Below are positions 1 through 64,000 of a DNA stretch of 64,000 nt, one piece after another. Positions within the stretch are counted from its first letter, which is position 1. Each line of letters begins with the position of its first letter. A program made the position numbers and the translations under genes. Location: positions 1-64,000 of the forward strand of contig NZ_JANAIE010000008.1 in assembly GCF_029664245.1 (NCBI RefSeq), written 5' to 3'. Origin of the DNA: Profundicola chukchiensis. GTDB lineage: Bacteria > Bacteroidota > Bacteroidia > Flavobacteriales > Weeksellaceae. The notes beneath the pieces were generated by a model. It did not search any database, was not told where the DNA came from, and saw only the letters and a program-made list of their open reading frames with translations.

Positions 1-133
1 ACTTGTATTTGTTTTTAACTATCAATATCATTTAACGATGAGTTGATACTTTGTACTAAAACTTCAGTATGTCATAACATATTTGATGGGAGAATTAAAC
101 GATTCATAGAGATTGTTTAACCTATCACAACAA

Positions 134-243
134 TTTAGGGTGATTATAGCGGCAGGGCTCACCTCTTCCCATTTCGAACAGAGAAGTTAAGCCTGCCAGC
201 GCCGATGGTACTGCGAAAGCGGGAGAGTAGGTCGTCGCCAGTC
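134..243 (+). rRNA. rrf: 5S ribosomal RNA
   Basis: The stretch carries the conserved 5S core: the CGAACAGAGAAGTTAAGC segment of helix III and its loop, the GATGGTACTGC segment, and the closing GGGAGAGTAGGTCGTCGCC. The ends are estimated from pairing of the first bases (about 136-143) with the last (about 232-241). Bases 1-133 are presumably the 23S-5S spacer, and the 23S gene should lie just left of the window. A strong terminator follows at once, so this is the distal end of an rRNA operon. Confidence 0.95.
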
Positions 244-251
244 TTTTATTT

Positions 252-285
252 AAAGCCTCATACAGTAATGTATGAGGCTTTTTTT
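252..285 (+). terminator. rRNA operon terminator
   Basis: A perfect 13-bp stem (252-264 with 269-281) has a GTAA loop and runs into a T tract. It lies 10 bases after the 5S gene and should end the rRNA operon transcript. Confidence 0.9.
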
Positions 286-468
286 ATACCCTTTTCTCAG
301 TACTTGGTAGACAGTACTTGGAGATGTAGAATCTCTAAATAGATAGTAGAATGGACTTAATTGGTGATTGTAGTTGGTGTCTTGAACTAGGAACGGTAGA
401 AAGTAGAAGGTAAAAAGTAGAAAGGATTGGCAGTCCAAATGGATGTGGCAGCACTTTTATCTATAATA

Positions 469-511
469 TCTAATTACCAATTACCAACTACTAATTAGCA
501 AATACCAACTA
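469..511 (-). repeat. TTGGTA-type low-complexity repeat, left copy
   Basis: The reverse complement reads as repeated TTGGTA and TTGGTAATT units. It matches, with a few gaps, the plus-strand segment at 3101-3131, so the two copies face each other across the pseudogene and the T9SS gene. Such short degenerate units are common in flavobacterial intergenic DNA, and I see no coding capacity. Upstream, bases 290-440 hold further degenerate repeats, including CAGTACTTGG twice, near 299 and 313. Confidence 0.5.
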
Positions 512-766
512 CTATTGAACTACCTTATATACTGGGGTTTCTACGAATAGTTCGCCGTATTGAAAGAGAACGCTTTTTGAGTAAGAATCCTTAAATAAGA
601 ATTTAGTCTCTGAGGATTGCATTAACTTTTCTCTGTTCAAGATTTCTGCATAATCTAATATATCTGTGATGACATACGTATGTTTTTTAATGAGACTACC
701 TATTTTTTCTTTCGTCAGATTATCTTGAACAAGAATATGTGTCTTTTTTGGAACTTTGAGGGTCAA
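512..766 (-). CDS. unrecognised 84-codon reading frame, possibly a remnant
   Basis: This frame begins with a TTG codon and encodes a polar 84-residue sequence that I do not recognise. It has no signal peptide and no clear motif, and a stop codon lies a few codons upstream. It sits between the rRNA operon and a heavily damaged pseudogene, next to a low-complexity repeat. It may therefore be the tail of another decayed gene rather than an active one. Codon use is not clearly coding. Confidence 0.25.
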   Translation of the reverse strand: MTLKVPKKTHILVQDNLTKEKIGSLIKKHTYVITDILDYAEILNREKLMQSSETKFLFKDSYSKSVLFQYGELFVETPVYKVVQ

Positions 767-871
767 ATTATGGCAATAGTTTCATCAAAATAAACCTATT
801 TGTTAGCGATTTCAAAACAGCGTTCAAATTCAAAAAATTGTAATTATAACACTGATTTCTATTAGGAAACT

Positions 872-2178
872 TTAATCTTTTATTTTTATTATTTCCCGAT
901 CACTATTTAAAATATATCTTTCTTTTGGCTCTAGATACTCATCAGATGATAAGCTATGAATTTTTTTCATTCTTCGCATTGTCATAATCAATATTCGCCA
1001 TATCTAAAATCGTATAGAAAGTAGAAGTCAATGTTGCTGCCTTATGTAAGTTTTCTTTCAATGCATTAATTTTATGGGGAAAATTGTTTTTATATTCATC
1101 TGAAAACCAGGTTATAAAAGGTATATGGTATTCATATTTTGTTGGGTTAACAGTACCATGTCCAAAGATTTTAAGCTTATTATCAAATAAATTTTCACCA
1201 TGATCTGATAAATATAATAGCACAGCATTTTTATTTTTTATTTTCAGACTTTCAATTAATTGACTTAAAAAGAAATCTGTATATAACACAGAATTATCAT
1301 AAGCATTAATTACCTTTTCTCTGTTTTCAAAGTTGAGTTCACTTTAACCATATTCATTCATTACAGGTTTGAAGACTTCAAATTCTTTAGGATATCTATT
1401 TGTATATCTAAAATGACTTCCTAAGGTATGAATTAGAATAAATTTTTTATTTGGTGTAGTTGATAAAGCCGACTTGAAATCTGGTAATATAGCACCATCA
1501 TAATATTCTTTAACATTAACATCAAAGAAATTTATTTAGTTTTCATCTGCAACATTAATTAATCTTCGTGTTACAGGGTATGGACTATTTTGATTTGCAA
1601 AATAAGTAGTAAAATAACCTGCCTCCTTAAACGCATCGAGAATAGTTTTTTCTTTTTCTTGAATCGTTAAATCTTGAGGAGTTGCACGGGTAAGAATTGA
1701 AGGAATGGAATAGGTGGTAACAACTTAATTGAATACGTATTGGAGAACGATAATATATTTTTAGCATAGCTTAGATTTAGAGTTGTATTGCGTTCATATC
1801 CATTAATTTGAAAATTTGCATAACGGACAGTTTCACCTATTACTAACACAAAAATCTCTTCATCTTCTTTCTCGTTGTTGGATTTTGCATTAAAAGTGAA
1901 ATGTTCTATTTGTTTTCTTAAAACTTTATTTTCTGTAAGTTATTAATTGTTTTATAAGTATTTATGATTAAATCAGTGGGATAAGTTTTTCGGTATTTTG
2001 ATTCTGTATTAATTAAAGCCAACTCTAATTTATCAAATATTGATTTGTTATCAAATACTTGTATTTTATACAAATTGTTGGTAATGTAATTTAAACACTG
2101 GTTATTATTTATATTTTTATTAAATAAAGCGATGATTTCATAAATTGCATTTTCAACTTTAATAAATGAAAAAAGCAC
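872..2178 (-). pseudogene. phosphoethanolamine transferase (EptA-like, sulfatase fold) pseudogene
   Basis: Joined across frames, the minus strand encodes most of an EptA/CptA-type alkaline-phosphatase-fold transferase, an inner-membrane enzyme family that adds phosphoethanolamine to lipid A or other glycans. Visible motifs, in order: LVIGETVRYANFQINGYERN with the following nucleophile-region Thr (about 1750-1850), HTLGSH and RYPKEFEVFKP (about 1350-1450), NAYDN..YTDFFLSQ (about 1255-1310) and SDHGEN with HG (about 1160-1230). Lesions I can read: a frameshift near 1920, a frameshift near 1725, in-frame TAA stops after DEN (about 1533) and after EYG (about 1345), and a frameshift in an A7 run at 961-967. 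The N-terminal membrane part is missing, the coding trace stopping where the neighbouring plus-strand gene begins. It is surely inactive. Confidence 0.85.
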
Positions 2179-3101
2179 TACTTTTTATACTATTTCCGAT
2201 CCTTTGTTTTGGGCAAGAGTTTTTGGACGATAATAATCAATGGGTTTATAAGCGACTTTCTATGAGCGATGTTTCTTATTTTCAATATACTTGGGGAGAG
2301 GAGACTATCATTAATAATCATATGCTTAAAGAATTGGAAGTAAGTCTAATTCGCTATGTGGGCGATCCATATGGAGGTGAACTCACCAGATTAGAAGATA
2401 TAGCCTTGGATTCATATTTCATTAAGGTTGAAAATGGCTTGGTACAATACTATCATGAAGCTACAGATGAGTTTCATCCGATGTTCTTATTAAACCCAGA
2501 AATGGGCGAAGAGATTTCTATGATACATTCTGTGTTATTTCCTTGTGCCGACGAGGATTATCCCAGTCAAGAAGTTCAAACTGTTGAAACTTTAGCCACA
2601 GAGATGATTTCCAATACAGAAGTTGATTATTATACGCTGGTTAATCAGGAGTCATTATCGGTGGGAGAGAAGGTTTATAATCAAATAGGTGGTTCAATGA
2701 GTTTGTTTCCCATGCCATCGATGAATTGTGAATCTTGGGACAATAATCTATACATGCCAGAGAAAATAGTTTGTTTTTCTAATGATAATTTAAATTTAAA
2801 TTTTTCTCCATCGGAACAAATTCCTTGCTCAGAATTATTGAACACATCTGAATTTGAGTTACAGCGAGACAATGAAATTCGTATTGTACCAAATCCTATT
2901 TTAAGTAATTTTAAAGTGGTTTCTACATTTGATGTAGAAGAAGCCATCAAAGTTTACACAATAAATGGTGAATATGCAGGTCAAGTTTTTCATCAAGAAA
3001 ACCTCGTGAATTTTGAGAAATTTGCTCCAGGCGTTTATATTTTAAAATTAAAGCTAATAAATACGTCAAATTATAAGCAAGTGAAAGTCATAAAGAAGTA
3101 G
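2166..3101 (+). CDS. secreted protein with T9SS sorting domain
   Basis: This 311-residue protein starts with a clear signal peptide (MKKALLFILFPILCFGQ). It ends in a type A T9SS sorting domain of about 80 residues: NPILSNFKVVS, then a VYTINGEYAG-type strand, FAPGVYILKL and a terminal KQVKVIKK. It should be exported by Sec and then carried across the outer membrane by the type IX system, which removes the C-terminal domain. The middle 200 residues are acidic and aromatic and match no family I recognise. The gene overlaps the truncated 5' side of the pseudogene, so its upstream DNA may be a rearrangement junction. Confidence 0.85.
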   Translation: MKKALLFILFPILCFGQEFLDDNNQWVYKRLSMSDVSYFQYTWGEETIINNHMLKELEVSLIRYVGDPYGGELTRLEDIALDSYFIKVENGLVQYYHEATDEFHPMFLLNPEMGEEISMIHSVLFPCADEDYPSQEVQTVETLATEMISNTEVDYYTLVNQESLSVGEKVYNQIGGSMSLFPMPSMNCESWDNNLYMPEKIVCFSNDNLNLNFSPSEQIPCSELLNTSEFELQRDNEIRIVPNPILSNFKVVSTFDVEEAIKVYTINGEYAGQVFHQENLVNFEKFAPGVYILKLKLINTSNYKQVKVIKK

Positions 3102-3131
3102 TGGTTGGTATTTAGTATTTGGTAATTGGTT
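3101..3131 (+). repeat. TTGGTA-type low-complexity repeat, right copy
   Basis: The segment carries repeated TTGGTA and TTGGTAATTGGT units that match the reverse complement of 469-511. It begins at the last codon of the T9SS gene. Further on, TTTGAAGCTTA occurs twice (3130-3140 and 3264-3274) in the enolase upstream region. Confidence 0.5.
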
Positions 3132-3259
3132 TGAAGCTTAGCGTTTGACCATTCATATATATGGTTGACACGATATCCACTTTAAATTCTTGATTTTTCA
3201 CTTTCCAATTCATGATGAATGTTTTGTGCAGATCTTCATCTGTTTTACTTATTATTTTG

Positions 3260-3267
3260 TAAATTTG
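3260..3267 (+). promoter_or_regulatory. -7 promoter box of eno
   Basis: TAAATTTG fits the Bacteroidota TAnnTTTG box and lies 33 bases before the eno start codon. I see no clear TTG -33 element at the usual distance. Confidence 0.45.
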
Positions 3268-3288
3268 AAGCTTAACAGAAAAAACTAA

Positions 3289-4587
<1,299 letters not shown>

Positions 4588-4663
4588 TCTATAAGATTTA
4601 TAGAAATCCATTTTACAATAAATAAATAAAACTGTTACTCAAATTAGTAATTTCAATGAATAT

Positions 4664-4671
4664 TATATTTG
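4664..4671 (+). promoter_or_regulatory. -7 promoter box of gltA
   Basis: TATATTTG fits TAnnTTTG and lies 48 bases before the gltA ATG, which leaves a leader of roughly 45 bases. No obvious -33 TTG is seen. Confidence 0.45.
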
Positions 4672-4719
4672 AATAAGAGTTTTTAATCATAACTTTAAGG
4701 ACTAAATTTAATTAATACA

Positions 4720-6000
4720 ATGGCAGATACAGCAAAAGTAATTTATAAAGGTCAAGAATACGAATACCCAGTAGTAGAAGGAACTATGGGGGATATCGGA
4801 GTTGACATTAAACGCCTAAGAGGAGATAGTGGTTTAATTACCCTAGATCCAGGATACAAAAACACAGGTTCAACCGAGAGCGCAATCACTTTTTTAGATG
4901 GTGAGGAAGGTAAATTAATGTACCGTGGTTATCCAATCGAACAATTGGCAGAAAAGTCTTCTTTCGTTGAAGTAATGTATCTTTTGCTAGAAGGTGAATT
5001 ACCAAATGAAACTGAATTAGCACGTTGGAAAAAAACTCTAAATGAGTATAATTTTGTACATGATAGAGTAGGGAAGATTTTGAATGCTTTCCCAAGTGAA
5101 GCTCACCCAATGGGAGTTTTAGCAACTTTAACTAGTGCTTTAACTGCATTTAATCCAAAAGCAGTTGACCCAAGTAAGGATGCAGATATGTATCATGCAG
5201 CAGCAAGACTAATTGCTAAGTTTGATATTTTAGCAGCATGGACTTACAGAAAGAAATATGATTTACCACTTATTGAGCCTAGCAATGATTTAGGTTATGT
5301 TGGTAATTTCTATCAAATGATGTTTAAGAAAGATGATTCATTTGAGGTTAACCAAACAATTGTAGACGCATTAGATAAGTTATTTATCTTACATGCTGAT
5401 CATGAGCAAAACTGTTCGGCATCTGCGGTTAGATTAGTTGGTTCTTCTCACACGGGATTATTCTCTTCTATTTCTGCAGGTATTTCTGCATTATGGGGTC
5501 CATTACATGGTGGAGCTAACCAAGCCGTTATCGAGATGTTAGAAATGATCAAGAACGACGGTGGAGGAATGCAAAAATGGATTGATAAGGCTAAAGACAA
5601 AGATGACAACTTTAGATTAATGGGCTTCGGACACAGAGTTTACAAAAACATGGATCCAAGAGCTAGAATCATTAAGAAAGCTGCAGACGATGTATTAGGT
5701 CAATTAGGAATCGAAGACGAAGTATTAGACTTAGCTAGAACTTTAGAGGAAGTAGCATTAAAAGATGAGTACTTTATCGAAAGAAAACTATATCCAAACG
5801 TAGACTTCTACTCTGGAATTATCTATAGAGCTTTAGGAATTCCTAAAGAGATGTTTACGGTTATGTTTGCCCTTGGTCGTTTACCAGGTTGGATTGCTCA
5901 GTGGAAAGAAATGAGACAAACAAATCAACCAATTGGTCGTCCAAGACAAATCTACACTGGACACACCTTAAGAGATTATGTTGAAATGTCAGATAGATAA
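4720..6000 (+). CDS. gltA: citrate synthase
   Basis: Citrate synthase condenses oxaloacetate and acetyl-CoA in the first step of the TCA cycle. The 426-residue protein is the type II hexameric form by length and sequence. Catalytic regions are present: HADHEQNCSASAVRLVGSS near 225, GPLHGGANQAV near 262 and GHRVYKNMDPRAR near 305, which supply the two His and the Asp. The C-terminus has RPRQIYTGHT. The gene ends in a strong bidirectional terminator shared with the small convergent gene downstream. Confidence 0.98.
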   Translation: MADTAKVIYKGQEYEYPVVEGTMGDIGVDIKRLRGDSGLITLDPGYKNTGSTESAITFLDGEEGKLMYRGYPIEQLAEKSSFVEVMYLLLEGELPNETELARWKKTLNEYNFVHDRVGKILNAFPSEAHPMGVLATLTSALTAFNPKAVDPSKDADMYHAAARLIAKFDILAAWTYRKKYDLPLIEPSNDLGYVGNFYQMMFKKDDSFEVNQTIVDALDKLFILHADHEQNCSASAVRLVGSSHTGLFSSISAGISALWGPLHGGANQAVIEMLEMIKNDGGGMQKWIDKAKDKDDNFRLMGFGHRVYKNMDPRARIIKKAADDVLGQLGIEDEVLDLARTLEEVALKDEYFIERKLYPNVDFYSGIIYRALGIPKEMFTVMFALGRLPGWIAQWKEMRQTNQPIGRPRQIYTGHTLRDYVEMSDR

Positions 6001-6018
6001 TACTTGACTAACACGAAT

Positions 6019-6052
6019 AAAAAAATTCCGGCTTCTGGCCGGAATTTTTTTA
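6019..6052. terminator. bidirectional terminator between gltA and the small convergent gene
   Basis: A stem of about 12 bp (6021-6032 with 6038-6049) around a TTCTG loop has a T run on the plus side and an A run on the other. It can stop transcription from both directions. Confidence 0.9.
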
Positions 6053-6074
6053 TTTAAAATGTTTAAATTCTTTT

Positions 6075-6278
6075 TTAAACAAGAGATACTTTACATTCTT
6101 TACAATCTTTTACTTCACCAAAGTAAGTTTCTCTGTACTTGTGCAAAGTTTTGATTGGTACTCCAAAGATGGTTTGTTGAATACGTGTTACATTTGTACT
6201 TAACGCACCCATTTTTGGATGAAATCTAGCTTCTTGTTTTGTTCTTCTCTTAACCGATATCGGTTTTAAAATATTCAT
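6075..6278 (-). CDS. small basic protein of unknown function
   Basis: The 67-residue frame has codon use like its neighbours, an ATG start, a -7 box (TAGTTTTG) 17 bases upstream and a terminator just past the stop. I take it as a real gene. The product is basic at the N-terminus (KRRTKQEARFHPK), has a TRIQQTIFGVPIKTLHKYRE core, and ends with a CKEC pair. I do not recognise a family. The charge pattern would suit nucleic-acid or ribosome binding, but that is inference only. Confidence 0.65.
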   Translation of the reverse strand: MNILKPISVKRRTKQEARFHPKMGALSTNVTRIQQTIFGVPIKTLHKYRETYFGEVKDCKECKVSLV

Positions 6279-6295
6279 AACTTTTGATTATAGTA

Positions 6296-6303
6296 CAAAA
6301 CTA
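6296..6303 (-). promoter_or_regulatory. -7 box of the small basic protein gene
   Basis: On the minus strand the bases read TAGTTTTG, which fits TAnnTTTG, 17 bases before the ATG at 6278. Confidence 0.45.
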
Positions 6304-6521
6304 TGCAAAGCTCGCTCCGTAAAATAGAGAAAGCTATAGGAATCTCTTATAGTTAATACGCTCTTATAGGTATTGTTTATTTGAAAATTCATTATCAAAC
6401 TAATTCATTTCTAATGTTTTGCATTTTTGTAAGTTGATAACTTCCTAAGCGCTAGGGATTGATAAGCGATATTTGCGATTTCAATTTTGTTAAACTAACA
6501 ATTTATAAGGTTCAAATCGTA

Positions 6522-6529
6522 TATCTTTG
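6522..6529 (+). promoter_or_regulatory. -7 box of the EamA gene; decides its start
   Basis: TATCTTTG lies only 4 bases before the ATG at 6534. Transcription should begin at or beside that ATG. This excludes the upstream in-frame starts and implies a leaderless mRNA. Confidence 0.5.
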
Positions 6530-6533
6530 TTGC

Positions 6534-7448
6534 ATGTTTAAAACACAACTTAGGTTACATTTTATTGTGCTTCTTTGGGGATTCACAGGAATTATGGGTA
6601 AACTGATTAGTTTATCCGCATTGCCTATTGTGTTTTGGCGCACCTTTATTGCCATTTTGGCGATTGGTTTGGCTCTAAAAATCTTTAAAGTTCCATTTAA
6701 AGTTACAAAAACTCAACTTATCCAATATCTAGGAGTGGGAGCTGTTATGGGATTACATTGGATATTATTCTTTGGAGCCATCAAAGTTTCCAATGTCTCG
6801 GTCGCCTTAAGTACATTATCAACGGGTGCATTATTTGCAGCACTTATTGAACCCTTTTTCTATAAGCGGAAAATTAACATCTATGAAATAATACTTTCCC
6901 TTGTGGTGGTAGCATGTTTATGGTTAATCTTCCAAGCAAGCCCGGAGTATTGGCTAGGAATTGTTCTAGGCGTTACCTGTGCATCTTTGTCGGCTGCTAT
7001 GACAGTGTTCAATGGAGTATTGCAGAAAAACAAAGATAATATGCCACGAAAAATGATGTTCTATGAAATGATAGGAGCATTTTTAGTGGTTTGTTTAATT
7101 TCTCCATTCTTCATGGATTCCATTTCAGATTTTAAAATGAATGGGAATGATTGGATTTGGATGCTGATTTTGGGAGCAGCTCTAACGGCTTACCCAATGA
7201 TTGAATCTGTACAATTAATGAAATATATGAGTCCATATTCACTGGTTTTGGCCGTGAATATGGAACCCATTTATAGCATTGTGTTAGCTTATTTCATTTT
7301 TGGTGAATCCGAGCAAATGTCGGCTACTTTCTATATTGCAGCTTTCATAATGATTGCTGTGATTGTTGCGAATCAATTGATTCAAGTGCAACAAAAGAGA
7401 AGAGAACGTAAGAAACAAATTCAAGCTTTAAATGATAGCTTGAATTAA
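6534..7448 (+). CDS. EamA-family (DMT superfamily) membrane exporter
   Basis: This is a 304-residue integral membrane protein with ten predicted hydrophobic segments arranged as two EamA repeats. The first runs from LRLHFIVLLWGFTGIMGKL and the second from about residue 150 (YWLGIVLGVTCASLSAAMTV). Members export amino acids or other metabolites, and the substrate here cannot be read. I chose the ATG at 6534 rather than an in-frame start at 6459 because a -7 box ends four bases before it and the length then fits the family. It converges with the hemN-type gene, and the two stop codons share the bases TTAA. Confidence 0.85.
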   Translation: MFKTQLRLHFIVLLWGFTGIMGKLISLSALPIVFWRTFIAILAIGLALKIFKVPFKVTKTQLIQYLGVGAVMGLHWILFFGAIKVSNVSVALSTLSTGALFAALIEPFFYKRKINIYEIILSLVVVACLWLIFQASPEYWLGIVLGVTCASLSAAMTVFNGVLQKNKDNMPRKMMFYEMIGAFLVVCLISPFFMDSISDFKMNGNDWIWMLILGAALTAYPMIESVQLMKYMSPYSLVLAVNMEPIYSIVLAYFIFGESEQMSATFYIAAFIMIAVIVANQLIQVQQKRRERKKQIQALNDSLN

Positions 7449-8812
7449 ACAGTCATAGAGAATATTCTCGTTTCTGGTTTATTTCTTAGCATTCTTAAAT
7501 CGAAGGTCATACAAATATTTCTCACGAAAATTCTTCCAGCTTCGGTTACGCTTAATTTATCGCCTTGCCATTCAAGTAAACCATCCGCTTCCATTTCCTC
7601 CAATCTTTCGCGTGTATCTTCTAATTCAATGAATTGAGTTTCCTCACTATCAAATGAAGTTTCTAAATTACACATTAAGTTCAAAATATGCTTTCTGATC
7701 TTTAAGTCTTCTTCGTTAAGAATATGACCTTTAACCACAGGAATTTCACCATTTGAAACCATTTCTTTGTATTCCTTAACGGTTTTCACATTTTGAGCAA
7801 AACTATACCAACTATCAGAAATAGCTGACATTCCAAGACCAATCATCACTTGTGTTTTTGATGAAGAATAACCCATAAAGTTTCTGTGCATGGTTCCCTC
7901 AACAGCAGATTTATATAATGAATCTGATTTTAAAGCAAAATGGTCCATTCCGATTTCTACGTAGCCCATGTCCTCAAACATTTCCTTACCAACTTCGTAA
8001 AGTTCGCGTTTTTTCTCTGGGGTAGGTAAGTCATCTTCATTAAATCCTCTTTGTCCAACACCTTTAATCCACGGCACATGCGCATAACTATAAAAAGCAA
8101 TTCTATCTGGATTTAAAGATCTTGTTTTTTCAATTGTATCTTTCATAGCTCTCAAATCCTGGTGAGGTAAACCAAAGATGATATCATGAGAAACACTTTC
8201 AAAACCAATTTCACGAGAGATTTCAGTTGCCTCTTTTACATTTTCATAAGGCTGAATACGATTAATTGCCTTTTGAACTTTTGGATCATAATCTTGAACT
8301 CCAAAACTAATTCTTCTAAACCCTAAATCATATAGTACTTGTAAGTGTTCTCTTGTCGTACTATTAGGATGACCTTCGATCGAAAACTCAGGTTCATCAG
8401 CAATAATAGCTTTAGCGAATATGCTTTCTAAGATAATCTTTAAGTTTTCTGGAGAGAAGAAAGTCGGAGTTCCACCTCCAATGTGTAATTCCTTAATGAT
8501 AGGTTTGTCTTGCAACAGGTCTAAATATAAATCCCATTCTTGTAATAAAGTTTTGATGTAACCTTCTTCCACAGAATGTTGAACGGTAATATGTTTATGA
8601 CAAGCACAAAACGTACATAAACTATCACAGAAAGGTAAATGTAAGTAAAGAGAAATTCCTTCTTCTTGGTTAGATTCATCAAAAGATCTTTTTAATGTCT
8701 CTTTCCATTTTTCTACTGAAAAAGAAGATTGATCCCAATATGGAACCGTAGGATAACTAGTATATCTAGGTCCTGGGATATTATATTTATGTAATAAATG
8801 CTTATTTAACAT
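7445..8812 (-). CDS. hemN: oxygen-independent coproporphyrinogen III oxidase
   Basis: This radical-SAM enzyme converts coproporphyrinogen III to protoporphyrinogen IX in haem synthesis without oxygen. The 455-residue length and the CxxxCxxCxC pattern (Cys62, 66, 69, 71 in FCDSLCTFCACH) match true HemN. The HIGGGTPTF motif near 112 and the GQRGFNEDDLPTPE region, typical of HemN, are also present. A short HemN-like protein would be HemW, but its length and Cys motif differ. A -7 box lies at 8902-8909, giving a leader of about 85 bases. Confidence 0.93.
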   Translation of the reverse strand: MLNKHLLHKYNIPGPRYTSYPTVPYWDQSSFSVEKWKETLKRSFDESNQEEGISLYLHLPFCDSLCTFCACHKHITVQHSVEEGYIKTLLQEWDLYLDLLQDKPIIKELHIGGGTPTFFSPENLKIILESIFAKAIIADEPEFSIEGHPNSTTREHLQVLYDLGFRRISFGVQDYDPKVQKAINRIQPYENVKEATEISREIGFESVSHDIIFGLPHQDLRAMKDTIEKTRSLNPDRIAFYSYAHVPWIKGVGQRGFNEDDLPTPEKKRELYEVGKEMFEDMGYVEIGMDHFALKSDSLYKSAVEGTMHRNFMGYSSSKTQVMIGLGMSAISDSWYSFAQNVKTVKEYKEMVSNGEIPVVKGHILNEEDLKIRKHILNLMCNLETSFDSEETQFIELEDTRERLEEMEADGLLEWQGDKLSVTEAGRIFVRNICMTFDLRMLRNKPETRIFSMTV

Positions 8813-8901
8813 GATATGTATTTTAGTTTTCTAAAAATCAAAAACTGACATTTAGAAGTATATTTTAATTGTCCAAGTTGATAATGAACTCAGAATGAAT
8901 G

Positions 8902-8909
8902 CAAAATTA
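8902..8909 (-). promoter_or_regulatory. -7 box candidate for hemN
   Basis: On the minus strand the bases read TAATTTTG. This gives a long leader compared with its neighbours, so the assignment is moderate. Confidence 0.35.
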
Positions 8910-8955
8910 AGAAATAATCACACCACGTTTCAGTTAATGGATATGATATAAACTA

Positions 8956-9765
8956 CTATTTAATAGCTTCTCTAATTCTTATTAATTTTTTCAATAAATC
9001 TTCCATTTTGCTCAAATCTAACATGTTGGCACCATCAGACTTAGCATTTTTTGGATCTGGATGAGTTTCAATAAATAATCCATCAGCTCCAACAGCAATA
9101 GCAGCTTTGGCAATGGTTTCAATTAAAGCTGGTTTTCCTCCCGTTACACCACTGCTTTGATTCGGTTGCTGTAATGAATGCGTAACATCCATAATCACTG
9201 GTGCAAACTGTTGCATTGTAGAAATTCCACGGAAGTCAACGACTAAATCTTGATAACCAAAGGTGGTTCCTCTTTCGATGATCGCTACATTTGAATTGCC
9301 AGATTCTGTTACTTTTTCTACCGGGAATTGCATGCTTTCAGGAGAAAGAAATTGTCCCTTTTTTAAGGTTACTGCCTTTCCAGTTTTAGCAGCCGCAACT
9401 ACCAAAGCTGTTTGACGGACCAAAAATGCAGGAATTTGCAATACATCTACATAAGCCGCTGCCATTTCTGCATCACTTGATTCATGTATATCGGTTGTAA
9501 CCGGAACATTGAATTCTTCTTTAATATTGGCTAATATGTTTAATGCTTTTTCATCTCCAATTCCAGTGAAACTGTCTATTCTAGAGCGGTTAGCTTTACG
9601 GAATGAACCTTTAAAAATGAAAGGAATCTTATATTTATCTGTTAATTCAACTAATTTCTCAGCAATTAATCTAGTTGTTTCTTCGCTTTCAATAGCGCAT
9701 GGACCTGCGATTAAAAAGAAATTTCCGCTGTCCAAATTTTTAATGTGTGGCAATGACTCTATCAT
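8956..9765 (-). CDS. kdsA: 3-deoxy-8-phosphooctulonate synthase
   Basis: KdsA joins phosphoenolpyruvate and arabinose 5-phosphate to form KDO 8-phosphate for the lipopolysaccharide inner core. The 269-residue length is typical. Motifs: GPCAIES at 21-27, KGSFRKANRSR near 52, DVLQIPAFLVRQT, DVTHSLQQPN and FIETHPDPKNAKSDGANM. A -7 box (TAACTTTG) ends four bases before the ATG, so the mRNA is probably leaderless. The kdsD-like gene near 36 kb would supply the arabinose 5-phosphate. Confidence 0.97.
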   Translation of the reverse strand: MIESLPHIKNLDSGNFFLIAGPCAIESEETTRLIAEKLVELTDKYKIPFIFKGSFRKANRSRIDSFTGIGDEKALNILANIKEEFNVPVTTDIHESSDAEMAAAYVDVLQIPAFLVRQTALVVAAAKTGKAVTLKKGQFLSPESMQFPVEKVTESGNSNVAIIERGTTFGYQDLVVDFRGISTMQQFAPVIMDVTHSLQQPNQSSGVTGGKPALIETIAKAAIAVGADGLFIETHPDPKNAKSDGANMLDLSKMEDLLKKLIRIREAIK

Positions 9766-9769
9766 TCTG

Positions 9770-9777
9770 CAAAGTTA
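9770..9777 (-). promoter_or_regulatory. -7 box of kdsA abutting the start codon
   Basis: The minus strand reads TAACTTTG, with its last base four bases before the ATG at 9765. Confidence 0.5.
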
Positions 9778-9807
9778 CGGAATGATAGAGAATATATTAG
9801 AATTCAT

Positions 9808-9815
9808 TACTTTTG
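9808..9815 (+). promoter_or_regulatory. -7 box of the small membrane protein/glycosyltransferase operon
   Basis: TACTTTTG fits TAnnTTTG and lies 16 bases before the ATG at 9832. It stands back to back with the kdsA promoter, with about 30 bases between the two boxes. Confidence 0.45.
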
Positions 9816-9831
9816 AAACTGATATAAGATT

Positions 9832-10056
9832 ATGGAAAATTATGTAGAAATTATAGGCTATAGTGCCTCGGCCTTTATTATGGGAAGTTTCTTGATATTT
9901 AATAATATTAAGTTACTAAGAATAATCAATGGTATAGGTTGTTTACTATTTGTTGTATACGGTTATTTTATTGATAGTTGGCCGATTATTATTCCAAATG
10001 TATTTATCTTCTTAGTACAGATTTACTACTTATTTATCCATAAAGATAAATCGTGA
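9832..10056 (+). CDS. small membrane protein, YgjV-like
   Basis: The 74-residue product has three hydrophobic segments (about 8-26, 30-48, 50-68) with NNIKLLRIINGIG between the first two and a short Lys-rich tail. The pattern resembles half of the YgjV-type bacterial inner-membrane proteins, but the match is loose and no function follows from it. Its stop codon overlaps the GTG start of the next glycosyltransferase by 4 bases, so the two are translationally coupled. Confidence 0.7.
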   Translation: MENYVEIIGYSASAFIMGSFLIFNNIKLLRIINGIGCLLFVVYGYFIDSWPIIIPNVFIFLVQIYYLFIHKDKS

Positions 10057-11159
10057 GGAATAAAGTCATTGCCTTGGTTTCCAATAATATTGCAACCGAT
10101 CAGAGACTGATTAAGGTAGGAAGTACTTTAGTGAACAATGGCTTTGACTTTCATTTGGTTGGGACAAATCATAGAGGTGCTCCCAATTTAGATCATATTC
10201 CATTCAAGACTTCAAGGACAAATATTTTCTTTCAGAAGAATTTTTTGTTTTATGCTGAATTGCAATTAAGGTTGTTGCTAGCTTTAATTAAAATGCCAAA
10301 AAATGAATCTATTTTAGTGGCAAATGATTTAGATACACTGATTCCGGCAAGTATTATTTCTAAACTTTACCGAGTTCCGTTAGTGGTTGATTTTCATGAA
10401 ATTTTCTCTGAAATGCCAACGTTGAAAGAAGGTTCAATTCAAAAAAGAGTCTGGAAATTCATAGAAGCTAAATTAGTTCCAGGATTAAAGCATAGCTATA
10501 CGGTTAGTAACTCTTATGCTAATTGGTTTAACGAAAGTTATGGAATAGAACCTGAAATCATTAAAAATGTTCCCAAGCAGCAAGTAGCTCCAAAACACTC
10601 CGAAACTTCTAATCAAAAAGTCATACTCTATCAAGGTGCGATCAATTTTTCTCGTGGAATTGATAAAATGATTTTGACGATGAAGTTTTTAGACCAAGTT
10701 CAACTTTGGATTATTGGTGATGGGCCTTTAATAGAGGAATATAAAACTTTAGCGAAAGAAAGTGGAGTAGAAGATAAGGTTCGGTTTTTTGGGAAAATAA
10801 CTCCAGCTGAATTGAAAGAAATTACACCTAAAGCAGATTTAGGTTTAAGTTTAGAAGAAGATAATGGTTTGAGTTACCGCTATGCTCTGCCTAACAAGGT
10901 TTTTGATTACATTCAAGCACGAATTCCTATGTTGGGGAGCTGTGATCTACCTGAAATTAAAGACGTAATTCAACACTACCAAATCGGTGATGTAATTGAG
11001 AATCATAATCCAGAACATATAGCGTCAAAGATTAAGTCGACGTTAAAGCATGATAAACAGAACTTTTTAGCCAATCTAGAGTTAGCTTCAAAAGAATTAA
11101 ACTGGGAAAATCAGGAGGAGGAATTAGTCAATATTTTCAAAAAGGCTGCGAATGCGTAA
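10053..11159 (+). CDS. glycosyltransferase, GT-B fold (family 4-like)
   Basis: The 368-residue cytoplasmic or membrane-associated protein has an N-terminal acceptor domain (VALVSNNIATDQRLIKVGST, a pattern common in GT4 proteins) and a C-terminal nucleotide-sugar domain. The latter holds VILYQGAINFSRGIDKMI, LWIIGDGPL, FFGKITPAELKEI and the E-x7-E-like stretch SLEEDNGLSYRYALPNK. It probably transfers a sugar to a surface glycan or lipopolysaccharide, and the exact sugar is unknown. The start is GTG, overlapping the upstream stop by 4 bases. The next glycosyltransferase overlaps its 3' end by 8 bases. Confidence 0.88.
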   Translation: MRNKVIALVSNNIATDQRLIKVGSTLVNNGFDFHLVGTNHRGAPNLDHIPFKTSRTNIFFQKNFLFYAELQLRLLLALIKMPKNESILVANDLDTLIPASIISKLYRVPLVVDFHEIFSEMPTLKEGSIQKRVWKFIEAKLVPGLKHSYTVSNSYANWFNESYGIEPEIIKNVPKQQVAPKHSETSNQKVILYQGAINFSRGIDKMILTMKFLDQVQLWIIGDGPLIEEYKTLAKESGVEDKVRFFGKITPAELKEITPKADLGLSLEEDNGLSYRYALPNKVFDYIQARIPMLGSCDLPEIKDVIQHYQIGDVIENHNPEHIASKIKSTLKHDKQNFLANLELASKELNWENQEEELVNIFKKAANA

Positions 11160-12270
11160 ATCCTTACATATCGTTAGCTTTGATTTTCCACATCCTCCAG
11201 TTTATGGGGGAATTATCGATGTATTTTATAAGATAAAATCTTTGCATCAACTTGGTGTAAAGGTTCACTTGCATTATTTCGCTGAAAAAGAAATGCAGTC
11301 TGAGGAGTTGTCTTCAATTTGTGAAAGCGTTCATTTTTATCCAAAATCATCTCCGGTTTCAACGGAAATATTTTCTAAACTTCCTTTGAGGATGTTATCC
11401 CGCAGGAATAAACAGCTCATTCAGAATTTAGCTCAAAATGATTTTCCTATTTTATATGAAGGCTTGCATACGAGTCATTCAGCTCTAACTTCTGAACTTA
11501 AAGATCATAAAAAATTCCTTCGTTGTCATAATGCTGAAGCAGAATATGCTGCTGAACTAGCTAAAACGGAGAAGAATTTTATCAAGAAAAATATTTTTAA
11601 AGTAGAGGAGAAAAGAACTCAAGAGTTTGAAAGGAATTTAATTCAATTCGATGGATTGTTAGTTTTATCAGAAGAGGATAGAGCCTACTTCCAGCAATCC
11701 AATGATAATATTAAAATTGCTCCTATTTTTCATGCACATGAAAAAGTTGAAGTTTTAGAAGGAATAGGAGATTATGTTTTATTCCATGGAAATCTTTCTG
11801 TAAATGAAAATTTAGCAACTGCCGAATGGATTTCAAATGAGTTGTCTTCTTTATTACCTAAAATTAAGTTTAAAATCGCTGGGAAAAGCTTGGATTCAAG
11901 TTTAGAAAGTAAGTTGAAAAAGGATAATGTTGAATGCGTTTTAAATCCTTCCACTTCAGAAATGAAAGAATTAATACAGGGAGCACAGATAGTTTTATTA
12001 AAAACATCTGTTCCTTCTGGTGTTAAATTAAAACTAATAGATTCTCTTGCCTACGCACGACACATTATTTCTGACAATAATTCTGTCCAGAAATCTCAAC
12101 TGAGTTCATATGTTTCAATAGCTAATACAACCGATGAATATATTCTTAAAATTCAGGAATTAAAACATCAGCCTACTTCAGAGCATGAAGTAGATCAAAG
12201 AAATAAATTATTCAAAGATGCATTAAACAATCAGTTAAATGCAACTAAAATTATTCAGGAAATTTATTAA
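11152..12270 (+). CDS. glycosyltransferase, second gene of the pair
   Basis: The 372-residue protein begins LHIVSFDFPHPPVYGGIIDV, the Gly-rich acceptor-domain start of GT4 enzymes. It contains RCHNAEAEYAAELA, a YVLFHGNLSVNENLATAEW nucleotide-binding start, FKIAGKSL and a SGVKLKLIDSLAYAR stretch corresponding to the donor-site E/D region. It is translationally coupled to the preceding transferase by an 8-base overlap. They likely act one after the other on the same surface polysaccharide. It converges with the ftsE-like gene through a shared TTAA. Confidence 0.85.
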   Translation: MRKSLHIVSFDFPHPPVYGGIIDVFYKIKSLHQLGVKVHLHYFAEKEMQSEELSSICESVHFYPKSSPVSTEIFSKLPLRMLSRRNKQLIQNLAQNDFPILYEGLHTSHSALTSELKDHKKFLRCHNAEAEYAAELAKTEKNFIKKNIFKVEEKRTQEFERNLIQFDGLLVLSEEDRAYFQQSNDNIKIAPIFHAHEKVEVLEGIGDYVLFHGNLSVNENLATAEWISNELSSLLPKIKFKIAGKSLDSSLESKLKKDNVECVLNPSTSEMKELIQGAQIVLLKTSVPSGVKLKLIDSLAYARHIISDNNSVQKSQLSSYVSIANTTDEYILKIQELKHQPTSEHEVDQRNKLFKDALNNQLNATKIIQEIY

Positions 12271-12968
12271 ATATTTGCGAATAGAGATTGAGATTCAGCC
12301 ACTAAAACTTTTCCGTTTTCACATCTAAAAGTCTTCGCTGGGAATCTTCTAATCATGCTATAATCATGGGTTGCCATTAAAACAGCCATGTTATTCTCCT
12401 CAGACAATCTTTTGATAAGATTCATAATCTCGATCGAAGTCTCTGGATCCAAGTTCCCCGTAGGCTCATCCGCAAGAATCAGTTGAGGTTGATTCAATAA
12501 TGCACGCGCAACTGCAATACGTTGTTGCTCTCCACCAGAAAGTTGATGAGGCATTTTGTGTTTTTTGGTAGCCATATTCACATCTTCCAAAACTTGGTCA
12601 ATACGATGTGTTATTTCTGACTTGTTCTTCCATCCAGTAGCACGAAGAACGAACTCTAGGTTCTTTTCAATCGTTCTGTCTGTCAATAATTGGAAATCTT
12701 GGAATACGATTCCTAGTTTTCTTCTTAAATGAGGAATTTTTGAAGTGCTTAAATTCTCCAAATCTATGCCCGCTACTTGACCTGTTCCATTTTGTAATGG
12801 AAGATCACCGTATAAAATTTTAAGCAAACTACTCTTACCACTACCTGTTTTACCAATCAAGTAGGCGAATTCACCAGCTTGCATTTCGAAATCAACATTG
12901 TTTAAGACCAAGAAATTTCTTTGGTAAACATCGGCATCGCGTAAGGATATAATAGGAGTGTTGGGCAT
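12267..12968 (-). CDS. ftsE: FtsE-type ABC transporter ATP-binding protein
   Basis: The 233-residue ATPase has Walker A GKTGSGKS (39-46), the ABC signature LSGGEQQR (143-150) and Walker B LILADEPTGNLD (163-174). The PHLRRKLGIVFQDFQLL sequence is characteristic of FtsE, which with the membrane partner FtsX controls septal cell-wall hydrolases at division. No FtsX gene lies beside it here, so the assignment to FtsE rather than a LolD-like ATPase rests on sequence only. The ATG follows a -7 box (12982-12989) by 13 bases. Confidence 0.85.
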   Translation of the reverse strand: MPNTPIISLRDADVYQRNFLVLNNVDFEMQAGEFAYLIGKTGSGKSSLLKILYGDLPLQNGTGQVAGIDLENLSTSKIPHLRRKLGIVFQDFQLLTDRTIEKNLEFVLRATGWKNKSEITHRIDQVLEDVNMATKKHKMPHQLSGGEQQRIAVARALLNQPQLILADEPTGNLDPETSIEIMNLIKRLSEENNMAVLMATHDYSMIRRFPAKTFRCENGKVLVAESQSLFANI

Positions 12969-12981
12969 ATCAAAGTTTTTT

Positions 12982-12989
12982 CAAAAGTA
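12982..12989 (-). promoter_or_regulatory. -7 box of ftsE-type gene
   Basis: The minus strand reads TACTTTTG, 13 bases before the ATG. It lies immediately past the rpmH terminator. Confidence 0.45.
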
Positions 12990-12992
12990 AAT

Positions 12993-13022
12993 AAAAAAAG
13001 CTCGAAAGTAAACTTTCAAGCT
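12993..13022 (-). terminator. terminator of rpmH
   Basis: On the minus strand an 11-bp stem with one G-U pair (13012-13022 with 12999-13009) is followed by seven T residues. It lies 27 bases after the rpmH stop. Confidence 0.8.
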
Positions 13023-13048
13023 AAATTTATGTGTGTTTTAAGGAGAAA

Positions 13049-13204
13049 TTAACGCTTTGCGCGTACAGAACTTACAGAAAGGCTTTTTCTTCCTTTTCTT
13101 CTTCTTGCTTTCAACACTCTACGACCATTCTTAGTCGCCATTCTCTCGCGGAATCCGTGTTTGTTTCTCTTCTTTCTATTACTTGGTTGGAATGTTCTTT
13201 TCAT
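13049..13204 (-). CDS. rpmH: 50S ribosomal protein L34
   Basis: The 51-residue product begins [20 protein letters not shown] and continues with the [19 protein letters not shown] core of L34, a small basic protein of the large ribosomal subunit. The match to the family is unambiguous. A -7 box (TATATTTG) lies about 43 bases upstream and a terminator follows. The usual neighbours rnpA and dnaA are absent. Confidence 0.97.
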
Positions 13205-13247
13205 CGCTAATCACTTTATAATCAAATCTTTCTTCCGATTCGGGGTG

Positions 13248-13255
13248 CAAATATA
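13248..13255 (-). promoter_or_regulatory. -7 box of rpmH
   Basis: The minus strand reads TATATTTG, 43 bases before the rpmH ATG. Confidence 0.45.
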
Positions 13256-13619
13256 AAACTTCTTTTTAATCTAAAAAATTAAACACCAAAATTTTTTACT
13301 TATTTCCTAGCTTTTATGGTCTAAAACCTAGGTTATAATACTTTGGTGATTTTAGAACGGCAAATGTAATTAAAATCTTTCTGATAGGAAAGTTTAAAGC
13401 ACTTAAAAGTTGTAAAAATAAATAAAAACTATGCTTTAAGATTTCTAAATCAGTGAATTTAAGCCTAAAACCAAATTTTAATTTTTGAATTAGTGTACTA
13501 AAAACAATAATGTCTAGAATTATCAACAAAATTCTCTCTTTTGTTGAAAACTACCTATATATGTATAGCCTAAAAGATGCTCAAAAGTTGTATTTTAGCA
13601 CATTAGTAAAAAAAGATAT
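13256..13619. other. gene-free stretch between rpmH and gyrA
   Basis: No convincing coding frame is seen. The only structure is a weak nested dyad at 13284-13348 (CACCAAA with TTTGGTG, and CCTAG with CTAGG inside). No exact TAnnTTTG box precedes gyrA. Confidence 0.5.
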
Positions 13620-16148
13620 ATGACAGAAGGAGAAAAGTTAATTCCTATCAATATTGAGGATGAAATGAAGTCCGCTTATATCGACTATTCCATGTCGGTA
13701 ATTGTTTCAAGAGCACTTCCAGATGTTAGAGATGGTTTGAAGCCAGTTCACCGTCGAGTTTTATATGGAATGGACGATCTTGGGGTCTATTCTAATAAAG
13801 CGCACAAGAAGTCTGCACGTATTGTGGGAGAGGTTTTAGGTAAATATCACCCACATGGTGATTCTTCCGTTTATGATACCATGGTTCGTATGGCTCAGCA
13901 CTGGTCTATGCGCTACATGATGGTAGATGGACAGGGTAACTTTGGTTCCGTTGATGGTGACTCGCCAGCAGCGATGCGTTATACAGAGGCTCGTATGCAG
14001 AAGATATCTGAGGATATGTTGAAGGATATTGACAAGGATACAGTTGATTTTAGACTTAACTTTGATGATACCTTAGAAGAGCCAACCGTTCTTCCTACAC
14101 GTGTTCCTAACCTATTGGTAAATGGAGCTTCGGGTATTGCGGTAGGTATGGCAACCAACATGGCGCCACACAACCTTTCTGAAGTTATCGACGGAATTCA
14201 TGCCTATATTGATGATCATGATATTAGCATAGAAGGTTTAATGGAGCATATTAAAGCTCCGGATTTCCCAACTGGTGGAGTTATCTACGGATATTCTGGA
14301 GTGAAAGAAGCCTTCGAAACCGGTAGAGGTCGTGTGATGATGCGTGCCAAAACTGTCATGGAGGAAGTGCAGGGTAGAGAATGTATCGTGGTTACTGAGA
14401 TCCCATATTTAGTAAACAAGGCCAATATGATTGCGGCTACTGCTGAATTGGTGAAGGATGGTAAAATCGAAGGAATTTCTGAAATTAGAGACGAATCGGA
14501 TAGAAACGGTATGCGAATCGTTTATGTTCTTAAAAACGATGCAATCCCGAATATTGTGCTTAATTTATTGTTTAAGTATACTCAATTACAAACATCTTTC
14601 AGTATAAATAACATTGCCTTGGTGAATGGTAGACCAGAGCAGTTAAACTTAAAAGATTTAATCAAGCACTTCGTTGATCACAGACACGAAGTTGTATTAA
14701 GAAGAACTGAATTCGAACTTAAGAAAGCAAAAGACAAAGCGCATATCTTAGAGGGTTACATGAAAGTAATCGCTACTGAAGATTCTTTGGATAGAGCTAT
14801 TCATATCATTCGTAATTCATCTAACCCTGCCGAAGCTAAGCAAGGCTTAATGGATGAATTCGAGCTTACAGAGGTTCAGTCTCAAGCTATTCTAGACATG
14901 AGATTAGCAAAGCTTACAGGAATGGAGCTTGACAAAATCCGCGAAGAGTATGAGGAGATCATGAAAGAAATCCAATACTTAGAAAGCGTTTTAGCTGATG
15001 TGACTTTAAGATTTGAAATTATTAAAGAAGAATTAGCTGAGATTAAAGAGAAATACGGCGACGAAAGACGTTCTGAAATTAACTACGCAGGTGGTGAAAT
15101 GAGCATCGAAGATATCATTCCTGATGATAAAATGGTGGTTACAATTTCTCACTTAGGATATATTAAACGAACTTCTTTATCAGAGTATAGAGCTCAAACA
15201 AGAGGTGGAGTAGGAAATAGAGGTGCAACTTCTAGAGATGGCGACTTTATGGAATATATGGTAGCTGCTTCTAATCACCAGTATATGTTGTTCTTTACCG
15301 AAAGAGGCCAGTGTTATTGGTTGAGAGTATTTGAGATTCCAGAAGGATCTAAAACTTCAAAAGGCCGTGCAATTCAGAACTTGATTAGTTTAGAGCCAGG
15401 CGATAAGATTAGAGCTTACATTAGAACTCATGACTTAATGGATGAGGAATATGTTAAGGATAATTACATCGTAATGGTGACTAAAAACGGTCAAATTAAG
15501 AAGACTCTTTTAGAAGCTTATTCTCGTCCACGTGTGAATGGAATTAGAGCTATTTCTATTAGAGAGGGAGATGAATTGCTAGAAGCAAAACTAACCAACG
15601 GAGATAGTCAAATCATGATTGCATCTAAACATGGTAAAGCAATTCGATTTGATGAAGAGCTTGTGAGACCAATGGGTAGAACGGCTGCTGGGGTTAGAGG
15701 AATCAATATTTCAGAAGATGATGAAGTTATTGGAATGGTTGTTGTTTCTGATATCGAAAATGATACCATTTTAGTAGTTTCTGAGAAGGGTTATGGTAAG
15801 CGTACCGATGTAGAAGAGTATCGTCAAACCAATCGTGGAGGTAAAGGTGTTAAGACCTTAAACATTACAGAAAAAACCGGTTATGTAATAGCCATTAAGA
15901 ATGTAGTGGACGAAAACGATTTGATGATTATTAACAAATCTGGTGTTGCTATTAGAACTTCTGTTTCAGAATTACGCGTAATGGGTCGTGCAACCCAAGG
16001 TGTGAGATTAATTAACCTTAAGAAAGGTGATGAAATCGCAGCAGTTGCAAAAGTTGAAATCGATGAGGACGAAGATTTAAAAGACGAAATCATGGAGGAC
16101 AACGAAGAGTTAAACAACGATCAAATTATCAATAACGAAGAAGAATAA
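13620..16148 (+). CDS. gyrA: DNA gyrase subunit A
   Basis: GyrA cuts and rejoins DNA in type II topoisomerase and, with GyrB, introduces negative supercoils. At 842 residues it has the usual layout: an N-terminal winged-helix/tower breakage domain with RYTEARM (catalytic Tyr121), a coiled coil near 370-500, and a C-terminal six-bladed wrapping domain with the GyrA box QTNRGGKG. The quinolone-determining stretch is [10 protein letters not shown] (77-86), with Ser82 and Asp86 as in sensitive enzymes. The last 30 residues are very acidic. A TPR protein gene starts 1 base after its stop. Confidence 0.97.
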
Positions 16149-16149
16149 T

Positions 16150-17541
16150 ATGAAGAAAATAATTTTAAGTTTATCGACTGCAGTATTAGCGATAAGTTTA
16201 CAAGCACAACAAGTGGAGATGGAAGCAACCAAATCTGCTTATAAGGCTAAAAATTATTCAGAAGCAGTTCAACAAGCTCACAAAGCTGAAGAATTACTTA
16301 AGTCAAATTACACTATTGAGCCTAAAGATTTAGCTGAGTTTTATTTAAACGCAGCAAATTCTGCTAAGGCATCTGGAGATATGATTGCGGCGGCTGAGTT
16401 TTACGCAAAACTTGGTAAGCTAGAGTCTATGCCTATCTTTAGAGCTAAAAATAAGGAAACCAAAAATTGGGAATATTTCTTAAACCAAAAAGAGGCAGAG
16501 TCTGTAACTTCTGCTGGAAATTATGGTGGAGTGAGAGAGTTTCCTTTTAATGGGAATTACATGAATGAGATTAGAGTTGAATTAGCAGATGAAGCTAATA
16601 AATCTGCAGATGCTGCTAATAAAGCTTTCTCAGCTCAGGATTATGAAATAGCTGGTAAGGAATTTTTGAAAGCTTACTATCTTTCTAATGCTGTAGGAAG
16701 CAAGAATGAATTGTTTAAATACTATGCCGGAATTGCAGTATTGCAAACTGATCAAAAGAAAAACGCAGCAATAATCTTGCAAGAATTAATAGATAGTGGA
16801 TTTACAGGTGTTCAGCAGAATTTCTATGCTAAAGATAAGGATACGGGTAGAAAAGTCGAATTTTCTTCTAAGCAAGAAATGGATGCCCAAGTTAAATTAG
16901 GTTTATTTACTGATCCGGAGGTAGAGACAATTGATGTAGAGGAAGATCTTTTTAGTTATACTACGTATGCTTGGTATTCTTCAGAAAATTGGGATAAGGC
17001 TTACGCAGTCCTTAAAAAAGGGTTGGAAAAATACCCGGATAATAAATCTATGAGTGATTTAATGTCAGTTGTTTATACCAATTCAGGTAAGAAAAGTGAA
17101 CTTGTATCTAATCTTCAAAAAAAGGTAAATAATGGCACTGCGACATCGAATGATTACTATAATTTAGCGGTTATATTGGATAATGATACGCACTTGGAAG
17201 AGGTTGTTAAAAATTATAAGAAAGCAATTGAATTGAATCCAGAGTTTGGTGATGCTTATATGAATTTATCTTATGCCATTATGACTCCTGCTAAGAATTA
17301 TGTAGAAGTGATGAATAATAATCAAGGTAGCTCATCAGCGGAGAAAAAGCTTTATTTTGAAAATGAATCAAAATTAAAAGATTTATATCTTGAAGCTTTA
17401 CCTTATTTAGAAAAAGCATATGAGTTGAAATCTAAAGATATTCGAATTGCAAGAGAGCTTTACGAAATGTATAAAGGTCTGAATATGGATGATAAATTTT
17501 TTGAGTTTAAGAAGATTTTAGAAAATAATTCTAGAAAATAA
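16150..17541 (+). CDS. secreted tetratricopeptide-repeat protein
   Basis: The 463-residue protein has a signal peptide (MKKIILSLSTAVLAISLQAQ) and helical repeats. The clearest TPR unit is near residues 345-375 (YYNLAVILDN..LEEVVKNYKKAIELNPEFGDAYMNLSYA). It is probably periplasmic or outer-membrane associated and may act as a scaffold. It follows gyrA almost without a gap, so it is likely cotranscribed. A pairing of gyrA with a TPR gene is, to my knowledge, common in flavobacteria, but no functional link is known to me. A terminator follows. Confidence 0.88.
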   Translation: MKKIILSLSTAVLAISLQAQQVEMEATKSAYKAKNYSEAVQQAHKAEELLKSNYTIEPKDLAEFYLNAANSAKASGDMIAAAEFYAKLGKLESMPIFRAKNKETKNWEYFLNQKEAESVTSAGNYGGVREFPFNGNYMNEIRVELADEANKSADAANKAFSAQDYEIAGKEFLKAYYLSNAVGSKNELFKYYAGIAVLQTDQKKNAAIILQELIDSGFTGVQQNFYAKDKDTGRKVEFSSKQEMDAQVKLGLFTDPEVETIDVEEDLFSYTTYAWYSSENWDKAYAVLKKGLEKYPDNKSMSDLMSVVYTNSGKKSELVSNLQKKVNNGTATSNDYYNLAVILDNDTHLEEVVKNYKKAIELNPEFGDAYMNLSYAIMTPAKNYVEVMNNNQGSSSAEKKLYFENESKLKDLYLEALPYLEKAYELKSKDIRIARELYEMYKGLNMDDKFFEFKKILENNSRK

Positions 17542-17567
17542 AACTTAGATTCAATTGATAATAATGA

Positions 17568-17603
17568 AACCTCATAAAATTTAATTTTTATGAGGTTTTC
17601 TTT
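17568..17603 (+). terminator. terminator of the gyrA-TPR operon
   Basis: A perfect 12-bp stem (17568-17579 with 17586-17597) and a TTTAAT loop are followed by a T-rich tail. Confidence 0.85.
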
Positions 17604-17614
17604 TAGAAAATTAT

Positions 17615-18259
17615 TTATTTGGAATCTGCTGCAGTAATATGTTCTCTGAAAAACTGTTCGGGTTTTTCTAAGTTTCTTCTTTTGTTTGGAATAATATCTG
17701 TATAGAATTCAGAGCCTGTTAATCTTATCGTTTCCCAATTATGCTGTTTTAGTAGTTTAAGGTTTTCATCATGTATGTATTGAAAATTTTTATCATTTTG
17801 CTGTTCTTTAGAAATGGGTAAAAATGAAACTCGAGAATTTTTACCACATTCGGTATTTCCAACTTGGGAAAAAGCTATGACTTCTCCATTAGATAATAGT
17901 ACCTCCAATTTAGAGGAAAATTCTGAAAAGCATCCGATGTCTCCGGTATAGGAAAAATTGAAAAATGTTAAATTATCAATGCGGTATAAATTACCACTTA
18001 ACCTATAATTTGAATTATCCTTTCCGAAATATATCCACTGTTCTGTTATTATTTTTTTTGATTTAGTGAATTTATCGATTTCAGCTTTTGCCTCAACAGT
18101 GGTATTTATTGTCTTAATCGACTTAGTAGTATTAGTTTTTTCCCAAGTGCCGTTCTCGAATAGGATAACTTCATCACCATTTTCACTAATAGCTTTAATT
18201 TGTGAATATGCATTGCTTGAGAATATAATAAGTAAAATGATTAAAGTATAATTTTTCAT
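17615..18259 (-). CDS. secreted DUF3157-like protein
   Basis: The 214-residue protein has a signal peptide (MKNYTLIILLIIFSSNAYSQ) followed by a short motif, ENGDEVILFENGTWEKTN, that resembles the start of DUF3157-type proteins. The rest (about 60-214) is a polar beta-rich domain with a Cys pair (GCF..., TECGKN). It is probably periplasmic, and its function is unknown. It is convergent with the gyrA-TPR operon. Confidence 0.75.
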   Translation of the reverse strand: MKNYTLIILLIIFSSNAYSQIKAISENGDEVILFENGTWEKTNTTKSIKTINTTVEAKAEIDKFTKSKKIITEQWIYFGKDNSNYRLSGNLYRIDNLTFFNFSYTGDIGCFSEFSSKLEVLLSNGEVIAFSQVGNTECGKNSRVSFLPISKEQQNDKNFQYIHDENLKLLKQHNWETIRLTGSEFYTDIIPNKRRNLEKPEQFFREHITAADSK

Positions 18260-18275
18260 AAAAGAAATTTAATGG

Positions 18276-18304
18276 AAAAAGCGACTGAATTTTCAGTCGC
18301 TTTG
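18276..18304 (-). terminator. terminator of the frameshifted T9SS gene
   Basis: A 12-bp perfect inverted repeat (AAAGCGACTGAA with its complement, 18278-18303) is followed on the minus strand by a T run. It lies about 23 bases past the stop at 18327. Confidence 0.8.
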
Positions 18305-18326
18305 TATAAATTATGAGTTTAATTAA

Positions 18327-19407
18327 TTATCTAATTAGGATAAACTTCTCATTAATCAATTCTTTTCCATTGTCATCTACTACTTTGATGTAGTAATTTC
18401 CTGGACTTAGATTGTTTAAGTTTAAAGACTTGATGTTTTGAGCATCTCCTAAATTCATTTTAGACTGAATTAAATTGTTTCCAGCTATATCATAAACCGA
18501 TACTTGTCCCATTCCGCTCAACTTAGAATTAAGTGCAATGCTAATTTGTCTATCGGTTACTTTAGTAGGATATATACTAAAGAATGCATTCGAAGCTACA
18601 GAAGTGGAAGCATCTTGTAAGAAATAAGGACTCGCCATATCATATAATGGTGTACTAGATTTAGTATCTACTCTTTTTGCTTTTAGGCTATTGAAATCTA
18701 AAGTATAGAAACCTTTTCCTTGAGCATTAGATAATAAAACTTCTCCATTCGACATTACTGCAGAACCATTAGTAGTAAATCCTTTTTCAAGACCTTCAAT
18801 GCTACCGATTAATTCAGCTTTCATATCCTTTGGATTAATCTTAACCACTTGAGAGTAAGCAGAAATTAAATAAAGATTTCCTGCATTATCAGCAATTAAA
18901 TCACCTCCATAGAATTTATATTGATCTAGTTTTAAATCAGAATTTAATGCACCCAAATCTTTCACAGAATAACCGCTAGAGATAGGTGTAATTTCTAAAA
19001 GTTGTGTTGAACCATTATTCAAAGCATATGACTTACCATTAGGAAGCGTAGCCATTCTAGAAAATTGTTCTGCTATTTGGCATTTAGAATTTGCTTTTCC
19101 TGTCGCATAAACTCTTTTGCTTTCTCCTGTTTGTAAATTATAGGTATAAATATCTGGTGAAAACATACCAATCATAATCAAATTTTGATTCTTGGTATCA
19201 TAAGACATTCCGACAACTTGATCTGGCATTTCAGAATTTTTATTGACAATCAATCACCTTGTCATTTTCTCCTTTTAAATCAATAAATCTAAAATCCTTG
19301 AATGCTATTGCTTTTACGTTTTCTCCACTGACAGCAATAATGTCACTTTGTGCAAGTCCAGAACCTAATCCGAAAACCACAAGGGCAGTTAGTAAAGTTT
19401 TTTTCAT
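18327..19407 (-). pseudogene. T9SS-sorted secreted protein split by a frameshift
   Basis: The 5' part (from the ATG at 19407) encodes a signal peptide (MKKTLLTALVVFGLGSGLAQ) and about 32 further residues ending ...ENDKVIDCQ and a stop. The rest of the protein, about 300 residues, continues in the next frame: IVNKNSEMPDQVVGMSYDT, a beta-propeller-like stretch, then a T9SS sorting domain ending ELINEKFILIR. The break falls at a tandem ATTGATTG (plus-strand 19247-19254). Removing one copy restores a single frame of about 357 residues. As it stands, the main part lacks its export signal. It is either a recent inactivation, a phase-variation state or a sequencing error. Confidence 0.8.
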
Positions 19408-19500
19408 AATAGTTTATTTTAAGTGTTTAAAACAAATATAATGAATAATTAAACCATTACCTAAAATTTTAATTTACTTGATAAATTTGAAGTATCTAGA

Positions 19501-20085
19501 TTAAATATATGGCTCTAAAAGAGATAAAATATTAGCATATGTATTTTTGAGTGGTTTCTCCCAATCTTTTTCTGGAATCCATTTGATGTCAGAAATGCCT
19601 TCTTCTGTTTGCGGTTTTAAAGTTTCATTGCCATCATACTCCATTTCAAACCAGTAAGTTACTTTTAGAATGTATTCTTTGTGAAAATACATATGATAGG
19701 TGTCTGATAATCTTTTGGTAATCTTTAAGTTAGAGATTCCGCATTCCTCCTCAACTTCGCGCTTGGCTGTTTCTTCTATAGACTCGCCCGCTTCCATTTT
19801 ACCTTTGGGTAAATCCCAATTACCTAATCTATAAATCCACAGGAGATCTTTGTCTTGGTTAAAAACGACACCTCCTGCAGCTTGAATCTGTGTAAATTCA
19901 TTTTTAAATTTTTCCCACGTACTTTCGATATCGAGAGAATAAATGTTTACGCTATCACAATTGTGGTTAAGTAAGTCGATAGCTTGATGAAAGACACTTG
20001 AATTTATAAAAGGTAGATTCCGCTCAGCATCAGTCGTTTTCGCGCCTATGGTTAAAGGTTTATTATTCACAAAAACTTTGTACAT
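19501..20085 (-). CDS. NUDIX hydrolase
   Basis: NUDIX enzymes cleave nucleoside diphosphates linked to another moiety. The Nudix box is complete, beginning GKMEAGESIEETAKREVEEE and running into CGI (about residues 115-137), preceded by the usual AGGVVFNQ strand. The N-terminal 80 residues form an extra domain (YKVFVNNKPLTIG) seen in Bacteroidota versions. I place the start at the ATG 20085, because the in-frame TTG at 20103 lies inside a -7 box. The substrate is unknown. It is divergent from the SRPBCC gene. Confidence 0.9.
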   Translation of the reverse strand: MYKVFVNNKPLTIGAKTTDAERNLPFINSSVFHQAIDLLNHNCDSVNIYSLDIESTWEKFKNEFTQIQAAGGVVFNQDKDLLWIYRLGNWDLPKGKMEAGESIEETAKREVEEECGISNLKITKRLSDTYHMYFHKEYILKVTYWFEMEYDGNETLKPQTEEGISDIKWIPEKDWEKPLKNTYANILSLLEPYI

Positions 20086-20100
20086 TTGGAATTGTTTATT

Positions 20101-20108
20101 CAAACTTA
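20101..20108 (-). promoter_or_regulatory. -7 box of the NUDIX gene; decides its start
   Basis: The minus strand reads TAAGTTTG and contains the upstream TTG codon, so translation should begin at the ATG 20085. Confidence 0.5.
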
Positions 20109-20159
20109 CAGTATTTTTAAGTTTTTAACATAATCGAATCCAAATTATTAAATTAGCAT

Positions 20160-20561
20160 ATGAATTTTCAAAGTAGAAAAGTAAGCCTAGATCAATCTCA
20201 ACAACAAGCATTTGATCATTTAAAAGAAATGTCAAATTATGAGAAATTAATGCCAGAAGAATCTGAATTTAGCGTACACGAAAGCGGTGAAGGCTTTTCA
20301 GTTCAGTTAAAGGGTTTGCCAAAAGTAGGTCTCAAATTAAAGGAAATTCAAGAGCCTGATTTTATTTTATTTACCTCGCCTTCAGATAACTTCAACTATG
20401 AAATGAAAGTTAATGTAGCGTCAACCGGAGATAATGCATCTGAAGTTTTTATTGACTTCAATGGAAAATTTAACCCAATGATTGCTATGATGGCAAAGAA
20501 ACCGTTGACGAAATTAATCGAAACGATTGCTGATAATTTAGAAACAAAAGGTATTTCTTAA
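20160..20561 (+). CDS. SRPBCC-fold protein
   Basis: The 133-residue cytoplasmic protein has the pattern of a START/SRPBCC hydrophobic-cavity domain: an N-terminal strand, DHLKEMSNYEKLMPE (helix and cavity entrance), alternating beta strands and a long C-terminal helix (KKPLTKLIETIADNLETK). Members bind small hydrophobic ligands, and none can be assigned here. In flavobacterial genomes I recall, a gene of this type follows pyrE beside a NUDIX gene, but pyrE is missing at this locus. Confidence 0.7.
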   Translation: MNFQSRKVSLDQSQQQAFDHLKEMSNYEKLMPEESEFSVHESGEGFSVQLKGLPKVGLKLKEIQEPDFILFTSPSDNFNYEMKVNVASTGDNASEVFIDFNGKFNPMIAMMAKKPLTKLIETIADNLETKGIS

Positions 20562-20564
20562 ATC

Positions 20565-21071
20565 TTATTGGGTGTCTGGTAACAAGTTCGCTGCCCAACT
20601 TTGGTCTAGAGGCTGTTGCCAATTATCCCAAAAATCAGATAAATTCGAAACACTGTTGTTGAATACAACGGTGTTTTTTGTTAATTCACCGTTTTTAACT
20701 TTCTTCTTAAAGTCAAATAACTTTTCGGTTTTCATTTGGTCATCTTCTAAATAAGTTACCAACATTCTGTTAGTGAAAGAAGCGCCGATTTTTTCCTCTA
20801 TTAACTTAATGTATCGAGTTAGTGAATCGATAGAACAACCTGAAGCTGCTGCTGGAGATTCGTCCACCGCTATTACTAAAAACTGGTCAAAAATCCATTC
20901 ATAACCACCCTTTAACGCATTTCCATGCGCATTCCATTGTGGCATGAATTGGTCCATATGAGTTTTAACGACTTTGGTTTCCGCTTCATCTAACTTTCTT
21001 TCGGCCATAAAAACCCATAGCCTAGACTCGGCTGGGTAGTCTCTAAAATAACTTTGAACGAGTGTAATCAT
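20565..21071 (-). CDS. conserved Bacteroidota protein of unknown function
   Basis: The 168-residue protein has an ESRLWVFMAERKL start, a QWNAHGNALKGGYEWIFDQF core, and a small-residue stretch around SGCSID. The pattern belongs to a family widespread in Bacteroidota that databases sometimes label ABC transporter ATPase. No Walker motif is visible, so that label looks wrong. It has no signal peptide or membrane segment. The 3' end lies 3 bases from the convergent SRPBCC gene. Confidence 0.7.
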   Translation of the reverse strand: MITLVQSYFRDYPAESRLWVFMAERKLDEAETKVVKTHMDQFMPQWNAHGNALKGGYEWIFDQFLVIAVDESPAAASGCSIDSLTRYIKLIEEKIGASFTNRMLVTYLEDDQMKTEKLFDFKKKVKNGELTKNTVVFNNSVSNLSDFWDNWQQPLDQSWAANLLPDTQ

Positions 21072-21154
21072 AGATTTATTAATATTGAGTAAATTTACGA
21101 ATTAATCTCTGCATTTAGTCAATTTTGACTATATAATGATAGAATTGTCCTTAT

Positions 21155-23539
21155 ATGAAAGCATTTATTTATATCCTAGCTTTATTAACTACAACTTCCA
21201 TTTTAGGTCAAAATCCCAATCGGATTTTTAAAGATTTCAAGCAAAAGAATCATTATTATCTAGTTGAGGTAAATGATGGTACGTACGAAATTGAATTTTT
21301 GACGGATCAAATGGTGCAAACGAGTTTTATCCCAAAAGGAGAAAACTTTAACAGAGAATCTCATGCTGTTGTAATCGGTTTAAAGGAGATAGCTATAGAA
21401 GATTATGAGGATGATAAGAATATTAAAATTTCAACTAATGACTTAAAGGTTAAAATTCAAAAATCACCTTTTCAAATATCTTATTACAATAATGATAAAT
21501 TAATCATTTCAGAAAAGGAGGGGTATAGAAAAGATTCTCTTGAGAATATTCAATTTAATCTTAAACCTCACGAAATTCTATATGGTGGAGGAGCAAGAGC
21601 GCTTGGAATGAATCGTCGTGGTCATAAACTAGAGTTGTACAATCGAGCGCATTATGGCTATGAAACCCATTCAGAATTGATGAATTATACCATGCCGATT
21701 GTAGTTTCATCTGATCGCTATATGATTCATTTCGATAATGCACCTATCGGATTTTTGGACTTAGATAGTAAGGGAAATAACACTTTGGAATATCAAACTA
21801 TATCGGGTAGAAAGACTTATCAAGTAATTGTAGGTAATGATTGGGATGGATTGATTGCAAATTATACAGAATTAACTGGCCGTCAGCCGATGTTGCCACG
21901 TTGGGCTTTGGGTAACTTCTCAAGTCGATTTGGATATCATTCTCAGGAGGAAGTTACGAAAACGATTCAGAAATTCAGGGATGAAGAAATTCCAGTGGAC
22001 GCGGTTATTTTAGATTTATACTGGTTTGGAAAGGAGGTAAAAGGAACCATGGGGAACTTAAAGTTTGATGTGGATTCATTCCCTAAGCCTAAGAAAATGA
22101 TTCAAGATTTAAGAAAAAATAATGTCGAAACTATCTTAATTACTGAACCATTTGTTTTAACCACATCAGATCGTTGGAACGAAGCCGTAAAAGAAAATAT
22201 TTTAGCAAAAGACTCTTTAGGAAATCCTTATACTTATGATTTCTTCTTTGGAAATACGGGTTTAATAGATATCTATTCAAAAGAAGGTTATAATTGGTTT
22301 TCTAATGTTTATAAAGATTTAATTAATTTGGGAGTAACCGGTATGTGGGGTGACTTAGGAGAGCCTGAAGTCCATCCTTCTGGATTAATTCACGCTACGG
22401 GTACAGCAGATGAGGTTCATAATATTTATGGTCATGATTGGGCGAGATTGGTTCAATCGGCTTATGCAGATGTTAAACCGCAAGATCGACCATTTATTTT
22501 GATGCGTGCAGCCTATTCAGGTTCGCAACGAAACGGCATTGTTCCATGGACGGGAGATGTGAATAGAACTTGGGGAGGATTACAATCTCAACCAGAAATT
22601 GCTCTACAAATGGGAATGCAAGGAATTGGTTATATGCACAGTGATTTAGGAGGATTTGCTGGCGCCAATTTAGATGATGAATTGTATGTAAGATGGTTGC
22701 AGTATGGTGTGTTTCAACCGATTTATCGTCCACATGCACAAGAAGAAGTAGCTAGTGAACCTGTATTTAGAAGTGAAAGGGCTAAGAATTTGTCGCGTGA
22801 AGCTATTAATTTACGTTATCAAATGTTACCCTATAACTACAATTTAGTTTTTGAAAATTATAAAACTGGAAAACCCTTAATGCGCCCCTTGTTTTTTGAA
22901 GAATCAGACAATACTGATTTAATGACTTATAGCGACGCTTACTTTTGGGGTGACGATTTTGTGATTGCACCGGTTTTAAAACCAGCTGAAAAAACTAAAA
23001 GGATATATTTACCAAAAACCGCGAATTGGGTTGATTTTTATTCTAAGAAAAAATACGAAGGCGGAAAAGAATATGATATTAAATTGAAAGAGAATCATAT
23101 TCCAACATTTGTTCGTTCAGGAGCGATTATTCCAATGGCGCCTAAAATGCAATCGACCAAAGAATACAAAGGAAATGAGTTTATAGTAAATTACTATTTT
23201 GATGATGAGGTTCAATGGTCGTCGGCACATGTATATAATGACAATGGCTTATTGGCTGATGCATATGAAAAGAAGGCGTATGAAACCTTGGTTTTTGCTG
23301 TGGAAAATCAAGGCGAGGAAATCGTATTGAAATTAGAAAGAGATTGGGATGGGGATTATAAAAAAGAAGAAAAAAGTATCACTTGGAAGATTTATAACTT
23401 AACCCAAAAACCTAAATCATTAAAAATAGAAGATAAAAACTATCCTATTCATTGGAATAAAAAATCGAAAGTATTGCAAATTGAAACCAAGTGGAATACT
23501 GCGAACAGCAAAACAATTCGAATTCAATTCGAGGATTAA
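21155..23539 (+). CDS. glycoside hydrolase family 31 alpha-glucosidase
   Basis: The 794-residue exported enzyme (signal peptide MKAFIYILALLTTTSILGQ) has the GH31 layout: an N-terminal beta domain to about 240, a TIM barrel to about 590 and C-terminal beta domains. The likely nucleophile is Asp400 in MWGDLGEPE and the likely acid/base Asp468 in WTGDVNRTW, both at expected positions. It should hydrolyse alpha-linked glucosides (maltodextrin, starch or glycogen fragments) in the periplasm, or on the surface of the cell. There is no lipobox and no T9SS domain, which favours the periplasm. It stands alone rather than in a polysaccharide-utilisation locus. Confidence 0.92.
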   Translation: MKAFIYILALLTTTSILGQNPNRIFKDFKQKNHYYLVEVNDGTYEIEFLTDQMVQTSFIPKGENFNRESHAVVIGLKEIAIEDYEDDKNIKISTNDLKVKIQKSPFQISYYNNDKLIISEKEGYRKDSLENIQFNLKPHEILYGGGARALGMNRRGHKLELYNRAHYGYETHSELMNYTMPIVVSSDRYMIHFDNAPIGFLDLDSKGNNTLEYQTISGRKTYQVIVGNDWDGLIANYTELTGRQPMLPRWALGNFSSRFGYHSQEEVTKTIQKFRDEEIPVDAVILDLYWFGKEVKGTMGNLKFDVDSFPKPKKMIQDLRKNNVETILITEPFVLTTSDRWNEAVKENILAKDSLGNPYTYDFFFGNTGLIDIYSKEGYNWFSNVYKDLINLGVTGMWGDLGEPEVHPSGLIHATGTADEVHNIYGHDWARLVQSAYADVKPQDRPFILMRAAYSGSQRNGIVPWTGDVNRTWGGLQSQPEIALQMGMQGIGYMHSDLGGFAGANLDDELYVRWLQYGVFQPIYRPHAQEEVASEPVFRSERAKNLSREAINLRYQMLPYNYNLVFENYKTGKPLMRPLFFEESDNTDLMTYSDAYFWGDDFVIAPVLKPAEKTKRIYLPKTANWVDFYSKKKYEGGKEYDIKLKENHIPTFVRSGAIIPMAPKMQSTKEYKGNEFIVNYYFDDEVQWSSAHVYNDNGLLADAYEKKAYETLVFAVENQGEEIVLKLERDWDGDYKKEEKSITWKIYNLTQKPKSLKIEDKNYPIHWNKKSKVLQIETKWNTANSKTIRIQFED

Positions 23540-23541
23540 TC

Positions 23542-23570
23542 TTGATTTAAAGCCTAATCATTTATATTTG
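23542..23570 (+). promoter_or_regulatory. full -33/-7 promoter of cmk
   Basis: TTG (23542-23544), an 18-base spacer and TATATTTG (23563-23570) form a complete Bacteroidota sigma-A type promoter, ending 14 bases before the ATG. It overlaps the end of the preceding glucosidase region. Confidence 0.6.
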
Positions 23571-23584
23571 TAGAAACTAAATTT

Positions 23585-24274
23585 ATGACACCTAAAGTAA
23601 TCGCCATAGACGGACATTCATCAACCGGGAAAAGCTCGCTTTCTAAAAAAGTAGCTTCAGCTCTGGGTTTTATTCATGTGGATACAGGCGCTATGTATAG
23701 AGCGGTTGCTTGGTATGCATTAGATAAAAAATTGTTGTCTTCCGAAGGTGAACTTTTAGTCGATAAATTAGTGGATTCACTAGACGATATTAATTTAAAA
23801 TTTGAATTAAATCCAAATTCGGGAAATCGAGAGATTCATCTAAATGGTCAAAACATAGAAGGAGAAATACGCTCGATGGAAGTGGCGAATTTGGTGAGCA
23901 CCGTGGCAAAAATTCCCGAAATCCGTGAACACTTAGTGAAACTTCAACGTCAAATGGCTAATGAGGTGGGAATTGTGATGGACGGAAGGGATATTGGGAG
24001 CGTAGTATTCCCAGATGCACCCGTTAAAATATTTCTGACAGCCAGTGCAAAAGTTCGTGCACAACGAAGATATGATGAATTAAAATCCAACGGTGTTGAA
24101 ATTACTTTTGATGAGGTAGAAGAAAACATCAACAGTCGTGATACAATTGATACACAACGATCCGCTTCGCCATTAGTAAAAGCCGAAGATGCGGTAGAGG
24201 TGAATAATGATCACATGAATCAAGAGGAGACGCTGCAAACTGTCTTAAAAATTATCAAAGAAAAAGGAATTTAA
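23585..24274 (+). CDS. cmk: cytidylate kinase
   Basis: Cmk phosphorylates CMP and dCMP with ATP to recycle pyrimidines. The 229-residue protein has the nucleotide-binding loop DGHSSTGKSSLSKK (9-22), the VDTGAMYRAVAW substrate motif, the MDGRDIGSVVFPDA segment typical of Cmk, and the LID region with RRYDEL. It has its own -33/-7 promoter. Confidence 0.97.
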   Translation: MTPKVIAIDGHSSTGKSSLSKKVASALGFIHVDTGAMYRAVAWYALDKKLLSSEGELLVDKLVDSLDDINLKFELNPNSGNREIHLNGQNIEGEIRSMEVANLVSTVAKIPEIREHLVKLQRQMANEVGIVMDGRDIGSVVFPDAPVKIFLTASAKVRAQRRYDELKSNGVEITFDEVEENINSRDTIDTQRSASPLVKAEDAVEVNNDHMNQEETLQTVLKIIKEKGI

Positions 24275-24384
24275 TATTCACTATTTGGTGTGTGGTTTTT
24301 TTAACTTTTACAACATAAAAATTTAGGTTGATCTACCTAGATTTTATATCTTTCATAGAATTTAATAAATACAAGCAAAAGCCT

Positions 24385-24392
24385 TAGTTTTG
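24385..24392 (+). promoter_or_regulatory. -7 box of serS
   Basis: TAGTTTTG fits TAnnTTTG and lies 22 bases before the serS ATG. Confidence 0.45.
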
Positions 24393-24414
24393 CAAACTAT
24401 CAAAATCCATTTAT

Positions 24415-25677
24415 ATGTTATTGGTTACAGACATTAGAGAAAACAAAGAACGAATTATTGAGGGGCTAAAAAAGAGAAATATCGAGGACTTATCTGTCTT
24501 AGATAAAATTCTTGAAGCAGACGATAATCGTAAAAAAACTCAATTTGAATTAGACAACATTTTAGCTGAATCAAATCAATTGTCCAAGCAAATTGGAGAG
24601 TTATTCAAAACCGGAAAGGCAGCTGAGGCTAATGAGTTAAAAGAGCAAACATCTTCTCTAAAAGAAAAATCAAAAAAACTTCAAGAGGATTTAAATAATT
24701 ATAAGGACGAATTAGAAGCATACTTATTCCAAATTCCTAACGCATTACACGAATCTGTTGTAGCTGGAAAAGGAGAGGAAGATAATGTTTTGGTTTCTAC
24801 GCATGGCGAGGTGGAAGAAAAAGAAGGTTTGCCACACTGGGAATTAGCTTCTAAATACGACATAATCGATTTTGAATTAGGAACTAAAATCACCGGTGCT
24901 GGTTTTCCAGTTTATAAAGGAAAAGGAGCGAGATTACAGCGCGCTTTGATTAACTACTTCTTAGATAAAAATACAGCCGCAGGATATAAAGAAATTTTAC
25001 CTCCATTGATGGTGAATGAAGCTTCTGCTCGTGGTACAGGTCAGTTGCCAGACAAGGAAGCTCAGATGTATGAAATTCCTTTAGATGGATTCTATATGAT
25101 ACCAACCTCTGAGGTGCCAGTAACCAACATCTATCGCGATGTTTTGATGGAAGAAAAAGATCTTCCAGTTATGATGACAGCTTTCTCTCCATGTTTTAGA
25201 AGAGAAGCGGGTTCTTATGGTAAGGACGTGCGCGGGTTGAATAGATTACACCAATTCGATAAAGTTGAAATCGTTAGAATAGAGAAGCCAGAGAATTCAT
25301 ATGCAGCTTTAGAAGCCATGAAAAATCAGGTAGCGACTATTTTAGAAGATTTAGGTTTAACTTATAGAATCTTGCACTTATGTGGAGGAGATACAGGTTT
25401 TGCATCTGCTTCAACTTTTGATTTCGAGGTTTGGTCACCAGCTCAGCACAGATGGTTAGAGGTGAGTTCTGTTTCTAATTTTGAGACTTTCCAAGCTAAT
25501 CGTTTGAAATTAAGATATAAAGGAGAAAAAGGAACAGAATTTTGTCATACCTTAAATGGAAGTTCTTTGGCATTGCCTCGTGTCCTTGCTTCTATACTAG
25601 AACATTATCAAGTAGAAGATGGAATTGAGATTCCTGAAGTTTTACATGCGTATACAGGATTTACTAAAATTAGCTAA
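24415..25677 (+). CDS. serS: serine--tRNA ligase
   Basis: SerS charges tRNA-Ser. The 420-residue class II synthetase has the N-terminal coiled-coil arm that grips tRNA (about 30-105). The catalytic domain has TSEVPVTNIYR, motif 2 FRREAGSYGKDVRGLNRLHQ and motif 3 within HTLNGSSLALPRVLASILE. Length and motifs are normal. Confidence 0.98.
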   Translation: MLLVTDIRENKERIIEGLKKRNIEDLSVLDKILEADDNRKKTQFELDNILAESNQLSKQIGELFKTGKAAEANELKEQTSSLKEKSKKLQEDLNNYKDELEAYLFQIPNALHESVVAGKGEEDNVLVSTHGEVEEKEGLPHWELASKYDIIDFELGTKITGAGFPVYKGKGARLQRALINYFLDKNTAAGYKEILPPLMVNEASARGTGQLPDKEAQMYEIPLDGFYMIPTSEVPVTNIYRDVLMEEKDLPVMMTAFSPCFRREAGSYGKDVRGLNRLHQFDKVEIVRIEKPENSYAALEAMKNQVATILEDLGLTYRILHLCGGDTGFASASTFDFEVWSPAQHRWLEVSSVSNFETFQANRLKLRYKGEKGTEFCHTLNGSSLALPRVLASILEHYQVEDGIEIPEVLHAYTGFTKIS

Positions 25678-25760
25678 GAACAATAAATAGAAGGCAACTT
25701 TTAGTGATTTCGTTCGTCTAAAGAGCAGTCATAAGTTGTTTAGGCTTAATAAATTTAATC

Positions 25761-25788
25761 TTGTCAAAATAGACTTGAATTAATTTTG
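25761..25788 (+). promoter_or_regulatory. full -33/-7 promoter of dapA
   Basis: TTG (25761-25763), a 17-base spacer and TAATTTTG (25781-25788) lie 32 bases before the dapA ATG. Confidence 0.55.
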
Positions 25789-25820
25789 TTATATTATTTA
25801 AATATAAATATCAATCATTC

Positions 25821-26699
25821 ATGAATAAAGATTTAATCGGAACAGGTGTAGCTTTAATTACACCTTTTGATCAACATAATCAGGTGGACCATTCAGGTTT
25901 GGCTAACTTGGTGAATCACGCTATTGATGCTGGAGTAGAGTTTCTGGTTTTAATGGGAACAACTGCCGAATCTGCTACACTTTCTAAAAAAGAAAAGGAA
26001 GCAGCAATCCAAACTATTAAAGCTACCAACAAAGGTAGATTGCCAATGGTAATTGGAATTGGTGGAAATAATACAGCTCGAGTAATTGAAGAAATTCAAA
26101 ACACAGATTTATCTGATTATACAGCGATTTTATCTGCTTCACCATCTTATAACAAACCAACTCAAGAAGGGATTTACCAACATTTTAAAGCGATTGCTGA
26201 ATCTACGGACAAGGATATTATCTTATATAATGTTCCAGGTAGAACAGCTTCTAATGTTGAGGCATCAACTACGATTAGATTGGCCAAAGAATTTAAAAAC
26301 ATTGTTGCTATTAAGGAGGCTTCACCAAATTACATGCAATCATCTTTAATTTTAAATGAAAAATTAGAAGGATTTATGGTGCTTTCAGGTGATGATGCTT
26401 TTGGTTTGCCAATGACTTTGGCAGGCGGAAAAGGAGTGATTTCAGTAATCGGACAAGCTATACCACAATATAGTGAGATGATTCGTTTGGCTTTAGATAA
26501 AAAAGTAGATGAGGCTTATGCTTTATACTATGATATCTTAAACCTAACAGAAGCTATCTATGATGAAGGAAACCCAGCAGGTATTAAAGCATTAATGCAA
26601 GTACAAGGAGTTTGTTCTAGTGAGACACGATTACCATTGGTAAAAGCCTCAGAAGCATTAGAACAAAAGATTGAAAAGCTTTTCAATAAATTAAAATAA
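25821..26699 (+). CDS. dapA: 4-hydroxy-tetrahydrodipicolinate synthase
   Basis: DapA condenses pyruvate with aspartate semialdehyde in lysine and diaminopimelate synthesis. The 292-residue barrel has GTTAESATLS near 45, Tyr136 in YNVPGRT and the Schiff-base Lys165 in AIKEAS, all in the expected order. It stands in its own transcription unit. Confidence 0.96.
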   Translation: MNKDLIGTGVALITPFDQHNQVDHSGLANLVNHAIDAGVEFLVLMGTTAESATLSKKEKEAAIQTIKATNKGRLPMVIGIGGNNTARVIEEIQNTDLSDYTAILSASPSYNKPTQEGIYQHFKAIAESTDKDIILYNVPGRTASNVEASTTIRLAKEFKNIVAIKEASPNYMQSSLILNEKLEGFMVLSGDDAFGLPMTLAGGKGVISVIGQAIPQYSEMIRLALDKKVDEAYALYYDILNLTEAIYDEGNPAGIKALMQVQGVCSSETRLPLVKASEALEQKIEKLFNKLK

Positions 26700-26764
26700 T
26701 ATTCGTTCCAAATTTTAAGATTGAAGTTCAGTCAATTAAAAATGGAGAATACCAAGAAAAACCT

Positions 26765-26772
26765 TATTTTTG
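26765..26772 (+). promoter_or_regulatory. -7 box of the bamD operon, abutting the start
   Basis: TATTTTTG ends one base before ATGATG. Transcription should begin inside or just at this doublet, so the mRNA is probably leaderless. Confidence 0.5.
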
Positions 26773-26776
26773 CATG

Positions 26777-27619
26777 ATGTTGAAAAAAGTAGTTGTGATA
26801 GTCTTTTTCCTTGGCTTGTTAGTTTCGTGTAACAAGACCTACGAAAAAGCCATGAAGAGCACAGAACCTGAGTTTATTTTAAACGCAGCGGATGAGCTAT
26901 ATGAACAAGAAAAATGGCCTTATGCGATAGAGTTATATCGTAAAGTGGCTTCTGCTTATGCTGGAACAGAACAGGCTGAAGAGATTGCATATAAAAGTGC
27001 TTACGCTAACTATAATGACAAGAATTATACTTTAGCTGCTAAGCAATTCAAGAATTTCTACACAGGGTTCAATAGAAGCGATAGAGCAGAAGAGGCATTG
27101 TATATGTCAGCTTTTAGTTATTATCAAGGTTCTCCAAAATATAATTTGGATCAAACCAATACCTACGAGGCTATTAGAGAACTACAAGGATTCATTGATG
27201 CTTACCCAAGTTCAGAGAAAGTTAAAGAAGCGAATGCTTTAATCAATGAATTACAGCAAAAATTAGAGAGAAAAGCTTTTGAAATTGCAAAAGCCTATCA
27301 TAAAACTTTGAAATATAAAGCAGCTGCCGTATCTTTTGCTAATTTCTTAGATGATTTTCCTGATTCAAATTTAATTGAAGAGGCGAATATGTATTTATTA
27401 CGCTCTAGATCTGAGTTAGCGATTAAAAGTATTTTCGATAAAAAGGAGTTGAGATTGAAAGATGCAGCTACGACTTATCGTTTGTTTATTAGAAAATATC
27501 CAAATACTGAGTTTAAGAAAGAAGCGGATGAGTGGAACGAAAAGCTTAATGAAGAGACTAAGTTGCATGCAGAAGTTTTAAAACAAATAGAAGAACAAAA
27601 AAAGAAGACCCAATCATAA
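26777..27619 (+). CDS. bamD: outer membrane protein assembly factor BamD
   Basis: BamD is the lipoprotein of the Bam complex that folds beta-barrel proteins into the outer membrane. The product of about 280 residues has a lipoprotein signal with lipobox (GLLVSC) and a run of TPR helices (YEQEKWPYAIELYRKVASAY, YNDKNYTLAAKQFKNFY, and so on). ATGATG gives two possible starts, and I take the second because the -7 box ends one base before the first. It leads the cluster rpoZ-coaBC-DUF4835-recN. Confidence 0.92.
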   Translation: MLKKVVVIVFFLGLLVSCNKTYEKAMKSTEPEFILNAADELYEQEKWPYAIELYRKVASAYAGTEQAEEIAYKSAYANYNDKNYTLAAKQFKNFYTGFNRSDRAEEALYMSAFSYYQGSPKYNLDQTNTYEAIRELQGFIDAYPSSEKVKEANALINELQQKLERKAFEIAKAYHKTLKYKAAAVSFANFLDDFPDSNLIEEANMYLLRSRSELAIKSIFDKKELRLKDAATTYRLFIRKYPNTEFKKEADEWNEKLNEETKLHAEVLKQIEEQKKKTQS

Positions 27620-27620
27620 T

Positions 27621-27953
27621 ATGGACTATAAAAATGTAGAAGCGGAGTTAACGACAAAAACGTATAACCGCGACAAAATTGAGGAGCCAACTGGAAATTT
27701 GTACGAAGCTATTGCCATTATGGGTAAAAGAGCTGAGCAAATTCAAAGTGAATTAAGAACAGAATTATTAGAGAAATTAGATGAATTCGCTGCACACTCA
27801 GATTCTTTAGAAGAGATTTTTGAGAACAGAGAGCAAATTGAAGTATCTAAATTCTACGAAAGATTACCAAAACCTACTGCCATTGCAATCAAAGAATGGA
27901 AGGATGGTAATGTTTACTTTAGAAGACCAGAAAAGGAGATCAAGATTAAATAA
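27621..27953 (+). CDS. rpoZ: DNA-directed RNA polymerase omega subunit
   Basis: The 110-residue protein has the Bacteroidota form of omega/Rpb6, with YEAIAIMGKRAEQIQSELRTE as the polymerase-binding helix. Omega supports assembly of the core enzyme. It starts 1 base after bamD. A terminator candidate follows, so coaBC may need its own promoter. Confidence 0.88.
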   Translation: MDYKNVEAELTTKTYNRDKIEEPTGNLYEAIAIMGKRAEQIQSELRTELLEKLDEFAAHSDSLEEIFENREQIEVSKFYERLPKPTAIAIKEWKDGNVYFRRPEKEIKIK

Positions 27954-27982
27954 TTCTTGAGTCAACTTATTTTAATCGCATC

Positions 27983-28029
27983 AAAAAGCCCAAAAATAAT
28001 CACCTAATTCTTTAGGGTTTTTGGGTTTT
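27983..28029 (+). terminator. terminator candidate after rpoZ
   Basis: An outer stem (AGCCCAAAAA with TTTTTGGGTTT) encloses a small perfect hairpin (CCTAA-TTCT-TTAGG, 28003-28016) and runs into T residues. It is bulged, so moderate. Confidence 0.6.
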
Positions 28030-28061
28030 ATGATGCTTTTTCATTTTAAAAACCTTGCACA

Positions 28062-29270
28062 TTGTCTGTTTTAAAGAATAAAAAAATACTAGTAGCTGTG
28101 AGTGCTGGAATTGCCGCTTATAAATCGGCTTTTCTTGTGCGCGCATTGATTAAAAAAGGAGCTGAGGTGAAAGTGATTTTAACACCAGAGGCAACTAAAT
28201 TCGTTACGCCACTTACCCTTGCTACTTTATCCAAAAATCCTGTAGAGTGGGAGTTTTCTAACGAAAAAGGTGATTGGGCAAATCATGTAGAGTTAGGTCT
28301 TTGGGCCGATGCTATGATTATTGCTCCATTAACTGCTAGAACGCTTTCGTCTATGGCAGATGGTCATTGCGATAATCTTGTGATGGCAACTTATCTTTCG
28401 GCGAAGTGTCCAGTAATAGTTGCACCAGCCATGGATTTAGACATGTACCAACACCCATCTACAGCAGAGAATTTAGAAAAAATTCAATCCAATGGAGATT
28501 TAGTTATCCCAGCTACTTCGGGAGAGTTAGCAAGTGGATTGGTAGGACAAGGACGAATGGAAGAGCCAGATGAGATTGTGAAATTCGTTGAGAACTTTTT
28601 CAAAAAGGATTTAATCTTAAGCGGAAAGAAAATTTTAATTTCTGCCGGACCTACCTATGAAGCAATCGACCCAGTAAGATTCATTGGTAATCATTCCTCT
28701 GGGAAAATGGGATTTGAGTTAGCTAAAATGGCCGAAAAGTTAGGAGCTGAGGTTACCTTGGTTGCTGGTCCAACGCATCAATCGGTAGATGGGTATAATA
28801 TCAAGAGAATGGATGTTACGTCTGCTTTGAGTATGCTAGAGGCGATTGAAAGTGTCTATGAAGCTCAAGATATTGTAATTATGGCGGCAGCTGTTGCAGA
28901 CTATAGACCTGCAGAAATTGCTGATCAGAAGATTAAAAAGAATTCGGATAAAATGACCATTGAAATGGTTAAGAATCCAGATATTTTAAAACATTTAGGT
29001 ACCAAAAAAGGAAATAAAATGTTAGTTGGCTTCGCTTTGGAGACCAACGATGCAATAAAACATGCAAAAGGAAAGTTAGAGCGTAAGAACGCTGACTTAA
29101 TTGTACTGAATACTTTGGAAGATGAAGATGCAGGTTTTGGTGTTGAAACTAATAAGGTAACTTTTATTACAGCTGATAAAGAACCTTTATCTTTTCCATT
29201 AAAATCCAAAACAGAAGTTGCCAAAGATATTCTTACCTTTATAGCACAAAATTTAAAAACTAATGCGTAA
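28062..29270 (+). CDS. coaBC: bifunctional phosphopantothenoylcysteine decarboxylase/synthase
   Basis: CoaBC carries out two steps of coenzyme A synthesis. The 402-residue fusion has an N-terminal flavin-dependent CoaC domain (SAGIAAYKSAFLVRAL, the active-site His in NHVELGLWADA, SSMADGHCDN) and a C-terminal CoaB domain (ISAGPTYEAIDPVRFIGNHS, MAAAVADYRP, IKKNSDK). The only start consistent with the conserved N-terminus is TTG at 28062, with no in-frame ATG before it. The next gene overlaps by 8 bases. Confidence 0.96.
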   Translation: MSVLKNKKILVAVSAGIAAYKSAFLVRALIKKGAEVKVILTPEATKFVTPLTLATLSKNPVEWEFSNEKGDWANHVELGLWADAMIIAPLTARTLSSMADGHCDNLVMATYLSAKCPVIVAPAMDLDMYQHPSTAENLEKIQSNGDLVIPATSGELASGLVGQGRMEEPDEIVKFVENFFKKDLILSGKKILISAGPTYEAIDPVRFIGNHSSGKMGFELAKMAEKLGAEVTLVAGPTHQSVDGYNIKRMDVTSALSMLEAIESVYEAQDIVIMAAAVADYRPAEIADQKIKKNSDKMTIEMVKNPDILKHLGTKKGNKMLVGFALETNDAIKHAKGKLERKNADLIVLNTLEDEDAGFGVETNKVTFITADKEPLSFPLKSKTEVAKDILTFIAQNLKTNA

Positions 29271-30165
29271 GTATTTATTCATATTATTCACTTTTATTTT
29301 TAGTTATGCTTCTTCGCAGGAGTTATTGGCTGAGGTAAAAGTTGATTTTTCTCAAATTCAAGGTTCAAATACTACGGCTTACACGGCTTTAGAAAAGAGT
29401 TTAAAAGATTTTATCAATACCACTAAATGGACAGATAAAACTTATAAAATTCAAGAGAAAATTGAATGTAACTTTACCATTATCATCCGTGAGAAAGTTA
29501 GTTCAAATACCTATAAAGCTAATTTACTAGTTCAAAGTAGAAGACCTGTTTTTGGTTCTAATTATTATTCACCGATTTTGAATGTGAGTGATAATGACTT
29601 TACGTTTGAATACACAGAATATGAGCAATTAATTTTCAACCCAAGAAAATTTAGTGATAAAAACCTAACCGATGTAATTGGATATTATATCTATATGGTA
29701 CTTGGATATGATGCTGATACCTTTGTTAGAAATGGTGGTGATCCTTACTTTCAAACAGCTCAACAAATTTCAGGCTTAGCTAATAGTTCTAGATTCTCAG
29801 GATGGTCTACGATGGCAGGTCCAAGAAGCCGTTCTGGATTAGTGAACGATGTTTTAGGGCCAAAAAATAAAGCTTTGAGAGCAGCCTATTATACTTATCA
29901 CAGACTTGGTTTAGATTTAATGGCTAAAAACGAGTTGAATGCTAAAAATGCTATTGGGAATGCGATTCTAACTTTAGAAAGTTTCCAAACCTCTAATAAT
30001 TACTCACAGAATTATCCTTTAGATTTATTTTTCCAAGCAAAGAAAAGTGAAATATCTCAAATATTTTCTGGAGGTTTAAAACCAACCATTCAAATCAGTA
30101 AACTAAAAAGCTTATTGAATACCATTTCGCCGTCTAATTCTAATCAGTGGAATACGATACAATAA
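29263..30165 (+). CDS. DUF4835 family exported protein
   Basis: The 300-residue protein has a signal peptide ending SYASSQ and then ELLAEVKVDFSQIQGSN, the hallmark start of DUF4835. The family is found between coaBC and recN in many flavobacteria, as here. It is probably periplasmic or at the outer membrane, and its function is unknown. It overlaps coaBC by 8 bases and ends 3 bases before recN, so the three are one operon. Confidence 0.92.
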   Translation: MRKYLFILFTFIFSYASSQELLAEVKVDFSQIQGSNTTAYTALEKSLKDFINTTKWTDKTYKIQEKIECNFTIIIREKVSSNTYKANLLVQSRRPVFGSNYYSPILNVSDNDFTFEYTEYEQLIFNPRKFSDKNLTDVIGYYIYMVLGYDADTFVRNGGDPYFQTAQQISGLANSSRFSGWSTMAGPRSRSGLVNDVLGPKNKALRAAYYTYHRLGLDLMAKNELNAKNAIGNAILTLESFQTSNNYSQNYPLDLFFQAKKSEISQIFSGGLKPTIQISKLKSLLNTISPSNSNQWNTIQ

Positions 30166-30168
30166 TTC

Positions 30169-31824
30169 ATGCTAACCCATCTTTTTGTTACAAACTACAC
30201 CTTAATAGATGAGCTATCCTTAGATTTCTCTTCTGGTTTAACTATTCTAACCGGAGAAACAGGTGCCGGAAAATCTATTTTATTAGGTGCGCTTAAGTTG
30301 GTGCTAGGAGAAAGAGCCGACTTACAAGCCATCAAAAATCAAGAGCAAAAATGTATCATCGAAGCTCATTTTGATATTAAAAAATTAAATTTAAAATCTT
30401 TTTTTGAGGAAAATGATTTGGATTATGAAGATATTTCGATCCTTAGAAGAGAGATTTTACCCTCAGGGAAAACAAGGGCTTTTGTAAATGATGTACCTGT
30501 TAAACTTACTGTTCTCAATAAATTAAGTGGAGCACTCATCGATATTCATTCTCAATTTCAAACTGCGGATTTATTAAAAGATGCTTTCCAGTTTGAATGG
30601 ATAGATGCCGTTGCTCAACAACAAGAAAAAGTTCGAGTTTTCAGAGATGAGTTTCACATTTTTAAAGAAAAGCAAGCAGAACTTAAAAAGCTAACAGAGA
30701 AAAAAGCTGAGTTTCAACAAGAGTATGATTATAATTCATTTCTTTTTGAGGAATTAGAAGCGGCACATTTAGAAGATGTATCTTTAGAAGAATTGGAGCG
30801 AGAGCAATATTCATTAGAAAATGCAGAAGAAATCGCGCTTAACTTATCTGAAATGCTTCAAATATTGGAGAATGAAGATTATGGTGTTTTAACTACATTA
30901 AACTCTATAGTTAGTAAATCTAAAGGACTATCAGAATTCCTGGAATCGTCCCAATTAGATGAGCGTATAGAGGCTTTAAGGATAGAAACTGTAGATATCA
31001 CCCAAGAGTTGAATTCCAAGCTAGAAAGCGTTGAAATCAATCCGGAGAGGTTGATGGAGATTCAACAAAAACTGAATGAACTGAACAAGTTGCTTCAAAA
31101 GCATTACGTCCAAGAAATTGAGGATTTAATTAAAATTAAAAATGATTTAAGCGAAAAATTATCCGATACACTTCAAATTGAGGAAAGTATTTCTCGCTTA
31201 GAAAAAGAAGTTAGCAAGTTGAAAAAAGATCTTGCTGGCAAAGCAGAGGAATTGTCGCAACAAAGAAAGAAAACCACGCCTATAATTGTGAACGAAATTT
31301 CGAATTCTTTGCACAAGTTGGGAATGCCGAATGCAGAATTAGCTTTTGAAATTTTAGAAAGCGAAAACTTCAACGAGTTTGGTAAGGATCAAATCAAGCT
31401 TCTTTTCTCTGCCAACAAAGGAATCCCGCTTAAGTCGATTAATAAATCAGTTTCTGGTGGAGAGAGAAGTAGGCTAATGCTAGCGATTAAAGAATCTGTT
31501 GCTAAGCATAAGGATTTACCAACTTTGATTTTGGATGAAATCGATACCGGAGTTTCTGGAAAAATTGCTGGTAGCATGGGGGAAATTATGGCGGAAGCTG
31601 GTAAGCATATTCAAGTGATTGCAATATCGCATTTACCACAAGTAGCTGCTTATGGTCAACATCATTTCAAGGTGAAAAAACAAGATATTGACGGAGTAAC
31701 CCAATCCAGTGTTCAAGTGTTGAACGAAGAAGAAAGAATACAAGAATTAGCGCAAATGTTAAGTGGTAAAGAGGTATCTGAAGCTGCGATACAACAGGCC
31801 AAAGAATTGATTAGTCAGAAGTAA
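30169..31824 (+). CDS. recN: DNA repair protein RecN
   Basis: RecN is an SMC-like ATPase that helps repair double-strand breaks. The 551-residue protein has Walker A TGETGAGKSILLGAL near 29-43, two coiled-coil arms (about 155-240 and 290-370), the signature VSGGERSRLMLAI and Walker B LILDEIDTGVSG, followed by the His switch in AISHLPQVAAYG. Confidence 0.96.
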   Translation: MLTHLFVTNYTLIDELSLDFSSGLTILTGETGAGKSILLGALKLVLGERADLQAIKNQEQKCIIEAHFDIKKLNLKSFFEENDLDYEDISILRREILPSGKTRAFVNDVPVKLTVLNKLSGALIDIHSQFQTADLLKDAFQFEWIDAVAQQQEKVRVFRDEFHIFKEKQAELKKLTEKKAEFQQEYDYNSFLFEELEAAHLEDVSLEELEREQYSLENAEEIALNLSEMLQILENEDYGVLTTLNSIVSKSKGLSEFLESSQLDERIEALRIETVDITQELNSKLESVEINPERLMEIQQKLNELNKLLQKHYVQEIEDLIKIKNDLSEKLSDTLQIEESISRLEKEVSKLKKDLAGKAEELSQQRKKTTPIIVNEISNSLHKLGMPNAELAFEILESENFNEFGKDQIKLLFSANKGIPLKSINKSVSGGERSRLMLAIKESVAKHKDLPTLILDEIDTGVSGKIAGSMGEIMAEAGKHIQVIAISHLPQVAAYGQHHFKVKKQDIDGVTQSSVQVLNEEERIQELAQMLSGKEVSEAAIQQAKELISQK

Positions 31825-31855
31825 CTTAGATTACAGTGATTTAATTGAAACTGCT

Positions 31856-31863
31856 TAATTTTG
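31856..31863 (+). promoter_or_regulatory. -7 box of the rhodanese pair
   Basis: TAATTTTG fits TAnnTTTG and lies 21 bases before the ATG at 31885. Confidence 0.45.
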
Positions 31864-31884
31864 CATTAAATATTAAAGTTAATA

Positions 31885-32163
31885 ATGAAAAAGTTTAAAA
31901 CAATCATCGACGTTAGAGATGAATACGAATACGAAGAAGGACATGTAGCGAATAGCTTAAACATTCCTTTAGGTGAAATTCAAGCGAAATTAGAGGAGAT
32001 TAAAGCACTTCCTCAGCCGATTGCACTTTGTTGTAAGAGTGGAGGTAGAAGTGGAGCTGCTCATCAGTTTTTGAGCCAACAAGATGTAGACTGTTTTAAT
32101 GCTGGTGGATGGGAACAAGCTGAACAGTTAATCGAGGCCGGAGAGATATGTTGGGCGGATTAA
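31885..32163 (+). CDS. single-domain rhodanese-like protein
   Basis: The 92-residue protein is one rhodanese domain: IIDVRDEYEYEEGHV, NIPLGEI and the active-site loop CCKSGGRSG, where the second Cys would carry persulfide sulfur. It is cytoplasmic. It is followed by a second rhodanese whose start lies 16 bases inside this gene, so they are translationally coupled, and then by thioredoxin, a likely reductant. Confidence 0.92.
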   Translation: MKKFKTIIDVRDEYEYEEGHVANSLNIPLGEIQAKLEEIKALPQPIALCCKSGGRSGAAHQFLSQQDVDCFNAGGWEQAEQLIEAGEICWAD

Positions 32164-32456
32164 TTCAGAAACTGTTTGGTTCTAAAACCGATTTCAAAGA
32201 ATTGGTAGAGAATGGAGCAGTGATTATAGACGTTCGGTCTAAAAAGGAATTTGAGTCAGGGCACATAAAAGGAGCGAAGAATATTCCTTTGAATGAACTT
32301 TCTTCTAAATTAGGATCTTTAAAACAAGATAGAACCATAATAACTTGTTGTGCATCAGGTGCAAGAAGTGGAACTGCCAAAGGTATTTTAAAGTCAAAAG
32401 GCTTTGATGTTTATAATGGTGGAGGTTGGAAAAGTTTAGAGAGAAACTTAGCTTAA
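32148..32456 (+). CDS. single-domain rhodanese-like protein, second copy
   Basis: The 102-residue protein has VIIDVRSKKEFESGHIKGA, NIPLNELSSKL and an active loop CCASGARSG. It differs enough from its upstream neighbour to be an old duplicate, and a short amphipathic N-terminal extension (MLGGLIQKLFG) may bind the membrane. The start lies inside the preceding gene in another frame. Confidence 0.92.
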   Translation: MLGGLIQKLFGSKTDFKELVENGAVIIDVRSKKEFESGHIKGAKNIPLNELSSKLGSLKQDRTIITCCASGARSGTAKGILKSKGFDVYNGGGWKSLERNLA

Positions 32457-32534
32457 AAACATAAAGACGAAATATTCGATTTGAAGAAGTCAGAATATTT
32501 CGTCATTTTTGAATAATTTAATCAAAACGCAATA

Positions 32535-32561
32535 TTGTATTGTTGTTTTTGATTAATTTTG
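32535..32561 (+). promoter_or_regulatory. -33/-7 promoter candidate of trxA
   Basis: TTG (32535-32537), a 16-base spacer and TAATTTTG (32554-32561) lie 38 bases before the thioredoxin ATG. Confidence 0.45.
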
Positions 32562-32599
32562 TGATAAATTAATATTCTTAATTTAAATAAAACGATTGG

Positions 32600-32896
32600 A
32601 TGGCAAATTTACAAGAGATTTTAACGAGTAATAAATTGGTTTTGGTGGATTTTACAGCAGAATGGTGTGGTCCATGTCAAATGATGAAACCAATTTTAGA
32701 AAAGGTTCAGGCTGAAGTTGGAGACAAAGTGAAGTTAGTTGTTGTTGATATCGATAAGGATTCAACTGTTGCTGCACAATGTATGGTTCAGAGCGTTCCT
32801 ACTTTATTGTTATTTAAAGATGGAGAACAAGTCTGGAGAGAAAGTGGAATTCTACAACCACAAGACTTAGTAAGAATCTTAGAAAACGAAATGTAA
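32600..32896 (+). CDS. trxA: thioredoxin
   Basis: The 98-residue protein has the redox centre WCGPC in VDFTAEWCGPCQMMKP, the cis-Pro loop QSVPTLLLFKDG and the normal thioredoxin length. It reduces disulfides and, here, perhaps the rhodanese persulfides. A long structured 3' region with a terminator follows. Confidence 0.93.
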   Translation: MANLQEILTSNKLVLVDFTAEWCGPCQMMKPILEKVQAEVGDKVKLVVVDIDKDSTVAAQCMVQSVPTLLLFKDGEQVWRESGILQPQDLVRILENEM

Positions 32897-32951
32897 GAGA
32901 GATTTAATCTCTTTAAACCCTTGGTATGGGAAGATTTTAAAATACCGAATT

Positions 32952-33004
32952 CAAACCAACGAGCATATTAGTTATTTTATAACTTATGCTCCTTCTTTGG
33001 TTTG
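32952..33004 (+). repeat. 53-nt imperfect inverted repeat in the trxA 3' region
   Basis: Three stacked stems pair: 8 bp (32952-32959 with 32997-33004), 7 bp (32961-32967 with 32985-32991) and 5 bp (32970-32974 with 32980-32984). They are separated by small internal loops. A 13-base direct repeat TTTTATAACTTAT lies at 32975-32987 and 33023-33035. No coding frame fits. Confidence 0.6.
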
Positions 33005-33049
33005 GATAAAATATAATTCAAGTTTTATAACTTATTGGGAAGGAATGCT

Positions 33050-33077
33050 AAGCTTAATGGTTGATTAAGCTTTTTTT
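33050..33077 (+). terminator. terminator downstream of trxA
   Basis: An AAGCTTAA stem (33050-33057 with 33065-33072) has a 7-base loop and is followed by a T run. It lies about 150 bases past the trxA stop. Confidence 0.75.
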
Positions 33078-33450
33078 ATTTAAAAGAGTCCCAATACATC
33101 TTAATCGCCGCAATAATCATAATAGTTCCGAAGATTCTCTTCAAAAGTTTAGCGTCTAAGCTAATGGCTAATTTAGAACCAAAGTAGCTTCCTACCATAA
33201 AGGAGAGGGCGAGAAATACAACGAATTTCCAATTTATATAACCGGCCTTGGAGTAATTAATGGCTGCTAAAAGAGCAATTGGAATAACTAAAGTTCCAAT
33301 ACTTGTTCCTTGAGCTTGGTGCTGAGACATCCCCATAAACATAATAAGCAATGGAACAATTACAAGTCCACCACCAATTCCTGCCATTCCACCGATGAAA
33401 CCAGCCATAATTCCGATTAAAACTAATATTAAGATCTGCTCCAACTTCAT
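33076..33450 (-). CDS. TauE/SafE-type membrane protein, half-size
   Basis: The 124-residue protein has four hydrophobic segments and the Gly-rich motif GGMAGIGGGLVIVPLL, followed by HQAQGTSIGTLVIP, both typical of one TauE/SafE repeat. Full proteins of the family (about 250 residues) carry two such repeats and export sulfite or organosulfonates. A single-repeat form would have to pair with itself. It lies beside thioredoxin and the rhodaneses, which fits sulfur handling, but the gene is on the other strand. Confidence 0.85.
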   Translation of the reverse strand: MKLEQILILVLIGIMAGFIGGMAGIGGGLVIVPLLIMFMGMSQHQAQGTSIGTLVIPIALLAAINYSKAGYINWKFVVFLALSFMVGSYFGSKLAISLDAKLLKRIFGTIMIIAAIKMYWDSFK

Positions 33451-33505
33451 TGTTTTTGGTTTGAACTGCTAAAATAAAGATTTAATATTATCTAACTGAA
33501 TATTA

Positions 33506-33545
33506 AAAAAGAAAAGAAGTCTAAGTCTAGGACTCAAACTTCTTT
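33506..33545 (-). terminator. terminator of recQ
   Basis: On the minus strand AAGAAGT pairs with ACTTCTT (33538-33544 with 33514-33520) around an inner GTC-TAG-GAC hairpin. It is followed by a T-rich stretch. Confidence 0.7.
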
Positions 33546-33611
33546 ATCATTATTTTTTTAAGATTTAAAGACTCAATTGTTTTGAGCTCAAATGCTGAGG
33601 TTTAAGCGATT

Positions 33612-35807
33612 TTAATTCGCTACATCACTAATGAACTTAATTCTTAGTAATCTAAGCTCATTCTCGTCTAAATCATCCCCAAACTCTTCTAATAGTTCAG
33701 TCATGCTATCAGTTTCTGCATCCTCCATCAAGAAATCCATCACTTCATTAATTAACTCTTCGTCAACCATTTCATTGACATAGTAATCAATGTTCAATTT
33801 GGTTCCTTGGTAGATAATACTTTCCATTTCAGATAGAAGTTCTTCCATGCTCAAACCTTTGGCTTTTGCAATATCCTCGAAGTTCATCTTTCTATCCGTA
33901 CTCTTAATAATGTAAACCTTGTTGGTAGATTTATTTACAATTTGACGAATCACTAAATCATCTGGCTTCTCGATATCGTTGTCCTCAACATATTTAGCAA
34001 TTAAAGCCACGAAATCTTTACCGAATTTCTTTGCCTTACCTTCACCAACACCAAAAATATTACTTAATTCATCTAGGTTCGTTGGATAGTTAAGCGCCAT
34101 ATCTTCCAAGCTTGGATCTTGGAAAATAGCAAAAGGTGGAATTTTATGTCTTTTCGCAACTTTTTTACGAAGATCTTTTAAGTATTCTAATAAAGTTTGG
34201 TCAAGAACACCTCCGCCAGCTTTATTTAAATCATCTGCCTTTTCTTGCATATCCGAATAATCATGGTCTTCGGCGATTTCAAATTTAGTTGGCTCTTTAA
34301 TGTAGTCTTCTCCTTTTGGCGTCAACTTTAGAATTCCATAGCTTTCAATTTCTTTTTCTAAATAGCCATTAATGGTAGCTTGTCGTCCGATCGAACGCCA
34401 GAAATTATCGCCATCTTCTTTACCTGCGCCATAAAATTCTTCTGCAGTTAGTCCATAAGACTTAATAATTACAGAACTCTTACCAATTAAAACATTAACT
34501 AAGTCCTTAAGTTTTAATTTTTCGTTGGTATCTCTTACGACTTCTAAAAAGAACTTTAATTCCTTAGAAACTTCTTTCATTTTCTTAGGATTCCGCATGT
34601 TATCATCCATGTCGGCACCTTCGCCATTAATTTCGTCGTAGGTTTCACCAAAGTAGTGGAGTAAATATTTTCTTCTAGACATAGAAGTTTCTGCGTAGGC
34701 AACAACTTCGTTTAAAAGCTGCATTCCAATTTCTCTTTCAGAAACAGGTTTACCAGATAAAAATTTCTCTAACTTCTCAATGTCTTTATAATCGTAGAAC
34801 GCCAAACAATAGCCTTCGCCACCATCGCGGCCCGCACGTCCGGTTTCTTGATAATATCCCTCTAAACTCTTAGGAAAATCATAGTGAATCACAAATCTAA
34901 CATCGGGTTTGTCGATTCCCATTCCAAAAGCAATGGTTGCAACCACCACATCGGCATCTTCCATTAAGAACATATCTTGATGCTTAGCGCGAGTTTTTGA
35001 ATCCAAACCTGCATGATAAGGGATAGCAGAGATTCCATTTAATTGAAGCAGTTGAGACATTTCCTCAACTTTTTTACGACTCAAGCAATATATAATTCCA
35101 GATTGTCCTTTTCTTTTGTTAATGAACCTAATTATCTGTTTGTCTATATCAACTTTCGGACGAACTTCGTAGAATAAATTAGGGCGGTTAAAGGAAGCTT
35201 TAAAAACTTCAGCTTCTTGCATTCCCAAGGTTTTCTGAATATCCTCTTGAACTTTTGGTGTAGCAGTAGCCGTTAAGGCAATAATTGGAGCGATACCAAT
35301 TTTCTGAATAATATGTTTAATATTTCGATACTCTGGACGGAAATCATGACCCCACTCAGAAATACAGTGAGCCTCGTCTATGGCAAAAAACGAAATATTT
35401 GTGTTTTTGAAGAATTCAACATATTCATCTTTCGTAAGAGATTCTGGCGCAACATATAGCAACTTGGTTACACCCTCGTTGATATCAGATAAAACTTGAT
35501 TGATTTCAGTTTTATTTAAAGATGAATTTAAAACATGGGCAATACCATCGTTGGCAGAAATACCACGAATTGCATCCACTTGGTTTTTCATCAGCGCAAT
35601 TAGCGGTGATATCACGATAGCCAATCCATCTGAAAGGAGTGCCGGAAGTTGGTAGCAAAGAGATTTTCCTCCACCCGTCGGCATAAGTACGAATACATCG
35701 TTCTTGTCTAATAATGTTGAAATAATTTCTTCTTGGTCACCCTTGAACTTATCGAAGCCAAAATACTGCTTTAGGGATTTTGAAAGATTATGTTTATTAC
35801 TCGCCAT
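33612..35807 (-). CDS. recQ: ATP-dependent DNA helicase RecQ
   Basis: RecQ unwinds forks and joints in recombination and repair. The 731-residue protein has Walker A MPTGGGKSLCYQLP near 39-52, the DEAH box FAIDEAHCISEWGHDFRPEY, motif VI with QETGRAGRDG, an RQC region (about 370-530) and an HRDC domain (LRKKVAKRHKIPPFAIFQD, about 545-625). The last 100 residues form a further helical, acidic tail (EEFGDDLDENELRLLRI), as in Bacteroidota RecQ. Confidence 0.95.
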   Translation of the reverse strand: MASNKHNLSKSLKQYFGFDKFKGDQEEIISTLLDKNDVFVLMPTGGGKSLCYQLPALLSDGLAIVISPLIALMKNQVDAIRGISANDGIAHVLNSSLNKTEINQVLSDINEGVTKLLYVAPESLTKDEYVEFFKNTNISFFAIDEAHCISEWGHDFRPEYRNIKHIIQKIGIAPIIALTATATPKVQEDIQKTLGMQEAEVFKASFNRPNLFYEVRPKVDIDKQIIRFINKRKGQSGIIYCLSRKKVEEMSQLLQLNGISAIPYHAGLDSKTRAKHQDMFLMEDADVVVATIAFGMGIDKPDVRFVIHYDFPKSLEGYYQETGRAGRDGGEGYCLAFYDYKDIEKLEKFLSGKPVSEREIGMQLLNEVVAYAETSMSRRKYLLHYFGETYDEINGEGADMDDNMRNPKKMKEVSKELKFFLEVVRDTNEKLKLKDLVNVLIGKSSVIIKSYGLTAEEFYGAGKEDGDNFWRSIGRQATINGYLEKEIESYGILKLTPKGEDYIKEPTKFEIAEDHDYSDMQEKADDLNKAGGGVLDQTLLEYLKDLRKKVAKRHKIPPFAIFQDPSLEDMALNYPTNLDELSNIFGVGEGKAKKFGKDFVALIAKYVEDNDIEKPDDLVIRQIVNKSTNKVYIIKSTDRKMNFEDIAKAKGLSMEELLSEMESIIYQGTKLNIDYYVNEMVDEELINEVMDFLMEDAETDSMTELLEEFGDDLDENELRLLRIKFISDVAN

Positions 35808-35830
35808 AGCGTAAAATCAAAAAGACTTTT

Positions 35831-35838
35831 TAAATTTG
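35831..35838 (+). promoter_or_regulatory. -7 box of the kdsD-tatC unit
   Basis: TAAATTTG fits TAnnTTTG and lies 47 bases before the TTG start at 35886, in the recQ/kdsD divergent gap. Confidence 0.4.
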
Positions 35839-35885
35839 TCTGACCTAATTTAGACATAAATTTTAATCCATACAAACTGAAATCA

Positions 35886-36857
35886 TTGGAAACTGAAGAA
35901 ATTTTAAAAATCGGAGAGCAAATCATTGAAAGTGAAATCACTGAAGTGAAGCGTATGAAAGGAAATTTAACGTTAAATTTTTCTGAATGCGTTCAAGCCA
36001 TGTTTTCCGCTAAAGGAAAAATAGTAGTAGTTGGCGTTGGTAAAAATGCACCGATTGCACAAAAAATGGTTGCAACCTTGAATTCTACGGGCACAGTTTC
36101 TCAGTTTCTGCATGCCGGAGAAGCATTACACGGTGATGTTGGATTAATTCAAAAAGAGGATGTTTGTCTTATTCTGTCTAAATCGGGAAACACCGCTGAA
36201 ATAAAATCTTCTTTACCTTCCATTAAGCAGTTTTCTGCAAAAACAATTGCGATTACAGGGAATTTAAATTCTTATTTAGCACGCAACTGTGATATCGTTT
36301 TAGACGCCACTGTGGAAAAAGAAGCCGGAGTTTTGAATTTAGCCCCAACATCTAGTACTACAGTTCAACTTGTTTTGTGTGATGCTATCGCTATGACATT
36401 GCAGCAAATGAAGGGCTTTACTGGAAATGATTTTGGTAAATTCCATCCAGGTGGATCTTTGGGGAAACAACTTTTGCTAAAAGTAGAAGATATGTTAGAT
36501 GAAACCCAAAAACCAGAAGTAAGTATTGACGCTCCGATCAAGGAAGTAATTCAATCTTTATCTTCAGGAAGATTTGGTATTACAGTGGTGAAGGATCAAA
36601 ATGAAATTGTGGGGGTTGTTACCGATGGTGATTTAAGAAGAATGCTGGAAAAATTTACAGATTTCTCACACCTTAAGGCGCGAGATATTGCTTCTTTAAA
36701 TCCTAAAACAATTAAAAAATCTATTTTAGCAAGAAAAGCACTTAGGTTGATCAATGAACACAAAATTGGTCAATTGGTAGTGGTAGATGATAATAACGAG
36801 TATGTGGGAATTATAGATTTCCATGGACTTACAAACGAAGGAATACGTGCAGAATAA
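35886..36857 (+). CDS. kdsD: KpsF/GutQ-type sugar-phosphate isomerase (arabinose 5-phosphate isomerase)
   Basis: This enzyme turns ribulose 5-phosphate into arabinose 5-phosphate, the substrate of KdsA. The 323-residue protein has a SIS domain (VVGVGKNAPIAQKMVATLNS, FLHAGEALHGDVG, LSKSGNTAEI) and two CBS domains (about 205-320). The SIS loop reads GKNAP where many proteobacterial enzymes have GKSGH; to my knowledge this variant is frequent in Bacteroidota. The conserved N-terminal helix requires the TTG start. It overlaps tatC. Confidence 0.9.
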   Translation: METEEILKIGEQIIESEITEVKRMKGNLTLNFSECVQAMFSAKGKIVVVGVGKNAPIAQKMVATLNSTGTVSQFLHAGEALHGDVGLIQKEDVCLILSKSGNTAEIKSSLPSIKQFSAKTIAITGNLNSYLARNCDIVLDATVEKEAGVLNLAPTSSTTVQLVLCDAIAMTLQQMKGFTGNDFGKFHPGGSLGKQLLLKVEDMLDETQKPEVSIDAPIKEVIQSLSSGRFGITVVKDQNEIVGVVTDGDLRRMLEKFTDFSHLKARDIASLNPKTIKKSILARKALRLINEHKIGQLVVVDDNNEYVGIIDFHGLTNEGIRAE

Positions 36858-37683
36858 ACAGCAGAATAGAGATGAAATGCCCTTTTTGGATCATATATCA
36901 GAGTTGCGCAAGCATCTGATTAGAGCCATTATAGGAGTTGCCGTTGCCATGGGCTTGGTTGGAATATTTTGGAAAGTGATCGAAGGTTTTATTATGGCAC
37001 CTTTGAGCTCTGACTTCATTACATTTCGATACTTCAATAAAATGGGGAGCCTGATTGGTTTTGATGATATGTTTAATAAGGATTTTAATATTACCCTTAA
37101 AAACCTTGAATTTGGTGGTCAATTTACCGCCATGATTGGTGTATTATTGGTTTCAGGAATCATAGTATCATTGCCTTACATCGTATTCGAGTTATTTCAA
37201 TTCTTAAAACCTGGCTTAACACCAAAAGAAAAAAAGTACTCAAACGCTACCATGTTATTCACGGTGATGTTCTTCTTATTAGGAGTTTCATTTAGTTATT
37301 TTATGGTGATTCCATTGTCGGTGAATTTTATGTATTATTTCACACCTTTTAATGCTGCCAACGAATGGACCATTATGACTTATATTAATATGTTCCTTCA
37401 AACTACCTTGGCGATGGGAGTGGTGTTTTTACTTCCTATTATTGTTTATTTCTTGGCTAGAATTGGATTGGTGACACCAGAATTTTTAAAAACCTATCGA
37501 AAGCACGCTTTTATTGTAATTCTTACGATTGCATCCATCATTACACCTGCTGACCTGCTAAGTATGTTTGTTGCAGCGATTCCGTTGCTATTATTGTATG
37601 AGCTAAGTGTTCTGATTGTTAAATGGGTAGATAGATCCAATAAAGCAAAAGAGCCAAATACAAGCTTACCAGCTAAATCTTAA
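36823..37683 (+). CDS. tatC: Sec-independent protein translocase TatC
   Basis: TatC is the membrane receptor of the twin-arginine export system for folded proteins. The protein has six hydrophobic segments, the N-terminal motif MPFLDHISELRKHLIRAI and the loop FELFQFLKPGLTPKEKKY. The ATG at 36823 gives 286 residues but overlaps kdsD by 35 bases. A GTG at 36847 (11-base overlap) or the ATG at 36877 just before PFLDH would also work. No TatA gene is in view. Confidence 0.95.
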   Translation: MDLQTKEYVQNKQQNRDEMPFLDHISELRKHLIRAIIGVAVAMGLVGIFWKVIEGFIMAPLSSDFITFRYFNKMGSLIGFDDMFNKDFNITLKNLEFGGQFTAMIGVLLVSGIIVSLPYIVFELFQFLKPGLTPKEKKYSNATMLFTVMFFLLGVSFSYFMVIPLSVNFMYYFTPFNAANEWTIMTYINMFLQTTLAMGVVFLLPIIVYFLARIGLVTPEFLKTYRKHAFIVILTIASIITPADLLSMFVAAIPLLLLYELSVLIVKWVDRSNKAKEPNTSLPAKS

Positions 37684-37935
37684 AAATAGATATTCATTTT
37701 TCTTAGTCTATTCTAATGCATCTTGAAGGTTTAAAACTTAATTAAAATATAGGTTTTAACAACTTCTCGTTATTTTAAATTATAAATAAGAAATAATTTA
37801 AGAATGGGGCCAATGTGTTAAAATATTGGGACTCCTATGATTACATAAATGGCTGTAGAATATTTATCAAATATGTGATTTCTTGCTTTGAAATGGATAG
37901 AAAAAATTTTATCTTTAAAAGCAAATAAACTTTAT
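37684..37935. other. gene-poor stretch after tatC
   Basis: Very AT-rich, with no credible coding frame. It ends in a promoter-like element: TTG, a 19-base spacer and TATCTTTA, one base off the TAnnTTTG box. This element precedes the small peptide gene. Confidence 0.4.
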
Positions 37936-38010
37936 ATGAGAATAATTGCATTACTTTTACTTTTTGTTCTTTTGTTTGTCACACAATTAAAATACATGAT
38001 ATTTGATTGA
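37936..38010 (+). CDS. 24-residue hydrophobic peptide
   Basis: The frame encodes MRIIALLLLFVLLFVTQLKY plus four more residues (MIFD) and a stop: a single membrane segment with a basic start. A near-consensus promoter (TTG, 19 bases, TATCTTTA) lies just upstream and a hairpin-T terminator follows 23 bases after the stop, so the unit looks like a small independent gene. No family is recognised. It could be a membrane small protein or the toxin half of a type I pair, but no antisense RNA is visible. Confidence 0.4.
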   Translation: MRIIALLLLFVLLFVTQLKYMIFD

Positions 38011-38033
38011 TTTAACTTCAACCAAAAAATTAT

Positions 38034-38060
38034 AATCCGTCCTAAGGTCGGATTTTTTTT
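38034..38060 (+). terminator. terminator after the small peptide gene
   Basis: AATCCG pairs with CGGATT (38034-38039 with 38049-38054) around an inner CCTAAGG and is followed by a T run. Confidence 0.75.
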
Positions 38061-38067
38061 ATTTCAC

Positions 38068-38075
38068 TAAATTTG
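38068..38075 (+). promoter_or_regulatory. -7 box of lipB
   Basis: TAAATTTG fits TAnnTTTG and lies 17 bases before the lipB ATG, directly after the preceding terminator. Confidence 0.45.
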
Positions 38076-38092
38076 AAGCTGTAAATGTTGTT

Positions 38093-38854
38093 ATGAAAAA
38101 TAAATTAATTCAATTTGAAGACTTAGGTCAATTCCAAGACTACCAAAAGATTTGGGATATGCAAGAAGAAAAATTGCAACAGATTGTAGATATAAAAAAA
38201 CAAATTCGCGACTGGGAGAGACGTTTAGAAGAGGAACCAGAGTTGCAAACAGAAATTGATAATCAACAAACGCCCAACTTTTTATATTTTGTTGAGCATC
38301 CACACGTTTATACTTTAGGTAAATCGGGGGACGAAGCAAACATGTTAGCTAACGAAAAAATGCTCGATGAAATCAATGCTACTTATGTTAAAACCAATAG
38401 AGGAGGAGACATCACCTATCATGGTCCGAAACAACTAGTAGCTTATCCGATTTTGGATTTAGCCAATTTTAAGGAAGATATAAATTGGTATATGCGCAGC
38501 ATGGAAGAGGTGATTATTAAGACGATTGCACACTATGGACTTAAAGGAGAAAGAAGTAAGGGCGAAACAGGTGTTTGGTTAGACGTAGGAACTCCGTTTG
38601 CTCGAAAAATTTGTGCTATGGGAGTGAAAGCTTCTAGATGGGTAACCATGCATGGTTTAGCTTTAAACGTAAACACAGATTTACGCTACTTTGATTATAT
38701 CGTTCCTTGTGGAATTAAAGATAAAAATGTGACCTCTCTACAACGTGAATTAGATCGCGATATAGATATGGATGAGGTAAAGGATTTAGTACTTAAATAC
38801 TTTGCAGAAGTTTATGAAGCCGATATTAAATCAGCTTCACAAGTTCCACAATAA
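38093..38854 (+). CDS. lipB: octanoyltransferase LipB
   Basis: LipB moves octanoyl groups from acyl carrier protein to lipoate-dependent enzymes. The 253-residue protein has RGGDITYHGPKQLVAYPI, the catalytic Lys in KICAMGVK and the acyl-carrying Cys in VPCGI. The first 50 residues are a polar helical extension (DYQKIWDMQEEKLQQIVDIK), as in other Bacteroidota LipB proteins. Confidence 0.95.
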   Translation: MKNKLIQFEDLGQFQDYQKIWDMQEEKLQQIVDIKKQIRDWERRLEEEPELQTEIDNQQTPNFLYFVEHPHVYTLGKSGDEANMLANEKMLDEINATYVKTNRGGDITYHGPKQLVAYPILDLANFKEDINWYMRSMEEVIIKTIAHYGLKGERSKGETGVWLDVGTPFARKICAMGVKASRWVTMHGLALNVNTDLRYFDYIVPCGIKDKNVTSLQRELDRDIDMDEVKDLVLKYFAEVYEADIKSASQVPQ

Positions 38855-38874
38855 AATTTTAAAAGTTTTAGGTT

Positions 38875-39846
38875 TTAATTCTTGAAGCCTAACTTGGTTC
38901 TTACGCGGGCAAGTGTTGCATCAGCCACCTTGCTCGCTTTTTTTGCGCCTAAACTAAGCGCTTCATCGATTTCGTGTTTGTTGTTTAACAAATAATCGAA
39001 TCTCTCTCTAGGCTCCGCGAAAGTATCTAAAATAAGCTCAAATAAAGCTTGTTTTGCATGCCCATAACCATATCCACCACGCTCATAATTAGCTTTCATT
39101 TCTGTGATCTGATCTGGGGTCGCTAATAACTTATATAAATTGAAAACGTTACAAGTATTATAATCTTTAGGCTCTTCTAAAGGTGTGCTATCCGTTTCAA
39201 TCGACATTACTTGCTTACGCAATTGTTTTTTAGGCAAGAAAATATTGATAAAATTACCTCGAGATTTACTCATTTTCTCACCATCCGTACCAGGAATGTA
39301 CATAGTATCCTCATTAGTTTTACCTTCTGGAAGAACAAAAGTTTCTCCCATTTGATGGTTGAATTTAGAGGCTACATCCCTTGTGATTTCAATGTGTTGC
39401 ATTTGGTCTTTACCCACCGGAACTACTTCTGCATCATATAAAATAATGTCAGCAGCCATTAAGATAGGATAGGTGAATAAACCCGCATTAACATCTTCTA
39501 ATCTACCTGCTTTGTCTTTAAATGAGTGCGCAAGCGTAAGTCTTTGATAAGGGAAAAAGTTCAATAGATACCATGTTAATTCAGAAACTTGTGGTACATC
39601 CGATTGACGATAGAAAACAGTTTTCTCTGGGTTTAAACCTAATGCTAACCAAGTAGCAGCTGTTTCGTATGTGTTTTGTTGCAATACTTTTGGATCTTTA
39701 ATTTGAGTTAAAGAGTGTAAGTCTGCAATAAATAAAAAACTTTCGTTTTGTTCTTCGTTTGCCATGTTGATAGCCGGAAGAATGGCACCTAAAATATTTC
39801 CAAAATGTGGTGTTCCTGTACTTTGTACGCCTGTTAATACTCTCAT
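38875..39846 (-). CDS. trpS: tryptophan--tRNA ligase
   Basis: TrpS charges tRNA-Trp. The 323-residue class I synthetase has the HIGH-equivalent TGTPHFGN near 11-18, the LTHSL-like LHSLTQIKD and QRLTLAHSFKDK segments, MAADIILYDAEVVPVGKDQM and the KMSKS loop. It lies 30 bases downstream of lspA on the same strand. Confidence 0.96.
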   Translation of the reverse strand: MRVLTGVQSTGTPHFGNILGAILPAINMANEEQNESFLFIADLHSLTQIKDPKVLQQNTYETAATWLALGLNPEKTVFYRQSDVPQVSELTWYLLNFFPYQRLTLAHSFKDKAGRLEDVNAGLFTYPILMAADIILYDAEVVPVGKDQMQHIEITRDVASKFNHQMGETFVLPEGKTNEDTMYIPGTDGEKMSKSRGNFINIFLPKKQLRKQVMSIETDSTPLEEPKDYNTCNVFNLYKLLATPDQITEMKANYERGGYGYGHAKQALFELILDTFAEPRERFDYLLNNKHEIDEALSLGAKKASKVADATLARVRTKLGFKN

Positions 39847-39876
39847 GAAAATGATAGATTAGTAATTAATTTAAAT

Positions 39877-40521
39877 CTAGTTTAAATTTTGAGATGGAAG
39901 AGTAAAAGCTCTATCCTTAAATAATAATAATAAAATTCCGCCCACAGTGATTGCGCTATCGGCAATATTAAAAACTGGAGCAAAGAAAGTTCCTGATTTA
40001 CCGCCAATCATAGGAATGAATTCTGGCCAGGTATAATCAAAAAGCGGAAAATGTAACATATCTACTACAGTTCCTTGAAAGAGTGGAGCATATCCAGAAA
40101 AGTCTGCTTTAGAAACTTGTCCGAAATAGCCTTGCCATTGCTCAAATTCTTCGTTGTAGGTAGTTCCAGAGTCGAAGATAAGACCATAGAAAGAACTGTC
40201 GATTACGTTTCCAAAAGCACCAGCCAAAATCAAAGCTGCAGGTATAATAAAGTAATTTGAAGTGTAAATTTTTACATTTTTAGTCAAAAACCAAGTTCCC
40301 CAAATAATTAAAACCCATCGGAAAACAACTAATGCAATCTTCCCGAAAATTCCGCCCATTTGCATTCCATATGCCATTCCTGGATTCTCTACAAAAACCA
40401 ATTGAAACCAATCTGGAATCACGGTTAAACTCTCTCCTAACTGGAAGTTGGTTTTAATGTAAAATTTAGAAATCTGATCAATTAAGATAATGATAATCGC
40501 AATAAGGCCAATCTTCTTCAA
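39877..40521 (-). CDS. lspA: lipoprotein signal peptidase
   Basis: LspA cuts signal peptides from prolipoproteins in the inner membrane. The 214-residue protein has four membrane segments, IILIDQISKFYIK at the start, and the two catalytic Asp in GNVIDSSFYG and FNIADSAITVG. A 25-residue insert between the Asp residues (TTYNEEFEQWQGYFGQ) makes it longer than E. coli LspA, as is normal in Bacteroidota. Confidence 0.95.
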   Translation of the reverse strand: MKKIGLIAIIIILIDQISKFYIKTNFQLGESLTVIPDWFQLVFVENPGMAYGMQMGGIFGKIALVVFRWVLIIWGTWFLTKNVKIYTSNYFIIPAALILAGAFGNVIDSSFYGLIFDSGTTYNEEFEQWQGYFGQVSKADFSGYAPLFQGTVVDMLHFPLFDYTWPEFIPMIGGKSGTFFAPVFNIADSAITVGGILLLLFKDRAFTLPSQNLN

Positions 40522-40605
40522 ACTATATAGATATAAAAAATTATGGCAACAAAGTTAAAATAAATTTAAACTTGATGTTGCCAAAATCTTAATTTTAATA
40601 AATGA

Positions 40606-40986
40606 CTACTGTCTGTTTTTCGCCTCGATGCTCAATGTAGCGTGAGGAACTAGCTTCAGACGTTCTTTGCCGATCAATTTACCGGTGACACGACAAATTC
40701 CGTAGGTTTTGTTCTCAATACGGATAAGCGCATTTCTCAAATCTCTTAAGAATTTCTCCTGACGAGCTGCTAACTGAGCATTTTGTTCTTTGCTCATCGT
40801 CTCAGATCCTTCTTCAAAAGCTTTGAAAGTAGGCGAGGTGTCGTCTGTTCCATTATCTAAATCGTTGATAAATGATTCACGAATAGATTGCAAATCACTC
40901 TCAGCTTGCTGAATTTTCTTCTCTATAATCTCTTTAAATTCCGCCAATTCTTTATCAGAGTAGCGTGTTTGTACTTCTTTTGACAT
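40606..40986 (-). CDS. TraR/DksA-family protein with degenerate zinc finger
   Basis: The 126-residue protein has a long coiled coil (about 10-85) and a C-terminal TYGICRVTGKLIGKERLKLV segment aligned with the DksA finger. Three of the four expected Cys are missing: the pattern reads C-VTG, then H and S. DksA proteins bind the RNA polymerase secondary channel with ppGpp. Finger-less versions are usual in Bacteroidota between ileS and lspA, as here. It starts 5 bases after ileS. Confidence 0.88.
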   Translation of the reverse strand: MSKEVQTRYSDKELAEFKEIIEKKIQQAESDLQSIRESFINDLDNGTDDTSPTFKAFEEGSETMSKEQNAQLAARQEKFLRDLRNALIRIENKTYGICRVTGKLIGKERLKLVPHATLSIEAKNRQ

Positions 40987-40991
40987 ATTGT

Positions 40992-43900
40992 TTAGATTTT
41001 GTTTATCGTTATGTGCGAAACAATATCATCAATCTCTATCATATGCTCACTCTCTAGCTTATCCTGAAACGAAATTGAATCTGTTAAAGTTTCGTTACTA
41101 AGATAATCTTTATTTTTATTAATTGCAACTTCTAAAGTCGGTTGCGACTCTAAAACAATATTAATTCGATCGGTAACTTCTAGACCTGTACTTTTTCTTA
41201 AATTCTGAATTCTATTAACTAGCTCACGTGCAATTCCTTCATGAATTAAATCATCGTTCAATGTTGTGTCTAATGCAAGTGTTAAATTTCCATCAACAGC
41301 AACCACCCATCCTTGAATGTCTTTAGTGATGATCTCAAAGTCTTCAATCGGAAGCGTATGAGTTTCTCCATTAATTTCAATATCATAAGAAGAATTAGCC
41401 TCCAATTGGCTGATTGCATTCGAATCCATTTGTTTAATGGCAGCAGCAACTAACTTCATGTCTTTTCCGAATTTTGGACCTAAGCTCTTGAAGTTTGGTT
41501 TTGCTTCTTTAACTAAAATATCCGCAGCTTCCTCGTGAGTAATAATTTCAATTTCTTTCACGTTAACTTCTTGCTTTAACAAGCTAGAAATTCTTTTTAA
41601 TCGGTCAAGCATTTTCTGATCCTGCGCAGGAATCATTACTTTTTGTAATGGTTGACGAACTTTAAGATCTGCTTGCTTTCTCAATGAGAAAATCATGCTC
41701 GTTGCACGTTGTGCCAAGTGCGTAGTTTCTTGTAGTTCGATGTCAACAACACTTTCATCATAAGCTGGGAAATCTGCAATGTGTACAGATTCTTCATTTC
41801 CAACTACAGACGTTAAATCTCGGTATAAACGATCCATAAAGAATGGAGCAATAGGCGAAGCTAATTTAGCCACACTTACTAAAACCTCATAAAGCGTTTG
41901 ATATGCAGAAATTTTGTCTTGTGTATATTCACCTTTCCAGAAACGTCTTCTGTTCAATCTTACATACCAATTACTTAAGTTATCCCCAACAAACTCTTGA
42001 ATAGCTCTTGCTGCTCTTGTTGGCTCGTATTCGGTTAAGTTGGTATCAACTGTTTTAATTAAAGTATGTAGCTCAGATAAAATCCAACGATCTAATTCAG
42101 GACGATCTTTCAATGGTATTTGCTCTTCTTGGTTTACAAAACCATCAACGTTAGCATATAATGCAAAGAAAGAATAGGTATTATATAAGGTTCCAAAGAA
42201 TTTTCTTCTTACCTCATCGATACCTTCTAAATCAAACTTTAGGTTTTCCCAAGGTTGCGCATTGGCAATCATATACCATCTTGTTGCATCTGGACCATAA
42301 GTTTCTATGGTTTCAAATGGATCAACTGCATTCCCTAATCGTTTCGACATTTTTTGACCGTTTTTATCTAAAACAAGACCATTCGAAACAACGTTTTTAT
42401 AAGCAATATTATCGAATACCAAACCTGAAATTGCATGTAGGGTATAGAACCATCCACGTGTTTGGTCAACACCTTCGGCAATGAAATCCGCTGGCGCAAT
42501 AACATCTAAATCCTCTGATCTCTCAAAAGGATAATGCCATTGAGCATAAGGCATAGAACCAGAATCGAACCAAACGTCGATCAAGTCCGCCTCACGTTTC
42601 ATTGGTTTGCCGGATGGAGAAACCAAAGTAATTTTATCTACAATGTTCTTGTGGATATCAACTTTGCTATAGTTCTCTTCTGAAAAATCATTTGGAACAA
42701 AACCTTTGAATGGATTTTCAGTCATAAATCCAGCCTCAATCGATTTTTGGATTTCGGTCATTAATTCTTCTAAAGAACCAATAATGATTTCTTCTTTACC
42801 TTCTTCTGTTCTCCAGATTGGTAAAGGAATTCCCCAATATCTTGAACGAGATAAGTTCCAGTCTTTTGCCTCAGCTAACCAGTTTCCAAATCGACCTTCT
42901 CCCGTAGATTTTGGTTTCCAATTAATTTTTTTGTTTAATTCAACCAATTTTTCTCTTTGTTCAGAAATTTTAATGAACCAAGAATCTAATGGATAGTATA
43001 AAATTGGTTTATCAGTTCTCCAACAATGTGGATAACTGTGTTTGTATTTTTCTACTTTAAAGGCACGATTTTGCTCTTTTAATAGAATAGAGATTTCAAC
43101 ATCAATTGATTTCTCTGGAGCTTCGCCATCGTCGTAGTATTCATTTTTAACGTATTTACCACCAAATGGAGCTGGTAAACTTTCTATAAATCTACCTTGC
43201 AGATCAACCAAAGGAACAGGATTCTCTTGATCATCTAAAACCAACATAGGTGGAATATCATTTTCCTCAGCTACCTTGGCATCATCCGCACCAAAAGTAG
43301 GAGCCGTATGAACGATTCCTGTACCATCTTCAGTCGTTACGAAATCTCCAGGAATCACACGGAATGCTTTTTCTGGATTTATATAAGGAGTCGCCCAAGG
43401 AAGTAGTTGTTCGTATTTAGTTCCAACTAAGTCAGATCCTTTAAATTCTTTAATTACTTCAAATGGAATTTTTTTGTCTCCTGCTTTATAATTCGTGAAG
43501 TCTTCTTCAGATTCCGCTGCAAAATAATTCTTACTGAATTGATAGTTTAATAATGATTTTGCTAGAACCACTAAAATAGGTTCGTGTGTATATTGGTTGT
43601 AAGATTTAACTAAAACATAGTCAATCTTGTTACCTACCGTCAATGCCGTGTTCGATGGAAGCGTCCAAGGAGTGGTCGTCCATGCTAATAAATACACATC
43701 GGCATCGATATCATTAAATAAATCTGTGCTGTCTTTTTTAACCTTAAATTGAGCTACAGCCGAAGTATCACTAACATCACGGTAAGTTCCTGGCATATTA
43801 AGCTCATGTGAACTCAGACCGGTACCCGCTTTAGGTGAAAAAGGTTGAATTGTATAACCTTTATACATAAGGTCTTTGTTGTAAATCTGCTTCAACAACC

Positions 43901-44387
43901 ACCATACAGATTCCATATATTTAGGCTCGTAGGTGATATAAGGGTCATCTAAATCAACCCAATATCCGATGCGCTCGGTTAGGTCGTTCCAAATATCGGT
44001 ATAGCGCATAACCGCTTCTTTACAAGCTTGGTTATAATCTTCGATAGAAATTTTGGTTCCGATATCCTCTTTGGTGATTCCTAATTCTTTTTCAACACCA
44101 AGCTCAACAGGAAGACCATGCGTATCCCATCCGGCTTTACGCTTAACTTGTTTTCCTTTTAGGGTTTGATATCTACAAAAAATATCCTTAATCGCACGAG
44201 CTAAAACGTGGTGAATTCCAGGTTGTCCATTCGCCGAAGGTGGTCCTTCGTAGAATAGGTATGGCTCGTTACCTTCTCTGGTGGTGATACTTTTCTCAAA
44301 AGTTCTATCCTTCTTCCAAAAGGATAATTCTTCTTCTGAAATCTTCACTAAATCCAGATGATTGTATTCAGGAAATTTATTTCTCAT
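40992..44387 (-). CDS. ileS: isoleucine--tRNA ligase, long IleS2 type
   Basis: IleS charges tRNA-Ile and edits misactivated valine. At 1131 residues it is the longer, eukaryote-like IleS2 form. The first signature, normally HxGH, reads GIHH at residues 57-60 (SANGQPGIHHV). The second is intact as KMSKRLGN, and the editing domain has the TTPWTLPSN stretch. IleS2 enzymes are much less sensitive to mupirocin than the short form. The gene heads a minus-strand group with the dksA-like gene, lspA and trpS. Confidence 0.97.
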   Translation of the reverse strand: MRNKFPEYNHLDLVKISEEELSFWKKDRTFEKSITTREGNEPYLFYEGPPSANGQPGIHHVLARAIKDIFCRYQTLKGKQVKRKAGWDTHGLPVELGVEKELGITKEDIGTKISIEDYNQACKEAVMRYTDIWNDLTERIGYWVDLDDPYITYEPKYMESVWWLLKQIYNKDLMYKGYTIQPFSPKAGTGLSSHELNMPGTYRDVSDTSAVAQFKVKKDSTDLFNDIDADVYLLAWTTTPWTLPSNTALTVGNKIDYVLVKSYNQYTHEPILVVLAKSLLNYQFSKNYFAAESEEDFTNYKAGDKKIPFEVIKEFKGSDLVGTKYEQLLPWATPYINPEKAFRVIPGDFVTTEDGTGIVHTAPTFGADDAKVAEENDIPPMLVLDDQENPVPLVDLQGRFIESLPAPFGGKYVKNEYYDDGEAPEKSIDVEISILLKEQNRAFKVEKYKHSYPHCWRTDKPILYYPLDSWFIKISEQREKLVELNKKINWKPKSTGEGRFGNWLAEAKDWNLSRSRYWGIPLPIWRTEEGKEEIIIGSLEELMTEIQKSIEAGFMTENPFKGFVPNDFSEENYSKVDIHKNIVDKITLVSPSGKPMKREADLIDVWFDSGSMPYAQWHYPFERSEDLDVIAPADFIAEGVDQTRGWFYTLHAISGLVFDNIAYKNVVSNGLVLDKNGQKMSKRLGNAVDPFETIETYGPDATRWYMIANAQPWENLKFDLEGIDEVRRKFFGTLYNTYSFFALYANVDGFVNQEEQIPLKDRPELDRWILSELHTLIKTVDTNLTEYEPTRAARAIQEFVGDNLSNWYVRLNRRRFWKGEYTQDKISAYQTLYEVLVSVAKLASPIAPFFMDRLYRDLTSVVGNEESVHIADFPAYDESVVDIELQETTHLAQRATSMIFSLRKQADLKVRQPLQKVMIPAQDQKMLDRLKRISSLLKQEVNVKEIEIITHEEAADILVKEAKPNFKSLGPKFGKDMKLVAAAIKQMDSNAISQLEANSSYDIEINGETHTLPIEDFEIITKDIQGWVVAVDGNLTLALDTTLNDDLIHEGIARELVNRIQNLRKSTGLEVTDRINIVLESQPTLEVAINKNKDYLSNETLTDSISFQDKLESEHMIEIDDIVSHITINKI

Positions 44388-44548
44388 ATCGCTCTTTAAG
44401 TGTAGTATTTATAGATGAGTGCGAATTTATGAATTATTTATAAATTAAGTAGTGAGCCTAAGAGTATTATTTAATTCTATAATATAATGGCATTTAATAA
44501 AAATTAAGTTTAATTCAAAAAAAATGTTAATTGTATTCAAAGATTTAG

Positions 44549-44556
44549 TAATTTTG
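44549..44556 (+). promoter_or_regulatory. -7 box of the acidic lipoprotein gene; decides its start
   Basis: TAATTTTG lies 25 bases before the ATG at 44582. An in-frame upstream TTG at 44561 would fall at the transcription start and is therefore unlikely to be used. Confidence 0.5.
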
Positions 44557-44581
44557 CTAATTGAAATTAAAAAACATTGAA

Positions 44582-45010
44582 ATGAAAAAAGTATTATTAT
44601 CTTTAGCAGTAGTTGGTTTCTTCGCATTTACTTCTTGTAAATCAGAAGGTGAAAAAACAACAGTTGAAACAGAAGTAGAAACAGTTGACGGAGAAAACGT
44701 TGCTGATGCACAAGAGGCTTTAAACGCTGACGTAAAAGAAGCTCAAGACGCTTTAAACGAAGCTACTAAAGAATTAGAAGAAGCAAAAGCAAGTGGAGAC
44801 GCTACATTAGTAGAAGCTGCTGAAGCTAAAGTTGCTGAATTACAAGCTAAAGTTGACGAAGTTCAAAAAGCTGCTGGTGATGCAATCCAAGCTGTTGACG
44901 GAGCTGTTGAAAACGCTGACGATATGTTAGACGCTACAACTGACGCTGCTGAGGAGCAGTTAGAGAACGTTGAAGACGCTGCAGAAGATTTAAAAGATGC
45001 TGTTAAATAA
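44582..45010 (+). CDS. acidic coiled-coil lipoprotein
   Basis: The 142-residue product has a lipoprotein signal (MKKVLLSLAVVGFFAFTSC), then 120 residues made almost only of Ala, Glu, Asp, Val and Lys in a heptad-like pattern (about 45-140). It should be a single alpha-helical rod anchored to a membrane lipid. The calculated charge would be strongly negative. The codons are uniform (GCT, GAA, GAC), as in highly expressed genes, and it has its own promoter and a strong terminator. No family is recognised. Confidence 0.8.
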   Translation: MKKVLLSLAVVGFFAFTSCKSEGEKTTVETEVETVDGENVADAQEALNADVKEAQDALNEATKELEEAKASGDATLVEAAEAKVAELQAKVDEVQKAAGDAIQAVDGAVENADDMLDATTDAAEEQLENVEDAAEDLKDAVK

Positions 45011-45032
45011 TTTTTAACACACAAAAAAACAC

Positions 45033-45066
45033 AAAGTGCCCCTTCTGTAAGAGGCACTTTTTTTTT
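45033..45066 (+). terminator. terminator of the acidic lipoprotein gene
   Basis: AAAGTGCC pairs with GGCACTTT (45033-45040 with 45053-45060) with an inner CTT-AAG extension. A run of nine T residues follows. Confidence 0.88.
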
Positions 45067-45101
45067 GCTCAAAACTCAAATGAAATTTAAATACTAAAAC
45101 T

Positions 45102-45132
45102 AAAAAAGCCACTTCTTCAATGAAATGGCTTT
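45102..45132 (-). terminator. terminator of the flavoprotein gene
   Basis: On the minus strand a stem AAGCCATTTC/GAAGTGGCTT is followed by a T run. It lies about 40 bases past the stop at 45171. Confidence 0.7.
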
Positions 45133-45170
45133 CTAATATTAATTAAATATTATTTAAATCCACCTGGACT

Positions 45171-46868
45171 TTAGGACTCAGCAATATGTTTTGCAGCAAT
45201 ATATCCAAAAACAATTCCCTGACCGATGGTGGCTCCTGCACCTGGATAAGATTTACCAAATACGTTGGCTGCATTATTACCAATAGCATATAAACCATCA
45301 ATTACGCTACCGTCTGGGCGCAAAGCTCTACCTAATTCATCGGCTTTAATTCCGCCACAAGTACCTAAGTCAGATAAAACCATCTTAACTGCATAGAGTG
45401 TTTTAGAAGAATCTAATGGGCGTAAATTTGGATTTGGTTTTATAGTTGGATCACCATAATATCTATCATACGCACTATCTCCACGCTGGAATTCTGTGTC
45501 TTTTCCTTTTTCGGCCATTTGATTAAACTTCTGGAAGGTTGCTTCAAACTTTTCTGCTGGAACTCCAATCGCTTTGGCTAAGGCTGCTGGTGATTCTGCT
45601 TTATGCACAATTCCTGCCTCGTACCACTCTTCAGGGAAAGGCGCATAAGGGAAAACGGATCCACCAAATAAATAGCTATTCTTGTATTTAGTATCCAATA
45701 TAATGTACATGTCATCAATGGGACGACCTTCCTTTTCTAGTTCAAAAATCTTTTGCCCAAAGGTCATATAATCTGTTGCTTCATTGATGAATCTCTCTCC
45801 ATCTTGATTAATAATAAAACTACCCGGCAATGAACGTTCGGCTAACATTACTTGAACTTGTCCTCCTTTTTTGAAAGGAGCAATCGCCGGGAACCACCAA
45901 GCTTGATCCATTAAAGCCTTATCAGCTCCAATTTTTTCTGCTATTTTAATTCCATCTCCTGTATTGCCTTCGGCACCTAAACTATATTCTCTTTTGCTAA
46001 ATCTATCTGAATTATGCTTAATACGCATTTCTTGATCGTGGTCAAATCCACCAGTTGCGAGAATTACTCCTTTATTAGCGCGAATTGTAACTTCTTGGCC
46101 ATCTTGAACTGCTTTGACACCTACGATACGATCATTTTCATACATCAATTCTTTCATTTCCGTGCGAGTCCAAACAGGGATATCCGCATCAATAACTGCT
46201 TTAAATAATCCCGCCGCCAAGGCTTGTCCACCTGCTTGATAGTTTTTTCCAAGGATTTTTCCCCCAACACCTTTAGATAAGTTTTTTAAGATTATAGGCA
46301 AAGCTTGAAACGGCATTCTCATCATTAGATTCAAACGCTTATAAGCATAACCAGTAATAGGCATTGGAACAGAAGCCTCCATCACTCCAGGTCTGAATCG
46401 ATTAAATTCTTCGCCTAAAGAAGCTACGTTAAAAGGTTTGTATTCAACACTTCGCCCCATAGGCTTACCTCCTGGGTTTTCTGGATGATAATCTGAATAA
46501 CCCTTAGACCACATAAAATCTAAATCGGTGTTTTCTCTTAAAAAATTAACTGCGGGATCACCATACTCCAAAAATGCATTCCATCGCTTTTCAGGTGAAT
46601 CTTGGGCTAGAGTAGATAGGTAGGTTTTTCCTTCTTCTAAAGTGTCTTTTTGGCCTTCTTCTAATAAAACTGAGTTCGCAGGAATCCAAAAAGCACCACC
46701 CGATCTAGCTACAGAACCTCCCACAACTTCGGTTTTCTCGATAATTAAAGTGCTTAGACCTCCGCTCTTAGCTTTTAATGCTGCCATCATTCCTGTACCA
46801 GACCCTACAACTAATACATCGACATTTGTGTCTTTAGCTTGAGGTCCTTTTCTAATTTCTTTACTCAT
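45171..46868 (-). CDS. 3-ketosteroid-delta-1-dehydrogenase-like FAD-dependent oxidoreductase
   Basis: The 565-residue flavoprotein has the FAD-binding start VDVLVVGSGTGMMAALKAK near 17-35, GGSVARSGGAFWIP, the second FAD segment ANKGVILATGGFDHD, and the C-terminal FAD motif LYAIGNNAAN..GKSYPGAGATIGQG. The segments PGGKPMGRSVEYKPF and DLGTCGGIK are those of 3-oxosteroid 1-dehydrogenases rather than fumarate reductases. Such enzymes desaturate ring A of steroids. No other steroid gene is near, so the substrate is open. It has no signal peptide and stands alone between two terminators or gaps. Confidence 0.85.
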   Translation of the reverse strand: MSKEIRKGPQAKDTNVDVLVVGSGTGMMAALKAKSGGLSTLIIEKTEVVGGSVARSGGAFWIPANSVLLEEGQKDTLEEGKTYLSTLAQDSPEKRWNAFLEYGDPAVNFLRENTDLDFMWSKGYSDYHPENPGGKPMGRSVEYKPFNVASLGEEFNRFRPGVMEASVPMPITGYAYKRLNLMMRMPFQALPIILKNLSKGVGGKILGKNYQAGGQALAAGLFKAVIDADIPVWTRTEMKELMYENDRIVGVKAVQDGQEVTIRANKGVILATGGFDHDQEMRIKHNSDRFSKREYSLGAEGNTGDGIKIAEKIGADKALMDQAWWFPAIAPFKKGGQVQVMLAERSLPGSFIINQDGERFINEATDYMTFGQKIFELEKEGRPIDDMYIILDTKYKNSYLFGGSVFPYAPFPEEWYEAGIVHKAESPAALAKAIGVPAEKFEATFQKFNQMAEKGKDTEFQRGDSAYDRYYGDPTIKPNPNLRPLDSSKTLYAVKMVLSDLGTCGGIKADELGRALRPDGSVIDGLYAIGNNAANVFGKSYPGAGATIGQGIVFGYIAAKHIAES

Positions 46869-47265
46869 TTTATATTATGTTTTTTATTTAAGAGATATCA
46901 AAATTGGAAATCTTAAATATGTTCCAAGTTTTAATAAGACTTTATGCTTGCAAATTGTATTCCTTAATAACTGAAAACTAGTTTGAGATGAAACTAAGTA
47001 GTTGATAAAGTGTAGAGTATTTTCTTTTAATTAAAAAATACTTAGAATATCAACTTCAAACTTTATGAGTTTAACTTAAATGTTAAAACATTGCTTTGAA
47101 AACTTTCTAAATTCAAGCCTCTTATGAATTGTTAAATTATGAATTATGAAAATAAATAGTTGAATTATTGTTGTTTTATGAGTAATTAAAACTATTTAAT
47201 GAGCAAGTTTTAGTTTTTATAATTATTTCTTAAGTTTGAAACTAAACGTTAAAAAAAATTAAATT
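46869..47265. other. gene-free stretch upstream of the large T9SS gene
   Basis: About 400 very AT-rich bases with no credible frame. The only recognised element is the -7 box at 47231-47238. Confidence 0.5.
47231..47238 (+). promoter_or_regulatory. -7 box of the large T9SS gene
   Basis: TAAGTTTG fits TAnnTTTG and lies 27 bases before the ATG at 47266. Confidence 0.45.
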
Positions 47266-50200
47266 ATGAGAAACTTTTACTTCTGGACCTTAAGTGTGCT
47301 TTGTAGTACCTTGATGTTCGGTGTTTCCAACAATTCAAACCTTGAAACCAACTCCTCCTTTGGGGCGTGGTATCAAGCAAAGACTTTAAGTCTAGAAAAT
47401 TCATTAAATTATCAAGGTAACTTCAACCATGTGTTTTTCAGGAATAGCGCATTTGCTATGTCTGACTATTGTATACCTTCGGCAACTGTAACTTCAAGAT
47501 ATATTAATAATTTCACAACTGAAGGCGGGCATCAATCTGTTTCTAATCTTGATTCAGGTTTCTCCCCAGACGGATATGGTGATTTCACCGATATGGTCGT
47601 AGAACAGGGGCAAGGCGGTGCAGTTAACTTCTCGGTTAATGTAAGTGGAGGTTCTGCTGGTTTCAGAATCTGGGTTGATTGGAACCAAGATGGAACTTTT
47701 GCAGCAGATGAGGTTGCTTTTCAGACCAGTTCATATTCATTAAGTCATAGTGGATCATTTGAAGTTCCACAGGACGCTATGTTGGGTTCGACAAGAATGA
47801 GAATTGTTAGTCACTGGTTGAGTACAACTGGTGATATAGCACCTTGTGCAACAGGATTTTTATATGGTGAATTCGAAGATTACACTTTTATTGTAACAGA
47901 TGTGTCAGCTTACGATTGTCCTGTATTAGAAGCTAACATTGGTGCTGCATGTGATGATGGGAACCCAAATACAAATAATGATACGGTAAATGAAGATTGT
48001 GAATGTGTTGGTATTCCTGCGGCTGATAATGATGAAGCGTGTGACGCAACTGCTTTAACTTGTGGAGATGTAATTACACAAAGTTTAATCGGAGCTTCTT
48101 CTTCGATAGAAGATAGCTGTAATGGAAGTGGATCGTCTGATGTTTGGTTTAGTTTTGTTGTTGACGGAACTCAAAAAGTAACAGTTGCCGAAACTTCTTC
48201 ATTCGATGCTATTGTGCAATTATTTATAGGTGATGATTGTGGTAACTTAGTTGAAGCAGGAGCGTGTTCTGATATTACGGAAAACTATACGGTTACTGAG
48301 CCTGGAACTTACTATTTTAGAGTTCGTCCATACTCTTCGTTAAATAATGAAGCAGAGATTACCGTAAGTTTAACTTGTGAAGACTTCGACTGTTCGAGTT
48401 TAAATGCGGATATAGGAGATTCTTGTGATGATGGTGATCCAAATACATTAAACGATGTAATAACTGAAGATTGCGAATGTCAAGGAACGCCTTTAGCAGA
48501 AAATAATGAAGCTTGTAACGCAACAGAAATAACTTGTGGAGAGGAGATTTCTCAAAGTTTGGTAGGAGCAGTTGAAACACAAGAAGATACTTGTTATGGA
48601 AGTGGAACTGCAGATGTATGGTTTAGCTTTACAACAGATGGAACTCAATTATATACAATTGCTGAAACTTCGGCATTTGATGCAGTGGTTCAATTATTTA
48701 TGGGTGACGATTGTGGTAATTTAATCGAAGTTGGAGCTTGTTCTGACTTTAATGAGTATTTTACAGTTTCTGATGCTGGAACTTATTACTTCAAAGTTAG
48801 ACCTTATTATTCTTCAGGAAACTCAGGTAACATTACGGTTAGCTTGACTTGCGAAGGATTTGATTGTCAGGAATTGTCTGCAAATATTGGAGACGCTTGT
48901 GATGATGGAAATCCTAATACTGCAAATGATGTGGTGACTGAAGATTGTGAGTGTGTTGGTGTTCCAGCGCCTGTAGATAACTCTTGTGCAAATCCTATTG
49001 CATTAGCTTGTGGAGAGGAGCCTGTAACTTATTCTTCTGCTAGCTCTACCAATATTTCACCAGATGGATGTAGTATCGGAAATAATGGATTATGGTTCTC
49101 ATTTGAAGGAACGGGTGCGGCAATTACGATTACATCTATGGCAAGTTTTGATCATAAAATGTCTATGCAAACTGGATCTTGTGATGATTTAACTTTTATC
49201 GCATGTAAAGACGGTACTATAAATGAGGAAATCTACACGTTAGAATCTACAGTTGCGGGTGAAATGTACTACGTTTATATCGCACATTATAGCTCATATA
49301 CTAACGCAACAGGAAGTATTTCTGTTAGTATAGATTGTGCTGAAGTGCCAGATTGTACAGCTCCAACCTTAAGTTTAACAACTCAAGATGCTAATGGTGA
49401 TGAAATCGATTGTTTAGATGCAGATGGTGAGTTCTTTGTTGTAGCTAGTCTATCTGGTGGATCAGGAAATGATAACTACAGTTTATCTGCCAATGGTGGT
49501 GAGGCTGTTGAAGTAGCAGCTGATGCTTCGCATACTTTCGGTCCTTTTGCGGCAGGAACAGATGTAGAAGTTGTAGCAACTGGTGTTGAAGATAATTTAT
49601 GTAGTGTAACAGAAGCAGCTGATGCACCGGCTAATTGTCCTCCAGTAAACGAAACTTGTGATGGTGCAATTGCTTTAGAATGTAATGCAGAACCTGTAAC
49701 GTATTCTTCGGCTGGTTCTTCAGCGACTTCACCAAGTGGATGTAATTTAGGAAATAACGGAATTTGGTTCTCGTTCGAAGGAACAGGAGCTGATATTAGC
49801 ATTGTTTCATCAGCTAGTTTTGATCACGAAATGTCTATTAATACAGGTACGTGTGATGCTTTAGTGAATGTCGGATGTAAAGATAGTTCTACAGGAGAGG
49901 AAACATATACAGTAGAAGATACGGTAGAAGGTCAAATGTACTATGTATATATTGCTCATTGGAATGTTGGAAGTACAACTACAGGTACAATCACTATTGC
50001 TATCGAATGCGAAGAAGTTGTAGTTGATGATGTTGTTGCACCAACAGTTGTTACACAAGATGTGACAGTAGAATTAGATGAAAATGGAATGGCTTCAATT
50101 TCAGCTGACGAAGTTAATAATGGTTCTTCTGATGATGTAACTACAAGCGAAAACTTAGTTATGAGTTTAGATGTAACAAGCTTTGATTGTTCAAATGTTG

Positions 50201-50763
50201 GTGAGAATACAGTAACTTTAACTGTAACTGATGAGGCTGGAAATAGTGCAACAGGAACTGCAGTTGTTACGGTTGAGGATAACTTGGCGCCAGTAATTAC
50301 AACTGAAGATTTAATGATTGGATTAGAAGGTAATGCTTCTGTTTCTATCATGGTTGAAGATGTTGCAACGGCTACAGATAACTGTGGTGGTGATGTAACT
50401 ATTACTTTAAGTCAAGATGAGTTTACTGAATTAGGAGAATATACGGTAACGGTTACTGCTACGGATGCTAATGGAAATACATCTACGGAGACAGTTACTG
50501 TAACGGTAGTTGAAACTATGGGTGTTAACGATTTTGCTTCTAGAAAAGGAGTTGAAGTATATCCAAACCCGTCTAGCGATTTTGTTCAAATCAAGTCTGA
50601 TGTTGAAGTTGATTTTGTTCAAGTTTATAGCTTAACAGGTCAATTAGTTAAAACTGTAAAATCGAATAAAGTTGATTTAAGAGGTTTTGTAAGTGGAAAC
50701 TATGTATTGAAAGTTCAAACAAAAGATGGTGGACAAGTTTCTAAGAAATTAATCGTTAAATAA
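47266..50763 (+). CDS. large modular secreted protein (GEVED, repeated modules, HYR, T9SS domain)
   Basis: The 1165-residue protein has a signal peptide, a GEVED domain (about 66-215, with WVDWNQDGTF and GEFEDYTF), and two 158-residue repeats (217-374, 375-532). Each repeat has a CDDGxPNTxND..EDCEC knot and a Cys-linked beta domain (DVWFSF..DDCGNL..C). A third, diverged copy starts at 533, followed by a spacer and another related domain (about 795-925). Two HYR-like beta repeats (about 930-1085, AGNSATGTAVVTV and ANGNTSTETVTVTV) and a T9SS sorting domain (VYPNPSSDFVQIK to SKKLIVK) end the protein. It is probably a surface adhesin or matrix protein; no catalytic motif is visible. Confidence 0.92.
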   Translation: MRNFYFWTLSVLCSTLMFGVSNNSNLETNSSFGAWYQAKTLSLENSLNYQGNFNHVFFRNSAFAMSDYCIPSATVTSRYINNFTTEGGHQSVSNLDSGFSPDGYGDFTDMVVEQGQGGAVNFSVNVSGGSAGFRIWVDWNQDGTFAADEVAFQTSSYSLSHSGSFEVPQDAMLGSTRMRIVSHWLSTTGDIAPCATGFLYGEFEDYTFIVTDVSAYDCPVLEANIGAACDDGNPNTNNDTVNEDCECVGIPAADNDEACDATALTCGDVITQSLIGASSSIEDSCNGSGSSDVWFSFVVDGTQKVTVAETSSFDAIVQLFIGDDCGNLVEAGACSDITENYTVTEPGTYYFRVRPYSSLNNEAEITVSLTCEDFDCSSLNADIGDSCDDGDPNTLNDVITEDCECQGTPLAENNEACNATEITCGEEISQSLVGAVETQEDTCYGSGTADVWFSFTTDGTQLYTIAETSAFDAVVQLFMGDDCGNLIEVGACSDFNEYFTVSDAGTYYFKVRPYYSSGNSGNITVSLTCEGFDCQELSANIGDACDDGNPNTANDVVTEDCECVGVPAPVDNSCANPIALACGEEPVTYSSASSTNISPDGCSIGNNGLWFSFEGTGAAITITSMASFDHKMSMQTGSCDDLTFIACKDGTINEEIYTLESTVAGEMYYVYIAHYSSYTNATGSISVSIDCAEVPDCTAPTLSLTTQDANGDEIDCLDADGEFFVVASLSGGSGNDNYSLSANGGEAVEVAADASHTFGPFAAGTDVEVVATGVEDNLCSVTEAADAPANCPPVNETCDGAIALECNAEPVTYSSAGSSATSPSGCNLGNNGIWFSFEGTGADISIVSSASFDHEMSINTGTCDALVNVGCKDSSTGEETYTVEDTVEGQMYYVYIAHWNVGSTTTGTITIAIECEEVVVDDVVAPTVVTQDVTVELDENGMASISADEVNNGSSDDVTTSENLVMSLDVTSFDCSNVGENTVTLTVTDEAGNSATGTAVVTVEDNLAPVITTEDLMIGLEGNASVSIMVEDVATATDNCGGDVTITLSQDEFTELGEYTVTVTATDANGNTSTETVTVTVVETMGVNDFASRKGVEVYPNPSSDFVQIKSDVEVDFVQVYSLTGQLVKTVKSNKVDLRGFVSGNYVLKVQTKDGGQVSKKLIVK
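47914..48861 (+). repeat. two tandem 474-bp repeats inside the large T9SS gene
   Basis: 47914-48387 and 48388-48861 encode the two 158-residue modules in the same register, each beginning with the same Asp-Cys pattern. A third copy of the first 50 codons follows from 48862. They have diverged in sequence, so recombination between them is less likely than in perfect repeats. Confidence 0.75.
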
Positions 50764-50780
50764 TTTCATATAAATGTTGA

Positions 50781-50806
50781 AAGGCTCCTTCGGGGGCCTT
50801 TTTTTA
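50781..50806 (+). terminator. terminator of the large T9SS gene
   Basis: AAGGCTCC pairs with GGGGCCTT (one G-U pair) around the very stable TTCG loop and is followed by a run of seven T residues. It lies about 17 bases past the stop. Confidence 0.92.
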
Positions 50807-50987
50807 TGTCTAAAAACAAGTGATTTGGTGTAAATGTGACCTTCAAACTAGAAGAATTGAATAGTTAATATTAAATTTATAATGTTAATTTAATATTTGG
50901 GAAATGTTTAAGTAACAATAACTACTTTAGCACCCCCTAATTCAACTTTATTTTTTGAAACTGAATCTCCCAACATATTGGTATATC

Positions 50988-51803
50988 ATGGCGACTTATT
51001 TAATGATAAGTTTGGTCGCTGCTATTTTCTATTTACCTGAATCATCAGGTTTAAATACGATTCTACTCAATAGATTGGTATTCGTGGGATTGCTATTGTT
51101 GGTTTTGTATTTAAAAACAAGAATAAAAGATCAGCTATTTCAATTGATAAGTTTGATTAGTGTTTATGCGTTTTTGGGAAGTGTTTACTCAGAAACTGCT
51201 ATACTGAATACGATGTTTTTTGAAAAGCAAGATGCTTTAGTATCGCATTGGGATGAGGTTTTGTTTGGGTTTCAGCCAGCTCTAGAATTTTCTAAACAAT
51301 ATAGATCTATGTTGTTTAGTGAACTTATGTTTATGGGCTATTTTTCTTATTATCTCATGCCTTTATTTATAATTTTTTCACTTTATAAATCAGGAAAGCT
51401 TAATCATTTTGGGTTTTTATTAATAGGCTCTTTTGTTTTGTATTATCTTGTATTTATACTATTTCCAGTTGCGGGACCACAGTTTTATTTTGACTATCCA
51501 GAGAATCATATTCAAGCGCAAGGATGGTTTGCTAAAGGCGTTAAGCTAATTCAGCAAATAGGAGAGGCGCCTACTGCTGCATTCCCGAGTTCGCATGTGG
51601 GAGTGACCGTAATTATGCTATTATTTTTAAATCAATATTTCAAAAAGTTACTTATTTATATTATTCCATTTGCCCTTGTTCTATTCTTTTCAACGGTCTA
51701 TATAAAGGCGCATTATGCAGTAGACGTATTTGCAGGTATTGTATCGGGATGGGTAATTTATAAGACTTTAAACTCAATTTATTTATCATCTCAAAAGCCT
51801 TAA
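50988..51803 (+). CDS. PAP2-superfamily membrane phosphatase
   Basis: The 271-residue membrane protein has about six hydrophobic segments and the three PAP2 motif regions: PVAGPQFYFDYPE, AAFPSSHVG with the nucleophile-region His, and KAHYAVDVFAG with the catalytic His. Related proteins dephosphorylate lipid phosphates or transfer head groups, as in inositol-phosphorylceramide synthases. A TTG at 50955 would add 11 residues but overlaps a promoter-like TATTTTTTG, so I prefer the ATG at 50988. It ends 4 bases before the next gene and is probably cotranscribed with it. Confidence 0.85.
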   Translation: MATYLMISLVAAIFYLPESSGLNTILLNRLVFVGLLLLVLYLKTRIKDQLFQLISLISVYAFLGSVYSETAILNTMFFEKQDALVSHWDEVLFGFQPALEFSKQYRSMLFSELMFMGYFSYYLMPLFIIFSLYKSGKLNHFGFLLIGSFVLYYLVFILFPVAGPQFYFDYPENHIQAQGWFAKGVKLIQQIGEAPTAAFPSSHVGVTVIMLLFLNQYFKKLLIYIIPFALVLFFSTVYIKAHYAVDVFAGIVSGWVIYKTLNSIYLSSQKP

Positions 51804-51807
51804 GCTT

Positions 51808-52935
51808 ATGTCTATAAATGTAAAAGAACTAGAAACTAAATCCGAATGGAAAGAATTCGTCTTTTTGCCAGAGAAGATTCATAAAAATCATTCTAATTGG
51901 TTGCATCCACTATATATGGACGATAAAAAGTTTTTTGATAAAGACCGAAATCCATCCTTTAAAAACAATAAAGCCAAGTTGTTTTTAGCTTTTAATGATC
52001 AACAAGTTGTAGGTAGAATTATGGGTATTATTCCCACGAAATATAATGAGGGAAAAGAAGTTAAGTGCGCTCGATTTTCTTACATGGAATGTTATGAGGA
52101 TAAAGAGGTTTTTGATGCCTTATTAAAGGCTGTTACGGATTGGGCTTTAGCCTTAGATTGTCAAGAATTGATTGGCCCTATGGGGTTTTCAGATAAAGAA
52201 CCACAAGGATTTGTGACCAAAGGTTTTGAGGAGCCAACCATGTTCGTTACGAATTGTACCTATCGTTATATGAAGGAATTTATTGAGGAAAATCAATTTA
52301 ATTCTTTCGTTAAATTACATGAGTATGAAGTTCCCATCGATGAGCAAATAAAAACTCGCTACGAAAAATTTATAGAAAGAGTTTCGCGTAATCAGCAGGT
52401 TAGGTTGCTTGAGTTTAAAAAAGGAAAACAAGTAAAACCTTATGTTTCTGGGGTTTTTGAATTAATTAATAAAACCTATCAGGAGATTTATGGATTTACC
52501 GAAGTCACAGAAGCTGAACGTGATGAGTTTGCCAATCGTTTCTTGCCCTTATTAAATCCGAAATTAATCAAGATTATTGTCGATCAACACGATAAAGTAG
52601 TGGCTTTTGTTATAGCCATGCCAGATTTGAGTGAAGGAATTCGCAAGGCTAGGGGAAGAGTTTATCCTGTAGGCTGGATTCATTTATTGAAGAGTTTTAG
52701 AACTTCTAAAAGGCTTGTTTTGCTGTTAGGAGGAGTAGATCCGGCAATGCAGAATAAAGGTTTAGATGCGATTTTGGCAGAAAGCTTATTTAAATCAGCT
52801 ATTGAATTAGGTTTTAAGACTATGGATAGCCATTTAATCATGAAAGACAACAAAAAAATGATCGCTGAAATCGAAAGGCTTGAAGGTCATCGACTTTGTA
52901 AGGAGTATACTATTTATAAGAAGAGGATTGGGTAA
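51808..52935 (+). CDS. GNAT-like protein of unknown substrate
   Basis: The 375-residue protein has a fold pattern of two acetyltransferase-like halves: KLFLAFNDQQVVGRIMGIIP (about 50-75) and IVDQHDKVVAFVIAMPDL (about 255-275), with a late GGVDPAMQNKGLDAILAES that resembles an acetyl-CoA loop. It is cytoplasmic. Its closest look-alikes are large Bacteroidota GNAT proteins often found with lipid genes. With the PAP2 gene it may modify a lipid, but this is inference. Confidence 0.65.
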   Translation: MSINVKELETKSEWKEFVFLPEKIHKNHSNWLHPLYMDDKKFFDKDRNPSFKNNKAKLFLAFNDQQVVGRIMGIIPTKYNEGKEVKCARFSYMECYEDKEVFDALLKAVTDWALALDCQELIGPMGFSDKEPQGFVTKGFEEPTMFVTNCTYRYMKEFIEENQFNSFVKLHEYEVPIDEQIKTRYEKFIERVSRNQQVRLLEFKKGKQVKPYVSGVFELINKTYQEIYGFTEVTEAERDEFANRFLPLLNPKLIKIIVDQHDKVVAFVIAMPDLSEGIRKARGRVYPVGWIHLLKSFRTSKRLVLLLGGVDPAMQNKGLDAILAESLFKSAIELGFKTMDSHLIMKDNKKMIAEIERLEGHRLCKEYTIYKKRIG

Positions 52936-52997
52936 ATGATTTAAGATGTGATATTTAAGTAAAAATTCATAAATTGTACTACCTAATCTATTTAAGC

Positions 52998-54035
52998 ATG
53001 GAAGTTTTTGCAATTATCATAGTAATCTTAGTTATAATTTTTATTTTTTACTTCTATAAAAGAGTTTCCGCGAAAAGCAATTCTTTAAATAAAGATGTTT
53101 TGGTGAATACTGAATTATCAACTAAGCCTTCAGGAAAAGAAGTTAACGGTTTGGTTCATAATCATGATAATTCATGTAGTAGCGGGATTTATGATCAATT
53201 ATTAGTTTACTTTAGTGATTCCAATGAGTCTTTTTATGAAGATGAAAAATATTTAGATTCACTAAAGTTGGGGTTAGAAGATGAAGAAACGAAACAACAA
53301 ATTGGTCGCGCGCAATTATTTAAATTAATAGGAGAGTACTACGTTGTAAACAATAGAGTTTCTGAAGCTATAAAATCTTGGGAAAAAGCTATAGAAGAAG
53401 ATCCAAAGATTGGTTTAAAATTAAAGCTTAAGAAGTTACAGGATGTATCCGAAATATCAGAGGAGTTAAAACAACAACTACTGAGTAAGAGAAAAGTTAA
53501 AAGGAAAAAGAAAAAGAGAGATTTTAATTGGGTTGTTAAAAATTATATAAGCTTTTTTAACAGGTTTAATATAGACGAGGAGGCTTTAAAATCTAAGTAT
53601 CTTTTATGGAACAAAAACAATTCTCAACCAATTGAGGACTTTGTTTGGTATATGTTTAATTCCATGTTAGATGAGAATGCAAAGAAAAATCAACCTTTAA
53701 ATGAATTTTATCAAAAAAATGCAGAAATATATTCAGAAATGACTTCATTTAGAAGAGTGCATGAAGGTAAAACAGAAAATGAATTATATAAATTATACAA
53801 TGAGAACTCTGTTAAGGCAAATGTATATAATTCAAAAGTTGAATTAGAGGTTGCAATAATAGGAGCTCCGGATTGTATTCAAGGTAGAAAGCTAAATAAA
53901 AAGATGATTTCAGTAGAAGAGGCATTAGAAAATACAATTATTCCTTATGATGAATGTTCTAGAGGAGCATGCATGTGTATGTACTCTGTTGTTTCTAAAC
54001 ATGATTCGGATGGATCTTTGATATTCAAGGAATAG
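52998..54035 (+). CDS. membrane-anchored protein with Cys-rich C-terminal module
   Basis: The product of about 345 residues has one N-terminal membrane segment (MEVFAIIIVILVIIFIFYFY), a helical region with a TPR-like unit (VNNRVSEAIKSWEKAIEEDP), and a lysine-rich stretch (KRKVKRKKKKRD, about 172-183). The C-terminal 55 residues (DCIQGRKLNKKMISVEEALE and then PYDECSRGACMCMY) follow the pattern of a small module I know from many proteobacterial proteins, with a Cys-x4-Cys-x-Cys group that may bind metal. The function is unknown. I use the ATG at 52998; a TTG 24 bases upstream is possible. Confidence 0.7.
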   Translation: MEVFAIIIVILVIIFIFYFYKRVSAKSNSLNKDVLVNTELSTKPSGKEVNGLVHNHDNSCSSGIYDQLLVYFSDSNESFYEDEKYLDSLKLGLEDEETKQQIGRAQLFKLIGEYYVVNNRVSEAIKSWEKAIEEDPKIGLKLKLKKLQDVSEISEELKQQLLSKRKVKRKKKKRDFNWVVKNYISFFNRFNIDEEALKSKYLLWNKNNSQPIEDFVWYMFNSMLDENAKKNQPLNEFYQKNAEIYSEMTSFRRVHEGKTENELYKLYNENSVKANVYNSKVELEVAIIGAPDCIQGRKLNKKMISVEEALENTIIPYDECSRGACMCMYSVVSKHDSDGSLIFKE

Positions 54036-54125
54036 AAGAAAATCTTAGTTCAAACAATATTTTATGTACTAAATCTATCTCTGGTTGCGCATTAGGTGCA
54101 CCTTTTTCTATGCTTAAATTAAGCA

Positions 54126-54155
54126 CAAAAAAAACCTCCTGAAATTCAGGAGGTT
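54126..54155 (-). terminator. terminator of tRNA-Gln
   Basis: On the minus strand an AACCTCCTGA stem and its complement (54133-54155) are followed by eight T residues. It lies 14 bases after the tRNA. Confidence 0.88.
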
Positions 54156-54168
54156 ATCTCATTAATTG

Positions 54169-54239
54169 TAGACCCACAGGGATTCGAACCCCGACAAGCG
54201 GCACCAAAAACCGATGTGCTACCGTTACACCATGGGTCT
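54169..54239 (-). tRNA. tRNA-Gln (anticodon TTG)
   Basis: The minus strand folds into a cloverleaf: acceptor stem AGACCCA/TGGGTCT, D arm with GTGTAACGGTAGCAC, an anticodon loop TTTTGGT giving TTG, T arm GGGGTTCGAATCCC, and discriminator A. No CCA is encoded. It is a single gene with its own terminator. Confidence 0.95.
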
Positions 54240-54392
54240 TTTCGATTAATTCGATTGCAAATATAGAAATTAATTTTTGACTCCACAAAATGAAAATTGA
54301 AAAAAGTTTGAAATTTTTTGAGTTCAAACTTCTAATTCATTCATTACAAATTGGTTCGATAAAATAATTTTTTTCAATGTATTTTATCTTAA

Positions 54393-56426
<2,034 letters not shown>

Positions 56427-56458
56427 AAGGGCATAGTGAAATAGTCTTTTCTTAGCCG

Positions 56459-56466
56459 TATATTTG
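56459..56466 (+). promoter_or_regulatory. -7 box of the ABC-F gene
   Basis: TATATTTG fits TAnnTTTG and lies 25 bases before the GTG start at 56492. Confidence 0.45.
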
Positions 56467-56491
56467 TAGGTTGAATTATTAAATTATATCT

Positions 56492-58372
56492 GTGACTTTC
56501 GCAACTATCACCAATCTTACTAAATCCTATGGCATCCGAACTTTGTTTGAGGATGTTAATTTTATTGTCAATCAAGGCGATAATATTGCCATTGTAGCTA
56601 AAAACGGAAGTGGTAAGTCTACTTTATTAAAAATTATTCAGGGTGTTGAAACACCTGATTCTGGTGAGGTTGAAATTCATCGTGGAATCGATGTTTACAC
56701 GCTAGAGCAAGGTGATGACTTCGACGAGAATTTGTTAGCGAAAGACATCATTTATGCGCATGATAATGATGTTTTGCAGTTATTAAATAAATATCAATCT
56801 TATTTGAACGAAGGTATTTCTGATCAGCGTTTGATTGATGTAATGACCCAGATTGATGAAGCGAATGCTTGGAATGTTGAGTCATTATTTGAGGAGATTT
56901 TCTCTAATTTAAAGATTGATTTCTTAAACCAAAAGATTGGAAGCCTATCGGGTGGACAACGTAAAAGGATTTCATTAGCTAAATTTTTAATTGATATTTC
57001 GATTGACGAAGGGCATCAATTATTAATCTTAGATGAGCCTACCAACCACCTAGATATTGAAATGGTGGAGTGGTTAGAATACTTCATCAACAAAGAGAAC
57101 CGAACTTTGCTTTTGGTGACCCACGATAGATATTTCTTGGATTCAATTTGTACACAAATTCTGGAATTAGAAGATCAAACGATTTATGTTCATCGTGGTG
57201 ATTACGAAACCTATGTGACCAATAAAGCGAACCGAATCGAAAACCTTCAAGCGAATATTGATAAGGCTAAAAACCTTTATAGAAAAGAGCTTGAATGGAT
57301 GCGTCGTCAACCTAAAGCGAGAACTACCAAATCAAAGAGTAGGGAGCAATCTTTCTATAAAACCGAAGAAGTTGCTAAGCGTAAGATTGTAGACCAAAAT
57401 CTTTTATTAGAAATGCAGATGACGCGTTTGGGTAAAAAGATTGTTGAGTTCGAGGAGGTGAGTTTTGCTTATGGTGAGAAAAAGATATTAGATAATTATT
57501 CCAACTTATTTGCACGTGGTCAAAAGATTGGAATCATCGGTAAAAATGGTGTTGGTAAGTCAACCTTTCTTAAGATTCTAGAAGGTGATGTTCAACCAGA
57601 TTCTGGAGAAATCGATAGAGGAGATACGCTTGTTTTTGGACATTTTAAGCAAGATGGAATTTCATATAAACCAGAGCAGCGTGTTATAGATTTTGTAACG
57701 GATATTGCAGAAAACTTCCCATTAGCCAATGGTGGTTCTATGTCGGCAAGTCAATTCTTGCAATTGTTCTTATTCGAGCCACAACAACAGTACACGCCGA
57801 TTAGTAGATTGAGTGGAGGTGAGAAAAAGCGTTTGCAATTATTAAGTGTTCTCTATAAAAATCCGAATTTCTTGATTCTGGATGAGCCTACCAACGATTT
57901 AGATTTGCCTACTTTAACTATTTTAGAGCAATTCTTAAATGATTATTCTGGTTGTTTATTGATCGTTTCCCACGACCGTTACTTTATGGACAAGGTGGTA
58001 GATGAGTTAATGATTTTTGATGGTCAAGGTAAGATTTCGACATTCTACGGAACTTATACAGAATATTTCTTGGACCAAAAAGCTCAGCAGCTAGAGGCGA
58101 GTAAGCAAAAATCTGAAGAAATTAAACAGCAGCCTAAGCCTAAGTCAAATGAGAATAAATTGACTTATAACGAGCAAAAAGAGTTTAAACAAATCGAAAA
58201 GGACTTACCTAAATTAGAAGAAAAACGTAAGGAGTTAGAAGCTAAATTAACGGACACAAGTTTGGATTTAGATAAAATCACAGAAATCTCTGAAAAGTAT
58301 CAGCAAATTAAAGATAAAATTGAAGAGGCAGAAATGCGCTGGTTAGAGTTGTCTGAAAAGGAAGCTAATTAA
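56492..58372 (+). CDS. ABC-F family ATPase (Uup/EttA-like)
   Basis: The 626-residue soluble protein has two ABC domains with Walker A GKNGSGKST and GKNGVGKST, signatures LSGGQRKR and LSGGEKKR, and Walker B LLILDEPTNHLD and FLILDEPTNDLD. They are joined by a Lys/Arg-rich linker (RRQPKARTTKSKSREQSF), with a C-terminal coiled coil (about 560-626). ABC-F proteins act on the ribosome or in DNA-related quality control. The linker and coiled coil point to the Uup group. The start codon is GTG. Confidence 0.93.
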   Translation: MTFATITNLTKSYGIRTLFEDVNFIVNQGDNIAIVAKNGSGKSTLLKIIQGVETPDSGEVEIHRGIDVYTLEQGDDFDENLLAKDIIYAHDNDVLQLLNKYQSYLNEGISDQRLIDVMTQIDEANAWNVESLFEEIFSNLKIDFLNQKIGSLSGGQRKRISLAKFLIDISIDEGHQLLILDEPTNHLDIEMVEWLEYFINKENRTLLLVTHDRYFLDSICTQILELEDQTIYVHRGDYETYVTNKANRIENLQANIDKAKNLYRKELEWMRRQPKARTTKSKSREQSFYKTEEVAKRKIVDQNLLLEMQMTRLGKKIVEFEEVSFAYGEKKILDNYSNLFARGQKIGIIGKNGVGKSTFLKILEGDVQPDSGEIDRGDTLVFGHFKQDGISYKPEQRVIDFVTDIAENFPLANGGSMSASQFLQLFLFEPQQQYTPISRLSGGEKKRLQLLSVLYKNPNFLILDEPTNDLDLPTLTILEQFLNDYSGCLLIVSHDRYFMDKVVDELMIFDGQGKISTFYGTYTEYFLDQKAQQLEASKQKSEEIKQQPKPKSNENKLTYNEQKEFKQIEKDLPKLEEKRKELEAKLTDTSLDLDKITEISEKYQQIKDKIEEAEMRWLELSEKEAN

Positions 58373-58419
58373 CTTTTCGGGATTAAATTTTATAAGTATT
58401 ATTCCACTACAAAACTTTC

Positions 58420-58427
58420 TATTTTTG
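58420..58427 (+). promoter_or_regulatory. -7 box of the 58.4-kb GNAT-like gene
   Basis: TATTTTTG fits TAnnTTTG and lies 9 bases before the ATG at 58437. Confidence 0.45.
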
Positions 58428-58436
58428 CCTTAATTT

Positions 58437-59588
58437 ATGACGCATTTGAGCTACAGCCTTTATACTTCTGTTCAAGAACTTCCACAAGAATGGGATAGGC
58501 TGCGCAAAGATGAATTTTTAAATTTAGCCTATCTCACAGCACAAGAAAATGCACTACCTAAAAACATGGATGTGTTTTATATTGCTGTTTATCAATTAGA
58601 TAAATTGGTTGGTAAAGCTATTGTTCAGCGTGTGCGTGTTCAAGGTGAAGAGGTTTATAGAAATAATCCAAGCTCGATGAAAGAAGAGTTGCTCAATCTT
58701 CTTAATATCAATATTCTGTGCCTTGGAAATCTAAAACTCACGGGCGAGCATGCCTATGTTTATGATGAAAATGTTGACGAATTAGAGGTTTTAAGTTTAT
58801 TAAAAGAAGCCTTAAATGAAATCAGGCAGATTTCTAAAAAGGAAAAATTGCCGATTCAACTGATGGGTATCAAAGACTTCTATCAGGATTCTAAAATAAG
58901 AGTTGAGAAAATCTTTAAAGATTATCAAGCTTTTACAGTTCAGCCAAATATGGTTTTCGAATTTAGAAAAGAATGGAAAGTCTTCGATGATTATCTCGAT
59001 GCGATGCGTACTAAATACAGAACCCGAGCCAAGAGAGCATTTAAGAAATCCGAAGGTATTGTTTATCGAGAGTTAAATTTGGAAGAAATTCTAAGGTGGA
59101 ATAATTCAATTTATCAGCTCTATTTGAATGTTTTAAATAATGCAGATTTTTCTCTATATCAATTGCCTGAGAATTATTTTGTAGAAATGAAGAAGCAAAT
59201 GCCGAATAAATTCAAATTATTTGGTGGTTTTAAACAAGATTCTTTGGTTTCATTTTATTCAATTATTGAAAATAATGAACAATTAGAAGCTGGTTTTTTG
59301 GGTTATGATGCTGAATTACAAAAGGAAAATCAATTATACCTCAATTTGCTTTATCAAATGATAACCTACGGGATAGACTTTGGATTTGATAGCTTAGATC
59401 TTTCTCGTACCGCGATGGAAATCAAAAGTTCGGTAGGAGCAGAGCCCATCGAAACCTTTGGACTTTTAAAACATACAAATCCTTGGATGAATAAAGTTCT
59501 GAAATCAATATTCAGTAAGTTTTATCAACCCGAAGAATGGATTCAAAGAAGTCCTTTTAAAGATGTCGATAGATCGTTGAGTAATTAA
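58437..59588 (+). CDS. GNAT/FemAB-like acyltransferase domain protein
   Basis: The 383-residue cytoplasmic protein has the layout of a large GNAT or FemAB-like enzyme: an N-terminal half with FYIAVYQLDKLVGKAIVQRV (about 45-65) and a C-terminal half with MRTKYRTRAKRAFKKSEG (about 185-205), KLFGGFKQDSLVSFYSII and SLDLSRTAMEIKSSVGA. The KYRTRAKRA stretch is typical of a Bacteroidota group whose substrates are unknown. It converges with the racemase gene through a shared TTAA. Confidence 0.7.
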   Translation: MTHLSYSLYTSVQELPQEWDRLRKDEFLNLAYLTAQENALPKNMDVFYIAVYQLDKLVGKAIVQRVRVQGEEVYRNNPSSMKEELLNLLNINILCLGNLKLTGEHAYVYDENVDELEVLSLLKEALNEIRQISKKEKLPIQLMGIKDFYQDSKIRVEKIFKDYQAFTVQPNMVFEFRKEWKVFDDYLDAMRTKYRTRAKRAFKKSEGIVYRELNLEEILRWNNSIYQLYLNVLNNADFSLYQLPENYFVEMKKQMPNKFKLFGGFKQDSLVSFYSIIENNEQLEAGFLGYDAELQKENQLYLNLLYQMITYGIDFGFDSLDLSRTAMEIKSSVGAEPIETFGLLKHTNPWMNKVLKSIFSKFYQPEEWIQRSPFKDVDRSLSN

Positions 59589-60688
59589 TCGTAAACGCGA
59601 TCAATAAACTTAGAAACTAATAACCTAGCCACCGCCATATAATTTGGCTGAAAATATAATTTGTCACCTACTTTAAATCGTTGGTTGCCGTTTTCATCTA
59701 AATTATCACCCAAATCAATCACAATCATATCGCTTGTCATTCCCACAAATTTAATTCCCTTGGTTTGTTCTGTGGTTGATAAATCCTCGTGATTAACATC
59801 TAACAGGCCAAAGTCCATAATAGCTTTAAAAGTGGTTTTAGAGCTATCTTTCTCGTCGATTTCTGCAATGTTTCCAATGCTGGCATCGCTCATTTCTCCA
59901 TCAGGCACCAATTGTTTTTGCTCTAATTCGATGATGTTGGCGCTAAATTCAAAAGTATCTGTGTTTAAATTTAAAAATTGACTAGCTTCAACAGGTGTTG
60001 TGCCAAAGAATGCAGCTTCTCCAATTCGGAAATGATTGATTCCCTCTGGAATGGTTTCATCCCTCAAAAGTGGCAAAGTAATACTCGATCCGCCGGATAG
60101 CATATAAACACTTCGGTTGAATTTTTCGGCGATGTGTTCCTTATAATTCGCAAGGGTTTCTAGCTTTTCATAAGTTGGCTCAATTCCATACATACAACCC
60201 AAATTAGATCCAATACCAATCACCGAAATATTAGACATTTCGAAGACTTTTTCATAAAAATCCATAATATCAGAGCGGTTCACACCTTCGCGTAATTCAC
60301 CCAAATCAATCATAATAATGATATGATGAATTTTGTCTTGTTTCTTGGCCTCTTCGTTTAGGGCTTCAATGGTTTCATAGGATGAATTCAATGAAATGTC
60401 TGCGTATTTAATTACTTCTTCCACATACATTTTTGCAGGTGGTTTAATGTAAATCGTACGCATATCTGGATTCACTGCCTTTAAGTTCTTAAGACTTGTT
60501 AAGCGTGAATCACCCACCGATTGAATGTTTTCAATTACGTCATCCGTAAGTAGTTCTTTCAGAAATTCTTTATCACCCGAAAAAACTTTGGTAATCAAAC
60601 TCCAATAAACATTATGCTCCTTAAAAAAAGCAGATAAGTTTTTGATGTTTTCCTTTATTTTATCGGTATGTATTATTAGTTCAGCCAT
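59585..60688 (-). CDS. alanine/ornithine-racemase-family PLP enzyme
   Basis: The 367-residue protein has the alanine-racemase-type N-terminal barrel, with the PLP Lys in SLITKVFSGD near 34, MIDLGELREGV and the phosphate-binding SGGSSITLPLL, and a C-terminal beta domain (VGMTSDMIVIDLGD). The pattern (HFRIGEAAFFGT, MSDASIGN) fits the family that includes ornithine racemase rather than canonical Alr. It would interconvert L- and D-forms of an amino acid; the substrate is not proven. A GNAT gene lies 51 bases upstream on the same strand. Confidence 0.88.
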   Translation of the reverse strand: MAELIIHTDKIKENIKNLSAFFKEHNVYWSLITKVFSGDKEFLKELLTDDVIENIQSVGDSRLTSLKNLKAVNPDMRTIYIKPPAKMYVEEVIKYADISLNSSYETIEALNEEAKKQDKIHHIIIMIDLGELREGVNRSDIMDFYEKVFEMSNISVIGIGSNLGCMYGIEPTYEKLETLANYKEHIAEKFNRSVYMLSGGSSITLPLLRDETIPEGINHFRIGEAAFFGTTPVEASQFLNLNTDTFEFSANIIELEQKQLVPDGEMSDASIGNIAEIDEKDSSKTTFKAIMDFGLLDVNHEDLSTTEQTKGIKFVGMTSDMIVIDLGDNLDENGNQRFKVGDKLYFQPNYMAVARLLVSKFIDRVYD

Positions 60689-60739
60689 TTTATTTTAAAT
60701 GAATAGTTAGGGTAGGTTTTAGTGCTAATTCAAATTTAA

Positions 60740-61183
60740 TTAACGCTTCAAACGCATTTCTAAATAAGGATTAGTAAAACCTAATTTCTCATAAAGTCCT
60801 TTTGCAGGATTATCTCTATCTACGTGTAAAGCTACATCGCCTTCTGCGTGATCAATCGCATTTTTCATTAAGGTAGAACCTAGGCCTTCACCACGATGAT
60901 CTGCATGTGTTGCGATATAAACCAAAATGTTTTCTGGAATATATCCGCCCATTCCCGTGTGATTGAAAATAGTTGCTGCTTTAATGGTGTCGCCATCTTC
61001 AATCGTCATAACGAAACCGCCTTTAGAATCAAATTTTTCTAAGGCATAATCCATACACTTAGAGATATACTTTTTTTCGTCGCCGTATTCATCTAAATGC
61101 GTGTATAGAAAACTCGCAATAGCTTCTTGTTTGGCCTCGCTTGGCATATTGTTTTTATCGTAAATTGAGATTTTATGATCCAT
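60740..61183 (-). CDS. GNAT-family N-acetyltransferase
   Basis: The 147-residue protein has the GNAT acetyl-CoA motif ADHRGEGLGSTLMKNAIDHA (about 93-112), followed by VALHVDRDNPAKGLYEKLGF, a complete small acetyltransferase. It precedes the racemase on the same strand and may acetylate its product or substrate. Confidence 0.88.
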   Translation of the reverse strand: MDHKISIYDKNNMPSEAKQEAIASFLYTHLDEYGDEKKYISKCMDYALEKFDSKGGFVMTIEDGDTIKAATIFNHTGMGGYIPENILVYIATHADHRGEGLGSTLMKNAIDHAEGDVALHVDRDNPAKGLYEKLGFTNPYLEMRLKR

Positions 61184-61227
61184 ATATTTCTTTGTTATGT
61201 TTTGTATTTAATTTAAATTCAGATAGT

Positions 61228-61509
61228 TTATATCTGTAGTTTTTTCTCTAAAATTTGAATTTGTTTTTGCATTTCTTTCATGCGTTCTAACATGTGGCGC
61301 ATGGCGTCAATTCCTTCTAAATTAACTCCTAATTCGTAGTGCCAGCGAGCAAACATTTCAATTTGAGGTAAATCATTTTGGTCAATATATTCCACTTCCT
61401 CTTGTTTCTCAAGGCGTAGAAGACCTTCGCGATTAAGTTCTAATAGAAAAGAAGTTTCTATTTTCTCGTTTTCGCAGAATTCTGTTATTTTAATATATCT
61501 AGTTTCCAT
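61228..61509 (-). CDS. cbpM: CbpM-like chaperone modulator
   Basis: The 93-residue protein has the helix-turn-helix-like start YIKITEFCENEKIETSFLLE and a helical tail (LEGIDAMRHMLERMKEMQKQ) of CbpM/MerR type. CbpM binds the J domain of CbpA and restrains it. It begins 3 bases after the cbpA stop, as in the known pair. Confidence 0.88.
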   Translation of the reverse strand: METRYIKITEFCENEKIETSFLLELNREGLLRLEKQEEVEYIDQNDLPQIEMFARWHYELGVNLEGIDAMRHMLERMKEMQKQIQILEKKLQI

Positions 61510-61512
61510 GAT

Positions 61513-62430
61513 CTACTTCAGTTTTGCTAATTCTTCGAATAATTCTTTTTGCTTGCTGCTTAGTTTTGTTGGAATTTCAACTTCATAAGTCACAAATAAG
61601 TCTCCAAACTTAGCATCTTGCTTGTATTTAGGGAATCCTTTGCCGCTCAATCTCACTTGAGTTCCATTCTGAGTACCTGGTCTTACTTTTAATTTTACCT
61701 CACCATCAAAAGTGACTAATGTGATTTCTCCACCTAAAACAGCTGTGTATAAATCGATTTTTTCGGTTTTATACAGGTGATCTCCATCTCGTTTAAATAT
61801 TGGGTCTGGTGTAATTCTAAAAGTGATATATAAATCTCCTTTCGGACCTCCATTTACGCCTTCGCCACCATGACCCGGAAGTCGAATTTCTTGTCCATCA
61901 TAGACACCTGCAGGAATCGTGATTCTAATGTTTTTGCCATTCACAGCCAAGGTCTGTTTGTGCGGTTCTGATGCTTGTTTTAGACTTAATTCTAAGCTAG
62001 CATGAAAATCTTGTCCACGAAACTGTCGTTGACTGCTTCTAAAACCACCAGAACGGCTACCAAATAAATCTCCAAACAAATCTGAGAACTGACCTTCGTC
62101 AAAGTTACCTGAATAAGCTTGAGACCATTCTTGGCCGCCACTGCCAAAAGGATTTGATTGCTGATATTGTTGCTGTTGTTGACGTTGTTTTTCTATTTCT
62201 TCGGCATGCTTCCAGTTCTCGCCATATTCATCATATTTCTTGCGTTTCTCTGGATCGCTCAATACTTCATTAGCTTCATTTAGCTGCTGAAACTTCTGTT
62301 GCGCCTCTTTATTATCCGGATTTAAATCAGGATGATGCTTACGCGCTAGTTTGCGATAAGCCTTTTTGATATCCGCATCGGAAGCGTCCTTATTTACGCC
62401 AAGAATTTTATAATAATCTATGAATGCCAT
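61513..62430 (-). CDS. cbpA: curved-DNA-binding/DnaJ-type cochaperone CbpA
   Basis: The 305-residue protein has an N-terminal J domain ([23 protein letters not shown] at 33-35), a Gln/Gly-rich linker (about 80-140) and two C-terminal beta domains that bind client proteins ([36 protein letters not shown]). There is no zinc finger, which separates it from DnaJ. It stimulates DnaK. It is followed by cbpM in one operon. Confidence 0.93.
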
Positions 62431-62557
62431 CTAAAACTTTGAATTTACAAAATTCTCGCAACTTTCGTGCTAAAGTCCTGGATTTGTTAAAATGGCAGTT
62501 TTAAGGATTTATAGGTGATTTTCAAGAGAGAAATTGTGAAAATAAACCTAGTTAAGT

Positions 62558-63013
62558 TTAATCTTTAGTAGGATTTAAGCTTTCATTTTTAAGAATTGCT
62601 TCTCGTTGAATAATATCTTTGAGCGTACTTTCTTTTAAACGTTTTACGGTTTCATTTCTAATTTCCATCGCCACTTGTCGAATACCACAAGTTGCCTCAT
62701 CAACACATTCCTCACATTTTTCATAATAATTATAAGTCACGCAGGGTAGTAGAGCAATCGCACCATCAAAAAGACGCATTACTTGCGCCATATGTATATT
62801 ATCTGGTGAATCGTTTAGTAAATAACCACCGTATTTTCCGCGCTTACTAGATAGAATTTTAGCTTTTTTAAGTTCAAATAGAATGTTTTCCAAAAACTTA
62901 ACAGGAATATTTTGATGTTCAGAAATCGTCATTACACTTATCGGCTCATGCTTTTTGTTCTTAGCAATATAAACCAAGGCATTAATGGCGTATTTCGTCT
63001 TTTTAGAAATCAT
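62558..63013 (-). CDS. Rrf2-family transcriptional regulator
   Basis: The 151-residue protein has the winged helix of Rrf2 proteins (ISKKTKYAINALVYIAKNKK, IPVKFLENILFELKKA, SKRGKYGGYLL) and a C-terminal Cys cluster (LPCVTYNYYEKCEECV, ATCGI) that could hold an iron-sulfur cluster, as in IscR or NsrR. It would sense iron-sulfur status, redox or nitric oxide. It starts 9 bases after the amidohydrolase gene and is probably cotranscribed with it. Confidence 0.92.
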   Translation of the reverse strand: MISKKTKYAINALVYIAKNKKHEPISVMTISEHQNIPVKFLENILFELKKAKILSSKRGKYGGYLLNDSPDNIHMAQVMRLFDGAIALLPCVTYNYYEKCEECVDEATCGIRQVAMEIRNETVKRLKESTLKDIIQREAILKNESLNPTKD

Positions 63014-63022
63014 GTTTTATAA

Positions 63023-64000
63023 TTATTCAGCGGTATATTTAATTTGACCACCTACCAAGGTGTAAAGCACTTTTGTATTGGGGATATCTCTTTCTTCACA
63101 AGTTAATAAATTGGTGTCTAAAATCACGATATCAGCAACATAGCCTTTTTCTATTTTGCCTTTCCAATCCTCTTGAAATCCAGCAAAAGCATTGGCTTGA
63201 GTATAAATTTCTAAGGCTTTTTCTCTAGACATTTTTTGATTTGGATAAAAGGCTTCATCATTGTCTAATCTCTTGCGTGTAACAGCTGCGTATAGATTCT
63301 CAAATGGATTAATTCTTTCAATCGGTGCATCGGTTCCATTCGCGATATGAATATTTTTATTTAACAAGGTTTGCCATACATATGCGCCTTCTTCAACGCG
63401 TTTTTCACCTAGTCTTTTAACCGCATAAGGTGCATCTGAAGTGCAGTGAACGGTTTGCATACTGGCAATAATATTCAAATCAGCTATGCGATCGATATCC
63501 GTTGGATTTAAGTGTTGTGCATGTTCAATTCTCCATCTTCTCTCGCCAATTTCATCACCAGCAACTTTCTCGAAAACATCTATTACTTCACGGTTTCCTC
63601 TATCGCCAATAGCATGAATACAAACTTGAACATCTAATTCCTTTGCTATTTCTGCCGTTTTTTCTAAACTCTCAAAAGGTGTAACATTTTCTCCTTTATA
63701 GCCTGGTAAATCTGAGTAATCTTCAATCAACCAAGCACCTCGCGAACCAAGTGCGCCATCAACAAAGGCTTTAACAGCAGTATTGGTGAAAAACCTATCT
63801 TCTCGTGTCGATTCAACATGATCTCTCAGAGTTTGTAAAGGTGTATTTTGTAGAGCATGGTCGCTTAGCATAGCATACAAACGTAGATTTAATTCGTTCT
63901 TATTAGATAAGTCTTTGAATTTCAAAGCGTCATTAAAGCTAATGCTGGCATCGTGAACAGTAGTAATTCCTTGAGAAAGACATTCTTCTTCTGCTAATCT
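63023..64000 (-). CDS. YtcJ-like metal-dependent amidohydrolase (5' end outside the window)
   Basis: The frame runs open to the window edge, so at least 325 residues are seen and the N-terminus is missing. Metal-site motifs of the amidohydrolase barrel are visible: HAIGDRGN, RIEHAQHL and NGTDAPIERINPF, in that order, as in the YtcJ/Amidohydro_3 family. A TTVHDASIS stretch near the edge follows the usual N-terminal part. It hydrolyses amide or imide bonds of unknown substrates. The Rrf2 gene is 9 bases downstream. Confidence 0.9.
   Translation of the reverse strand, partial: RLAEEECLSQGITTVHDASISFNDALKFKDLSNKNELNLRLYAMLSDHALQNTPLQTLRDHVESTREDRFFTNTAVKAFVDGALGSRGAWLIEDYSDLPGYKGENVTPFESLEKTAEIAKELDVQVCIHAIGDRGNREVIDVFEKVAGDEIGERRWRIEHAQHLNPTDIDRIADLNIIASMQTVHCTSDAPYAVKRLGEKRVEEGAYVWQTLLNKNIHIANGTDAPIERINPFENLYAAVTRKRLDNDEAFYPNQKMSREKALEIYTQANAFAGFQEDWKGKIEKGYVADIVILDTNLLTCEERDIPNTKVLYTLVGGQIKYTAE

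Follow-up and report, generated by a model that had tools for sequence, protein, structure and literature searches.

3-Ketosteroid delta-1-dehydrogenases (KstDs) are one of the reference protein groups used to recognise steroid degraders and, in the part of the PMC4810484 survey available to us, steroid degradation pathways are reported only from Actinobacteria and Proteobacteria. The accessible portion of a second survey (PMC5790920) attributes to Bacteroidetes a small share of the matches to pathway proteins and none for hsaC, and mentions KshA homologues from sponge metagenome-assembled genomes (MAGs) classed as Bacteroidetes or Actinobacteria. In the mechanism described for KstD1 of Rhodococcus erythropolis SQ1 (PMC5348764), keto-enol tautomerisation is promoted by Tyr487 and Gly491, the C2 beta proton is abstracted by Tyr119 and Tyr318, and FAD accepts the C1 alpha hydride. 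The same source gives a broad substrate range for the KstD2 isozyme of R. ruber (progesterone, 5-alpha-testosterone, deoxycorticosterone and AD), and the part of PMC5960168 that we could access describes KstD2 of M. neoaurum DSM 1381 as highly active on AD.

Here, we describe a KstD2-type gene in Profundicola chukchiensis (Bacteroidota, Weeksellaceae). The enzyme family is already known and the P. chukchiensis protein is a new member of it in an unusual host. It has in common with the KstD2s of R. ruber, R. erythropolis SQ1 and M. neoaurum a clade that includes an M. neoaurum locus (L079), the residue Cys504 and four catalytic residues. It differs from them in that its host belongs to another phylum and that kshA is neither beside the gene nor found in the genome.

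Results

The gene lies on the reverse strand at positions 45171-46868 of the 64,000-nucleotide stretch of P. chukchiensis DNA that was analysed (the window). The open reading frame (ORF) has an ATG start and no internal stops, and encodes a 565-aa protein that we assign to the FAD-dependent 3-ketosteroid delta-1-dehydrogenases from its profile, residues, tree position and predicted fold, all of which bear out the original prediction of a KstD-like enzyme. The protein scores 848.3 bits (E 2.3e-255) against NF009479 (PRK12845), the NCBIfam equivalog model for 3-ketosteroid-delta-1-dehydrogenase; since this exceeds the curated cut-off of 793, the family match is not a chance one. Among the 25 of 43 matches listed, NF009479 is the best NCBIfam model and all others score under their own cut-offs; for instance, the flavocytochrome c model TIGR01813 reaches 166.9 bits for a cut-off of 285.45. 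The Pfam domain FAD_binding_2 (PF00890) spans residues 17-547 and includes the FAD-binding GSGTG at residues 22-26 (46791-46805, reverse strand). When the P. chukchiensis genome was searched with the protein, the single match was the protein itself.

The KstD catalytic quartet is present as Tyr127 (46488-46490), Tyr367 (45768-45770), Tyr541 (45246-45248) and Gly545 (45234-45236), all on the reverse strand, which correspond to Tyr119, Tyr318, Tyr487 and Gly491 of KstD1-SQ1. These residues were assigned from sequence alignments and not from structural superposition, using MAFFT and phmmer against the 4c3x chain, whose numbering in the phmmer alignment is 20 ahead of that of KstD1-SQ1. Lack of the catalytic tyrosines had been named as an observation that would speak against a KstD; all three are found in both alignments. 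Following the roles given in the accessible text of PMC5348764 and by homology with R. erythropolis KstD1, Tyr541 and Gly545 would act on the 3-keto group and promote its enolisation, Tyr367 together with Tyr127 would remove the axial 2-beta proton and the 1-alpha hydride would be transferred to FAD, yielding a 1(2)-ene-3-ketosteroid. FADH2 would then be reoxidised by some acceptor. The Tyr/Tyr/Tyr/Gly quartet also occurs in the majority of the more distant homologues examined and therefore does not fix the substrate.

The two motifs initially taken as characteristic of KstDs were both located, PGGKPMGRSVEYKPF at residues 132-146 (46431-46475, reverse strand) and DLGTCGGIK at residues 500-508 (45345-45371, reverse strand). 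As a marker, DLGTCGG is a good one, whereas PGGKPMGRSVEYKPF is only partly conserved. The second motif contains Cys504, which marks the clade: in an alignment (A1) of 31 clade loci and four paralogues, position 504 is C in 31/31 actinobacterial clade members and K in 4/4 KstD1-type paralogues. A 12-position string, AYYFYFLYAGAT, is identical in five of the six clade members compared (L009, L006, L079, L038 and L059), the sixth (L033) departing from it at one position, and the string is different in all five other Bacteroidota homologues. The P. chukchiensis protein retains 146 of the 151 positions that are invariant across the 31 clade members; the five altered are L375F, W388Y, F391L, R396K and A421V (clade residue, position, P. 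chukchiensis residue).

The AlphaFold2 model of the protein, built from an input alignment of 36 rows, has a mean pLDDT of 85.3 and a pTM of 0.89, with weak segments at residues 164-171, 183-186 and 199-204. VIA-align 2, run over the top 1000 chains of Foldseek, ranks first 7p18, AcmB of Sterolibacterium denitrificans (Z 56.2, rmsd 2.0, 544 aligned), and second 4c3x, KstD1 of R. erythropolis SQ1 (Z 50.1, rmsd 2.3, 497 aligned). Both have the fold, the catalytic residues and the inferred chemistry in common with the P. chukchiensis protein, but they are 37% and 33% identical to it, respectively, in the structural alignments and belong to other branches of the family. Other KstD1 entries come next, followed by cyclohexanone dehydrogenase (Z 42.6) and urocanate reductase (40.4). 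The cyclohexanone dehydrogenase of Alicycliphilus denitrificans (8am3, 8am6, 8am8) shares the flavoprotein fold and the kind of reaction, but its identity is 26-27%, its structural score lower and its substrate another one. The 3-ketosteroid delta4-(5alpha)-dehydrogenase 4at0, which has the same fold but is 24% identical and desaturates another bond, and a flavocytochrome c3 fumarate reductase both have a Z of 38.9, and fumarate reductases score 38.9 or less. Foldseek itself ranks KstDs first and cyclohexanone dehydrogenase next. Fold likeness by itself shows no function. By predicted fold, KstDs rank ahead of fumarate reductases and of the remaining flavoproteins in the list; placement within a non-steroid flavoprotein clade had been proposed as a refutation.

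In a tree of 59 rows, the P. chukchiensis protein falls with a support of 100/100 inside a clade of 33 rows, made up of itself, 31 loci from the best 80 of 204 retrieved in a genome scan and Nocardia farcinica L105. A repeat tree of 30 rows again groups it at 100/100 with actinobacterial rows, here 23 of the 80 loci, L079 not being among them. The phylogeny suggested in the original prediction thus places the protein in a KstD clade and not in a non-steroid flavoprotein clade, in both trees. L041, in which a frame change or stop interrupts the gene, was left out of the clade rows and is represented by its paralogue. Identity to the 31 aligned clade members is 54-59%, and 33-34% to the four KstD1-type paralogue rows.

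The clade includes L079 (M. neoaurum ATCC 25795), which is about 56% identical to the P. chukchiensis protein and has a divergent kshA upstream and another KstD-family gene downstream. This neighbourhood is the one reported for kstD2 of M. neoaurum DSM 1381 in the portion of PMC5960168 available, and from these neighbours we infer that L079 is a KstD2. Furthermore, 12 of the 13 pocket residues of R. ruber KstD2 are matched by identity in the P. chukchiensis protein, with numbering shifts of 0, -1, +1 and +2, the comparison being made against residues tabulated in the accessible part of PMC5348764 and not by sequence alignment. Pro337 of R. ruber KstD2 is absent and the loop around residues 337-338 differs. 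The KstD1-type paralogues carry the R. ruber KstD1 residues G, W, G, N and P at positions 59, 124, 544, 546 and 547. Judged from its sequence, the P. chukchiensis protein is therefore matched to the KstD2 isozyme, and the ranges of the R. ruber and M. neoaurum KstD2s would be, by analogy, the best guide to its substrate.

Among the 80 actinobacterial loci, 46 have a KshA match in the fetched flank and 34 have none, some flanks ending at contig ends. KshA is the adjacent divergent gene within 800 bases in 34 loci, all mycobacterial by title, and its representative scores 295 bits against KshA_C. HsaB-like matches occur in the flanks of 27/80 loci and HsaD-like ones in 15/80, with the same truncation of some flanks; the representatives of HsaB and HsaD score under the NCBIfam cut-offs. 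A kshA-kstD2 arrangement is reported for R. ruber in the part of PMC5348764 consulted. We considered it as support for the KstD2 assignment and dropped it, as it did not recur among the 13 Rhodococcus loci: KshA is the adjacent divergent gene in none of them, two (L010 and L057) have any KshA flank match and 11 have none. The KstD2 trait of lying beside kshA is lacking in P. chukchiensis, whose genome has no KshA_C match. Adjacency to kshA is a matter of genomic context and not a property of the enzyme, and 34 of the 80 actinobacterial loci are likewise without a flank KshA. In R. aetherivorans (L006:5574-7831), the divergently oriented neighbours of the clade gene are a flavin reductase and a luciferase-like monooxygenase and not KshA; the clade gene thus occurs in several genomic contexts. 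In Demequina, it adjoins a TetR regulator and a short-chain dehydrogenase.

In P. chukchiensis, the neighbours of the KstD gene are genes for a dksA/traR-type zinc-finger protein, a small protein and a secreted protein with a T9SS sorting domain, along with ORFs that we take to be ileS and lspA; the gene is isolated, as originally described. The T9SS protein (47266-50763), encoded next to the KstD gene, has 1165 aa with a GEVED domain and a T9SS C-terminal sorting domain, the latter in keeping with a Bacteroidota host. The contig measures 112 kb and the KstD gene lies 45 kb into it, between the presumed ileS and a further ORF that we read as ligA, which are 79-80% and 75-76% identical to their counterparts in congeners. 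At 39.6%, the GC content of the KstD gene ranks first among the 40 window genes of at least 200 aa, owing to codon positions 1 and 2, whereas its third-position GC is 26.5%, the window median being 28.8%, and its codon usage ranks 20 of 40. Codon bias, considered as a sign of recent transfer, gave a negative result: the gene is host-like, and any transfer would thus be old or well ameliorated.

In two congeners, the ORFs taken as lspA, dksA-like and ileS and the small gene at 44561 have a conserved order. Beyond this small gene, window genes were not found in the next 12-14 kb of either congener, the ORF read as ligA is on another contig than that read as ileS in both, and the window gene at 51808 has only a 28-29% identical relative. 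Synteny thus ends after the gene at 44561, which indicates that the stretch carrying the KstD gene (window 45011-54434) is variable within the genus; a clean empty site was not shown in either of these two congeners. Viral carriage was also sought: four stretches matched the search pattern and none of them encodes a relative. As for expression signals, the Bacteroidota promoter motif TAnnTTTG is absent from the 398 bases upstream on the strand of the gene, and sigma-70 matches nearby are not above chance. Two terminator-like hairpins follow the gene on the reverse strand (45103-45134 and 45033-45060); both are consensus matches at a number not above chance (2 found for 1.7 expected in the region).

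A scan of 84,980 genomes with exact peptide patterns of the query, a design that may miss divergent members, gave 204 loci, of which the best 80 are all actinobacterial by title and 53-59% identical to the P. chukchiensis protein. At E 1e-30, matches were found in 4/149 relatives, 1/395 genomes of the phylum sample, 4/395 of the order sample and 2/395 of the class sample; these samples overlap and the counts include the P. chukchiensis genome. Neither of its two congeners has a match at this threshold. The five other Bacteroidota homologues, L002 (43% identical), L003 and L103 (41%), L004 (40%) and L104 (30%), all fall outside the 33-row clade and have other pocket residues; L002, from the family of the host, and L104 have long branches and are flagged as unsure in the 59-row tree. 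Demequina flava pairs with the P. chukchiensis protein with supports of 88/54 in the 59-row tree and 98/88 in the 30-row tree. In an AU test, P. chukchiensis as sister to all 23 actinobacterial rows was not rejected (p 0.0912), which makes the exact position, and any one donor, tentative, and the P. chukchiensis row has an unusual amino-acid make-up in both trees. Acquisition by transfer, which had been suggested as one possibility, is supported by this phylogeny and by the patchy distribution. In the open-access literature searched, we found no paper on a Bacteroidota KstD2, which is not proof of absence.

Different KstD-like genes of Bacteroidota have neighbourhoods of their own. In two genomes of the host's order (L097:7432-11405 and L098:8619-11682), a gene 40-41% identical to that of P. 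chukchiensis forms a compact cassette with a divergent TetR gene and one or two short-chain dehydrogenase genes, resembling the TetR and short-chain dehydrogenase pair of Demequina. In genome G019, from the host's family, the 43% identical homologue (L096:3386-10017) adjoins glycogen-type genes: a GlgC-like gene, a starch synthase and a branching-type amylase. L004 (G135:C25:26248-27882) has one in-frame TAA near its start and entered the alignment with X at this stop; it may start downstream (ORF 9422-10894 in L098), be a pseudogene or reflect a sequencing error.

The search for kstD partners recommended with the original prediction was run on the whole P. chukchiensis genome (estimated completeness 99.96%) with KshA_C, TIGR03213 and SQHop_cyclase_C (PF13243). 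KshA_C has no match in it. This search was well controlled, since one to five KshA_C matches were found in 10 of 14 actinobacterial genomes with a clade gene, chosen from the 80 loci to span the tree. The extradiol dioxygenase model TIGR03213, used as the query in place of HsaC itself, has no match in P. chukchiensis either (E 0.001), and no control genome was over the cut-off. With neither KshA nor a TIGR03213-type dioxygenase found in the genome, the 9,10-seco pathway is unlikely; without KshA, this pathway cannot pass on the delta-1 product in the known way. Steroid or hopanoid synthesis was considered as an internal source of substrate and rejected, SQHop_cyclase_C being absent from the P. 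chukchiensis genome; one weak match, over the cut-off, occurs in G135.

The four actinobacterial genomes without a KshA_C match are those of Demequina flava, a Nanopelagicales MAG, a Mobilicoccus MAG and Leifsonia sp. Root4, for which completeness is not given; two of them being MAGs, the absence of KshA is weaker there. In the 59-row tree, three of the four are the closest rows to P. chukchiensis or branch at the clade base. Leifsonia is in another subclade, of which the other members tested (Actinoplanes, Pseudonocardia and Sciscionella) have KshA.

Discussion

A lone gene whose closest relatives found are actinobacterial, in a genome where the degradation genes sought are absent, makes both transfer and the alteration of steroids without their breakdown probable. 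We therefore consider it probable that P. chukchiensis acquired a KstD2-type enzyme horizontally from an actinobacterium and kept it without steroid partners, for the stand-alone delta-1 desaturation of exogenous 3-ketosteroids. As far as sequence comparison goes, transfer appears well supported and Actinobacteria as its source the best reading. Activity, substrate, direction of transfer and role are what we infer. Desaturation of exogenous 3-ketosteroids could serve as detoxification or be a first step whose product is used by other organisms, and the gene would not serve growth on steroids. Provided that the enzyme assignment is right, the chances that stand-alone modification of outside steroids is its role are about even. 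A lone KstD2 is consistent with the two surveys cited above (PMC4810484 and PMC5790920), as far as their accessible parts go.

Other explanations concern mainly what the enzyme does. It might have drifted, with the same chemistry, to a non-steroid cyclic ketone, as in dehydrogenases of the cyclohexanone or 4-oxocyclohexanecarboxylate type. Such enzymes are closely related to it in fold and profile, and the absence of every steroid partner sought would fit; however, ChcC-type NCBIfam models give 354 and 309 bits for cut-offs of 900 and 1000 whereas the KstD model passes, and the pocket matches that of the KstD2 clade in its residues. Neither the profile scores nor the pocket residues favour the alternative left by the original prediction, that of another ketone as substrate, and it seems unlikely on these grounds. 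We also find it quite unlikely that the gene encodes one step of an unrecognised steroid catabolic pathway, for instance an oxygenase-independent or divergent route. The genome-wide search covered KshA_C, one extradiol dioxygenase model and the C-terminal domain of squalene/sterol cyclases, which leaves room for such a route, but KshA_C and TIGR03213 had no match, no steroid cluster was recognised around the gene, and the surveyed portions of PMC4810484 and PMC5790920 confine degradation to Actinobacteria and Proteobacteria and give no hsaC in Bacteroidetes, respectively. Mainly reverse catalysis, whether 1,2-hydrogenation by a delta-1 reductase or transhydrogenation, has a precedent in AcmB, a KstD that does both directions in vitro according to the available text of PMC9736390. 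In the same text, however, AcmB hydrogenation is 46-fold slower at the respective pH optima, 254-fold slower in a pH 6.5 assay and about 30-fold slower in a 60-min reactor test, and uses an artificial donor. No donor partner was recognised beside the P. chukchiensis gene, and we regard this function as very unlikely.

Two further explanations concern the origin of the gene. The other KstD-like genes present in the same order and class could suggest that the gene was inherited vertically in Bacteroidota from ancient times and lost in almost all lineages. Those five are only 30-43% identical and outside the clade, which is otherwise actinobacterial in the rows sampled, and both congeners are without a match; such an inheritance is highly improbable. 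The phylogenetic position of the protein would also be expected from contamination of the assembly by an actinobacterium. The location of the gene deep inside its contig, its host-like flanks, third-position GC and codon usage argue against this, and its probability is close to negligible.

Besides the probable acquisition and retention by P. chukchiensis of an actinobacterial KstD2, a more general and more tentative reading is that stand-alone KstD2s function outside catabolism, as resistance or signal-modifying enzymes acting on steroids made by eukaryotes. They would then have been kept in Demequina, the Nanopelagicales MAG, the Mobilicoccus MAG and Leifsonia, where KshA was not found, as well as in P. 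chukchiensis, and the Bacteroidota KstD-like genes accompanied by TetR and short-chain dehydrogenases might represent the same solution reached again. Of greater interest is that KstD2 genes occur where KshA was not found. Their presence in P. chukchiensis and in four actinobacterial genomes with no KshA match suggests that surveys relying on KstD as their sole marker can be misled, and hints at the modification of steroids without breakdown in organisms that are not counted as steroid users.
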